Assembly (NCBI GenBank): GCA_028583605.1
Contig: CM053334.1
Coordinates: 23,088,226 to 23,152,225 of the forward strand
Direction of reading: 5' to 3'
Length of the DNA stretch: 64,000 nucleotides
Origin: Dastarcus helophoroides
Taxonomy: Eukaryota > Arthropoda > Insecta > Coleoptera > Bothrideridae
Shown here: piece after piece, positions 1 to 64,000 of the stretch
Layout: every line of letters starts with the position of its first letter
How positions within the stretch are numbered: the stretch's first letter is position 1
The notes under the pieces: generated by a model
What the model was told of the DNA's origin: nothing
The model's input: the letters and a program-made list of their open reading frames with translations, nothing else
Databases searched by the model: none
Position numbers and translations under genes: made by a program

Positions 1-800
1 AGTGACCAGAAGACTGAGATCAGGAAACTGAGAATCTTAAAGTATTTAACAAAAATTACCACTACAAAATTAGATGCTCAGATGTTAAGTAGTGGAGGCT
101 AACAGACTGCAAGTGTAGACCCGCCAATATTAGAGGCAACTGCCTAGAGCGCTTAACTTACATAGGCCCGGCAATTTTGATCATGAAAAATAGTTTTATT
201 ACAATGACAGGACATCAGTCACATCTACTTCCTATATAAGAGGAGCTTCCCTGGAAAAATATAAAAACTATATCCATTCTGTTATAAAATGGCATAATAT
301 TTATTTATTGAACCTCGAAAGGTTTCCAGGAAATGTCATAAAAAAGCAAAATTTAACAAAAACAAGTGAACAAGAAACCTCAAGTTAAAATAAAGAAAGA
401 TCAGGAGACTGAGAGCAAGACACAGACACCGGAACGCTGATAATAGAAAACCTGGACCGGAAGGTCTAGAAAAATGGAACCGGGAGGTAGAGACCAGGGT
501 ACTAACACCAAAAGACTGTGACCAGGGTACTGATACCGAAAGACTGTGATCAGGAGACTGTGACCAGAAGTCTGAGACTAGGAAACTGAAATTTTTAAAA
601 TATCTGTCAAAAAATTACCACTGCAAAATTAGATGCTTAGATGTTATCTAATGGAGGCTAACAGACTGCCAATGTTGACCCCTCAATATTATAAGCACCT
701 GCCTAGGATGCTCAACATACATAGGCGGCATTTTTGATCATAAAAAATAGTTTTATTACAATGACAACACGACACCAGTGACGTCTACTTTCTTTTCTTT
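1..800. repeat. Complex repeat with caggagactg-like motif
   Basis: Two related blocks (about 1-250 and 500-790) share phrases such as 'gatgctcagatgtta', 'ggaggctaacagactgc' and 'cataggc'. Short tandem variants of 'gaccaggagactga' fill 400-580. The same vocabulary returns at 2930-7460, so this is one dispersed or tandem family. No open frame of note and no known family recognised. Confidence 0.6.
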
Positions 801-944
801 CTTTGTTTACCTCTTAAAATTTGATCCTTCTCAGTTTGGTGGAACGGATTGGTCCTTGTTTTCTTCAAAAACTGAAATACAGAACCTGTCCCCTGAAACC
901 AAGAAAGAAAAAAAAATAAAAACACAACAAAGGTTGCTCTAACG

Positions 945-972
945 CGTTTCGACAGCCATGCTGTCATCTTTA
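945..972 (-). ncRNA. Degenerate hammerhead-like core, left arm
   Basis: Read on the minus strand, a perfect 6-bp hairpin (GACAGC / GCTGTC) is followed by GAAACGCG, but the box before it reads CTAAAGA rather than CTGANGA. It mirrors the better copy at 992-1020. Probably inactive. Confidence 0.35.
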
Positions 973-991
973 GAGAGAAACTAGTTTCTCT

Positions 992-1020
992 CTGAAGATG
1001 ACAGCTTGGCTGTCGAAACG
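992..1020 (+). ncRNA. Variant hammerhead ribozyme-like core
   Basis: CTGAAGA fits the CUGANGA box. It is followed by one extra T, a 6-bp helix II (GACAGC, loop TTG, GCTGTC), then GAAA and a short self-complementary helix III (ACGCGT) ending in a GTT triplet. CTCT just upstream can pair with AGAG just downstream as helix I. The extra T between box and helix II departs from the consensus, so activity is doubtful. Confidence 0.45.
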
Positions 1021-1101
1021 CGTTAGAGCAACCTTTGTTGTGTTTTTTAATCATTCTTGGTTTCAGGGAACAAATTCTGCTTTTCAATCTTCTCAGTTTG
1101 G

Positions 1102-2990
1102 CCAGTTTTATATTGACTTTAAGATTTTCCCCTTTTGTTTTCATAAATTGGATTATTTTTTTAATTTTTTGCTGTTTTTTACAAAAAACTTCGATGTTTT
1201 GTCTTAATATTTACCTTTTCTTAAAATTTCGAATCTTTGTCAACATCTTTCTTAAGATTTTTCAGCAAAATTTTCATTTGTTTTATAACATGTTGAATTT
1301 ATTCAAAATTTTCATTTTCCTTCTAAAATTTTGATTTTCTGACTTATTTTATTTCGCCTCTTTCGTTTAAACTTTCATCTTAAATGTCGATTTTTCTCAA
1401 AATTTCGACATCTTCATAAAAATTTCGAACGTCAAATTTGATGTCTTTTTCAAAATTAGAACTTCGAAATTTCAACTTTCTCAAAATGTTGACTTGTCTT
1501 CAAAATGTTGACTGCTCGAAACCTTGATTTAATTAATTAATTTTATCCTGAAATTTCGAATATTTTTTTCTCCAAAGGTTGATATTTTTCCAACATTTTC
1601 AACAAAATATTTCTCAAGATTTCCACCTTCTCTCAAAATTTCGATTTTTCTCGAAATTTTAATTTTTTTCCCAAGTTTTTACTTTTTTCAAAATTTTTAT
1701 AAATTTTCATATAAATTCAACTTTTTTTCTTAATACTTCGATTTTGTATTAAATTTTAAATATTTTCTCAAAAGTCCCACGTTATTAAAAAAATACTGAT
1801 TTTTTTTCTTAATATTTTGACTTTTCTAAAATATCGACTTTTTCTCAAAAATTAGGACCTTTTTGAAACTTCAGCTTCTTCAACATTTTTTCTGAAAATG
1901 TTAGCCACTTTCTCGATCTCAACTTTCATGTTCAAATTTCGATTTTTGAATATAGGTTATCTTTCCTACTTAAAATTCGTATTTCTTTTTGAAAGTGTTT
2001 TCCTTATTTTTAATTTGATTTTAGATTTTAATACATATTTATCAAATTTTCCTTTTTTTTAACACAATATACAATTAAAACTTCCAATTGTTGCTCGTAA
2101 TTTCAACAAAAATAAAAATAATCGAATACTTGAGGATTGTGTTAAAATTTGCCTACAATTTTGAGAAAAAACCCGAAAATTTCAATACAAGAGTCATAAA
2201 TTTAAAAAAGTACTTACAATTTTTAAAAAAAGTCAAAATGTTGATGAAAATATCAAAACTACCAAATTAAAGAGGAAATTTCCGTAAATAAAACGTCTCG
2301 AGAGAAGTCAAATTTTGAACAAAAACCTTGAAGAAAAAAAAATTTCGAATAAAATGTCCAAATTTCGTAAACCTGCAAACTTCATATAAAAATGTGAAAG
2401 TCTCGAAAATGTCAAAGTTTTTCCACAGACGGGAAATTTCTCAACATATGCGATACTTTTCTAGTCACAAAAGTTTTCAATAGAAAGGTAAAATTTTCGG
2501 TCCAAGGTTTCATAAAAAAAAATAAGAAGTGATTGTTTGAATTTTGGGAATATACTAAAATATTCACAGAAAATTTATAATTTACCTTAAAATACATCTC
2601 CATCAATCAAGGAAAGCAGCACACATTTCAAAGTTTAAGTCGTTGTAATAAACAAAGAAACCAAATTTGAAATTTAAGAGATCAAACTATCAACAAAAAA
2701 AAATAGTAAATTGTGGTTGACATTTACGATAATAAGCAAAAAGTTAAAATCCCTAGAATAAAATCCAGAAATTCAAAAAAAAAATAAGGGGAGGGAGTTA
2801 ATTTTAGAAAACATTTTACATTGAAAAACATTTTATATAAAAAAAATTAAAGTAAAAATTTTCAAATTTCCTATCCTACATCTAAACTTAAAAGAACAAA
2901 ATCAAATCTTTGAGATATAGGTCGACATTTTGGAAACAGGTCAAAGCGTTTAGAAAAGTTGAAAATTTCAAAAATAAAGTTGTGGAAATT
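1102..2990. repeat. Low-complexity array, T-rich then A-rich
   Basis: Degenerate short repeats of the type 'tttctcaaaatttcgac' dominate to about 2090, after which the same vocabulary continues as its complement ('gaaaattttga'). No coding features; the small frames here are by-products of base composition. Confidence 0.7.
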
Positions 2991-5900
2991 TTGCAGACAC
3001 CGCATGTTATCTACAAAATGCATAATACGTTACAGCATACATCAGTCAGGTGGTGGTAGCCAGCAGACTACAATCAAGATACTGAGACCAGGAGACTGAC
3101 CTCAAGAGAGCAATACCAAAAATTTAAGGGTTTTTAACTAATTCAAAAGTACAACATTTAAAAAATTAGGCAATTCTGTACCCCAATACAGACGATTAAC
3201 AACTTTTGGTGTCGTAGAATCATTCGGAAATAAGTCGACTGGTACGTAAATAGTCAGACTTCTGCTAAATCGATTGACTACCAAGTTTACAAATTTATTT
3301 GTGGTCTTTGACGTTGGAAACAATAGCAGATATAGTCAAAGGCATGCAATATTTTCTAAATTTTCGTTTAGTCCAATAAATAAAGTCTATATTTTAGCAG
3401 GAGACTGATCAGTTGGGAGACAAAATTCAAGAAAGGAAGTTTTTCTCGTTTCCTTTTTAGACTCGCGTTGACTACATTACAGCATTTATATGCTTAAATG
3501 TCAGGTGGTGGAGGCTAGCAGACTGCAATCAAGAAAGATACTGAGACCAGGAGACTGACCTCAAGAGAGCAATACCGAAAATTTGAGGGTTTTTAACTAA
3601 TTCAAAATTACAAAATTTAAAATATTAAGCAATTCTGTATCCCAATACAGACGACTCACAAAGAATCATCCAGAAACAAGACGATTTTTACGTAAATAGA
3701 CAGTATTCTGCTAAATCGATTGACTTAGACACAATCAAGTTTACAAATTTGTTTGTGGCCTTTGACGTTGGAGACAATGGCGGATAAAGTCAAAGGCATT
3801 TAATATTTTCGAGATTTTCGTTTAGTCGAATAGAGCCCAAGATTTAGGAGGAAACTGATCGGTTGGGAGAGCAAATTCAGGAAGGATTTTTTCCCGTTTT
3901 CTTTTTAGACTCACGTTGTCTCGAAATAATAATTATCAATTAGCTATTACATTTGCTGAGCTCCTTGTTAAAAAATTATTTGAATTTGAACGAAAATTGT
4001 AGAAAAGTAAAAAAATATCTGGAAGGAAATAGTGAATTTTGGAAAATAGTTAGAAAAAAGATATTAAAAGTGATGTTAACATTTCAAAATTAGAGTAAAG
4101 ATGTTGAGGTTTACTGTCTTGCATTCAGAATTAAAAGATCGAAATCCAAATTTGGAGATTTCGACATTTCTGAAAGAATCAAAACGTTTGGAAAAAAGTG
4201 GAAATTTTGAGTATAAAGCCGTGAAAATTTTGCAACCACCATATATTATCTACAAAATACGTAATAAAAATAAAAAAAATTGCAAAGAATTCTCATTGCA
4301 GCACTTTTAAATGCCGTAATGCTTAGATGTCAGATAGTGGAGCCTAGCACATTGCAATTAAAAAAGAAACCTAGACCAGGAGACTGACATCAAGAGAGCA
4401 ATAACAAGAAGTTGAGAGTTTTAATTTATTTAAAAAATACAACACTTAATGAAAAAATGAGGCAATTCTGTACCCATAATACAGATGATTAACAACAAAG
4501 GATCCTTCGGAAATACGATAACGCTTATGTAAATAGTCAGGATTCTGTTAAATCGATTGGCTTAGACGTAATCCAGTTTACAAATGTGTTTCTTTCTTTG
4601 ACGTTGGACAGAATGGCAGACAGAGCATACAATGTTCAAAACTGTCATTAGGTGGTAGAACCTAACACATTGCAATTAAGAAAGAAACCCAAACCAGGAG
4701 ACTGAAATAAAGAAAGCAATAACAAGAAGTTGAGAGTCCTAAATTATTTAAAAAATACAACATTTAACGAAAAAATTAGGCAATTCTGTACCCATAATAC
4801 CGACGATTTACAAGTTTTGGTGCCAAAGGATCATTCGGAAATAAGACAACGCTTACGTAAATAGTCAGGATTCTGTCGATCGATTAGCTTAGACACAATC
4901 CAGTTTACAAATATGTTTGTGTTTTTGGTGTTGGACAGATTGGCAGACAGAGCACACAATGTTTCCCAAATTTTCTATCAATCAAATAATTTTAATATTA
5001 TTTATAATTCAGCCCGAAACTGATTGATTAAGGGGCAAAATTTAAGGAGGTATATTTCTCTATTTTTCTTTTCAGACTGGCGTTGATTCTTTAAAATATC
5101 TTCGTCGTTTACGTTATAATTCAATAGTTCCCAGATTCGCTACAGATTATTTAATCTTGACCACTTAATCCAGTATGTGATCAAACATAAAGAAATATAA
5201 TACAATATGCCTTATGACAATAAAAATTAACTAATATCAATCAATCGTTTATATATAACAACTCAGCAACAGTAACAGTTTAAGGCTAATTAGATATTTT
5301 AACAGATTCCAAATAATAATTAAATTAATTATTACATTTACTGAGTCTCTAGCTGGAGGAAATTTAAATTTTTGATGAAAATTGTTAAAATTTAAACAAA
5401 TATTACGAGGAAAGCGCGAATTTTAGAAATTTTGTTTGGAAAAAGTACATAAAAGGATAGCCGACATTTCAAAATTGATGCAAAAGTTCTAAAGTTTTCT
5501 ATTTTAGATTCAAATTTAAAAGAACTAAATTAAAATGTCGAGATTTCTGAAGGAGATCGAAATATCAAGAAGAAGTGAAAATTTCGAGTTTAAAGTCGTG
5601 GAAATTTTGCAGACACCGTATATTGTCTACAAAATGCATAAAATCATTTTTCAAAGAATTATCATCACAACATTTACATGTTTAGATGTCAGGTGGAAGG
5701 TCCAGTAAACTGCAATCAAGAAAGATATTGAGGCCAGGAGACTGACCCAAAAAGAACAACATCAGGAGGTTGAGAGATTTTAATTATTGTTGAAATGCAA
5801 CATTTAACGAAGAAATTAGACAATTCTGTAACATAATACACAGGATTTGCAACTTTTGGTGGCAAATCCGGAAATAAAACAATTCCTAGTAAATAGTCAG

Positions 5901-7460
5901 GATTCTGTTAAATCGATTGGCTTAGACACAATCCAGTTTATAAATTTGTCAAGGCGCTGGACAGAATGACCGACAGGGTGAAACATATACAATATTTTCC
6001 AAATTTTTCTTCAATTCAATAATTTTAATACAATTTACGATACATATTGTAACTAACAGGAAACTGATTGATTAAGAGGCAAAATTCAAAAAGAAATATT
6101 TTTCTCGTTTTCTTTTTAGACTCATGTTGACTCAAAATAATAATTATCAATTAGCTATTACATTTACTGAGTTTCTTTTAAAAATTATTTGAATTTTGAC
6201 GAAAATTGTTGAAATTTTAAACAAAAAATTGAACAAAAGGGAAAATTTTGGAAAAATAGTTAAAAAATCACATTAAAAGAAATGTTAACATTTCAAAATT
6301 AGAGTAAAGGTGTTGAGGTTTTCAATCTTGTATTCAGAATTAAAAGAACAAAATCCAAAGGAGATTTAGGTCGATATTTCTGAAAAAATTCAAAACTTTT
6401 AGAAAGAAGTGGAAATTTTGGATATAAAGCCGTGGAAAATGTGCAGCCACCACATATTATCTACAAAATGCATAATAAGAATAAGGCATTTTTCAAAAAA
6501 CTGTCATTATGTGGTGGAGCCTAGCACATTGCTGTTACGAAAGAAACTCAGACCAGGAGACTGACATCAAGAAAGCAATAACAAGAAGTTGAGACTCTTA
6601 AATTATTTAAAAAATACAACATTTAACGAAAAAACTAGGCAATTCTCTACCCATAATACCGACAATTTACAACTCTTGGTGCCAAAGGATCATTCGGAAA
6701 TAAGACAACATTTACGTAAATAGTCAGGATTCTGTAAAATCGATTAGCTTAGACACAATCAAGTTTACAAATGTGTTCGTGGCTTTGGCATTGAACAGAA
6801 TAGCAGACAAAGCATACAGTGTTCTCCTAATTTTCTATAAATCAAATAATTTTAATATTATTTATAATTAAGCCGGAAGCTGATCGATTCAGGGACAAAA
6901 TTTAGGGCGGTATATTCCTCTATTTTTATTTTCAGGGTCACGTTGACTCGAAATGAAAATAAACTTAATTATTATATTTACTGAGTCCCTTATAGATAGT
7001 TTTTTAAATTTTTGATGAAAATTGTTACAATTTAAACAAAAATTATAAGCAAAGAGCAAATTTTAGAAATTTTTTTCGGAAAAAGTGCATAACAGAATAG
7101 CAGACATTTCAAAATTAAAGCGAAGGTTCTGAGGTTTTTTATTTTAGATTCAAAATTAAAAGAATTACATGAAAATTTCGAGATTTCTGACAAAGATCAA
7201 AGTGTTAAGAAAAAGTGAAAATTTCAAGTTTAAAGTCGTGGAAATTTTGCAGGCACCTTATATTGTCTACAAAAGGCATAAATACATTTTCCGAAGAATT
7301 ATCATCACAACATTTACATGTTTAGATGTTAGGTGGAGGAGTCCAGTAAAGTGCAATCAACAAAGATATTGAGGCCAGGAGACTGACCTCAAAAAACAAT
7401 GTCAGGGGGTTAAGAGTTTTTAATTATTTCAAAAATACCACATTTAACGAAGCAATTAGA
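2930..7460. repeat. Complex tandem repeat, units of about 0.8-1.4 kb
   Basis: Recurring landmarks define diverged units. 'gtcgtggaaattttgcag' followed by 'tctacaaaatgcataa' appears near 2970, 4215, 5590, 6425 and 7230. 'aggagactgac' appears near 3090, 3550, 4380, 4700, 5740, 6555 and 7380. 'taaatcgattg' with 'caagtttacaaat' appears near 3270, 3720, 4550, 5910 and 6740. Spacing is about 810-1380 bp, with some units halved. No coding capacity or known family recognised. Confidence 0.75.
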
Positions 7461-9380
7461 CAAATTTCTACCATAATACACTGAATTTACAACTGAAAAT
7501 GGACTTTTTTTTCTTGGACTTGGGCACTAAACAAATTAACGAATTCAATTATGTATAAGAGCCTTACAAGTACTGTGAAATCATTTGAAAAATTATTGAA
7601 CTCCATGAACCTCTTAAAGGTAAGCAAAAATTTGGTAAAATTAATGAGCAATAGTTGTCTTATAATTTCTGAAAAGCTGCTGACGTTAAAAAAATTTCAA
7701 CTCCAGAATCTGAAACCAGAAACTTGGAACCTTCAATTTACCTTTTTTTATTTTTCTGTAGGACTATTTCTCTTTCGAAGTTGGAGCGTTTTGAAAGTTG
7801 AAAAATTTTTGATATTTTCATTTAACTCAATTTCTCTCTTCGATGCTTTTTTTGTCCCCATAGGGCTCCATTTTAAAGAAGTTTTAGGTTAACAACGTAA
7901 GTAACCCTAATCTAGTTTCTTGATAAGAATAATGGTGAAGTAGTCGATAAAAACGTTGGTTAATTACGAACCTTAAGAACGTAACAAATTTAGAAACAAG
8001 CATTTATCTGATGGGTCAATTTTTAATCCCAGACATTTAATACCTCGTTACAGAAATAATTTATAAAATCTGGATCCAACATTGATTAAAATAATTAAGA
8101 ACGACCAGTTTAAATTAGCAGCCCGTATCTGATTGGGCTAATTATTGCTAATTTAATGCAAGTCGTTTAAAAAATAAATCAGATCTTGTTACCACTAAAT
8201 GTCAATAATGCCAATCGCAGAAATTCGCAAAATATTTCTATAAAAAGTCTTTGATGTCGTGCCGCCGCAGAGATGCTTCCAGAAATATGCAGTCGAGTCG
8301 CATAGCGCGATCGCGTTTCCCACCCTTGAAATCTGGTCCAAATATTTTATTGAAAGCCGTCGATAAATGCTCGGTTGTAGTAAAATTTTAATTGGGAGCA
8401 TGGCCCTACAAAGAGCCACCGCGAAGCCATAGTCAAACGCTTTGGTTGCCCCTGAATAACCCCATAGTTTTGTCGCTGAAATACCCAAATGGAAATTGTT
8501 TGGTGAGGCAGGTATTTAGCTAATACGTAATTATCTTCCCTTACAATTTCTGTTTTTTATTTCAGAATCTGACATCCAAACGAGGGTTTTATTACACCTC
8601 ATTGATACTTGGCATCAAGTCAAATAGGTAACTTGTACGTGAATAAACACTCTGTACATTACATATTTAAAAAGTCAAATTATTGAATGTTGCGGTAAAT
8701 CTGTGATTTATCCAAACCGAAAGTAGTCTTCTCTAACAACGTAGGGAATGCAATATGGCATAAACAAAAGGTACCCCGACTACAAAACAGGTAGATGAGG
8801 TAAACAGTAAATTTGAAAAAATCATAAATATATAATATGTGCGTTCGTTCGGTTCAGGAAGAATATGTTATTGTTAGTTGGTCTTCTGAAGGGGATTATT
8901 ATCCTGGGGAAGGAGGCGGGGTGACAGTTATTGCTATTTACAACTATGGCTGAATTCCAATACCCACACTGAACCTCAACAAGTCGGTATCTTATAATTT
9001 TTTACCACCTTGCAGGTGCTCTATGGGTGCATAATTTGCATTTATTCCTATAATTCATTTCCGATATCTTAATAACGTTCTTAAAATGGCATGTTTTATG
9101 GATCTCTTTTAATTAACAATAAAAAACCAGAGGCAAGTTGCAGTAACATTAAATATCTCAAAATGAAAAGTAGGCGGCAAATCTGTACCGACCACAAGAT
9201 CAAAAGTTAGTATTTTTTTTTGAAAATTCGTTCTTTATTCTTTAGAACGAAATTTCAATCGACGTTTTTTTAAAGTTTCCGAATTTAAACAAGCTGTTAA
9301 ATATTCTTCTTTAATATGTTGATTTGTAACATAAAATTAGGCTTCAATATTAATATTTTCAAAATTATAACTAAATCTTG
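7461..9380. other. Unique-looking intergenic DNA, no gene supported
   Basis: This stretch lacks the array vocabulary and has more balanced base use, with a GC-richer patch at 8220-8480. Frames of 113 codons (7551-7892, plus) and 97 codons (8195-8488, minus) have no domain I recognise and no clear coding pattern. Possible exon-like bits near 8880-9030 could not be assigned. The hairpin at 8101-8166 is listed separately. Confidence 0.5.
8101..8166. other. 66-nt imperfect hairpin
   Basis: Nested complementary blocks: ACGAC with GTCGT at the base, TTAAATTAGCA with TGCTAATTTAA in the middle, AGCCC with GGGCT near the loop. It could fold as RNA from either strand. It could be a pre-microRNA-like hairpin or a tiny foldback. 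Nothing shows transcription. Confidence 0.4.
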
Positions 9381-9382
9381 TT

Positions 9383-9520
9383 AGAGATGCACACGATACA
9401 TCGTTGTATAAAAAAAACGATGTTCTCGTTTTGATGTTCGATATTTTTGTATCGATACTTACGTTCTGATGTATCGATACATTTTTTCGATGTATCGATT
9501 GATAAAATACGTTAAAAAAT
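9383..9520 (+). repeat. Left-end sequence of the GGATGCACAC element family
   Basis: 'agatgcacacgatacatcg' opens a block of repeated palindromic 'atgtatcgatacat' motifs, matching the left end at 51066-51190. The following T-rich and A-rich array (to about 11900) is the interior seen in those elements. No matching right end or target duplication is near, so the copy is probably truncated or interrupted. Confidence 0.5.
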
Positions 9521-9529
9521 CTTACTTTT

Positions 9530-11967
9530 TCGACGGTTAAAATTTATCTTGGTACCAGCTAATGTCACCTGATTTCACAGCCACTACTACTTTAATTTGT
9601 TTAAATAAATCGATTTTTTAAAAGCTGCAACTTTTAAAATTTCGACTTTTAAAATTTTGCCTCTTTTCAAACACTCGACTTCTCCAAAAACTTCAACTTT
9701 TTTCAAAATTTTGCCCACTTCACTTTAATGAAAATTACGATTTTTTTAACTGTTATTCGACCTATCGAACAGTTAATCCTTTTAAAAAATTTGACATTTT
9801 AAACATTCCAGTTTTTTAATTTAAAATTCCTGAAATTTCAACTTCTCTGGAAAAATCAGAGTGTCGAATTTTTTTAGTAAATTTTTCTGTAATTTCAAAA
9901 TTTCGAGAATAAAACCAATGCAGCATATTAAGAAAAAAAATTCAAAAATTGAAATGCCTTAGAATATTATTGTAATTTGGAAAAATATCGAGTTGGAGAA
10001 AAGAGTCGAATTTTGGGAAGAAATAACTAATTTTAAGAAAATAATTCAAAATTTCGAAAATAACGCATTTCAAAAAAAAAGTCGACATATTCTGGGATCG
10101 TTGTGGGTTTCCTAAAGTGTAGGCCAGCACTTAAGGCCACTCTTTCCGGGCCCATTATGCTATCCACGTGACTTAAGTCGACATATGCTTAAAGCAAGTA
10201 ATGAAATTTCAAAACAAAAGCCGGAATTTCAAGAAAACGGTCGAAATTTCAATAAAACAGTCGAAATTTCAAGAAAACGGTCGAAGTGTCTAAAAAAACT
10301 GCCAGAATTAACGAAAAATTCCAAGATTTTTAGAGAAACTAAAAATTTAAATAAAAAATTAGAATTTTGCGAAAAAAAATTAACTTTGTAAATAAAGCCT
10401 AAAAGCAGAAAGACAAATTTTGTAAAAATAGTGGAAATTTTGAAATAAAGACAAATTTCGGGAACAAAAACGAACTTTGGGAAAAAAATGTCAATTTTTT
10501 ATAGCCAGTCGTTTGAAGAATAGTCAAATAATGAAAAAATTGAAAGGCCTAAATAATCGGTTTTGGAGAGTCCGAATTTCAAAAAATATGGTAGGTTAGA
10601 AAAATAATAAAATTTTAAAAAGTAAATGAATTTAGAGCTAAAAATCCAAAGTTCCAAAACCCAAAGAAATTTTGAAAAAAAATTCGAAATATCGAAAAAA
10701 AAGAACCGAAATTTTGAGAGGAAGATCGAAATTTTGAAAAAAAGTCGAAATTTACAAACAATTGGAAATTTTTCAGAGGTAGTCAAATTCGAAATCAAAT
10801 TCTAGTTTCGGATAAGGTACAAATTTTGAGAAAAAGTAGAAATTTCAGGAAACGAGTTAAAATTTCAAAAAATAAAAGTTAAAATTCCCCCGCCGAATAT
10901 TTATTTTCTCATGACAAGCTCCTTTTCATACCGCCCCTTTCATACTGTAACGTCAGAAAATGTCCAATAGAAATAAATTTCGAAATTTTGAGAAACTAGT
11001 AGAAATTTCCACAAAGTTGGATCTAAAAGATCGGTTGAAATCTACAAGGAAAATGTTCATCAATTTTTTTACTTTTCAAAACTTTCAAAAATTATCTTCT
11101 AAATTTTCTGGATAAATATTATTCTCAAAATTTTTACTTTTTTATCAAAAGATCGACCGCATTTCGAAATGGTAATTTTTTATAAATAAGTTCAAATTTG
11201 ATTACAAAAACATCGAAATTTTAACAAAAAGGCGAATCTTAAGAAAGGCGAATTAAGAAAGGCGACATTTAGGAAAAATAACGAGGAATTTTGAGAGAGA
11301 AATTAAATATTTTGAGACAAAAATTCGAAATTTTGAGAAATATAGCTTACAATCAAAGAAGTCAATTTCTGCTTTTTCTCAGAACAAAAGAGTTTCACTT
11401 CTGGTATGATGGACATACTGAATTACCGTGATCTTCTGTCTAAACTTTCCTATACTTTGTACCAAATTTTCAATGGAGAAGAGTTTCGCCTCTGGTCTGG
11501 TGGACATACTGAGTTACCGTGCTCTGATGTTTTGAAATTGGCCCTTTTAATTTTTCATTTTTGTATATTTTTTGTATTTTATTTTTCATTTATTGTTTCT
11601 TTGTTCCTGAAGTAGCTCCCTATGATGGTTGACGAAACGTCGAACACTTTTAGTAGTTCTTTGACACGGTCCAATCCCGGAAGAAATATATCCTGCAATT
11701 TTAAGAAAATGTTGAAATTTTAAGGAAAGGATTAATTTTGAAGGAAAATATCTGACATTTTTAAATTGGTTCTTCCAGTTGGAGGAGCAAGCGTCCCACC
11801 TTGCCCTATTCTAGCTACACCAATGCCAAGTTCAAGATTTCTAGAAAGAAAAACCAATAAATTCAAAATTATTTCTTATTACACAGGACAGGACTGCATT
11901 AATTAATATAACCCTAATAAATGTTAGGTGGGCTAGCTATGGACCCCTAGCACTCATGGTATAGATT
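9530..11967. repeat. Low-complexity array with interruptions
   Basis: T-rich to about 9900, then A-rich 'gtcgaaatttcaa' repeats. Interruptions: a GC-richer spot at 10085-10185, a segment at 10880-10990, and 11340-11700. The last holds a ~54-bp direct duplication ('gagtttc...ggtggacatactga', near 11390 and 11478) followed by a 'gacgaaacgtcgaacac' motif at 11631-11647, like one at 63340. No gene supported. Confidence 0.6.
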
Positions 11968-13478
11968 AGGGGTCGGCAAACCGCGGCTCGCGAGCCGCAT
12001 GCGGCTCTCTAAAAGACAATGGCGGCTCTTTAAATTCCACTAAAAAATAAATAAATAAAAGCTAGGGTAGACAGACAGGCAGAAATGAATAACCATTAAA
12101 CAAGTGACCTACTGAAGTCGAGTTTCTCAAAAATACTTTTCTAGGAATTTTCACGTTTTGCTTAAATTTTGACAAACAAGTTATGATTTTAAGAAGTATT
12201 TTTCAGAAATTTTTGATTGATCATGTTGCTTGAAAAAATACATTTTTGAAATTTCTAGCAAAGACCAATTTGGAAAGTCGAAATGATTTTACTTTTTTAT
12301 TTGTAAATGTTCCATAGCCTTAACATTTCGTGAAAAAAGATGAATTACTTTTGTGGAAAAAAAAATTAATTCTCAGAAGCAGCAAATATCAAAGTTCGAA
12401 TAAAAGCTGAAATTTCTAGAAAAAGCCGAATTTTAAGAAAAAGGAAGAGATTTCGATAAGATTAAGAAAAAGAAAGAGACTTTGAAAAAATTGAGAAAAA
12501 GGAAGAGACTTCAAAAACAATTGATAAAAAGAAAGAAATTTCAAAAATAGTTAATTTATTAAAAGTTTTCAAAAAAGGGTATAATTTTAGAAAAAAAACT
12601 GGATATTGACAATAGATTGAAGCCCAAGAACAAATTGAAAACGTGACATTTTTAGACAAATTTGATTTTTTTTTAAACTGTAAAATATCAAAAAGACAAA
12701 TTATAAAAATAAACTGGACGCTTAAAAACATTTGTCGAACTTTAAAAAAGGCAAAGTTTTTCATTAAAGAAGAACTAAATCAAATTTTAGGAAAAATTTC
12801 AAGGAGAAAGTCAGAATTTTAAGAAAAGCTCGAAATTTCCACAAAAAATTTGCAATTTTTCAGAGAAATTTTAATTTTAAGGAGAAATTTGAAATTTCGA
12901 GAGCAAGACGTTTTAAAAAATCCAAATTTTCTGATAAATTCAAATTTATAAAAAATTGCCAAAATAATTTCGAAAGAAAAGAGAATGTTGATAAAACTTC
13001 CGGTTTCGAAAAAAATATTGAATTTTAAAAAAATGGTCAAAATTTCCCAGAGAAAGCTAAATTTTAAGAAAAAATGAACTTTTGAGATTTGAAAATAAAA
13101 AAATAAAAAAAATTTCGTTCGAAACAGAGATTGAAATTTCCAGAAAAAGCCTAATTTTGAAAAAAAAAGATTGCGAAAAAAATGAATTCGTCAAAAGTTC
13201 TCAAAAAACGCAAAATTTTTTAAAAAGACTTCGAATTTTTACAATACATTGAAATTCGCAGAACAAATTTAAAAGCCTGACATGTTTAAACAAATTTAAA
13301 TTTTGTATAATATTGTAAAATTTGAAAAGAGAAATTGTAAAAAATTAAAAGTTTAAAAAAATTGTCCAACTTTTTCAGAAGTCGAAGTTTTTCAGAGTAG
13401 AAGAAAATAAAAAATTTGCAATATTCCAAAGAAAGTTAATTTTGAGAATAAATTGAAATTTCGAGAACAAAACAAATT

Positions 13479-13584
13479 TCTCTCTGAAGATGACAGCTTG
13501 GCTGTCGAAACGCGTTAGAGCAACCTTTGTTGTGTTTTTTAATTTTTCTTGGTTTCAGGGGACAAGTTCTGTGTTTCAATTTTT
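13479..13584 (+). mobile_element. Single-unit hammerhead-bearing insertion
   Basis: A 106-bp insertion in the A-rich array, flanked by the direct repeat AAAACAAATT (13469-13478 and 13585-13594). It starts at the putative helix I of the hammerhead-like core and ends after 'gtgtttcaattttt'. This is the same unit found as an inverted pair at 840-1088. The core at 13484-13512 is identical to the one at 992-1020, including the extra T. The 5' end at the ribozyme is what a transcript starting there would give; that is inference. Confidence 0.65.
13484..13512 (+). ncRNA. Variant hammerhead ribozyme-like core
   Basis: CTGAAGA, one extra T, helix II GACAGC / GCTGTC with loop TTG, then GAAACGCGTT. TCTCT upstream pairs with AGAG downstream. 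Same sequence as the core at 992-1020. Confidence 0.45.
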
Positions 13585-15045
13585 AAAACAAATTAAAAAA
13601 AACCTCCAAATTTTCAGATAAATCGAGTTTTGACAAAATTGGTAAAATAATGTTGAAAGAAAAGAAAATGTCGATAAAACTTCCAGTTTCGAGAAAAGTA
13701 TTGAATTTTTAAAGGTCAAAATTTCCCAGAGAAAGTCAAATTTTGAGAAAAAAAATTAAATTTTGAGATTTGAAAATAGATGAATTTAGTTCGAAATAAA
13801 AGTTTTTTGCAGAATTTCCAGAATACCGAATTTTGAAAAATCGAGATTTCGAAAAAAGTGATTTATTAAAAGTTTTCAAAAAGGATAAAATTTTTAAAAA
13901 ATTGTCGAATTTCAACGATAAATTGAAACCCAGAACAAATTTAAATCCTGAAATTTTTAAACAAATTTAAATTTTGTGAAAAATTGAAATATTTCGAAAA
14001 AAGCAGATGTAAAAAATTGAAAGATTAGAAAAAATCTAACTTTTAAAAAGCTGAAGTTTTTCAGAGCAGAAGGAAAATAATTTGCTTTCTAGGGAAATTT
14101 AATTTTTGAGAATAAATTTGAAATTTCGAGAGAACGAATTAAAAAAAAAACTCCAAATGTTCAGATAGATTCGAAATTTGATAGAATTGGTAAAATAATT
14201 TCGAAAAAAACAACAATGTTGATACAACTTCCAGTTTCGAGAAAAATGTTGAACTTTAATGAAAGGTCAAATTTAAAAAAAAATGAAATTCTGAGATTAA
14301 GTCTATCATTTTAAAAAAATTTGACGAATTCGTCAAAAAAAAATTACAGCTTGCAGAAATAATAAAATGTCGAATTTTAAAAATCGAAATTTCAAAAAAT
14401 CCGAATTTTGCGAACCAAGTCCAAACCTGTAGAAAATGCATAAAAGTTTAAATGTTTTGTAAAAGTTGATATTTGGGCAAAATGACTAAATTTGGAAAAA
14501 GGACGAATTTTGAAAAGAATATAGAAATTTCGAAAGAAGTGTTGAAGGTCAAAATTTCCCGGAGAAAGTCAAATTTTGAGATTAAGTCAAACATTTTGAA
14601 AATATGTAGATAAATTTCGTCCAAAAGATCGCAGATAGCAGAAGAAATAAAATGTCGAATTTTAAAAGTCGAAATTTCGAAAAAAAAACAAATTTTGCGT
14701 AACAAGTCCAAATTTGTAGAAGATAAATAAAAGTTTAAATGTTTAGTAAGTTAAGTTTGGGGAAAATGTCAAAATTTGGTAAAAGGACGAATTTTAAAAA
14801 GAATGTAGAGAGTTCCAAAATTTAGAACAAAGTCAAAAAAGGTAATTTCGGGAAAAAGTGAAATTTGAGAATAGTTCTAAATTTCGGAAAAAGAAAACTG
14901 AAGAAAGGTCGAAATCTCCAAAAACTATTTTACTTAATATCTCCAATTACTTCAAATGTTTACTTTTTTTATTAAAAAGTTGACAAAAGATAGATTTTTG
15001 AGAAATAAGTCAAATCTCTCAGTAAGTTGAATTAGAAAAAAATAA

Positions 15046-15715
15046 ATATTTTTACTAATTGTCGAATTTTGAGAAGAAAGGAAGAGTTGGGGTAAAAGTC
15101 TAATTTTAGGAACAAAATAGATATTGAAAAGAAGACTAAAATAATGAAGAGTAAAAAAGTCGAAATTGCAAAAAAAAAGGCAATTTTTGAAGTAAACGTC
15201 TAAATTTTGGGCAATAAAAGGTGTTTTGGGGTGAATATATTTTCGTTTGACTACATGAGTCCCATATTTTCCCTGATTTATCTGATTTAATTTTGAAATA
15301 AAATGTAAAAATCAAAAATAAAAATCTGTGGCTCTTTGAAATTTACGAAATCAATTTTTTCATTGCGACTGGCTCTCCAAACATTTTTACTAATTGTCGA
15401 ATTTTGAAAAGAAAGAAAGATTTGGGGTAAAAGTCTAATTTTAGGAACAACATAAATATTAAAAAGAAGACTAAAATAAAGAAGAGTTAAAAAAGTCGAA
15501 ATTGCGAAAAAAAGGCAATTTTTAAAGTAAACGTCTAAATTTTGGGCAATAAAAGGTGTTTTGGGCTGAATATATTTTCGTTTGACTACATGAGTCCCAT
15601 ATTTTGTTTGTTTTATCTGATTTAATTTTGAAATAGAATGTAAAAATCAGAAATAAAAATGTGTGGCTCTTTGAAATTTACGAAATCAATTTTTTCATTG
15701 CGACTGGCTCTTTCG
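15046..15715. repeat. Two-copy tandem duplication, ~336 bp
   Basis: 'acatttttactaattgtcg' begins each copy (about 15046 and 15382). Both run through 'ggcaataaaaggtgttttgg' and end in 'cattgcgactggctct'. The copies are nearly identical, much closer than the surrounding array units, so the duplication is recent. It lies at the right end of the hAT-like element and duplicates that end's 'ggctct' motif. Confidence 0.8.
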
Positions 15716-15738
15716 GTTTAAAAGTTTGCTACGCCATT

Positions 15739-16186
15739 CAGGAGTCCATGGATGCCAGATTAGGAGACTCTCCTTCGGGAAAAGCTCAACATATTGGAAT
15801 TTCGTTATATATTTCAGGTTAGGCGTGATACAATTGTATCATGCAGGTTAAGTACGTTTCTAAATATTCAGGCCTTCTGTTATCTATTAGACTGGCTACT
15901 CTACTTTTTTTTTTACTAACAAGAGGTTTGGATGGTGGCAAATGGAAGAAAAAATATTTAAAAAAATATATAAGGAACCAGCTATTACACGCCATTTTGT
16001 CTGCAAAATTAGAATTATTACTGAGGGAAAAAAATAACTTAACGGAAAAACTGTCAAAATTGCAGAAAGCTTTTAATTTGTTAAATTCTCGGATCGATCT
16101 GTTTTGCTTTCATACCCCAATCTGTCCCAGGTTTGAATTGAAAATTAAATAGGGTAGCTATAGATGGTGCTGTCGATCAAAGATAC
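15739..16186 (+). other. Intergenic stretch with an unassigned 103-codon frame
   Basis: 15841-16152 encodes 103 residues from an ATG. There is a hydrophobic stretch near residues 10-26, a basic patch (KWKKKYLKKY) and a Leu/Lys-rich segment able to form a helix. I do not recognise it. Base composition matches the flanks and there is no partner gene, so chance is as likely as a real small protein. It ends 35 bp before the LTR. Confidence 0.2.
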
Positions 16187-16510
16187 TGTTGCGCGTTATC
16201 GGTTCGATAATTAAAACTTCGTGATTTGTAAACACTTTATTTCCAAATTATTTCGGAACACTACAATCATTCATTTAACTATCAAATTATCTAACTAACT
16301 GACTATATGACTGACTAATTAACTGACTAACTGAGGGAAAGACGACCACGTATTTATACCGTTACGGTTTTCTAGAACGGATCTTCGCATAAGGTTATCG
16401 CTTGCGGAGCGCTTATCTGTCGTATGATTCATTCTGGCGGCAACTTCCCATTCTCAAATGTTTCCAGAGAGTTCCTTACGCTATACACTAATACAAATTT
16501 TATAACTACA
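16187..16510 (-). mobile_element. LTR of a retrotransposon (3' LTR, minus strand)
   Basis: Read on the minus strand it starts TGTAGTTATAAAATTT, contains a 'ggtataaatacg' promoter-like box followed by 'ttccctcagtta', and ends GATAACGCGCAACA. Length is 324 bp with TG...CA ends. The second LTR at 24810-26977 has the same start, middle and end once its mariner insertions are removed. A microsatellite-like run of 'aactgact' units sits at 16281-16335. The sequence at 16511-16520 reads as an A-rich tract beside the LTR on the minus strand and could be the polypurine tract. A Ty3/gypsy-type family is likely but unproven. Confidence 0.75.
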
Positions 16511-16556
16511 TTTTTTTACAATACTTTTTATTTATAAAATAAATAATACAACTAAC

Positions 16557-16706
16557 TTAATCATCTATGCGCGGTTGAGTTTGTGCAGATTGCAGAATGA
16601 TGTTTTGTTCAAATTCGTTGATACGATCACAGTCGCTGTCTAGCGAGTCTCCCACATAAAATTGCAAAGGGTTATCAAAATAAGGGTAAACAAAGGATAT
16701 AGAGGT
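16557..16706 (-). pseudogene. C-terminal end of a retroelement protein
   Basis: A 49-residue open stretch on the minus strand ends at a stop 46 bp upstream of the LTR, the usual place for the end of gag-pol or env. It includes VYPYFDNPLQF, YVGDSLDSD and NEFEQNIILQSAQTQ. A related reading, decayed, occurs at 58373-58460 (NEFKQNIILQSA), so it is a conserved coding tail rather than chance. A stop lies directly upstream in frame. Which retroelement protein it ends is unknown. Confidence 0.5.
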
Positions 16707-16870
16707 TCAAATGATTATAAGGTTGGTGATTTAGTTCTCATCTAACTCCACCAGCAGGTGAAGAAATGTGGGAATTTAATTTATTCGCGAATATTGTAAA
16801 TCTCCAGGTTATTCTATTGTGTTCGATGCATTAAAGATATCAGATCAAATGCATCAATCTACCATGATAC
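16690..16870 (+). pseudogene. Possible integrase C-terminal fragment
   Basis: On the plus strand one frame reads NKGYRGSNDYKVGDLVLI and then a stop. After a frameshift comes a stretch including FIREYCKSPGYSIVFDALK. 'YKVGDLVLI' and a following 'GPY'-like segment are typical of the chromodomain-proximal end of retroviral-type integrases. The orientation is opposite to the neighbouring LTR and coding tail, so either it belongs to another element or the match is accidental. Confidence 0.3.
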
Positions 16871-17425
16871 ACCTAATTTATCAGCAGGGGTCTTATTAAC
16901 AACAATCCTTCAGAGTCGCGTTAAAGAATCGTAATTAATGCTAATATTTTCTGAATTATTTGGGCGTATCAACGATGCATTAGTTTCATTAGTGTTTTGT
17001 AATTAAAACAACTCCAGATAGAGTTAATATCCAATTTATATTGCAGCTTTAACTTGTTGTAGGTATAGCATTATTAAAATTTTACATACTAGTGATTGAA
17101 TTAATTTTGCACTCATGAAAGGAATGTAATTAGATATAGTTTTAATACCAGGATTAATTACAAGGTAGCGAACAAGAAGAAAATAATGGAAGCACAAGTC
17201 TATCCAATATAGCATACAATTTAAATTGTTTTGCAACCCATATGGTTTTTATTATTATTTCATTTAAAATCGCCGTAGTATTTCTGGATAGTTTATGAGC
17301 CACATCGGTTTTCCTTTATTTCGGTTGGTTGGAATATAAGTAATTGTTATATTTCACCCTTTTTGTTATTTCGACTTTTTTGGAAAATTTTGATCTTTTT
17401 TAACTTTTTAAAACATTTATAAGTA
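16871..17425. other. AT-rich intergenic DNA, nothing recognised
   Basis: No gene, RNA or clear repeat seen. The small minus-strand frame at 17036-17236 has no recognisable content. Confidence 0.5.
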
Positions 17426-17584
17426 CTAAACTTTATTAACGATTAAAACAACAACATATTTTAAAAATGGCATAACCACCGATGATGCCGAAAAGCGAAA
17501 GCAGGTCCGGTCGTAGCAAATATTTATAGAAACATCGTGGAATTCTTAATATCTGTTGTTGTGTTAATCGTTTATAAAGTTTAG
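17426..17584. mobile_element. MITE with 31-bp inverted ends and TA duplication
   Basis: Both ends begin CTAAACTTTAT, continue 'aacgattaa' and finish 'acaacaaca' (left 17426-17456, right the reverse complement up to 17584). They are flanked by TA on each side (17424-17425 and 17585-17586), as expected for Tc1/mariner-mobilised MITEs. The 159-bp body holds 'gatgatgccgaaaagcgaaag'-type sequence, related to a decayed copy at 20935-21045. No coding capacity. Confidence 0.65.
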
Positions 17585-17639
17585 TAATTAGAAATATTAA
17601 AGAGTTCCACATAGTAAGAATTAGAAACATCAATTATTT

Positions 17640-19450
17640 TGTCAAGCTCAAAAAATCAACTTCTTTGAACTTTTTTCCTTTTTTTTTATTTGGAAAATTT
17701 CAAAATTTCCTCTTTTTCAAAATTTCCACATTTTTTTATATTCTGAAAATTTTGGTTTTTCAAATTTTGAGTTTTTCTAAAAATTTTAAATTTCTTATAT
17801 ATTTTGAATCAACTTGAAAATTTCGAATTTTGTCCGAATTTCTACGAATTTTTGAAATTCCAGTTTTCATAAGAATTTTTTTTGGAAAATTTAATTTTTG
17901 GTAAAATTTCATATTCTTGAAATTTAAACTTTCTTCGCAAGTTTGATTCTTTTGAAAAATTTGATATTTCAGAAATTTTTATATTTTAATATATCCACTA
18001 TTTTCAGAATTGTATTTTTTTTTCAAACTCGGTTTTTTTAGAAATTTCTTACTGTTCTCAAAATTGTCCGCTTTCTCAATATTTTGACTTATTTTAAAAA
18101 TTTCCACTTTTTTCAAAATTACCTCTTTCGGGATTTTGAAATCTCTATTTTACTTTTAAAATTCCAACAATTTTTTCTCTAAATATTCTTTCCTTTCTCA
18201 CTCTTTTTTTTAGAGAACTCCACTTTGCAAGTTTCGATTTTTCTTTTTAATATTCTAAGGTTTCAAAATTAGCACCATTTTCAAAATTTCGGCTGTTGTC
18301 GAATTTCGCATATACATTCATAAATTTTGACTTTTCGAGAGCGGTTACCAACGTTTTTCAAAATTTCGCCTTTTTCAAAAATTTTGTTTTTTGCTGAATC
18401 CTTTGACTTTATTGAAAATTTTAACCTTTCCAAATTTCGACTTGTTTCAAATTCATATTTAGTGTCTTTATAAAAACTTCCTCTTTTTTTGAAAATTTCA
18501 ACGCTTTAAAATTTCGATTTTTTCAAAATATCCGTTTATTTTTAAGTTTCCTATTTTTCAAAATTTTGCCTCTCTCTTTTAATTGATTTTAAAAATTCTC
18601 ATTCTTTTTTAAATTATGATTTTACGTTTTTGAGAAATTCTGAGTGTTAAAAGGTTTGCCTATTTCAAATTATCGATTTGAATTTTAACCGTTTAAAATT
18701 TGGACTTTTTCAAAATATCCGTTTATTTTTAAATTTCCCATTTTTCAAAATTTTGCCTCTTTCTTTTAATTGATTTTAAAAATTCTCATTTTTTTTTAAA
18801 TTATGATTTTAGGTTTTTGAGAAATTCTGAGTGTTCAAATCGAAATAAAATCGAAATCTTGTTAAAAATAGTCTTCGGTGTTAAGCCTTCTAGAAAATCT
18901 GAAATTTTCGAAAGAGATAGATATAAAAAAAATGAAATCATCAAGTCGAAATTTTCCAATACTCGAAATTTCGAAAAAAGGAATATTTTTAAAAAATGTC
19001 GAAATTTTGGACCATTGAAAATTGTATGAGAAAAATGTTAAAATAAAAGTTTTGAAAAAGTCAAAATTTTAATAAAAACTTCAAAATTTGGAAATAAAAT
19101 GGGTATCATAAAAGAAATTCATTAAAAAACTCCACATTTTGATCTACAGAGAGGCTAAAATTTTAGAAATTTTAAATGAAAAAAGTTGAAATGTTTAAAA
19201 AGTTAAATTTTTCAAAAAGGTGAACTGTTCAATAAGTCGAATAAGATTAAAAAAGATCGAAAGTTTCTGTAAAGTGGAAGTTTTCAAAATGGGCAAAAAT
19301 TTAAAAAAGTTTGGATCTTCGATAAAGTCGAAACTTTGAAAAGAGTTGAAGTTTTAAAAGTCGAAACTTTAGAAAAAGTTGCAACTTTGGAAAACCTCGA
19401 AATGTTAGGCAAAGGCTAAATTTAAAAAGGCAGCAATTAAAAAAAAACTC
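17640..19450. repeat. Low-complexity array with strand switch near 18800
   Basis: T-rich 'ttcaaaatttcgac' repeats change abruptly to A-rich 'gaaattttgaaaaa' repeats at about 18800-18840. Two adjacent near copies of a ~185-bp unit lie at about 18530-18660 and 18715-18840. Confidence 0.7.
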
Positions 19451-21350
19451 TAGTTAAAATATTTATTTACTTAAATAAATTTAGTGAATAGGATTGGGTG
19501 ACATATAATATAATTAGATGTATATCTTGCTTAATTTTCAGAAAATTAGTAATATTAAAACGTTTTTAATAGAAGCTATCTTTTGCTAAACAATGATGCC
19601 ATTAAAGTTGCAATTATCTCTAAAATGCGCCACCGAGAAATGACAATTTCCGTCCGTTAGTCTGCGTCTACATACGCTACAGATCCCAATTCTGGATCGA
19701 TTTTTGTGATTAGGAATTTTTCATAGTAGAAACTTATGGGTTTAGGAAAAAAGTTGTCCAAATAGTTTAATTGTTATTCAACAATGATCGAGTTTACTAG
19801 GGAAAAATCATGTTTTTGTTGACGATTTTAGTTGGTTTATTATTAAAGAAAATACCGGTTATTAAAATGCAATAAAATAAACAGCAAGGACCGTCAACAG
19901 ATCGTCTAAAATTAGCCCCACTCATAGACCTGTTCAATAAACACGCATTTAATAGACAAATCATTAAACGTATCTTTTTTTAGACGTGTGGGAGACACAT
20001 TATTAGACGAAAGCAAAACCAGAAAGTGATGATTAAAGTTTATCTAATAAACGACAGCTAGACAGTCATAAAATGTGTAATTTACAGGCCAAAGTTCTGA
20101 GAGAAGACCCGTCGTCGAATGTTAATGTAATTTGAATAAAAACATCTTTCTGGATGGGTTCGATTTGAACTAATTATAGAAATACCGAATTAGTCCGGAT
20201 AGTTGGTCGATTGGCGGTGCATGGGAGACATATGTTTGTGTCATCGTCGCGTATGCCGACAAAGGCCGTCTTGGCAATCAAATGAAATGGTTTTGTCCGC
20301 ATAAGAACCGTAATCAATCTGTTATACGAGTACTCCACCTAAATTACAAGCTATGGCCATGGGAACCAATCAATAAGTTAAATTATGATTAAGTCGCCTA
20401 TACTATAAGAAAGTCATTAAATGGATGAGTTCCTAGGGCACTGTCTGGAATAAAGTTTTAATTTTACACCATGTGGGTAGTTGGTACTAATTACACTAAA
20501 TGTATTTGATCAGTTGAACTGACGAATTGATCTCATCGATTTTTCTAATTTATAGATTCATACGTCACAATTAAAATGGTTGTACATTTTTTAACGGTTG
20601 AAAATGTCAATCATTTTTTTACCATTTGTTGTATTAGGAGGGGAAGTCAAAATTTCAGGAGACAAAGCTATAAAAAGGCATTTTTTAAAAAGTGATCAAA
20701 ATAATGCACAAGTTAAATTTTGAATCGATATTTATTTATTAGTCACCATTTATAAAGTCTTAATTTTCCCCCCATAAATATGAAATAAGTAATTAAGTCA
20801 ATAAGAATAATTATTCCATGAATTAGACAATTTGTAACACCAATTTTAATTAAGATTTGATTGGATTAGAGTTGAAATATCAGAAAAAAGTCCCTTTTTC
20901 AAGCTTATGGTCAGACTTCTTTTATTCATAACTATTAAATTTTATTAACGATTAAAAAGTAACCAATATTAAAAATTCCACAATGTTTCGATAAATATTT
21001 GCTAATCCCAGACCAGGTTTTGCTCTACAGCATCATCTTTTATGGAAGTTTACCGCAGTAATGTTAGCAACAAGTTTTTAGGATCTCCGATGAGTATACG
21101 AAACGTAAACGCTAGACTGCTACCGTCCCCTGATTTTTAGCTTAGACTGTCCACGTAGATCGTAGATACAATAATACAAATTCCCAAGCAGCTTTTCAGC
21201 AGATTTTTCAGAGCTGATAACACTACAATGCTTATGTGATAAAATTTACGCCGCAGAGCTTCACCCAAAAGCAACTTAGAAGGAGTGGTAGAGCTCCTAT
21301 GTTGCCGTTACTTCAAGATGTTTCCCTAACATGTGAAATAAAGTATCAAA
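19451..21350. other. Unique-looking intergenic DNA
   Basis: Free of array repeats and somewhat GC-richer (20120-20350). No open frame above 60 codons and no RNA gene recognised. 20935-21045 is a decayed relative of the 17426-17584 MITE. 21050-21300 shares wording with 29040-29180 ('ttagactgtccacgtaga', 'cagattttcaga'), so an old dispersed repeat is present. 'ccgatgagtatacgaaacgta' at 21088-21108 is a faint hammerhead-like relic. Confidence 0.5.
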
Positions 21351-24340
21351 ATTCCATATTATGTGTAATTTAAATTTTTTTATTTTATCCAAATTTTCAA
21401 AAAGTTTAACTTTTAAAGAAATTTCTTAAACATTAAATCGTCTTTCAGAATTTTAACGTTTTTTAAGACATTTTTTTAATTTTTACTTCAAAAATTTTAT
21501 CACCTTTTCAAAAATTTTGCCAATAGTCCAAAAAGTACCCCTTTTTTTAAAAATTTCGGTTTTTATTCAAAATTCTAATTTTTTCTTAAAATGTCGCCTT
21601 TTTCGTTATTTTATTTTAAATTCAAATTTTATTTTAAGACTTAAAAAATTCGACTCCTTTTATAAATTCAACTTTTTAATGATTTTGACTTCTTCTAGAA
21701 ACTTTGACCTTCTGAGAATCAACATTTTTAAAGTATTAAGTAAACTAAAAATTTTAAAGTACCTATAAGGTAAAAAAGCAAAAATTTTCATTAAAGCCAA
21801 CATTTACGAAGTAAAAATTCGAGAATAGCTGAACTTCTGGAGTCGAAATTTTCAAATAGTCAAAATTTTAAAGAGTTGGGAAGCCTGAAATTTTTGAGGA
21901 AAATTCGAAGTCTTGAAAAAAGTAAGAATTTTCAAAGGTAAAAATTTGCGAAAATTGGCAAAAGTTTCAAGAAAAACCCGAAATGGCGTAAAAAGTTGAG
22001 ATTTTGAAAAAAGTGCAAATCTTGGGAAAATAAAATTTTCAAAACAAATTTGTTGAATTCTTTAGAAAAAGGTCGAAAATTTTCATTCAAAATTTCAATT
22101 TTTTTTCAATTTAAAAAAATCGAATTCTTCAAAAGCAATTGTAATGTTCGTAAAAAAGCCCAATTACCGAAAAAAAAAATCAAATTTACACAAGTCAAGA
22201 TTTTGAAAAAATATTTTCGAAAATTTCAAAAAGGGTAAAAATTCAGACTCTTCAAAACAGTGGGGATCTAAAATAACGTCGAAATTTGAAAAAAAAAACA
22301 AATATCTTATGAGATATCCGTTCTTTTTTCTGCAAATTAAACTTTTTTGAAAATTTCATCTTATATGTAAGATGAAATTTTTATGAAAGTTTAATCTCCA
22401 GAAAAATTCGAAATCATGCAAAAAGTGGTAATTCAAGAAATGGACGAAATTTACAAATTAGTCGAAAGTTTAAAAAAGATCCAATTAAAAATAGTCGAAT
22501 TTCAAAGAATGTCGAAATTTTCAAGGAAAGGCGAAATTCTCAGAAGCTCAAAATTTCTAGAAAAAAGTCAAAATTATGAAAAAAGTTAAAGATTATAAAA
22601 ATAGTCATAATTTTTTTATTCAAGTCTTAAAGAAAAATTTAAATTAAAAAAATAATTACAAAATACACGGCATTTTAGGAAAAAATTAGAATTTTGAATA
22701 AAAATAGAAGGTTTTAAAAAAGAGGACATTCTGAAAAATTGTCAAAATTTCCAAAAGCGATAAAATTTTTGAGAAATGGCGAAATGGCGTAAAAAGTTGA
22801 GATTTTGAAAAAAGTGCAAACCTTGAAAAACCAAAATTTTCAAAACAAATTTGTGAAAAGAGTTGAATTCTTCACAAAAAGTCGAACATTTTCAAAATCA
22901 AAATATCAATTCTTTCTTCAATTTAAAAAAAGTCGTATTCTTCAAAATCAATTGTAATGTTCGCAAAAAAGCCCAATTACCGAAAAAAAAATCAGATTTG
23001 CACAAGTCAAGATTTTGAAAAGATATTTTCGAAAACTTCAAAAAAGTCAAACTTCAAAAAAGTGGGAATCTAAAATAACGCCGAAATTAAAAAAGAAACG
23101 AATATCTTATGAGATATTCGTTTTTTTCTGGAAATTGAACTTTTTTGAAAATTTCATCTTGCATGTAAGACGAAATTTTCGAAAAAGTTTAATCTCCAGA
23201 AAAAGTCGAAATCATGCAAAAAGTGGTAATTCAAAAAATGGACGAAATTTACGAATTAGTCGAAAGTTTAAAAAAGATCCAATTAAAAATAGTTGAATTT
23301 CAAAGAATGTCGAAATTTTCAAGGAAAGTCGACATTCTCAGAAGCTCAAAATTTCTAGAAAAAGTCGAAATCATGAAAAAAGTTGAATTTATAAAAATAG
23401 TCAAAATTTTTTAAATTCAAGTCTTTTAAAGAAAAAGTTAAATTAAAAAAATAATTACAAAATACACGACATTTTAGGAAAAAGTCAGAATTTTGAATAA
23501 AAATAGAAATTTTCCAAAAAAAAGCGGACATTCCGAAAAATTGTCAAAATTTGTAAAAGAGATACAATTTTTGAGAAGTGGCTAAATGGCGTAATAAGTT
23601 AAGATTTTGAAAAAAGTGCAAACCTTGAAAAACCAAAATTTTCAAAACAAATTTATGAAAAGAGTTGAATTCTTCACAAAAAGTCGAAAATTTTCAAAGT
23701 CAAAATATAAATCCTTTTTCCAATTTAAAAAAAGTCGTATTCTTCAAAATAAATTGTAATGTTCGTAAAAAGCCCAATTACGGAAAAAAATCAAATTTGC
23801 ACAGATCAAGGTTTTGAAAAATCTTGAGATATTCGTTTTTTTTTCTGGAAATCAAACTTATTAGAAAATTTTAGCTAAATTTACAAATTAGTCGAAAGTT
23901 TAAAAAGGATCGAATTAAAAATAGTCAAATTTCAAAGAATGTCGAAATTTTCAAAGAAAATCTAGTCTAAATTCCAGAAGCTCAAAGAATTTTTGAAAAA
24001 AGTCAAAATGTTTATAAAAAGTTTTATTTTTTTTTTGAAATAAAATCTTTTTGTTTTCAAGTTTAATCCAAATAAAAATTTCAACTTTTCAAAAACTTGA
24101 ATTTTCAAAAAAATTGGAAGCCTAAAGACTGAAATTTTTATAAAAGTTTTTATAAAAGTTGCAATTTTCGAAATTTAAATTTAAAAAAAAGTAGAAGATT
24201 TAAAAAGAAGCAGACGCTTTTTATGAAATATCGAAATTTTTCAAGTCAAGATTTTAAAAAAGTCGAAATTTTAAAATAATTAAAAATTTGTTTATAAAAG
24301 GTAGGAATTTTGAAAAAAAGTTAAATTATGAGCAGTCGCT
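21350..24340. repeat. Array with higher-order units of ~710-810 bp
   Basis: T-rich to about 21770, then A-rich. Long landmarks recur: 'gagatatccgtt' near 22311, 23113 and 23824, and 'acaaattagtcgaaagttt' near 22450, 23250 and 23880. Units 1 and 2 are close to identical over hundreds of bases. The third is shortened. Confidence 0.75.
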
Positions 24341-24359
24341 TGGTTGAGAAGACCTGCTG

Positions 24360-24476
24360 TATGGATTTAGATTTATACGATACATCGAATATCGAATAAA
24401 TTTACCGATGTATCGAAACGTATCGATACATCAATTCAACATCGATGATTTAAAAATTTTGTGCATCCCTATATCA
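24360..24476 (+). repeat. Right-end sequence of the GGATGCACAC family
   Basis: 'acgatacatcgaatatcgaa', palindromic 'gtatcgatac' and the terminus 'aaaaattttgtgcatccct' match the right end at 57355-57475 and, inverted, 39632-39760. The preceding A-rich array is in the same order as in those copies. Confidence 0.6.
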
Positions 24477-25004
24477 ACGTACCTGTCAATTAATTTGCTG
24501 TCTACCCACACGAATTTGGACACACCGAAACTTGTCACATTGACAGACGTTATTAACGCCTCCCTAGGCCCCGTTAGAGTTCGAATTTTCAAAAAGTCTT
24601 TCTTAGTGTGCGCCTACATTTCGAAAAGAACCTCTGTGCAAAATTTCGAGTTCCTAGAATTAGCGATTTGGGCTGCGTCGACTTCGATATTTGAAAATTT
24701 GACTTCGATTTTTCAAAGGTTCGAACTTTTAGAAAGGTTCGACCTTTTTTGAAATTGTTGAAATTTCAACCATTTATGTAAATTTTTTTCAGTATCCATT
24801 TTTATATATTGTGACGAAGTGTAATTATAAAATTTAGCTAGGAATTTTCTAGAAAATTTGATAAGGGAAAGCAGCCGCGGTAGTGAATCAAACGACGGAT
24901 AAACACTCCAGAAATGTCGGCAAACGATAAGCCTTATCAGCTGGTTCCTTCTAGAACCCAAAGCGGGACCTATATAAGGCGGCAGCTTTTCCCTCAGTTA
25001 TTTA

Positions 25005-25356
25005 GTTAGTCATTCAATAAGTCCGTAGGATAAGTAGGAAAAAACAAAATTTTGACAAAACTCGATTTTATTATTCAACATAGTTGCCTTCGAGAGCGAT
25101 ACAACGAGTATAGCAATTTTCCAACTTTCCGATACCACTTTTATAGTACGATTTCTCTTTCTCGTCAAAATAGACCTTGGTTTTAGCGATTACTTCATCA
25201 TTTGACTTAAATTATCTTTCTAACAAGCATTCTCTTGAGATCTGAAAACAGGAAAAAGTCGCTGGGGGCTAAATCTGGAGAATACGTTGGGTGGGTAAGC
25301 GATTCGAAGCCCAATTCATTCAATTTTGCCATCGTTTTCATCCATTTGTGACACGG
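25005..25356 (-). mobile_element. Truncated mariner copy
   Basis: About 350 bp nearly matching one end of the fuller copy at 25568-26847: the inverted end ('gtcattcaataagtc'), the stop and the C-terminal transposase region. It breaks off at 'gtgacacgg'. Its minus-strand reading keeps YSPDLAPSDFF, with the third catalytic aspartate, and an uninterrupted tail ending ALEGNYVE. Those are features the fuller copy has lost. 25357-25567, between the two copies, is AT-rich sequence I do not recognise. Confidence 0.8.
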
Positions 25357-25567
25357 ACCTTTTTACTAGTTTAAACATAACATTATAACTGTAAACAAAT
25401 TTCTTGAAAGTAAAAACTATCAATTATTATTTTTTTATCGTAAAATGTTGATCATATACGGCTACGTAGATCCTCTTTTTCAATTTAGATCCAATATTGT
25501 AATTTGTAATTAACAGAAATAATTACGTTTATGATTCCGAGAAAAAGTTCAAAAATTTTATATATTA

Positions 25568-26847
25568 CCAGGTCATTCAATAAGTCTGTAGGATAAGTAA
25601 GAAAAAAACAAAATTTTGACAAAACTCGATTTTATTATTTAACATAGTTGCCTTCAAGGGCGATACAACGAGCTCAGCGATTTACCAACTTTTCGATACC
25701 ACTTTTATAGTACGATTTCCCTTTCGTCAAAAATGGCCTCAGTTTTAGCGATTACTTCATCATTGGACTTAAATTTTTTTCCTACAAACATTCTCTTGAG
25801 ATCAGAAAACAGGAAAACGTTGCTGGGTGCTAAATCTGGAGAATACGGTGGGTGGGTAAGCAATTCGAAGCTCAATTCATTCAATTTTGCCATTATTTTC
25901 GTGTCACCGTGACACGGTGCATTGTCTTGGTGAAACAACACTTTTTTCTTTTGCAAATGTGGCCGTTTCTTTGCGATTTCAGCCTTCAATAGATCCAAAA
26001 GTGCACAGTAGTAGTCTCTGTTGATGGTGGTTCCTTTTTGGAGATAGTCGATGAATATTACTCCATTCGCATCCCAAAATACAGAAGCCATCGCCTTACT
26101 GGCTGACTGTTGCGTCTTTGCTCGCTTTGGATTCGGTTCGTCGACTGCTGTCCACTCAGCTGACTGTCTTTTGAATTCTGGTGTGTAATAGTGAAGCCTT
26201 GTCTCATCCATTGTTACATATCGACGATAGAATTCCATTTTATTGCGGTTTAACAGCGCCAAACACTCCTCTGAAGCATCAATTCGTTGTTTTTGGTCGA
26301 CTGTGAGCTTATACGGCACCCACTTTGCACAGAGCGTTTGCATACCCAAATGTTCGTGTAAAATGGTAAAAACACTACCATCTGATATCTTTACAATGTC
26401 AGCTAGCTCGTACACCTTTAATTTGCGATCGTTCATAACCAATTTGTGGATTTTTTTGATGTTTTATGGAATAACAGCCTCATTTGGGCGTCCACTGCGC
26501 TCTGCATCATTTGTGCTGGCACGTCCACGTTTAAATTCATCAATCCACTTCTCTACCATTTGTCTCGATGGAGCAGAGTTCAGGTAATGTTGATCAAGCC
26601 ATTGTTTGGTTTTCACTGAATTATTTTTTCATCAAAAAGCATAGCTTTATCAAAACTCGAAATTCACTTTTTTTTCAATAACAAAAGTTGCTTTGCACAA
26701 AATGCTATAATTCACGAATCAATAGTCAGATTGCTGTTAAATTTATACGCGTATCGTTTGAAGATTAGTACTAAATAAAAATTATATGGAAAAAAAATCT
26801 AGTAACGCCATCTATGTGTCATCCTGTCGACTTTTTGAATGGACTGT
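25568..26847 (-). mobile_element. Mariner-family element, 1280 bp
   Basis: Inverted ends (ccaggtcattcaataagtc at 25568; the reverse complement of 26847 backwards gives acagtccattcaaaaagtc) are flanked by TA on both sides (25566-25567, 26848-26849). Length is typical for mariner. The sole gene is a broken transposase on the minus strand. The element sits inside a solo LTR. Confidence 0.9.
25705..26640 (-). pseudogene. Mariner transposase, inactivated
   Basis: Transposases of this family cut and paste the element using a D,D34D triad. Seen here, N- to C-terminal: a helix-turn-helix region (WLDQHYLNSAPSRQMVEKW, about 26480-26610), the WVP linker motif (KWVPYKLT), the first catalytic Asp in TMDET, the second in HQDNAPCH, then YSPDLAPS followed by Asn where the third catalytic Asp belongs, at the expected spacing. 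Breaks: a TAA stop in frame near 26461 (after NEAVIP, where relatives have Glu), a probable frameshift near the start, and a small deletion near 25710 that ends the frame early after FDEREIVL. The long open part (26442-25705) begins at TTG, not a real start. The substitution plus the stops make it non-functional. Confidence 0.85.
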
Positions 26848-26977
26848 TAGACATTAATAAATAAGTTAGTTAATTAAACAGTGTTAGTGAATTACAATTG
26901 TAGTGTTGCGAGAAATTTTGAAATAAAGTGGCTACAATTCACCAAGTGTTAATCATTCAAACCGATAACGCGCAACA

Positions 26978-29184
26978 ATATAAAAGATTCTAGGGCAAAA
27001 AAGTATCTCGCTCTTCCTGTTTTGATGAAAAAAGACAAACTTTAATCAAAAAAGTCTTAGAAAACAGCTAAAAATTTAATTTCTTGTTAATTGCAAATTA
27101 TGAAAATTTAATTTAGTGAAACGTGCCAGCACAAAAATAAATTTGTAGACTATTTGCTTTCTGGTCAGATTCCAAACGATATTTATCGCGAAATTGATCG
27201 AAACTGCACGAAATCAACCCTTCACAAGTTAGGGTGCAAGATAACCGTTTGAATTTATGGGCTTCAAGTTAAAACGTATACAGTTCAATAGCGTTGGCAA
27301 GTCGTAAATTTCTTGCAAGAGAAATTGTCCTTCTGCCTTCCCCATCTTAATTTGAATAAATCAATAAGAGAACTAATAAATCTGACATTCGATAAGTGGA
27401 GTTAAATGCCGTAATGGTTTTTGCCGAAGTCGAGCGAAGGAAAAGGGGTACCGAAGTTGTATTTCTTGCTAAGTCAAATTAACAGCGTCATACATCTTAC
27501 GAGACAAAAACATTCGAACCGAGTGAATCAGGACTTATAGACTTGGATACAGTATGGAAATATTTCGTACGTCTTCGTAATATACAGTGTGTCTGACTGG
27601 GTCTGCTAATTAAAAAAATAATAAAATAAACATGATTTTTCATGGAAATTGACCCCAGTGATAGTTCAACCATAATTTTCGGAGAAGGCGAACTGTGTAC
27701 TTGTTGACTAATTTTTATTGAATTTAGTCAGGTAGTAGATTATAAGAAAATATAAATCTTAAAAAGGAAGCATTTAATCAAGTGTTAAGAATACTTTTAA
27801 GTTACACCTTATTTAGTTAACACGTTTAAAAGACACCTGTTGAAGGGTAATAATAATAAAGTCATCAAGACGACTATGTGGCAATATAATTGTTAACCGA
27901 CCCATTAATATGTCAACGGAATCCAAAAAATTATAAAATAGTAGCTGCTTTATTAAATACATGAACAGGTATTGTTAAATAAATTTAATTATTACAAGAA
28001 ATTTCTACTAGTGTTTTTCCCATGGTCGTTTGATGGCGACTTATTAATAACGACGTTTAAGAAGCTAATAATTTCGTATATTCTAGGAAAAAATACCAGT
28101 TTTTGGATGTAATTTCAACACGTTCAAAATCATACATGTCCGTCTACGTGTTGACTTTGATTTATGGACAGTAAGTTGAAGGTTTATATTTAATTATAAT
28201 ATTTTACCTTGTATTATATTTCAGTTAATAGCTACTGTTTTGCGCCGTTAAATGTTTACGATATTTATGCGATACTGAATTTTAACACTCATTTACTCAC
28301 TCAGCTCATTACAATAAATTCTTATTTCTTCTAATTATAATTAGGTGTGTTAAAAAAACATTCTAAAAGTTCACCATTTTATGAATAAAACTTGACTATT
28401 TCATAAATGAAAGCGACTGCCATTTACAGTAAAATTAACGTAACGTAAAACCTCCAAAGCTAAAAAGTTTGAAGCAGCAGTCGCTTACAAAAGCCAGATT
28501 AATAAGTTCAGCAACGATATTTACAAATACCACAAATGGAAATCGCCCGGAAACATTAATGAAGTTATATTGGATAAATCAATCACAGAGTTTTAAAACA
28601 AAAAAAAAAAAAAGTTGAAAACAATTCCTAACATGGGAAAACAAAAACGAAACATGTATTCGAACGAATGAAGCGCGAATAAAACAAGACCATTAAAAAA
28701 CATATCAATCACAACACAAAACCTAACCCACCAATGTTTCAATCAAGCAGCATCGGCTAACAAAAGCTACAAATCAAACATTTTACTCGTTTATTTCTGC
28801 CATCAATCCAACTCCATTCGAATGGGTGCTTATTGACGAAACGAGACGCAATATTAGGGAACAATGGTTGATTGATCCCTCCATAAATGCGTAACAAGTA
28901 ATTATAGCAATAACAATAAATTTATCTCTTAATTTTAGACTAATTTTAAATAAGTTTCGATTGAGTTGGGAATCGAAATTTTAAAAAAAGATACAATTTC
29001 GCGCTGGTAGTAATGATATAGTTCACCGGCAGTAATCGCAGCAAAAAGTTGTTAGAACTGAGTCAGAAGGACATAAACGCTGCTACTCGATTTTTAGCAT
29101 AGATTGTCCGCGTAGATACAATAACCGAGTAGCTTTGCAGTAGATTTTCAGAACCGACAACGTTGCAGCGCTTTGTCAATAAAT
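26978..29184. other. AT-rich unique-looking DNA, no gene
   Basis: No array repeats, no frame above 60 codons, no RNA gene recognised. A 15-A run lies near 28600. 29040-29180 resembles 21050-21250, an old dispersed repeat. Confidence 0.5.
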
Positions 29185-29625
29185 GGGTCTAGCCGGATAA
29201 GTATGGCGAAGTGGCCCCCAAATGGAAACCTATGGTAATATGTTCAAAAATTTATCACCTCGGCATATGAACAAAATTTATGTATATTTGGGTTCTATAT
29301 TTCAAAGTGATTACGAGATATTAAAAAAATTGTCAATTTAGGAAGATTTTTTAATTTTTTATATCTTTTGAACTAAATAAGTTAGAAAGATGAGACTAAC
29401 GGCGTATTATAGCTAATATTTTAAAGTATATAATAGATTTTTTTTCACATTTTTTATTATTTCTAACCACTCCAAAAATTATTAAACAAAAATAATTTAT
29501 TTTTTTAATAGGTTTAACCGAGATACAATCACGAAATTAATATACATATGGTATAGTATCCATCAAGTACTATAACGTATAGAAAATTCACCGAATGAAA
29601 ATTGTTGCAACACTTAAAAAAATAA
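29185..29625 (+). repeat. Half copy of the GGGTCTAGCAGGATAA foldback
   Basis: Starts gggtctagccggataag and follows the left half of the complete foldbacks at 31427-32355 and 35106-36127 ('ccaaatgg', 'gaactaaataagtta', 'catcaagtac'). The inverted second half is missing. Confidence 0.65.
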
Positions 29626-30371
29626 GTTGTTCCTTCTAAATATTTTGACTCTTTAACCCTGAGCTTTTTCTTAAAAAACTCGATTACATTTCGAAATTTT
29701 GACCTAGATCTCAAATTTTCGTCTTTTATTTTCTCAAAATTTCTAAGCCCAGATTTCGACAGTTTTCTTTAAATTTCGAAACCTCTTTGGTTACACATTT
29801 CCTCAAAATTCTAAACTAAAATTCCGTTTTATTTTTTTTTTATTTTCGAATGTTCCTCAAAATTTCGCATCTTTTTCCAATGTAGAAATTCCTATGTAGA
29901 TCTTAAACATCTAGATATTTAAACCCGAAGGTAAAAGTTTTTCTAAAGAATTTAGCTTTTTCCATAAAAAATCTTCCTCATAATTTCCACTTTCAAAATC
30001 CCATCTTCAAAATGTTAGGAGTTCCTCAGTTTAAAAAATGCAACGTTTGAGTAGTTGAAAATTATGTTTACATTTTAAATACCTCAAAAATTGAAGGTGG
30101 AAATTCAAAATTTTTACATCAAAGTCCAGATTTGCATAATACATTGAAAAACTTTTCGAAAAATTCAAAATGTTAAGTACAAAGTCGAAATACTGGGGTA
30201 AAAGATAAATATTATAGATCTAAATTCTGAAATCCGGCAAAAAATTTCAATTTTTTGGAAAATTCGTAATTTTCTGTTGAAAATAAATAAATACTAAAAA
30301 TTAGGCAGTTCCAAACTGCTGCCAGAAGTAAAAACTCTTTAAATGTAATTAAAATTCCTATTCTTGTGAAC

Positions 30372-30452
30372 GATCATATAGCTCAGTGACTAAGACGACA
30401 GATTTTGTTTCATAGGTCTGATAAGTCTCGGGTTCAAATCCCGTAGTCATCA
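30372..30452 (+). tRNA. tRNA-like sequence, probably a pseudogene
   Basis: An A-box-like 'tagctcagtgac', a perfect B box 'ggttcaaatcc' with a 7-nt T loop and 4 of 5 T-stem pairs sit at tRNA spacing. The acceptor strands (gatcata / agtcatc) pair at only 5 of 7 positions. The anticodon region (cagat...ggtctg) gives a 12-nt loop, so no anticodon can be called. Its inverted counterpart is 37379-37461. It could be a decayed tRNA or a tRNA-derived SINE head. Confidence 0.4.
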
Positions 30453-31426
30453 ACGCGTTTTTTAATTCTATTTACGTCTTACTTCTATTTATAGAGTGCT
30501 ATTAATATTAGAGCATGTTGGTAACGGAAATTAGCATGATAATAACGCTATCCACAAGTTTCCCTCTATGTAAAATCCACTAGGTCCACTACGTCCACTG
30601 CGGGCTTAAAAAAATTTTCACTTTAAAAATCAAAGTCGGTACACGATAAAGAAAGTAATAAGTGCGATCGAGTGACATCAGCTAGTTTCTAAATAAAAAA
30701 TTACAGAAAAATTCAAGAGCAAAGTAAACTTCTCGTTAGAAAATCCTACTTTCAATAAATAGTTAATAAAATTAATAAAAACAGTAGAGTCCGTTGGTAC
30801 CGCGTAATGGTCACGCGTTATGGTAACACGAAGTTTACCTCCTATGCATGCAACTTGCATCATTACGCAACCCATAATTCACGTATTTATCCGAACGCGT
30901 GTGGTATGTGTGTTGTATAAATTGGTACAGCCTGGTACTGCCAATGTTCGGGGATTCACAATTCTTACGGTGCGCATTTTGGTGATATAATTCATCAATT
31001 ATATTCAATTTATTAAGTTATTTATCAGCAGTCGAGGTGTTCGTATAATAGGGATCAAGATGAGCATAAAGAGCGATTGACTTTCTTCCTCAGGTAATGT
31101 GCCAGGGACCGCTTTCATGTGGGAGAGTACAGCCCTTGGTGTGTTTACCAATTCATTAGTTTATTAGTCTTATGTTGATTATGTGCGGAGATTGTTGTTG
31201 TCTTTTGTGTTGTGTGTTTGAATTTTTTTCTTTGCACATTGGGCTTCAAGTTTCCACCAGTAGGCAATAATTTTGACATTTTGTATTCATGTTTCTTTAT
31301 ATTGATGTTTACTCACGGAATTTCGATGCTTCATTCCACACGTTAGACTAATATCTGAAAGTAATGGTAACATAATAGCTCTACTACTCCTTCTAGATGC
31401 TTGGGCTAAAGCTGCGTTGCGTAAAG

Positions 31427-32355
31427 GGTCTAGCAGGATAAATAAGTGGTCTCCAAATGGGAACCTACAGCAATATTTTTGGAAAGTTATCAGCTCGATA
31501 AATGAACAAAACTTAGGTGTATTTGGGCTCGATATTCCAAGGTCACTACGACATATTAAAAATTGTAATATGTCAATTTACAATTTAACAAGATTTCTTA
31601 AATTTCTTATATCGTTCGAACTAAATAAGTTAAAAAAATAAATTTAACGGCATATTATAGCTAATATTGTGAAGTATATTATATATTTTCTTCACATTTT
31701 TTTATTATTTCTAGCTTATCTCAAAAATTAATAGAAAGAATAATTTAATTTTTTTTAATAGTTTTATCCGAGATTTAATCACGAAATTATTATATGGTAT
31801 AGTACCCATCAAGTACTAGAACATATAAAAAAATACTAAATAAAAAGTTGAAGTTTTCACCCTGCAGAATATAACAAATTTTTGTTATTTTTGAGGTAAG
31901 ATTGTTTTTTTTTTGTGCAATTCGTATTTTAACTTTGTGTGATAAGGTTAATTACAGTTCAGAATGCATAGTACTCTTTAGATTTTCATTATTTTTGTTA
32001 AAGTAAATATTTTACAAATTTTAATTATCTTTTTTATTTGTTTTTACATTTTCGACAGACTTTTGTCGCGGACTAAGATCAACAAATAATTGCTATAAAA
32101 AATTCATAATATACTACGAAACATTAACTGAGAAATGCAATTAGTTTTATTTTTGTAACTTATGTAGATAAAAAAAGTTCAAAATTTTAAAAATATATAT
32201 TTTTTTTGAATATCTGATCACATTGAATTATCAAGCCTAAATTCACCTAAATTTTATTGATATTTTCGAGGTAATAATCTGATAATTTACCAAAAATTCT
32301 ATTATAGGTTCCCATTCAAGGTTCACTTCGCCCTACTTATCCTGCTACAAGATCC
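31427..32355. mobile_element. Foldback element, ~930 bp
   Basis: Starts GGTCTAGCAGGATAA and ends in the reverse complement of a close variant. The outer ~400 bp on each side are inverted copies ('atttgggctcgatattcc' on the left and its complement near 32220). Long arms with a short centre and no reading frame. A second complete copy is at 35106-36127 and a half copy at 29185-29625. Confidence 0.65.
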
Positions 32356-34292
32356 TTTGCTTGAAATTTAAAAATTAAAGTCGATATTATGGAAAAAATG
32401 TCTACTGAAATTTTAATTTAATTACCGACAATTTTAATGTCAAAATATTTTGTTTAAATTCTGAATTTAGAGAGGAAAAACTTAATCGTGAAAAAGACTC
32501 GAAATTTATGAAAACAAATTCAAATTATGACACGAAACTGAATAAAAACCAGAAAATTATTTAAAAAATTCTCAAATATATTTTCGTTTTCAAAAATTTG
32601 GAGTTTGAAGGTTGAATTTCGATAAAACCTCCAACTACCAATTATTTGAACTTGAAATTTAATTTTTTGGGAAAAGTTCAAAGTTGAAATTTTGAAATCG
32701 ATTATTACGTTTACCTAAAATTTAGAAACTTTTGTCGCAATTGGGACTGTTTTTCCAAAATCCCGATTTTATTGTCCAATCTTTTAAATTAAGAGTTCGA
32801 GAGAAAAAAAATTGTTTTGTTTCATTTAAACTTCTATCACAAAATTTTGAATTTAGACTTAAAATTTTTAAATAGGGAAATTCGAAAAACATTTAAATAT
32901 GCTTTAAAACCGAAGTCAAAATTTCGAAGTAAATTGTTACCATTAGAGAAAATATTTATTATAAAAATAATTTGAAATATTTAGTGTTTAATTAAAATTT
33001 GAGGCAACATTTTTGTCAATAATATACAGGTTGTAACAAATTCGCTTCTCACTAAAGGGATCTCAAAAACTGTAAGAGATACAGCATCGGTTAAATTAAG
33101 AATAAAGTTGCATAATTTGGCGGTCAGAAATATTCCATTGAGAAATCGAAAATATCTCTTGCTGTTCTTGAGATTTAAAAAAAAAAGTAAAATTTTGGAT
33201 TTTCGTCTTTATTATTTCTTGGCGTTATTTGAAGAGTAATTGAAAAACTGAAAACACTTCTTCATTGACGGTTCTTTATTCCTTCACAAGATGGCATCAG
33301 AGATAGACGTTTCGTCTTTTCGCTACCATCATCAAATTCGTTATTTTAAATGCGTACCCCTAATTTTTATTGCATCTTTATACAGCTTTTTAAATTCCGA
33401 TTTTATTAATGTATGTGGCTCAACGTTTCGTAACTTCAAACCATCATCAAGGAAAAAACACATTATTCTATATTAACGTTAGTGTATTATTTTTTATAAT
33501 TAAAAAGTAATTGGTGTTTATAACAAAGTTATAAAAATGCAATTAATTGGTAAGAAAAAATGAATGGCAAAATTAATAAACTTTAACAAAAAACAGCAGG
33601 CATATCCATAAAAAACTGACCACCAAAAATAATGACTAATAACTAGGAACAAAGCACTATGAATATTTAGAATAGCAAATAACAAATAAAACAATAGCTG
33701 TCACATTTAGTTTGTCATATTTTATTACATTCTGGTTAACTAGTATTCAAAGATACAAAATACATTTATCCGAAAAAGGTATTTTTTTCCTGATGATAAT
33801 TTACAAGGACGAAACGTTTAACCACATTCAAAATTTGATACGTCATTGAAGTCAGAGATTCGAAAACTACACAAAAATGCCATAAGAATTACAGGTCCGT
33901 ATTTAAAATAACGAACTTGATGATGGTAGAGAAAAGACGAAAACGTCTAATTAAAAAACTTATTATAGCTACCTTGTGAAGAATAAAAAATGTCAACGAA
34001 AAAGTGTTTTTAGTTTTTCAATTACTCTTCAAATAACACCAAGAAATAATAACAATGAAAATCCAAAATTTTACTTTTTTTTTAAAATCTCCCTTCTACG
34101 CAGTTCCATCTATCCATTAGCAATCCTAGTAAGATTTTTATTTGCTTCTGTCATATAAGATCGTAAGTAGAAATATTAAAATATAACCTTAAACTAAGAC
34201 ATTGTGTTGCAGGTCAAAAATGAACAAATATCAACGTATAAATGAGATTCTATAATGCACAGACCAATAGGTTTGAACATTTATTAGATTGG

Positions 34293-34357
34293 AAGTTTGG
34301 AAACCAAATACCGGTTTCGATCTTGTTAGATCTCGTCAGTTTGGTATATCCAACTCG
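34293..34357 (-). ncRNA. Hammerhead ribozyme, type I
   Basis: On the minus strand: CCAAA, then the CTGACGA box, helix II GATCT / AGATC with loop AACA, GAA, a very short helix III (ACCGGT), cleavage triplet GTA, then TTTGG closing helix I with CCAAA. Helix I extends outward (GGA with TCC) past an internal loop, as in natural type I hammerheads. All invariant core positions are present, so self-cleavage is plausible. Confidence 0.7.
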
Positions 34358-34671
34358 AATGCTGAATAAATGTTCCGACAAGTAAGTACTAAAACATTCA
34401 CAGGCGTCAAGCGAGTGACTCTTTAGTACTACCACCTATTGGTCCATAGAGAAACTATGGCCATTGCCAACAATGTCGTATGCAAAAAGAATGCAACCTA
34501 GACTACAAATTCATGCAGCCCTCCAGGCGGGTATAGTGAATCATAGGTAGCCTGAACTACCAACAGTTGAAACACTGCCACCTAGCGAAGCGGTTGCTCT
34601 CTAGGAGAGTTCCCAGAAGACAAGGATTCTATAATGCACAGACCAATAGGTTTGAACATTTATTAGATTCG

Positions 34672-34736
34672 AAGTTTGGAAACCAAATACCGGTTTCGAT
34701 CTTGTTAGATCTCGTCAGTTTGGTATATCCAACTCG
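34672..34736 (-). ncRNA. Hammerhead ribozyme, type I, second copy
   Basis: Same core, helices and GTA triplet as the copy 379 bp to the left. The two are in the same orientation, so a transcript could be cut into a unit-length 379-nt RNA. Confidence 0.7.
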
Positions 34737-34763
34737 AATGCTAATAAATGTTCCGACAAGTAA

Positions 34764-34925
34764 GTGGGCTACGTTAAAAAATGTCAACGAGAAGCGAATA
34801 AATTACTTAAAGATAACACTGACCTTGGGTTTGTAAACAAACTGCAAAGCAATCTAGCCTACTTTACAAAGTTTCAAGAGGACATTAGGCGGAAGTTGCA
34901 TGAAACACATATTTTACTTTTTTTC
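34764..34925 (+). pseudogene. Coding-like fragment, unknown
   Basis: An open stretch reads KKCQREANKLLKDNTD, then GFVNKLQSNLAYFTKFQED, with amphipathic, coiled-coil-like spacing and richer codon variety than its surroundings. It lies just beyond the second hammerhead copy, inside the 34092-34910 insertion, and runs out of the element. No domain recognised. It may be a remnant of the parent retroelement's N-terminal region, or chance. Confidence 0.25.
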
Positions 34926-35105
34926 AAAATCTCAAGAACAGCAAGAGATATTTTCGATTTTTCAACGGAATATTTCTGACCATTAAATTGTGCAACTTTG
35001 CCCTAATTTAGTCGATACTGTATCTGTTACCGTTTTCGAGATCCCTGTAGTGACAAGCGAATTTGTTACAAGCTTGTATAGTTTAATTTTGAATTTTCAA
35101 GGAAA

Positions 35106-36127
35106 GGGATCTTTTAGCAAGATAAACATTGTAAAGTGGTCCCTAAATGGGAATTTATAATGAAATTTTCGATAAACTAATCACCTCAAATTACCAATAA
35201 AATTTAGGTGCATTGAGCTCGACACTTCAATGTGCCCAGGAGGTATTAAAAAATTAGTCAACAGAAGATTTTTTAAATTGTTGGCAGTTTTTAACTAAAT
35301 TAGTTGAAAGATGAAATCAACGGCTTTTTTTAGCTAATGTTTCAAGGTATAATATGAGTGTTTTTCGTAATTTTTAGTTGGACATTATCCCTGTCAAAAA
35401 TTAATAGAAAATGTAAAAATAAATCAAAAAAAAAAATTAAATTTGTGAAATATTCACTTTAACAAAAATAATAAAATAGTAAAAAGTACTATGCATTCTA
35501 AATTTTATTTACCTTTATCACACTATGTTAAAATACGAATTGCACAAAAAAAACCATTTATTTTAAAAATAAAAAAAAGTTTGTTATATTCCAAAGCGTG
35601 AAAACTTCAACTTGATTTTTTTGGAAAGTCTTGTACCAATATTTATTCAGTGAATTTTCTATATGTTAGAGTACTGATGGGTACTATAGCATTTATTAAT
35701 TTTGTGATTGTTGCTCGGATAAAACTATTAAAAAAATTAAAAAATTCAAAAAAAAAAATTTAACTAATTCGCTCTTTCGTCGCTCATTAATTAAACATTT
35801 TCACTCGTCGATAAAAAATAATTTTACCGTCTTGTATAACAAATAACTATTTTTATTAATTTTTGAGGTAGCTAGAAATGATAAAGAAAATTGAAAAAAG
35901 TATACAATATATTCCGCAATATTAGCTGTTAAATTCATTTTTATAACTTATTTAGTTCAAAAGACAAAAAAAAATTTAAAATCTTCCTAAATTGACAATT
36001 TTTTTTAATATCTCTTAGTGATCTTGGAATAACGAGCCCAAATACACATAAATTCTGTTCATTTATCGAGGTGATAACTTTCCAAAAATATTGCTGTAGG
36101 AGGCCACTTATTTATCCTGCTAGACCC
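35106..36127. mobile_element. Foldback element, second complete copy
   Basis: Starts 'gggatcttttagcaagataa' and ends 'tttatcctgctagaccc', with long inverted arms like 31427-32355. It marks the inner edge of the right arm. Confidence 0.6.
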
Positions 36128-36561
36128 TTTACGTAACGCAGCTTTAGCCAAAGCATCTAGAAGGAGTAGTAGAGCTAGTTATCTTGCCATTACTTTCAGA
36201 TGTCAGCCTAACTTGTGAAATGAGGCATTGAAATTTATGAGTAAACATCAATATAAAGAAACATGAATACAAAATGTCAAAATTATTCCTAATGGTGGAA
36301 ACTTGGAGCACAATCTGAAAACAAAGAAAAATTCAGACATACAACAGAAAAGACAACAACACATTCCATGATCTCTGCATATAATTAACATATGACAAGT
36401 AGACTGATAAATTGATAAATTAAACAGCTACATCCTTAATTATAAGAAAATGATACCTGCCAATAAGAATTTATTGTTAAATAAATTATAAAATAAAGAA
36501 ATATTGCAAATAGAAAAATGGAAAACTTACCAATACATCTTCATGGCACTAAGATCATTGT

Positions 36562-36819
36562 TTACGCGCGCGTTGGCAATCGATAAGTGAAGGGATGATA
36601 GCAAAGGGGATGCAGTGTGAGCAGTTCTTTTATAGCCACCAGGCGACAAACTTCCATAAAAGAAATCGCAGTATATACATATCCCTTAAAGGTGCCCACC
36701 CCCTTTATTGAGGTTTTACCACACACCAAGGGCTGTACTCTCCTGCATGAAAGCGGTACCTGGCACATTAACAGAGAAAGAAAGTCGATCGCTCTCACGC
36801 TCATCTCGATCCCTATCAT
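36562..36819 (-). CDS. Unrecognised 85-residue frame in inverted-repeat arm
   Basis: A minus-strand frame from ATG encodes 85 residues with four Cys and a hydrophobic middle (VYTAISFMEVCRLVAI). Codon use and GC content are better than in the surrounding repeats. A TATA-like and initiator-like region lies upstream in the arm. In the other arm the equivalent start (near 31060) reads into a TGA after a few codons and the frame is lost, so if this was a gene only one arm keeps it open. No family recognised; it could be a first exon of the element or chance. Confidence 0.25.
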   Translation of the reverse strand: MIGIEMSVRAIDFLSLLMCQVPLSCRRVQPLVCGKTSIKGVGTFKGYVYTAISFMEVCRLVAIKELLTLHPLCYHPFTYRLPTRA

Positions 36820-37378
36820 CCGAACACCTTGACTGCCAATAAATTGAATATAACTGATAAATTACATCATCAAAATCCGCACCGTAAATTGTGCATTTTC
36901 GAGCACATGCAGTACCAGGCTGTACCAGCTTATACACACATCAACATGCCGCACTCACGAGTTCGGATAAATACCTGAATAACCCTTAATACGTGCATAG
37001 CAGGTAAACTTCGTGTTACCACCACGCGTGATCATTACGCGTTACCAACGTATTCTACTGTTTTTATCAATTTTATTAACTATTTCTTGAAAGCAGGATT
37101 TTCTAACGAGAAGTTTACTTTGCTCTTGAATTTTTCTGTGATTTTTTATTTAGAAACTAGCTGATGTCACTCAATCACACTTATTACTTTCTTTATCGTG
37201 TACCAACTTTGATTTTTAAGGTGACAATTTTTTTAGGCCCGTAGGTGGACGATTTTACATAGGGGGAAAATTGTGGTTAGCGTTATCATCATGCTAATTT
37301 CCTTTACCAACATGCTTTAATATTAATAACACTCTATAGATATGAGTAAGGACTGTGTAATAGAATTAAAAAACGCGT

Positions 37379-37461
37379 TGACGACTGCGGGATTTGAACC
37401 CGCGACTTGTCAGACCTATGAAACAAAATCTGTCGCCTTAATCACTGAAGCCACTAGGATC
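37379..37461 (-). tRNA. tRNA-like sequence, inverted counterpart
   Basis: On the minus strand: A-box-like 'tggcttcagtgattaaggc', a perfect T arm (GCGGG, loop TTCAAAT, CCCGC) and a B box. The 3' acceptor strand AGTCGTC pairs poorly with the 5' strand GATCCTA. The anticodon loop is oversized as in the 30372-30452 copy. Better preserved than that copy but still not a standard cloverleaf. Confidence 0.45.
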
Positions 37462-38222
37462 GTTCACAAGAGTAGGAAATTTAACTACATTTAAGGAGTT
37501 TTTACTTCTGGCAGCAGTTCGTTTTGTATTTATTTATTTTCAACAAAAATTACGAAATTCCCAAAAAATTCAAACTTTTTTCCCGACATTCAGGGTTTAG
37601 ATCTATAATATTTATCTTTTACCCCAATATTTCGACTTTGTGCTTAACATTTTGATTTTTTCGAAAAGTTTTTCACTGTATATTGCAAATCTGGACTCTA
37701 ATGTAAAAATTCCGAATTTCCACATTCAATTTTTGAGTTATTTAAAATCTAAACATAATTTTCAACTTATACTCAAACGTTGCATTTTTCAAAATGAAAA
37801 ACTCCTAAAATTTTAAAAATAAATTACTGGGATTTTAAAAGTGGACATTATGAGGAAGATTTATTTATGGAAAAAGCTGAATTCTTTAGAAAAACTTATA
37901 CTTTCGGGTTTAAATATCTAAATGTTCCAGATTAGATAATTTTTCAAGTTTTTACTTAGGAATTTTTAGGAAAAATGCGAACTTTTGAGGAACATTCGAA
38001 ATTGAAAAAAAAATAAAATGGGGTTTAGGTTTAGAATTTTGAGGGAAACTCGAAATTTGTAACCAAGAGGTTTCGAAATGTAAAGAAAACTGTCAAAATC
38101 TGAGCTTAGAAATTTTGAGAAAATAAAAGAGGAAAATTTGAGATCGAGGTCAAAATTTCGAAATGTAATCGAATTTTTAAAAAAAAGCTCAGGTTTAAAG
38201 AGTCAAAATACTTAGAAAGAAC

Positions 38223-39630
38223 CCAAAATTTTTAACATTTAAACCAAATGATTTTAAAAAAACCAAATTTTCAGGAAAACCCAGATTTTTAAGGAAAATC
38301 GGAATATTTTGAAAATAAGCTGCTAATTATGGGGTCAATGATAAATTACTGGGATTTTGAGTTGAAAGTGGAAATCATGAGAAACAGTTCTTTATGAAAA
38401 AAGCTAAACTCTTTAGAAAAACTTTAACTTTCAGGTTCAAATATCTAAATGTTCAAGATTAGATAATTTTTCAAGGAATATTAAGAAAAATGCGAAATTT
38501 TGAGGAACAGTCAAAATTTAAAAAAATAATATGAAGTTTAAGCTTAGAATTTCGAGGAAAACTAGAAGGTCATAAGCAAAAAATTTCGAAATTTAAGGAA
38601 AAAATGTCAACCTTAATTTGACAATTTCAATATTCTTGAAGAAAATTTCGAGTTCGAACTTAAATTTTGTTATAAATTCAGAAGTTTGTTTTTTTCAAAC
38701 ATTTTACCTTTTTTTCGACAAATTGATGATAACTCAATTTTTTATAAGTAGACATTTCGATTTTTATATCGGAAACCCTACCTTAGTTCTCGTTCCAAAA
38801 AAAGTATGTTTTATAAATTTCGAGCATTTTCCAGAGTTTTAGTCCACATTAATTTGTATTTAACCACGAAATGTCGGCTTTCTTCTAGAAATCTTGAGTT
38901 TAAACTGAAACATCTTAATTTTAATTTTATTTTTTCTAACGACGATAAACACTTGGTCAAATCTAACCAAAAATAAATGGATAATTTAAAGGCATTATTG
39001 TCAGGAAGAGGAATCAGTTATTTTTAGAAATAATCTTTTTTTGGTGTAAAAACAATTTCCCAAATCAAGTTTCTCTTTGTAGGTACAAAAAAGGGGCGCC
39101 CTCCCGTTCCGGTACATCGAACAATCGGTGTCGCAGGGAAAGCGACCGCGGACCGCAGAGGCTTTTTGGCGGATTTTTTCACCCCAAGCATTCAACAGGT
39201 AGCTATTGATATCAGTTTATTGGAAAATAGGGTATTTTACAAGAGCTTCCGACTTTTTACGAGCTTTCAATGTCGATTCATCGCTTCGTCGGGGTGAATT
39301 CATTTTAAAGTGATGTTCCGTTGTCACGTGTCGTTCATTCATTTGTTTCGACACGCCGTTCGCGGCTATCTCTAATTTGAAAAACAGATTACATTTCGGT
39401 TTTGTTGTTCTTTTGCTGGCCTGATCCGCGTTGGGGTGTTGAAATGTGTAATTTTTAATTATTACGTGTGTTGTGATAAGATGTACAAAAAGTTAGATAT
39501 TACATAAGCAGCAGGAAGGGGGCTTACGTTAAAAATATGTATAAACAAATTAGGCTCAATAAATACACTTTTTTTTTACTTTACACATCAAAACCAAGTT
39601 TTGATTTAAATTCCAATGGCACAGTTTGAA
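38223..39630. other. Array remnants, then a GC-richer segment
   Basis: 38230-38900 is A-rich then T-rich array. 39080-39470 is clearly GC-richer with several CpGs ('ggggcgccctcccg', 'gaccgcggaccgcag', 'gacacgccgttcgcggc'). It could be promoter or 5' exon sequence of a host gene, or the edge of an unrecognised element. A 64-codon minus frame at 39001-39195 crosses part of it without recognisable content. Confidence 0.4.
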
Positions 39631-39846
39631 CTAGGAAGACACAAAATTATTAAAACATCGATCCTGTATTCAATTGATGTATCGAAAAAGATATATCGAT
39701 ATCTTTCGTTACATCGATAAATTAATTCGATGTTCGATGTATCATATAAGTACAATACCATACAGCAGGACTTCTCGACCAGCGATACGAGCCTCTCATA
39801 TTTTGCCTGTTTTAAAATTCCTACTTTTTAAAACAAATTTTTACTT

Positions 39847-40195
39847 CTTCATGGTAGACCCTTATTGACCGGAAATATTATGTTTTTTTCAATTTATTTA
39901 ACATTTCTTCGGTCCAGTTTGGAAATATTTAAATTTTTATGGTTTGTTGACAATTTTCTAAACAATTTTTGAAATGCGACTACGTGATATTTAAATTTAT
40001 TGAAAACGTCACTTCAAGACAATTCACAAATTAAGAGGTTAGTTTATTTTACATAGAATAGGAATAATGAAAAATAGGAGATCAAAAATTAGATATGGAA
40101 AAAATTAAATTTTTTTTTTTTAGAAAATTGTCAACAAACCATAAAAATTTAAATATTTCCAAACTGGGCCGAAGAAATGTTAAATAAATTGAAAA
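39847..40195. mobile_element. Snap-back insertion with ~17-bp flanking repeat
   Basis: Flanked by near copies of 'aaaacaaatttttactt' (39829-39846 and 40196-40212). Internal ~75-80 bp inverted arms ('caatttatttaacatttctt...ttgttgacaattttct') at 39883-39963 and 40118-40198. The start 'cttcatggtagaccctta' is shared with the insertion at 60939-61450, which carries a hammerhead. Non-coding. Confidence 0.65.
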
Positions 40196-41832
40196 AAACA
40201 AAATTTTTACTTGTTTCAAATTTTCGACATTTTAAAAATTTGGACTCTTTTAAAATTCGACATTACTTAATAAAAAAAATTTCCTTTTTAAAACTTCCGT
40301 TTTTTATGAAACTTCGAAGATTGCAACTATTTACAAAAATTTCAGTTTTTCAGAATTACATTTTTTTTGAAATTGTCGAGGTTTTTGAAAAGTTTACATT
40401 TTTTCAAGTTTCTATTCCAGAATTACGATTCTTTTTCCGGAATTTGCATTTTTCCTCAAATTTCAAAGTTTTTTAAAATTTTAACCACTTTAAAATGCCG
40501 ACTTTAACTTTTGAAATGATGAATCTTTTCGGAAGTTTCGACCTTTTTTGAAATTTCAGAAATTTCAATTTTTTCGAAAACCTCGATTTGTTTTTGAAAA
40601 TCTGAACTTTATTGATAATGTCGATATATTTTTTTTTTCAAATTTTCGATCGTTTTTTTTAATTCTCGATTTTTTCATCGATTTTTTGGCAAATTTCGAT
40701 GTTTTCAAACCTTTGACAGTCGGTACTTTTTTTTTAAACCTTCGTTTTTTTAAAAATTTTAAATGTTGGTATTAAAATTTGGAATTTTTTCAAAATTTTG
40801 ACATATTTTCAGATATACTTATTTATAAAATTTTAAGTTTTTTTAAAAGTGTTTTAAAATTATTAACCATTTTTAAAATTGATCTATTTTTGCAAAATTT
40901 GACTTTTTCGAAAAACCTTTATCCAAAACATTTGTTAAAACATTTTTATAATTTCGAGTATTTTTGATAAGTCCTCCATTTTTCAATATTTTGCTTTTAT
41001 AAATTGATACAAATTTTTTTCACAATTTCAACCCATTTTTTTTTTCAAAATTTGTAACTTTTTTAAAAAATTCGACATTTCTCAACATTTTTCTTTAAAA
41101 TTTCTACTTTTTTTCAAATTGTTACTTTTTCGGAAAATTGGGCCTTTTTAAAAATTGCGACATTTTTTGGGCTTTTTCAAAATGTTGAAAATTTTTCTGT
41201 TTTGTGCTTTTTAAATATTTATATTGTTTAAATTGCATGCTCTTTTAAGACTCAATTTTGTGGTAAATTTTTATTTGTTCAACATTTCACTTTTTTTGAC
41301 ATTTTTTACTGCTTCAATGTTTCGACTTTTTTAAATATTAAATACGATTTTTTTCTAAAACTCCCATATTTTTGAAAATTAAATTTTTTGAAAATTTTTA
41401 CTTTTTTAAAATGCTGGATCTTTTCGTAACCTTCGGCCTTTTTTTGAAATTTCAGGAATTTCAATTTTTTCGAAAAACTCGTTTTATTTTTGAAAATCTC
41501 AATTGATAATTTCGATATTTCTTTTTCAAATTTTCGATCGCTTTTTTCAATCTCGATTTTTTTATCGATTTTTTGGCAAATTTCGATTTTTTCAAACCTT
41601 TGACACTCGGTACTTTTTTTAAACCTTCGTTTTTTTGAAAATTTTAAATGTTCTTATTAAAATTTGGAAATTTTTAAAAATTTTGACATATTTTCAAATT
41701 TTTACACTTATTTATTAAATTTTAGCTTTTTTTTAAATGTCTTTTAAAATTTTTAACCATTTCTAAAATTTATCTATTTTTGCAAAATTTGACTTTTTCG
41801 AAAAACCAAAATATTTCTTGAAACATTTTTAT

Positions 41833-41978
41833 TTTTGGTATAACGGACTGGTCCTTGGTTATCTTCAAAAATTGAAATACAGAACTTGTCCCCTGAAACC
41901 AAGAAAGATTGAGCTCGTGAGCAACGTTTGTTGTGTTTTTTAATCTTTCTTGGTTTCGGGGGACAGGTTCTGTATTTC
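41833..41978. mobile_element. Head-to-head foldback with 11-bp flanking repeat
   Basis: Direct repeat AACATTTTTAT at 41822-41832 and 41979-41989. Inverted arms 'gaaatacagaacttgtccc...ccaagaaag' belong to the family of 840-1088 and 13479-13584. The junction ('gagctcgtgagcaac') lies downstream of where the hammerhead would be, so the ribozyme is lost here. Confidence 0.65.
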
Positions 41979-42859
41979 AACATTTTTATAATTTTGAATA
42001 TTTTCGGTAATTCCTCCATTTTTCAATATTTTGATTTTTTAAATTCATACAAATTTTTATCACAATTTCGAACCATTTTTTTGTTGAAAATTTGTAACTT
42101 TTTTGAAGAATTTGACGTTTGAAAATTTTTCTTTAAAATTTCTACTTTTTTTAAATTGTTACTTTTTTGGAAAATTGGGCTTTTTTAAAAATTGCGACAT
42201 TTTTTGGGCTTTTTTAAAATGTTGAAAATTTTTCTGTTTTTTGTTTTTTAAAAATTTAGATTGTTTAAATTGCATGTTTTTTTAAGACCCAATTTTTCGG
42301 TAAATTTTTATTTTTTCAAAATTTCACTTTTCTTGACATTTTTGACTTTTTCAATACTTCGACTTTTTTAAATATTAAATGCGAAATTTTGTCTAAAACT
42401 CCCATATTTTTGAAAATTTAATTTTTTGAAAATTTAATTTTTTGAAAATTTTTACTTTTCATGAAAATTTCTCTATTTTTCAAAATTTTTAATTTTTTCA
42501 AAACATTCGGATTTGGTTAACATTTTAACTTTTTTCTAAGCTTTCATAGAAAGTTAAAACTTCCAAAAAATTAGGGATTTAAAAAAAACCAACATTTTAA
42601 TAAAAGGCCAAATTTTCCATAAAAAAGTTTAAATTAAAAAAAAAACTTCCATATTTTTGGAAATTTAATTTTTTGAAAATTTTTAGTTAATACAAAAATT
42701 TCTCCATTTTTTACAGTTTTTAATTTTTTCAAAATTTGCGGAATTATTCAACATTTTAATTTTTTTGAACATTTTGACTCCAAAATTTCGACTTTTCCAA
42801 AAATTTGAAATTTTTAAATAATTTGCGTTATTTTTAAAATTTTCTAAAATAGGCACTTA

Positions 42860-45800
42860 AGTATATTACATGAAAATGTCGAAGTTTTTAAAGAAAATCT
42901 GTTTTAAAATACAACAAGAATTCAAAAGCAAAAACATTTTAAAGAGGATCCATTTAAAAAAATTGAAAATCTTCAAACAAAGTCAATTTCTTAGACATTA
43001 TTTTAAATGTTGAAGTTTTAAATACAAAAAAAACATTTCATATCTTTAAAAGAGTAGAAGTTTTAAAAAGTTTCAAAAAAAAGTCGAAGTTTTAAAGAAA
43101 GTCGAAATTCTCCAGAGTCAAAATTTCCAAAGATATCAAAATTTTGAAGAATGTATAAGCATTCATAGAAAGGTAAAACTATTAAAAAAGTTAAAAAAAA
43201 AACCTGTACTTTAAAAGTAGGGCAAATTTTCGAAAACAAAAGTTTAAATTTAAAAGGTAGTCTAAAATTTAAAAAATATTCGAAATTATGAAAACATTTC
43301 GAGATTTAAGAAATTTAAGAATTTTCAGTAAAATCTTCCAAAACCTAAATTTTTGGAAAGCCCAAATTCCGAAGAAAGTCAAAATTATCAAAAATTTCGA
43401 AATTTTTGCAAATTAAAACTTTGAGAAAAAAGTTAAAAAGCCACAATCTCAAACAGAAATTCAATTTAAAAGAGTGTCGAAATTTTCAATAAATTGGAAG
43501 ATTTAAAAAAAAATCAATATTTGAATATTGAAAATTTTCAAAAAAAGTCGATTTCTTAAGAATGATTTGAAATATTGAAGTTTTAAATACAGATATATCT
43601 TTCAAAAACATTCCAAATCTTTAAAAGAGTAAAATTTTTTAAAAATTTCAAAAAAAGGTCGAATTTTCAAAGAAAGTCGAAATTCTCCAGAGTCAAAATT
43701 TCCAAACATATCAATATTTTGAAAAATGTATAAGCTTTCATAGAAAGGTAAAATTTCCAAAAAACTTGAAAAAAAACCTGTATTTTAGAAGAAGGGCAAA
43801 TTTTCGAAAACAAAAGTTTAAATTTTAAAAAGTAGTCTAAAATTTAAAAAATATGAAAAAATGTTGAGATTTAGGAAATTTAAGAATTTTCAGTAAAATC
43901 TTCTAAAAACCTAAATTTTTGGAAAGCCCAAATTCCGAAGAAAGTCAAAATTATCAAAAATTTCGAAATTTTTGCCAATTAAAACTTTGAGAAAAAAGTT
44001 AAAAAGCCACAATCTCAAAAAGAAATTCAATTTAAAAGTGTCGAAATTTTCAATAAATTGGAAGATTTAAAAAAAAATCAATATTTGAATATTGAAAATC
44101 TTCAAAAAAAGTCGATTTCTTAAGAATTATTTGAAATGTTGAAGTTTTAAATACAGATATATATTTCAAAAACATTCCAAATCTTTAAAAGAGTAGAAGA
44201 TTTGGAAAATTTCAAAAAAAGTCGAAGTTTCAAAGAAAGTCGAAATTCCCCCGAGTCAAAATTTCCAAACATATCAAAATTTTGAAAAATGTATAAACAT
44301 TCATAGAAAGGTAACACTTCCAAAAAACTTAGGAAAAAAAAAGCTTTATTTTGAAAAAAGGGCAAATTTTCGAAAACAAAAGTTTAAATTTTAAAAAGTA
44401 GTCGAAAATTTAAAAAATATTCGAAAAAATGTCAAGATTTAAGAAATTTAATAATTTTCAGTTAAATCTTCTAAAAACCTTAATTTTTGGAAAGCCCAAT
44501 TTCCGAAAAAAGTCAAAATTATCAAAAATTTTGAAATTTTTGTTAGTTAAAACTTTGAGAAAAAAGCTAAAAAGTGACAAATCTCAAAAAGAAATTGAAT
44601 TTAAAAGAGTGTCGAAGTTTTCAATAAATTGGAAGATTTAAAAAAAACAATATGTTGAAAAAAATCGACATTAGGAAAAAAGTTCAAATTTTCCAAATTA
44701 AAAAAAAAATTTAAAATGGAACAAAATTTTTGAAAATAATTGAAAATTGTAAAAAGAATCGATTTTAAAAAAATCGACAGTTTCAGATACAAGCGAAACG
44801 AGAAAATGGAAATTTTTGAAAGTAAAAATTTAAAAAATGACGAAATTTCGAAAATTTTTGAAATTTTCATAGAAAATTAGAATTTAAAAAATCAAACTTT
44901 AAAAAAATAGTCTTAAATTTAAAAATATTTCAAATTACGAAAAAATGTAAAGATTTAGAAAAAAAGGAGAATTTTCAGTGAAATCTCCTAAAAACCTAAG
45001 GTTTTGGATAGCCCAAATTCCGAGAAGAGTCAAAATTATCAAAAATTTGAAAATTTTTGTTGGTTAAAACTTTGAGAAAAGTTAAAAATTCACAAACCAC
45101 AAAAAAAATTCAATTTAAAAGAATGTCGAAGTTTTCAAAAAAAGTGAAGATCTAAAAAAACCTCAATATGTTGAAAAAAAATCGACATTATGACAAAAGT
45201 TCAGATTTTCGAAGTATATAAACACTTTAAAATGGAACGAAATATTTGAAAATAATCCAAAATTTTAGCAAGATTCGATTTAAAAAAAAATCGATATTTT
45301 CAGGTCCAAGCGAAACGAAAAAATGGAAATTTTTGATAGTAAAAATTTAAAAAATGACGAAATTTTGAAATTTTCATCGAAAATTTGGATTTAAATAAAT
45401 CACTTTCAAAAAACAGTCTTAAATTTAAAAAATATTCCAAATTACGAAGAAATGGCAATATTTAAAAAACAAGGAGAATTTTCAGTGGAATTCCCTAAAA
45501 ACCAAAATTTTTGGAAAGCCCAAATTCCGAAAAGAGTCAAAATTATCAAAAATTTAAAAATCTTTGTTGGTTAAAACTTTGAGAAAAAGTTAAAAATTCA
45601 CAAACCACAAAAAAATTCAATTTAAAAGAATGTCGAAGTTTTCAAAAAAAGTGAAGATTTAAAAAAAACGTTAATTTATTGAAAAAATATCGACATTATG
45701 AAACAATTTCAAATTTTCGAAGTAAATAAAAAACTTTAAAATGGAACAAAATTTTTAAAAACAATCCAAAATTTTAACAAGAATCAATTTTAAAAAATCG

Positions 45801-46120
45801 ATATTTTCAGATACAAGCGAAACGAGAAAATGGAAACTTTTGAAAGTTAACATTTTAAAAAATGACGAAATTTTGAAATTTTCATCGAAAATTTGGATTT
45901 AAATAAATCACTTTCAAAAAATAGTCTTAAATTTAAAAAATATTCCAAATTACGAAGAAATGTCAAGATTTAGAAAAAAAGGAGAATTTTCAGTGAAATC
46001 TCCTAAAAACCTAAATTTTTGGAAAGCCCAAATTTCAAAATGAGTCAAAATGATCAAACATTTGAAAATTTTTGTTAGTTAAAACTTTGAGAAAAGCTTA
46101 AAAAATCACAAACATCAAAA
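42860..46120. repeat. Higher-order tandem units of ~570 and ~510 bp
   Basis: 'cgaaaacaaaagtttaaat' recurs near 43233, 43806 and 44373 (about 570-bp steps). 'gagaattttcagtgaaatc' variants recur near 44967, 45473 and 45985 (about 510-bp steps). The units are highly similar, pointing to recent tandem amplification inside the A-rich half. Confidence 0.7.
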
Positions 46121-46320
46121 AAAATTCATATGCAAGAAGAATGCAACCTAGACGACAAATTCATGCAGCCCTCCAGGCGTGTATAGTGAATCATAGGTAG
46201 CTGAACTAGCAACAGTTGAAACACTGCCACCTAGCGAAGCGGTTGCTCTCTGGGAGAGTTCCCAGAAGACAAGGATTCTATAAAGCACAGACCAATAGGT
46301 TTGAACATTTATTAGATTCG

Positions 46321-46385
46321 AAGTTTGAAAACCAAATACCGGTTTCGATCTTGTTAGATCTCGTCAGTTTGGTATATCCAACTCG
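46321..46385 (-). ncRNA. Hammerhead ribozyme, type I
   Basis: Same helices, CTGACGA and GAAA core, and GTA triplet as the 34293-34357 copy. Helix I CCAAA / TTTGG intact. Confidence 0.65.
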
Positions 46386-46393
46386 TTAGCATT

Positions 46394-46458
46394 CGAGTTG
46401 GATATACCAAACTGACGAGATCTAACAAGATCGAAACCGGTAATTGGTTTTCAAACTT
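46394..46458 (+). ncRNA. Hammerhead ribozyme, mirror copy
   Basis: Core and helix II identical to 46321-46385. Helix I has one mismatch (CCAAA with ATTGG). The two ribozymes point away from a shared junction. Confidence 0.6.
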
Positions 46459-47422
46459 CGAATCTAATAAATGGTCAAACCTATTGGTCTGTGCTTTATA
46501 GAAAAAAATTCAATTTAAAAGAATGTCGAAGTTTTCAAAAAAGTGAAGATTAAAAAAAAACGTCAATATGTTGAAAAAAAATTGACATTATGAAAAAGGT
46601 TCGAATTTTCGAAGTAAATAAAAAACTTTAAAATGGAAAAACATTTTTGAAAATAATCCAAAATTTTAACAAGAATCGATTTAAAAAAAATTGATATTTT
46701 TAGATACTAGCGAAACGAGAGTGGAGATTTTTGAAAGTCAACATTTTAAGAAATAAAGAAATTAAGAAATTTCGAAACTTTTCAAACTTTTTATCGAAAA
46801 TCAGGATTTCAAAAAATCAAACTTTTGAAAAATAATGACAGCATTTTGAAAAGATACTGTTAAAAGTCGACCCTTTCAAAAAATTCAGATTCAGAATAAA
46901 ATACAGAAATTTTCAAAAAAACTTTTAGAAAAGTTGACATTTTGAAAAAGAATTCAAATTAAAAAAAACAGGTAATCAACAATCGTGAACAAATGTAGAG
47001 ATTTAAAAAAGTAAAACATGTTTAGTCAAATATTCAAAAAAGCCAACATTTTTAAAGAGCTCAAATATTGAAGAGAAGTGAAAATTATCAAAAAATTCTT
47101 AACTTCCAGAAAAAAAATAGGTAATCAAAATTTTGAACAAATGTGAAGATTTAAAAAAGTAAAACATTTTCAGTCAAATATTCAAAAAAAATCCGAAATT
47201 TTTGAAGAGGCCAAATATTGAGGAAAATGCGAAAATTATCAAAAAATTCTAAACTTCCAAAAAAAATAGAAATGAAGAGTAGACATGTTGAGAAACATTA
47301 ACGACCTTTTTCCAAAGTTTAACTTTAAATTGAATTGTTTTTTGAATTCGACTTTTTTCGAAAATTGTATTCAAAATATCAAAAAAAAATAATATAAATT
47401 GAGATTCCCATCAAGCTAATAA

Positions 47423-47606
47423 CACAGGCCCACAAAAAAAAAAAAGTGGTGTGTGCTGGGTGTCGGACCCACATAGTCCGGCGTATTTTTTTCCGCTGAA
47501 CACGAATCTGTAGTTTAAATTGGGGGTCAAACTGCTAAAAGTGAAGAAAAACCAAAAAAAAAGATAAAAATCACGATCTCGTATTTTTTTCTGTATGATA
47601 TTATCA
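47423..47606 (+). repeat. Left terminal inverted repeat
   Basis: Pairs with 49849-50040. Identical blocks include GTGGTGTGTGCTGGGTGTCG and 'aaatcacgatctcgtat', with a few substitutions and length changes in A runs. Confidence 0.9.
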
Positions 47607-48015
47607 TCTTGCAGTTTCTACTTGTTTCTCTCTGTAATATCCAACCGTAATGTGCAAATACGTTAATTCACTACTTATTGTGTCTTATTTAAGTGTCACA
47701 TAGATGATATTTTGTTTTTGACAAAAAATAAGGAAATGGTTAACTAAATCGGTACATTTACCGGCAGAAACCTGCTACTCCGGAATGATTGGACTACGAT
47801 GACAACTGCCCTTTATCGGGATGTGTAGAATGATTCGCTAGTCAACATTTCGGCGTATCGAAGCCAGCAAAGGCGCGCTGTTTTGCAGGGAAGCGCTAGA
47901 ATATGAGAATGATGCCGTAGTGTGTCCGACGACGAGTTGACATTGTCCTTGTCAAAGTCGGAAAGCCCTCATACTTAGGCCTAGGTATTCTAGCGTGCGG
48001 GGTTTATTTATTTTC

Positions 48016-49845
48016 ATGGATTCTTCTACTGAAAATTTTGCTGGAACTTCTAGTACTCGTGGCAATCACAAATGTACTGGAAATCCCAATGCTTTTTGCT
48101 ACGTTTGTGCAAAGTACATAGGGATAAAAAATACAAAGAAACTAACAGATCGTTTCGTGACTTTGTATGAAAAGTGCTTCAATATGAAAGTTTCCCTCGA
48201 TCTCAAAAATTGGATACCCAATTTTGTTTGTGGCTCATGTTATAATATGATCAATAGATTTGAAAAGCACCAGGTCAAGGCGAATCTTAAATTTAAAACT
48301 CCAGCGATATGGAAAAAGCCACTTGATGCAAGTAATTGTTACTTTTGCACAACAAATGTCAACACTGTGGGCCGAATGCATAAGGATAAAATTTCTTATC
48401 CTTCTCTGTCAAGTGTTCAACAACCAGTTGCAAACTTCATAGAAGGTTTAGAAGATGACACGTCACAAGACAGTCTGACTAGTGGATTAGACACAATGGA
48501 AGTCGACGTCGATCCTGAAAATTCAGCTTTTATTGATAAAGAGTTTGATACTAGTAGTGAAAACATTTCTAGCGAATCTGAGGAAGAAGAGTTTTCGAGC
48601 AATGAAGAATACAGACCTATTGGTGAAGATCGGAAGCCGGAAAAATACGATCAAAAACATCTGAATGATTTATTCAGAGAGGCTAAACTCTCAAAAGAAG
48701 CGGCTGAAATATTGGCTTCGAATATGAAAAAGAGAAATCTATTGACAAAAGGTACTAAAGTTTCGTTTTATCGGAATCGAGAAGAAGCCTTCCGTAAATA
48801 TTTTGAAAAAAATGAAGATTTACTCTATTGCACTGATGTAAAAGGACTTATCGATGAATTTAAGCCAAATTTATATGAGCCAGAAAATTGGCGGTTATTC
48901 ATTGATTCGTCTCAACAGAGTCTTAAGGCAGTCCTTCTCCACAACACCAACAAATTCGCTCCTCTACCTTTAACCCACTCCACTGTACTTAAAGAAGAGT
49001 ATTCAAACCTCGAAGTTGTCCTAAAGAAAATAAATTACGAAGAACATAAGTGGCAAGTATGTGGTGATTTAAAAATTTTGTCCATGATCCTTGGACAGCA
49101 ATCTGGATTCACAAAATATCCATGCTATTTGTGTATGTTTGACAGTAGGGATCGAAAAAATCACTACGTAAAAAAAGAATGGCCTTTACGATCTTCATTT
49201 AAGGTTGGATCACATAATATAATAAAGAAACCGCTTGTTGATCCAGCCAAAATTCTCATTCCTCCTCTTCATATAAAACTTGGCTTAATTAAACAGTATG
49301 TCAAAGCTCTTGATAAAAATGGTGAATGTTTTACGTACCTGCGTACTATGTTTAAAAAAAAATCTGATGCTAAACTAAGGGAAGGCATCTTCGATGGACC
49401 GGAAATCCGAAAGTTATTCAAAGATGAAGGGTTTGTTGCAGTCATGGATGACCAAGAAAAGGCATCGTGGTTAAGTTTCAAGGAAGTGTGTACCAAATTT
49501 TTAGGCAATACCAAGGATGCTGATTACAAAAGCATTGTGACAAATATGATAAGAAATTTTCAGCATTCAGGTTGCCTAATGAATTTGAAAATGCACTTCC
49601 TTGATTCGCATCTTGACCAATTCCCGGAGAATAACGGAGACTTCAGTGAAGAGCAAGGAGAAAGATTTCACCAAGATCTCAAAGAGTTTGAACGGCGGTT
49701 TCAGGGACAGTGGGGAATAAATATGTTTGCAGATTACTGTTGGATGCTACACAGAGAAACTCAAGAAAAAGGAACAAAACGTAGCAGAAATCCACTTCAC
49801 AGGTCATTTGAAGAAAAAAGGGTCAGGAAAAGACGAAAATTATAA
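48016..49845 (+). CDS. Putative transposase-like protein, 609 aa
   Basis: The only long intact gene in the window, inside a transposon, so most likely the protein that moves it. I chose ATG 48016; the frame is open 21 bp further, but from GTG. Seen: N-terminal Cys pairs C28/C31 and C72/C75, spaced like a ZAD-type or DNA-binding zinc finger; a third pair C108/C111; an acidic Ser-rich linker (about 143-205); then an alpha/beta region with LFIDSS (D297), QVCGDLK (D351) and PCYLC (C370/C373); then EEQGERFHQDL (E546, E549, H552) and FADYCWML; and a basic tail EEKRVRKRRKL, a likely nuclear signal. D297, D351 and E546 or E549 are candidates for a DDE-type RNase H-fold triad; that is inference. Similar uncharacterised proteins are, as far as I know, common in insect and cnidarian genomes. 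No introns or stops. Confidence 0.8.
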   Translation: MDSSTENFAGTSSTRGNHKCTGNPNAFCYVCAKYIGIKNTKKLTDRFVTLYEKCFNMKVSLDLKNWIPNFVCGSCYNMINRFEKHQVKANLKFKTPAIWKKPLDASNCYFCTTNVNTVGRMHKDKISYPSLSSVQQPVANFIEGLEDDTSQDSLTSGLDTMEVDVDPENSAFIDKEFDTSSENISSESEEEEFSSNEEYRPIGEDRKPEKYDQKHLNDLFREAKLSKEAAEILASNMKKRNLLTKGTKVSFYRNREEAFRKYFEKNEDLLYCTDVKGLIDEFKPNLYEPENWRLFIDSSQQSLKAVLLHNTNKFAPLPLTHSTVLKEEYSNLEVVLKKINYEEHKWQVCGDLKILSMILGQQSGFTKYPCYLCMFDSRDRKNHYVKKEWPLRSSFKVGSHNIIKKPLVDPAKILIPPLHIKLGLIKQYVKALDKNGECFTYLRTMFKKKSDAKLREGIFDGPEIRKLFKDEGFVAVMDDQEKASWLSFKEVCTKFLGNTKDADYKSIVTNMIRNFQHSGCLMNLKMHFLDSHLDQFPENNGDFSEEQGERFHQDLKEFERRFQGQWGINMFADYCWMLHRETQEKGTKRSRNPLHRSFEEKRVRKRRKL

Positions 49846-49848
49846 GAA

Positions 49849-50040
49849 TGATAATATCAAACAGAAAAAAATACGAGATCGTGATTTTTATCGGTTTTTT
49901 TGGTTTTTTTGGTTTTTCTCTACTTTTAGCAGTTTGACCCCCAATTTAGACTACAGATTCGTGATCAGCGGGAAAAAATACGCCGGACTATGTGGGTCCG
50001 ACACCCAGCACACACCACTTTTTTTTTTTGTGGGCCTGTG
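49849..50040 (-). repeat. Right terminal inverted repeat
   Basis: Reverse complement of 47423-47606, beginning right after the stop codon. A triplicated 'ggttttttt' run makes it 8 bp longer. Confidence 0.9.
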
Positions 50041-50043
50041 TAA

Positions 50044-51065
50044 TTTTTAATTTTTCCTTTATGCTTTCTTTGTAAAACGGCGCGTGCTGGTTGTATTTGT
50101 GGCGCATATATTTCTCGTATCAAGGGCATTCCCCAGAAATAAAACCGAATTATAAATGTTACATGAATTAATAACATACCGGCTGTTTTCCTCAGTCTTG
50201 CGTTGGGACTGTACTTTCGTAGCTGCAGGATAAATAGGAAATTAAAAATTCAGCATTCAAAGTGGAAAGAATCTTTTGTTCAACAGAAATAACAACATTA
50301 TCCAAACAAATTACTCCATTTATTAGATAAACTGCGGGCTTATATATTTTTTAAAACTAATTACATCTGATAATTTCGTCTTTGAATGTGCGCCCGATCC
50401 TCTTCGCTAATACTTTTATATCCGTTGAAGCGTTGCAAAAAATAATTTTCCACCCTTTGTGGAAGAGAATTTTTGATTTTATCTCATCTGTTTGCCCTCC
50501 TTTGCTATATTTTAATTTTATTAGCTGTCATTAGTTCTTTGTTCAACAAAGATTTAATATTTCGCGCATACATCTTGACGTCCATTCAAGCGGAGAGGGT
50601 TGCGACAAAGAAAACAAAAAAAGGGCCCTTACGAGGAGCGTTCGCAAAGTTTGTGTACGTGATACTTACTTCGCAGGTCAATAATGATAGATGTCTTAAA
50701 AATCATTAATTTGAACATTTTCGGTTTCGTAACTTAAAAGGTAAAAGGGAACTTTTGTGCCCGTCCTCTATGTGTCCATTTGTCTGTCAGTTTAGGGCCA
50801 CAGAGGTTCTTCTCGAAAATTATATAATGAAAAAATTTGAAATTTGATATCTTGGGTAAGGGCGCGCACATAATATCCCCAGATAAAGATTTTAAAACAT
50901 GTAATTTAATGTGGGTTAGTTAGCACCCAAAAAAGCTTGTAATTAATATAATCATGTATCATTTGAAAGGGCTACCCCTAAGGATTCCAAAAATATTTTT
51001 GTTTATGATTTTTGGTTCAGAATTTAAAGAATTTTCTATGACACGTGTTACGCTTAATTAATTTG
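50044..51065. other. Unique-looking AT-rich DNA, no gene
   Basis: No array repeats. A frame of 78 codons at 50473-50709 starts hydrophobic (ILSHLFALLCYILILLAVI) but has no other support. A stretch near 50600-50900 is GC-richer and unassigned. Confidence 0.45.
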
Positions 51066-54000
51066 GGATGCACACGATACGTCGATGTATCAAAAACATC
51101 TATATTTTCGTTTCTATATTCGATATTTTTGTATCGATCCTTTCGTTCCGATGTATCGACGGTATCGATACATTTTTTCGATGTATCGATTGGTGAAATA
51201 GGTTAAAAAGTATTACTTTTATGACCATTTAAATTTGTCTACGGATCAGCTAATATGTGACCCGATCCCATTCACTATTTCAGAGCCACTATTTTAATTT
51301 GTTTAAACAAATCGATTTTTTAAACATCACTTTTTTTGAAATTTCTGCCTCTAACTTTAGTTTTTTCTAGAATTTTGGCTTTTTTTAAAGTTTCGACTTA
51401 TAAAATTTCGACCTTTAAAACTCCAACTCTTAAAATTTCACCTGTTTCCAAATTTTCGAGTTTTTCGAAAATTTCAACTTTTTTCAAAATTTTGCCCACT
51501 TCACTTTAATGAAAATTACATTTTCTTTTACTGTTATTGAATCTATTGAACAGTTATTCTTTTTGGAGATTTTGACCTTTTAAATATTTCAACTTTTTAA
51601 TTTAAAATTCCTGAAATTTCAACTGCTCTGAAAATATCAGAATGTCGAAATTTTTTTGATGAATTTTTCTATAATTCAGACTTTATTTCCAGATTTCGAA
51701 TTTTTTATTACAATTTCAACTTTTTCAAAAGTTTAGCTTTAAAATTTTTTTTTAGACAATTTTCAATTATCCAAAATTTCGACTTCTTTCAAAATTTTAC
51801 TTTTTTGAAAATTTCGACTTTTTTGATAATTTCGACTTTTTTAAAATCTTTCTCTTTCAAAAATTCTAAATATTTTGGAAAGCTCGACACCGAAGATTTT
51901 TTAAATATCCTATTTTAAAAATAAACTGTATTTTTTTCAAAATTACTATTCCATTTCAAAATTTAAACTTTCTTCCGAAAATTTCAACTTCTTCTCAAAT
52001 AGTGTGTTTTTTTTAGGGCTTTCGACTTTCAAAATTTTGACTTTTATAAATATCTCTCTTTAAAAAAGATATTTTTTTTAATTTTGGCTTTTAAAAATGC
52101 AGATTTTATTTTCCAAAATTTTGACACTTTTGAAAAGCATGTCTTTTTTGAAAACTTCGACTTTTTTTCCAAATTTTTAATCTCTCTCTTTAAAAAAGAT
52201 ATTTTTTTTTAATTTTGGCTTTTAAAAATGCAGATTTTATTTTCCAAAATTTCGACACTTTGAAAAGCATGTCTTTTTGAAAACTTCGACGTTTTTTCCA
52301 AATTTTCACTCCAAAAATTCTTACTTTCTTAAAATTTACCCTCGTTTTAAATTTCGACTTTTCCAAAAATTTTGGATTTTTTTGTAAATTTTGACTTTAT
52401 TCGGTTAGAGTTGTTTTAACATTATGAACTATTTTGCAAAATTTCTAATTTTTTTTTATGCTTTCGCTGGTTTTAAAATTTCCAATTTATTTTACAAATT
52501 TCAACTAAACCAAAGTGGCGACTTTTAACAGCTTTTAAAAAATGATGATTTTTAGAAAATTTCAATGTTTTTCAAAATTCCAATCTTTTTGAAAATATTC
52601 AAACATTTTGACTCTTTAAAAAACAAATATTTATGTTTTTTTTTTTAATTTTAACTAACCATAATTTTTCTGTTTCTCAACATTTCTACTTTTCATTTCT
52701 GGTTTTTTTGGAAGTTTAGAATTTTATGACAAATTTCACTTTTGTTCAATATTTGGGCTCTTCAAAAATGTCGGCTTTTTTGTGAAAATTTGCACTGAAA
52801 ATGTTTCACTTTTTTAAAGCTCCACATTTGTTCAACATTTTGATTATCTCTTTCTTTAAATTCTGATTATTTTTCAAAAATTCCAATTTTTCTAAATCTT
52901 CTCAAAAATTTCTTTATTTTATAAAAATCTTTAAATCTCTTTAAAAAGTCAACTATAACCAGTATCTTTTCAAAATGCTGACATTATTTTTCAAAAGTTT
53001 GATTTTTTAAATCCTAATTTTTGATAAATATTTCGAAAACCTTCGAATTTTCGTCATTTTTTTTTGACTTTCCAAAATTTCTACCCTTTCATCTCCCTTT
53101 TATCTAAAAATATATATTTTTTTTTAATCGATTCTCGTTAAAATTTTGGATTATTTTGCAAAAATTTCGTTCCACTTTTTGCATAATGTCGATATTTTTT
53201 AACATATTGACTTTTTTTGTTGAAAATCTCAACTTTGTTTCAAAACTTCGACACTTTTTTAAATTGAATTTCTTTTTGAGATTTGTAACTTTTTAACTTT
53301 TTTCCCAAAGTTTTAACCAACGAAAATTTCGAAATGTTTGATAATTTTGACGTTTTTCGGATTTTGGACATTCCAAAAATTTAGGTTTTTAGGAGATTTC
53401 ACTGAAAATTCTTCTTTTTTTAAATCTTGACATTTCTTCGTAATTTGGAATATTTTTGACGTTTTTCGGAATTTGGACTTTTCAAAAATTTAGGTTTTTA
53501 GGAGACTTCACTAAAAATTCTTTATTTTCTTTTAAATCTCGACATTTCTTCAAAATTTCAAATATTTTTTAAATTTTAGTATATTTTTTAAAATTTAAAC
53601 TCTTTTTTTCTAAACTTTGGCCTTTTTCTAAAATGTTGGTTTTATCTAAATCCTTAAGTTTTTTAACAGTTGTAACTTTTTATGAAAGCTTAGACATTTT
53701 TTAAAATTTTGATCTTTTTAGAAATTTTGATTGTTTGGACAATTTCCACTTTCTTTGAAATCTCGTCTTTTTTTTTGAAATTTTTCAAAATTTCCACTTT
53801 TTTAAAGATTTTGAATGTTTTCGAAAGAAATATTTTTATTTAAAACTTCAACATTTTAAATAATTCTTAACAAATCGACTTTTTTACATCAATTTTTTTT
53901 TAAATGTTTAGTTTTAAATTTTTGTTTTTTTATATCATATTTTCTTTGAAAACTTTGATATTTTTATATAATATAGTTAAATAACTGTTTGGAGAATTTC

Positions 54001-57000
54001 CACTTTCTTTGGACCTCCGACTTTTTTTTTAAATTTCTCAAAATTTCTACTTTTTTTTAAAGATTTGGAATGTTTTTCTAAGATAAACTTAAAACAACAT
54101 TTAAATCAACATTTCAAGTAATTCTTAAAAAATCGACTTTCTTAAAGATTTTGAGTTTTTTTAATGGATCCATTTTTAAAATGTTTACTTGAAAGTTTTT
54201 ACTTTATAATTTTTTTTTAATTAGATTTTTTTAAACTTGAACATTTTTATGTAATATACCCAAGTCAATTTAAAAAAAAATGCGAGGTGTTCAAAATCGA
54301 AATTGTAGGGTCAAAATTATCAAAAAGAGCTAAAATTTTGAATAAATTTAAATACTTTGAAAAACTGATAAATTTTGAAAAATGGAGAAATTTTCATAAA
54401 AAGTAAAAATTTTCAAAAAATCAAAATTTCATAAATATGGGAGTTATAGAAAAAATTCGTATTTAATTTTAGAAAAAGTCAAAATATTGAAACAGTTAAA
54501 AATGCCAAGTAAAATGAAATTTTGGAAAAATATAATTTTCCCGAAAAATTCGATCTTAAAAAAGCATGCCATTTAAAAAATCTAAATTTTTAGAAAACAA
54601 AAAACAGAAAAATTTCCAACATTTTAAAAAATAGATGAACTTTCAAAAGTGTAGCAATTTTTAAAATAGCCCAATTTTCCAAAAAAGAAACAATTTGAAA
54701 AAAAATAGAAATTGAAAATTTCGAATTTCGAAAAAAATGGGGTCATAATTGTGAAAAAAAAATTGTTTTTATTTAAAAAACCAAAATATTGAAAGATAGA
54801 AAAATTTTCAAAAAAATTCGAAATTATAAAAATGTTTAAAAAAAGATTTTGGAAAAAGATTTTTCGAAAAAATCAAAATTTAGGAAATAGATGAATTTTA
54901 AAAATTGGTTAAAAATTTTAAAAGAGATTTAAAAAAACTTAAAATTTTGGAAATAAGTGAAAAGGTTTTAAAAAAAGTACCACATTTCAAAGAAGGTTGG
55001 AAAAAATTGAAATCTGCCAAAAAATCGCTGAAAAAATTCGGGAAAATCAAAATATTAAAAAATGGAGGAATTATTAAAAATATTCGAAATTCCAAAAATG
55101 TTTAAAAAATATTTTGGATAAGGGTTTTCGAAAAAATCAAAATTTTGACTAATAGATAAATTTTAAAAAATGGTTACAAATTTTAAAAGGCATTTAAAAA
55201 AAAACTTAAACTTTTGGAAACATGTCAAAATTTTGAAAAATTTCTAAATTTAATTGTTTTAAAAATAAGTAACAAATTTCAAGTAAAATTTAGAACAAAA
55301 AATTGGTAAAAAAGTCGGGAATTGAAAAAAAAATGGAATATTTGAAAACAAATATCGAAATTATCAACAAAGTTGAGATTTTCAAAAAAAAATTAAGTTT
55401 TTCGAAAAAATGGAAATTTCTAAAATTTCAAAAGTTGAAAACGGCATTTTAAAAAAGTAAAAATTTTGAAAAACATCGAAATTTGAGAGAAAGTGCAAAG
55501 CTGGAAAAAGAAATCCCAATTCTGGAATAAAATCTTTAAAAAAATTCAACTTTTTAAAAAACTCGATTGTCAAAAAAATGTAATTCTTAAAAACTGAAAT
55601 ACAAATAGTTGCAATCTTCGAAGTTTAATACCAAAAACTGAAGATTTAAGCAGAAGGAAAGTTTTTTATTAAATGATGTGGAATTTTGAAAATGTCAAAA
55701 TTTTTAAAAAAGTCGAAAATTTGAAATAAAATAAAAAAAATTGTTTTAAAAAGTAAACCTAAAATTTTATAAATAAGTGCAAAAATTTTAAAATATGTCA
55801 ACATTTTGAAAAATTTCCAAATTTTAATACCAATATGTAAAATTTTCAAAAAAACGAAGGGTTTTAAAAAAAGTACCGAGTTTCAAAGGTTTAAAAAAAT
55901 CGAAATTTGGCAAAAAATCGATGAAAAAATCGAGATTGGAAAATGCGATCGAAAATTTGAAAAAGAAATATCGAAATTATCAATTGAGAATTTTAACAAT
56001 AAAACGAGTTTTTATAAAAAATTGAAATTTCAAAAAAAGGCCGAAGCTTACGGAAAGATCGAGCATTTTAAAAAAGTAAAAATTTTCAAAAAATTTAATT
56101 TTCAAAAATCTGGGAGTTTTAGAAAAAATCGTATTTAATATTTAAAAAAGTCGAAACATTGAAACAGTAAAAAATGTCAAAAAAAGTGAAATGTTGAAAA
56201 AATAAAAATTTACCACAAAATTGAGTTTTAAAAGGGCATGCAATTTAAACAATCTAAATTTTTAAAAAGCACAAAACAGAAAAATTTTCAACATTTTGAA
56301 AAAGCCCAAAAAATGCTGCAATTTTTAAAAAAGCCCAATTTTATAAAAAAGTAACAATTTGAAAAAAAGTAGAAATTTTAAAGAAAAATTTTAAGAAATG
56401 TCGAATTTTTTAAAAAAGTTACAATTTTTCAAAAAAAAATGGGTCGAAATTGTGAAAAAAATTTGTATTAATTTATAAAAGCAAAATATTGAAAAATGGA
56501 GGACATCAAAAATACTCGAAATTATAAAAATGTTTCAACAAATATTTTGGATAAAGGTTTTTCGAAAAAGTCAAATTTTGCAAAAATAGATAAATTTTAA
56601 AAATGGTTAAAAATTTTAAAACACTTTTAAAAAAAACTTAAAATTTTATAAATAAGTATATCTGAAAATATGTCAAAATTTTGAAAAAATTCCAAATTTT
56701 ATTACCAACATTTAAAATTTTCCAAAAAACGAAGGTTTTAAAAAAAAGTATCGAGTGTCGAAGGTTTGAAAAAATCGAAATTTGCCAAAAAATCGATGAA
56801 AAAATCGGGAATTGAAAAAAACGATCGAAAATTTGAAAAAAAAAAAATATCCACATTATCAATAAAGTTCAGATTTTCAAAAACAAATCAAGTTTTTCGA
56901 AAAAATTGAAATTTCTGAAATTTTAAAAAAGGTCGAAACTTTCGAAAAGATCCATTATTTCAAAAGTTAAAGTCGGCATTTTAAAGTGGTTAAAATTTTA

Positions 57001-57475
57001 AAAAACATTGAAATTTGAGGAAAAATGCAAATTCTGGAAAAAGAATCGTAAATCTGGAATAGAATCTTGAAAAAAAGTAAACTTTTTAAAAAACTCGACA
57101 TTTAACAAAAAATTGTAATTCTGAAAAACTGAAATTCTTGTAAATAGTTGCAATCTTCAAAGTTTCATAAAAAACTGAAGTTTTAAAAAGGAAAATGTTT
57201 TTATTCAGTAATGTCGAATTTTAAAAAAGTCTAAATTTTTAAAATGTCGAAAATTTGAAATAAGTAAAAATTTGTTTTAAAAAGTAGGAATTTTAAAACA
57301 GGGAAATTATGAGACGCTCGTCTCGCTGGTCGAGAAATCCGGCTGAATGGTATTGTATTTATATGATACATCGAATATCGAATAAATTTACTGATTTATC
57401 GAAACATATCGATATACTTTTTTTGATACATCAATTAAATACAGCATCGATGTTTTAAAAATTTTGTGCAGCCCT
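51066..57475 (+). mobile_element. Long strand-switching element, 6.4 kb
   Basis: Left end GGGATGCACACGATACG with palindromic 'tgtatcgata' motifs; right end 'acatcga...' to AAAATTTTGTGCAGCCCTA. The terminal ~10 bp are inverted (GGGATGCACA / TGTGCAGCCC), like hAT-type ends, but I find no 8-bp duplication. Inside, T-rich repeats (51300-54250) flip to A-rich (54260-57310). A ~128-bp tandem duplication lies near 52054-52310. No coding capacity. An inverted relative is 39632-47270; partial ones end at 9383 and 24476. Confidence 0.6.
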
Positions 57476-57580
57476 ATGTCAGAGAGGGTCAAGCATAGCA
57501 GCAACCATCAACGGCGGGGGGCTTTTTTGGCTTAAGCCACCGTCTCTGATGACTGCTGCTATGCTTTACTTTTGACATAT
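57474..57580. other. Long near-perfect hairpin
   Basis: AAGCATAGCAGCA (57491-57503) pairs with TGCTGCTATGCTT. The stem continues inward (CATCA/TGATG, CGG/CCG) and outward (ATGTCA/TGACAT), giving a stem of roughly 40 nt per side around a 'cttttttgg' loop. It directly abuts the right end of the 6.4-kb element. It may be a pre-microRNA-like hairpin or a minimal foldback. Confidence 0.5.
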
Positions 57581-58372
57581 GCCATGTAACATATCAAATT
57601 ATTCAAAAAATTGAACTGAATTCGAAAGTGAGAAAATCCAGCATTGAGTTCTTAAGAAAAAATAATGTGTTGTAAATTTTGAAATGATCTCTTTTTAAGG
57701 ATACCATTTTTCCAAAATATATTTATAAATGCATTTATATTGCTATTGGCCAAATGATTAGCGATTAATTCCCATTTAATTCCATTAAAGACATATGGCT
57801 TTCTTCGGCGAGAGCGCGGTGCAGAAGTTTAGTTGGGCCATAAATAAACTGAAGTAATGTCATTTCTTTGTTAATTAGCGAGTAAAAAGCGTCGATAAAT
57901 TAGGTCCCCGTCAGTGGTTAGACTTCCCCGTAACCCTTTATCTGCTTTTACCGATATCTGCGCCCCTTCTGTTTCCCCTAAAATAATTCGTTAGATCATT
58001 GATGCTAAGTCCCTTTTTTAGCACATGTGCATGCCGAAGAACTCAAGATCGCCATTTGCGAGTTCGTTACGGAACCTACCACCATCTCTTGCTCCCTTTA
58101 AAAAGCCAAAAGTTGCGGAGAATACGGGTGGAAACACTCAAAGGTTTCCGCACAGGGGCGGATCAGTCACCAGAACTATCTCTTTCTCTTGTTTCGTTGG
58201 GATAAATAAATTATAAATTTGGCAAATTCATAGATCAAGTTGTTTTATTTTAATTTGTCTACGGTTTTAATTAAGAATCAAATATAGTACAGGTTGTTGT
58301 AAAAAAGCGATAGATGCTGCCGATTAAACATATTTTCACATTTATAGAATAAGCTTGGATAAACTAACAGCT
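57581..58372. other. GC-richer unassigned segment
   Basis: 57780-58200 has clearly more G+C and CpG than its surroundings. Two overlapping plus frames (57999-58205 and 58025-58216) cover 58000-58200 and neither is recognised. 'gggataaataaatta' follows and could be a poly(A) signal. It might be host exon or the 3' part of a retroelement whose coding tail relic follows. Confidence 0.35.
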
Positions 58373-58460
58373 TTAAAGAGTTCGTGCAGATTGTAAAATG
58401 ATGTTTTGTTTAAATTCGTTAATATGGTTATGTATTTAGCTGCGAGTCTCTAGTTATATA
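58373..58460 (-). pseudogene. Decayed retroelement coding tail
   Basis: The minus strand reads NEFKQNIILQSART and then a stop, matching the tail at 16557-16706 (NEFEQNIILQSAQT). Upstream of it the frame has stops. No LTR like 16187-16510 follows it. A relic of the same family. Confidence 0.45.
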
Positions 58461-58806
58461 TTAGGAAGCAAAGTTCCATCCTATCACATTAGATGTCGCT
58501 GTTGGATCACTATATTATAAGATCCTGATGCAAAGCTACGGTAGGGAATTCCCTATCGTTAGATGACGTTGATGTCAAATCATTTACTTACATAGAAAAT
58601 AGAGAAAGGTGGCTTAGTTTTTTTTGGATACTATATCAGTTCGGGAATATCTGGAATAGTTTTTTTTTTATAAAACCTATCCTACTTATGATCCAGTCTT
58701 GTAAGGTACGTCATACCACTTTTCGTCAAAATAACTTCAGTAATTGAGCCGTAGAAAGCGGACAAACATTTTCGTTAATTAGGACTGTGATCTTGCTTAT
58801 GTATCT

Positions 58807-58885
58807 TGTAAAGCAGGGATGAGCATGACGTGGCTCACGGGCCCGCCTAACATTTTTCTGCGGCCCGCCTAAGCTCTATGGTTTT
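58807..58885 (+). repeat. hAT-like end
   Basis: 'cagggatgagcatgacgtgg' followed by ctcacgggcccg and 'gcggcccgcctaagctc' has the GC-rich wording of hAT-type ends. The opposite end was not found; A-rich array follows. Confidence 0.35.
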
Positions 58886-58991
58886 ACGTAAAAATTTTGG
58901 AAAAGAAAATGTCAAACAATTTGATGAAAAACATAAATGTTCACGATTCATGAAATATTTTGGACATAAGCGTAGGCAAGACTTTCTTTAA

Positions 58992-59006
58992 GGGGGGGGG
59001 GGGGGG
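58992..59006 (+). repeat. 15-G homopolymer
   Basis: A run of 15 G in an otherwise AT-rich region. It could form a G-quadruplex and is also a common place for length errors in reads. Confidence 0.9.
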
Positions 59007-59579
59007 CAACAACAATCATTCTAGAAAACTCATGGGCAAAAAAGAAAATCTTCTAGCTCAGTTATGGGTATTTTTACTTAAAAACTACAGAATTGGGAAC
59101 ATTGCATTTTCAAATTAAAGTCAAAATTTTGAAAAAAGCCCAATCTTGAGAACAACCCTTTTGGAGAACTTAAACAGATATCGAAATTTAAATAAAAAAG
59201 AAATGTAAAAGAGACGAGATTTCCAAAACAAATGTTCGTAAAAAGAGTTGCAATTTCCAGAGCAAGTCGAATTCAGGTAAAATAATCATTTCAGAATTTT
59301 TATTTTATTTCAATTTTGTCATATTTTTGAAATTTTTGAAGAAATTTTATTTTCAAGATATCCTAAAAATACTCCTCTCAGATTGTTTAGATTTCTATTA
59401 AAATTTCGATCCAATTTAAAAAAAATGAACGAATTTTGTGAAATAGTCTAAATCTTTGGAAAAAATTCTATTTGAAATGAAAATGTCCTAAATCGAATTT
59501 TGAGTTAAAAGTCAAAATTTGAAGAATAACATGAATTTTGGACAAGTTGAAATTATCGGGAATAACATTTGTTTTAAAT

Positions 59580-60930
59580 CAGAAAAAACAAAGACTTTGA
59601 AAAAAATTCAGGATTTTTGAAAATAACGTTACAAATTACAAAAAAATGTTGAACTTTCTAGGAAACATTCCAAATTTCCGAAAGAAGGTCCAATTTTTAG
59701 AGGAAAATTTAAAAAGTTAAAATTTTTAATAAAACATATTGAAAATAAAAACCTAACCTTTCTTAAAAACTCAAGGAAAGTGCAAAATTCAAAAAAAAAT
59801 CAAAATTTTAAAAAAATTTAATGTTGTGAAAAGACGCAATTTTCAAAAAAAAAATCCAACTCGGAGAAAGAAAAATCGTAAGATTCAGAAGCATTGTTCT
59901 CAAAATTTAAAATTCTGTAAAGATGTTGAATTTAGAAAAAATCTTTTTCCAGGAATCCCCAAAATTATTTTTCGCAACAACAAATTACAAAAAAAAATTG
60001 AAATTTCTAGGAAACATTCCAAATTTCCAAAAGAAGTTCTAATTTTAAGAGGAAAATTTAAAAAATTGAAATTTTCATTAAATCATATTGAAAATAAAAA
60101 CCTCACCTTTCTCAAAAACTCGAGAAATGTGCAAAATTCAAAGAAAAATCATAATTTTCAAAAATCTAATTTTGTGAAAAGACGCAATTTTCAAAAAAAA
60201 ATCCAACTCTGAGAAAGAAAAATCGCAAGATTCAAAAACATTGTTCTCTCAAAATTTATAATTCAGTAAAGATGTTGAATCTACAAAAAATCTTTTTCTC
60301 GAAATCCCTAAAAATATTTTTCGCAACAACAAATTACAAAAAAATATTGAAATTTCTAGGAAACATTCCAAATTTCCAAAAAAAGTTCTAATTTTAAGAG
60401 GAAAATTTAAAAAATTGAAATTTTCATTAAATCATATTGAAAATAAATACCTCACCTTTGTCAAAAACTCGAGAAATGTGCAAAATTAAAAAAAAATCAA
60501 AATTTTCAAAAATCTAATTTTGTGAAAAAACGCAATTTTCAACAAAAAGTCCAACTTTGAGAAAAAAAAATCGCAAGATTCAAAAACATTTTTCTTAAAA
60601 TTTAAAATTCAGTAAAGATGTTGAATTTACAAAAGATCTTTTTGTCGAAATCCTCAAAAATATTTTTCGCAACAACAAATTACAAAAAAATATTGGGATT
60701 TCTAGGAAACATTCCAAATTTCCAAAAGAATGTTTAATTTTAAGAGGAAAATTTAAAAAACTGAAATTTTCAATAAATCATATTGAAAATAAAAACCTTA
60801 CCTTTCTCAAAAACTTCAGAAATTTGCAAATTCAAAAATAAAAATTTTCAAAATTTGTTTTTTGTGGAAAGACGCAATTTTCAAAAAAAAGTCCAACTTT
60901 GAGAAAAAAAAATCGCAAGATTCACGAACC
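59580..60930 (+). repeat. Tandem repeat, ~348-bp unit, about four copies
   Basis: 'gaaaataaaaacct' recurs at 59741, 60091, 60439 (variant) and 60785, with steps of 346-350 bp. Each unit also has 'tttttcgcaacaacaaatta' and 'aggaaacattccaaatttcc'. A partial unit resumes after the insertion, at 61451-61550. Confidence 0.85.
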
Positions 60931-60938
60931 TTATTCTT

Positions 60939-61450
60939 CATGGTACACCCTTATCGGGCTTCAAATATTTAAATTTTTAACACAGTAAATTTTTAACACA
61001 GTAAATTGATTATGAAACGTCTATTCATGTTAAAATTTCTTTATTTTTCTTTTTTTATAATTTATATATTTTTTTTATTTTTAAGTATTTCTTCCTCATT
61101 GTTCCCCTTCCATGTTATGCACTGCTGACGAGCTCAAAGGAGAGCGAAACATCGATGTCCAGTGCTACAACCTTTTTTATGTATTTTTTTATATTTTCCT
61201 AATTTATCAAAAATACAAAATTTTTATTTTTTCCATATCCAATTTTTGGTCTCCTATTTTTCATTATTCCTATTCTATGTAAAATAAACTAACCTCTTAA
61301 TTTTTGAACTGTCATGAAGTGACGTTTTCAATAAATTTAAATATCACGTAGTCGCATTTCAAAAACTGTTTAGAAAATTGTCAACAAACCATAAAAATTT
61401 AAATATTTCCAAACTGGGTCGAAGAAATGTTAAATAAATTGAAAAAAAAC
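60939..61450. mobile_element. Hammerhead-bearing insertion with 19-bp flanking repeat
   Basis: It splits the ~348-bp tandem repeat between 'attcacgaaccttattctt' (60920-60938) and 'attcaagaaccttgttctt' (61451-61469), a 19-bp duplication with two differences. The right half (about 61190-61450) is the complement of the 39847-40195 insertion's body. The left 30 bp match that element's outer end in the opposite sense, so this too is head-to-head, with the ribozyme between the arms. Confidence 0.75.
61119..61165 (+). ncRNA. Complete hammerhead ribozyme, type I
   Basis: All parts are readable. Helix I is GCACTG (61119-61124) with CAGTGC (61160-61165), and beyond a small internal loop GTT pairs with AAC. 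The box is CTGACGA (61125-61131). Helix II is GCTC / GAGC with loop AAAGGA. GAA is followed by helix III ACA / TGT with loop TCGA. The cleavage triplet is GTC, cut expected after C61159. No invariant position is missing. Very short helix III and an open helix I are what Penelope-like hammerheads show. Confidence 0.85.
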
Positions 61451-62650
61451 ATTCAAGAACCTTGTTCTTAAAATTTAAAATTCAGTAAAGATGTTAAATT
61501 TACAAGAAATCTTTTTCCCGAAATCCCCAAAAATATGTTTCGCAACAACAGAAAAGTGAACCTTTTCAGAACCATAAAACCATTTGATCTAAAAGTCGTA
61601 GTTTATTGAAACAGACAAATATTCAAGAAAATGACAAAATTTTGAAACAAATAAACCATATTTGAAAAAGTCCAAAAAGTAGGATTTTGAAAACAAAATC
61701 GAAATATCGAAAAGCACAAATTTTGAGAAGCAGGCGAATTTTAGGTAAAAGACTATTTTAGAAAAATTCAAAATTCTAAAAAAAAAGACGAATTTACCAA
61801 CAAAAAGAAAAAATTTATTGAAATATTAAATATTGGATATTGAAATAAAAATCGAAATTTCCTGAAAAAGGCAAATTTTAGGAAACCAGTCAAAATTTCT
61901 AAAAAAATCAGAATTTAAAAGATCGAAATCCTTAGTAAATGTCCAAAAAAATACGGAATTTGAAAAAAAAATTAGAGAAAAGTTTGAAATGGACAAAAAA
62001 TTGTCCGAAGAAAGTCAAATTAAAAATAAAGTCAAAAAAATAGTCGAAACCTTGAGAAAAAGCCGATTTTGTAAGAGAAATTTTGCAAAAAAGATCTTAC
62101 TTTTGAGAAAAAGCATTTAACCTTAGTAAAACTTCGAAATTCAAAAAAAAGGTAAATTTTAAGAGAAAAATCAAATATTTATTTTCTCTGGACTCTCTGG
62201 AAGAGTCAGAGGAACTCAGGCTCCCTACCTTGCCTCAACAGGCGTCAGAAAATGTCAAATATTGTGAAAACACATCGAAATTTTGACAAACAAGTTGAAA
62301 CCACCAGAAATTTGAATTAAAAAGGAGTTGAAATTCACAAAGAAATTTTTATCCTTTCACAAACATTTTAAATTTCTAAAAAATATAACTTTTTGTCAAA
62401 AGATTGACCAGACTTCGAAAAAACACAAATTGTTTATAAACAAGCGAAAATTTTCAGAATCAAATAACGGCGTAGTTTTCAGGAAAAGTCAAACTTCGAG
62501 AAATGACGAAATTTCGGAAAAAAAACGAAGAAGTTTTAAATTCAAAATTTTGACAGTCATCTTTCATAAAAGAAGGGTAAATTTTATGAATAAATGCATA
62601 ATTTTAAATAAAAAAGTCAAATTTTGTAAAAAAATATACAAAATTTGGGA

Positions 62651-63195
62651 AAAAGGAAGACATTTCGAAAAAATCTTTCAAGGAAAGGGTGAATTCTGAA
62701 GAATTAAAAAGTCCTCCAATTGAATACATACAAATTTTCCGTTTACTGCATGAACCTTTCTTAGCTTCAAAGAACAAAAATAATATGTTAATTGTAGAAA
62801 TTTATCAACAAATCTGGTCGAAATCATATAAAAAAACTCGAAATTTGGATAAAAGTATGTTTATTCTGAATTTTTTTGTTTTCTGTTGCATTATTCCCAT
62901 GTAGGCATTCAATTTTTCGTTTTTTTTCTAAAATTTTAGCTTTAATTTCAAATTTTCTATTTTTCGAAAAATTTAAACTTTAAGGTAATTTTTTTATCCA
63001 AACTGCAACTCGCAGATTCGAAAATTTTGGTTTCATGTCAAAAAAACCCTCTTATAAAGACAATTTTCAACATTTCAAGAAAAAAAAAGGTAGACATTTC
63101 GAAAAAATCTTTCAAGGAAGGGTGAATTCTGAAGAATTGGAAAGTCCTCCAATTGAATACATACAAATTTTCAGTTTGCTGTATGAAGCAGGGGG
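62651..63195 (+). repeat. Direct repeat, ~110 bp, 435 bp apart
   Basis: 'agacatttcgaaaaaatctt', 'gggtgaattctgaagaatt' and 'tcctccaattgaatacatac' occur in the same order at 62658-62760 and 63091-63195 with few differences. After the second copy the sequence turns GC-richer ('gcagggggtgcaagcgcccc'). Confidence 0.8.
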
Positions 63196-63239
63196 TGCAA
63201 GCGCCCCAGCATTAAACAAGGATAGGTTGTAATTTTTGA

Positions 63240-64000
63240 AAAAAAAAATCAAGGAATATTTTAATTCGACAATTGAACTCTAGTATAGCTGACAGTGTCC
63301 TGTGTAGATTTTTTTGTCGTTTAGAATTTCACACGATGATGTAATGAGCGAAACGTCGAATACTTTAAATACAGCCTTTGACAGAGCCCAAGTAGCCTTC
63401 TCTGTCTCACTTTTGTCATGAATATAATGCACTGAATAATCAAAAGGATTCTTCCATGCGTAACGTACGTTTATCCTCGTGAAAAATATATAGTTCGTAT
63501 TCACGTAAAAAAGGGTAGAATCCGGCCCTGAATAATAAGCAAGATGCGGGCTTCTACCCCTTTCGCTTTTGTTTTAACTGCTCTGTTTAAAGAGACACAT
63601 TAAGAGTGAAATCACCCTTCAGAGAAACGTAAATTCTAATACATTTGGCAGCAAAGGGTGATTTTTTGGTTCAATTATTGTTATTAGACCATCCGAATTT
63701 TGAAAGGGTTGATGGAATTGTACTTTTAAATTATGTGCGGAAAGTATCTTTTATAATAATTAATGCCCGTCCTACTTTAATTCACCTTATCTAACTCCAC
63801 ACCTCGACAGCCGCAAATTTCGGTCGAAAGTCGTAGAGATTATCTCAATAAAAATTGAATATGTGCCGAAGGATAACTGAATTATTGACTGATATGCTAG
63901 AAATATTTTTAAAACGTAATTTAGCCTCAACTTATGTAAAATAAATAATGTAACAAAAAATAAAAAGAATAGAATGTAAAAAAAGCCCAAATTTTTAAGT
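63240..64000. other. Unique-looking DNA with cgaaacgtcgaa motif
   Basis: 63334-63372 reads 'cgatgatgtaatgagcgaaa' then 'cgtcgaatacttt' and, slightly later, 'cctttgacagagcccaa'. This parallels 11623-11680 ('gacgaaacgtcgaacacttt', 'ctttgacacggtccaa'). Both are probably ends of one decayed element. A 74-codon minus frame (63280-63504) is unassigned. 63505-64000 holds nothing I recognise. Confidence 0.4.

Follow-up and report, generated by a model that had tools for sequence, protein, structure and literature searches.

A type I hammerhead ribozyme sequence in a 512-bp retro-insertion of Dastarcus helophoroides, and a second copy whose ends resemble those of Penelope-like elements

The stretch of Dastarcus helophoroides DNA analysed here (the window, 64,000 nucleotides) carries a 512-bp insertion that interrupts an array of ~349-bp units (59631-60924). 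The insertion contains a hammerhead ribozyme sequence, referred to below as HH1. The following features were recorded:

60920..60938, + strand: left target-site duplication (TSD) of the 512-bp insertion, 17/19 identical to the right copy
60939..61450, + strand: 512-bp retro-insertion with hammerhead (flank comparison, copy alignment)
60939..60970, - strand: left end of the insertion, read as an inverted tail (60939-60954 clear, remainder gapped)
61119..61165, + strand: HH1, type I hammerhead ribozyme, predicted cleavage after C61159 (direct reading, descriptor, Rfam HH9)
61149..61158, + strand: palindromic helix III ACATCGATGT, compatible with a double (dimeric) hammerhead (folding, two-strand MFE)
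61201..61450, + strand: 3' (pseudo-LTR-like) part of the insertion, ending AAATTGAAAAAAAAC; 61201-61448 is 94% identical to 39883-40129 inverted
61451..61469, + strand: right TSD, 17/19 identical to the left copy

The length of the insertion and its 19-bp target duplication, both proposed in the original prediction, were confirmed, and the retro-origin suggested there stands up. When the flanks were joined, they aligned with three array units as a normal stretch of the array. As the whole window is 71.5% A+T, the AT-rich target carries little weight. The window ORF list contains no ORF of at least 90 aa within the insertion, and a tRNA scan found none. The predicted cut after C61159 lies 291 nt before the right end.

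Type I hammerheads possess CUGANGA and GAA, an A-U pair closing helix III, H17, and three helices of which helix I is open. By direct reading, descriptor and fold, 61119-61165 has these core features, in the order GCACTG-CTGACGA-GCTC-AAAGGA-GAGC-GAA-ACATCGATGT-C-CAGTGC. Helix I is formed by GCACTG (61119-61124) and CAGTGC (61160-61165) with 6/6 pairs, and helix II by GCTC (61132-61135) and GAGC (61142-61145) around the loop AAAGGA. The core segments CTGACGA and GAA occupy 61125-61131 and 61146-61148, and the GTC triplet ends at C61159. The claim that every invariant core position and the GTC triplet are present was thus borne out by direct reading. Helix III (61149-61158) is a perfect 10-nt palindrome; a monomer would therefore have 3 bp around a UCGA loop, and a pair of molecules 10 bp. 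Three perfectly paired helices had been claimed; helices I and II are paired, but for the monomer the prediction lacks the palindromic helix III. As a sequence with its core anatomy, the hammerhead is real.

A covariance-model search had been suggested as a check. The full length of Rfam RF02275 (Hammerhead_HH9), an amniote hammerhead, matched 61119-61165 at a relaxed threshold with 39.1 bits and an E-value of 4e-8 when 1.2 kb was searched and of 2.1e-6 for the whole window. The score lies below the gathering score of 52, which is why the default Rfam search came back empty. HH1 shares with HH9 the core, helix II and the helix I internal loop letters UUA/UAC, whereas its outer helix I is unpaired. 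The loop had been described as suited to a tertiary contact; its letters are indeed HH9-like, but the helix closing it has just 3 bp and 4/5 of the outer HH9 pairs are gapped or non-standard, so that the description was overstated. A strict hammerhead descriptor, run over the two strands of the window, gave 61119-61165 as its single match. Its helix thresholds (at least 4/3/3) were looser than the actual site (6/4/4), and at these thresholds 100 first-order Markov simulated windows gave 5 matches in total. One copy of the HH1 hammerhead was found in its family.

Folding of the monomer did not favor the ribozyme structure. The MFE of 61119-61165 lacks helix III, the pairs of which have a probability of 0.01, and the hammerhead fold reaches -11.3 kcal/mol compared with an MFE of -14.5. 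The folding energy is ordinary (z = -0.33; 67/200 shuffles fold equally well). The two-strand MFE, on the other hand, is the classical double hammerhead, at -40.3 kcal/mol compared with 2 x -14.5. The gain over two monomers (-11.3 kcal/mol) was equalled by 32/200 shuffles, and dimer stability was dropped as evidence on account of this ordinary gain. The argument for a dimer is consequently one of structure and not of energy. As modeled, HH1 may cleave as a dimer.

A second copy of the element, overlooked in the original prediction and without a hammerhead match in the whole-window Rfam scan (39850-40200), lies at 40 kb:

39835-39849 / 40201-40215, unstranded: TSD of the second copy, 15 bp, 14/15 identical, shiftable by one base
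39850..40200, unstranded: second copy, hammerhead-less, composed of an inverted arm (39850-40129) and a direct arm (40119-40200)
57259..57278 (about), - strand: natural empty site for the second copy, located in a paralogous segment (segment alignment)

The empty site is provided by a pair of paralogous inverted duplicate segments, 39640-41829 with the insertion and 57468-55658 without it. Both arms of copy 2, one inverted and one direct, derive from the 3' end of the element, and both 3' ends face the target. The direct arm corresponds to the first insertion at 98.75% identity (61369-61448 against 40119-40198).

The left ends of both copies start with CATGGTASACCCTTAT and are identical at 15/16 letters (60939-60954 and 39850-39865). 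A pattern was derived from these two ends, and its two exact matches are therefore by construction; it has 1 further match in the window with 3 mismatches, where 0.17 are expected at up to 3. On the right, the direct arm of the first insertion stops at the C of ..AAATTGAAAAAAAC and that of copy 2 one A later. The outermost 32 bp of the inverted arm of copy 2 (39850-39881) reach past this stop, so that its left end, in RNA sense, comprises the inverted 3' end (..AAATTGAAAAAAAC) and a further 32 nt. Since the 32 nt occur only beyond the inverted 3' end, copy 2 has a tail on its inverted arm and none on its direct arm. In the first insertion the tail is clear over 16 bp (15/16) and loose, with gaps, over the next ~16. 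No inverted 3' sequence follows this left end; a comparison of the left part with the inverted right part gave just 17 bp. A plain 5' end is possible on these grounds; the left end is nevertheless more probably an inverted arm little longer than the tail. A short frame that runs over the 3' end into the tail was set aside, because a difference of one base in an A run interrupts it.

In their ends the two copies, and copy 2 in particular, are similar to Penelope-like elements (PLEs), a class of retrotransposons that is known but little understood, and the pointer to PLEs in the original prediction was a good one. In the portion of PMC3846280 that deals with insert structure, the typical Penelope insert has an inverted pseudo-LTR at its 5' end, with an optional 31-bp tail on it; the main text makes no mention of hammerheads. 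Copy 2 has such an inverted arm, and the first insertion at most part of the tail. A tail of ~30-40 bp on the inverted arm is likewise characteristic of PLEs; it measures 32 bp in copy 2 and is clear over the outer 16 bp only in the first insertion, which lowers our confidence in a PLE origin. As far as the consulted parts of the two papers go, TSDs and the inverted left arm (copy 2) are shared with Poseidon of Anolis (PMC11167929) and A. vaga Penelope (PMC3846280), as is the tail of ~31-32 bp. The TSDs, both of which have empty sites, are 19 bp (17/19) and 15 bp (14/15) long, compared with 8-10 bp in the rotifer examples of PMC3846280.

The hammerhead differs from those reported for PLEs. According to the relevant section of PMC7761336, PLE hammerheads are minimal and lack helix III or loop contacts; this is usual, not obligatory. 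Helix III here comprises 10 nt in HH1, as a palindrome, and 6 nt in a second hammerhead family in the window (below). Moreover, when 10 of the 38 ORFs listed for the window were scanned with Pfam, no RT or GIY-YIG domain was found. PLE membership is unproved, given that an RT/EN gene could not be linked and that the hammerhead exceeds the minimal form of PLEs.

PMC11167929 offers a mechanistic parallel. There, a purified PLE protein both cleaves and extends the two strands of AT-rich DNA, and two internal reverse-transcription start sites account for the PLE tail in vitro. The Anolis locus has its type I hammerhead close to where reverse transcription starts, as may be the case here, with the difference that its cut lies 26 bp and the start 111-118 bp into the ORF, whereas the cut of HH1 is 291 nt from the right end. 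Cleavage in Anolis required protein, mutating the hammerhead left insertion in vitro unaffected, and no read terminated at the position of the cut. That cleavage contributes to mobility is therefore unproven.

With moderate confidence we regard the 512-bp insertion as a 5'-truncated, non-coding copy of a PLE consisting of its pseudo-LTR part, or as a short derivative moved by a PLE enzyme. The RNA of such an element would read along the + strand, with the hammerhead cutting 291 nt short of its right end. During target-primed reverse transcription both DNA ends at the target were probably extended. Two neighboring start sites on the RNA would give the right end at ..AAATTGAAAAAAAC and the left, inverted end ~32 nt further on, leaving the tail. 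The inverted arm is long in copy 2 and would scarcely extend beyond the tail in the first insertion. Transcripts cut by the hammerhead after C61159 would be read-through or tandem ones, and the palindrome in helix III would suit dimeric action; the PLE enzyme, the priming at two ends, dimeric cleavage and a role in transcript processing are putative parts of the scheme.

A narrower version is offered tentatively: PLE machinery inserted a non-autonomous element whose hammerhead is near-canonical and dimer-ready, and the two ends of this element record priming on both strands of the target, at the pair of start sites known in vitro. The excerpts of PMC7229834 and PMC7761336 concerned with mobility regard PLEs as the probable, though unproven, agents that move hammerhead RNAs, or retrozymes, in animals. 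If true, the narrower version would provide genomic evidence for this mobilization. The hypothesis becomes testable in a single genome through the two copies, which have exact empty sites and of which one bears PLE-like ends and the other a fuller hammerhead.

The Rfam scan of the whole window returned 13 rows up to E 0.5, including five of HH9, namely HH1 and four members of the second family, which the original prediction had overlooked:

34665..34736, - strand: family-2 hammerhead match, HH9 34.4 bits, E 6.9e-5
34286..34357, - strand: family-2 hammerhead match, tandem to the preceding one at 379 bp, HH9 33.4 bits, E 1.5e-4
46314..46385, - strand: family-2 hammerhead match, arm of a head-to-head pair, HH9 33.2 bits, E 1.7e-4
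46394..46465, + strand: family-2 hammerhead match, other arm, first helix I pair mismatched, HH9 28.3 bits, E 0.0061
46129..46501, unstranded: family-2 373-bp insertion with the head-to-head pair and an A-rich 11-bp TSD AAAAAAATTCA (46118-46128 / 46502-46512)

Family 2 has the core CTGACGA, helix II GATC/GATC, a helix III of 6 nt (ACCGGT) and A as H17. The tandem units 34246-34387 and 34625-34765 are 379 bp apart, a retrozyme-like spacing, and lie within an insertion of ~820 bp with a T-rich repeat of ~20 bp at its ends, as judged by the inverted paralogue at 33 kb. For 4/4 members the single-strand MFE was not the hammerhead (hammerhead fold -6.1 to -0.1, MFE -16.4 to -26.5). A double hammerhead was rejected for this family: the two-strand MFE differed in 4/4, and the gain was equalled by 140, 198, 142 and 144 of 200 shuffles. 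A covariance model of all five sequences found no sixth hammerhead in the window (next match E 1.5). This model lends no independent support, because it includes the sequences on which it was trained and has the structure of the RNAalifold consensus and not of the hammerhead fold. A protein search with the ORF at 34540-34836, antisense to a family-2 hammerhead, gave 2 candidates and 0 at E 0.01. An Rfam MIR7533 match at 46344-46435 probably stems from the head-to-head inverted repeat, with which it overlaps.

Could the insertion instead be a metazoan non-LTR retrozyme, a non-autonomous hammerhead RNA that was circularized and reverse-transcribed in trans by a PLE or other non-LTR enzyme, here as a single partial unit? 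We consider this unlikely, although several properties agree with it. The retrozymes in the pertinent part of PMC7229834 are likewise short, low in GC and non-coding with a type I hammerhead; the insert, too, is of low GC and lists no ORF of the length noted above. Their TSDs are stated to exceed the 4 bp found in plant retrozymes, as here. The HH1 hammerhead is also fuller than described in the PLE accounts consulted. The spacing of 379 bp at 34 kb falls inside the 170-400 nt given there between retrozyme hammerheads; this tandem pair, however, belongs to family 2, and the first insertion has one hammerhead and no tandem unit. The tail and the inverted arm of copy 2 are PLE features, which the same part of PMC7229834 does not describe for retrozymes.

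Less probable still is a mover other than a PLE, either a SINE-like or other non-LTR element with the fixed 5' end CATGGTASACCC, or a fold-back or MITE-like element bearing a hammerhead. Both left ends open with the same letters (in a pattern derived from these very ends), the inverted ends of copy 2 are alike over ~80 bp at 98.75%, and the first insertion has no long inverted arm. In copy 2, nevertheless, the same letters run into the inverted 3' end, which a plain 5' end does not explain, and target duplications as long as 15-19 bp are at odds with a DNA transposon. That the hammerhead is a chance or dead motif seems very improbable. Its score below the HH9 gathering value, the helix III absent from the predicted monomer, the ordinary z of -0.33 and the one copy of its family point that way, but an E-value of 2.1e-6 in the full window, the complete core and helices, the location in a retro-insertion and the second hammerhead family in the window speak against it. 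A PLE or PLE-moved derivative is the preferred origin.

The family had been called unlike known ones. This holds only for its sequence, since no exact match was seen in viral and prokaryote collections, but in kind it resembles PLE inserts. The exact hammerhead patterns gave 0 matches in the viral and prokaryote contig collections and blastn of the 512-bp insertion gave none against phages, collections not expected to hold animal repeats. Among insects, a satellite hammerhead of cave crickets is described in the part of PMC2837043 consulted.

Other repeats occur in the window. Large inverted duplicates at 29496-31746 and 35608-38222, 81-84% identical, flank the 33-35 kb repeats, and a Mariner-type transposase ORF (Pfam Transposase_1, DDE_3) lies on the minus strand at 25705-26463. 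The segment 47418-50045 looks like a DNA transposon from its sequence. It has inverted repeats of ~190 bp (47418-47607 / 49848-50045, 91%), the ends of which share ACACAGGCCCAC, and a 634-aa zf-AD-like ORF (47941-49845; Pfam 24.2 bits, below the cut-off of 28). In a search with 605 aa of this ORF, just two of the best 120 of 1114 proteins carry a species name, and these come from the ants Cyphomyrmex costatus and Lasius platythorax, which makes an insect source likely.
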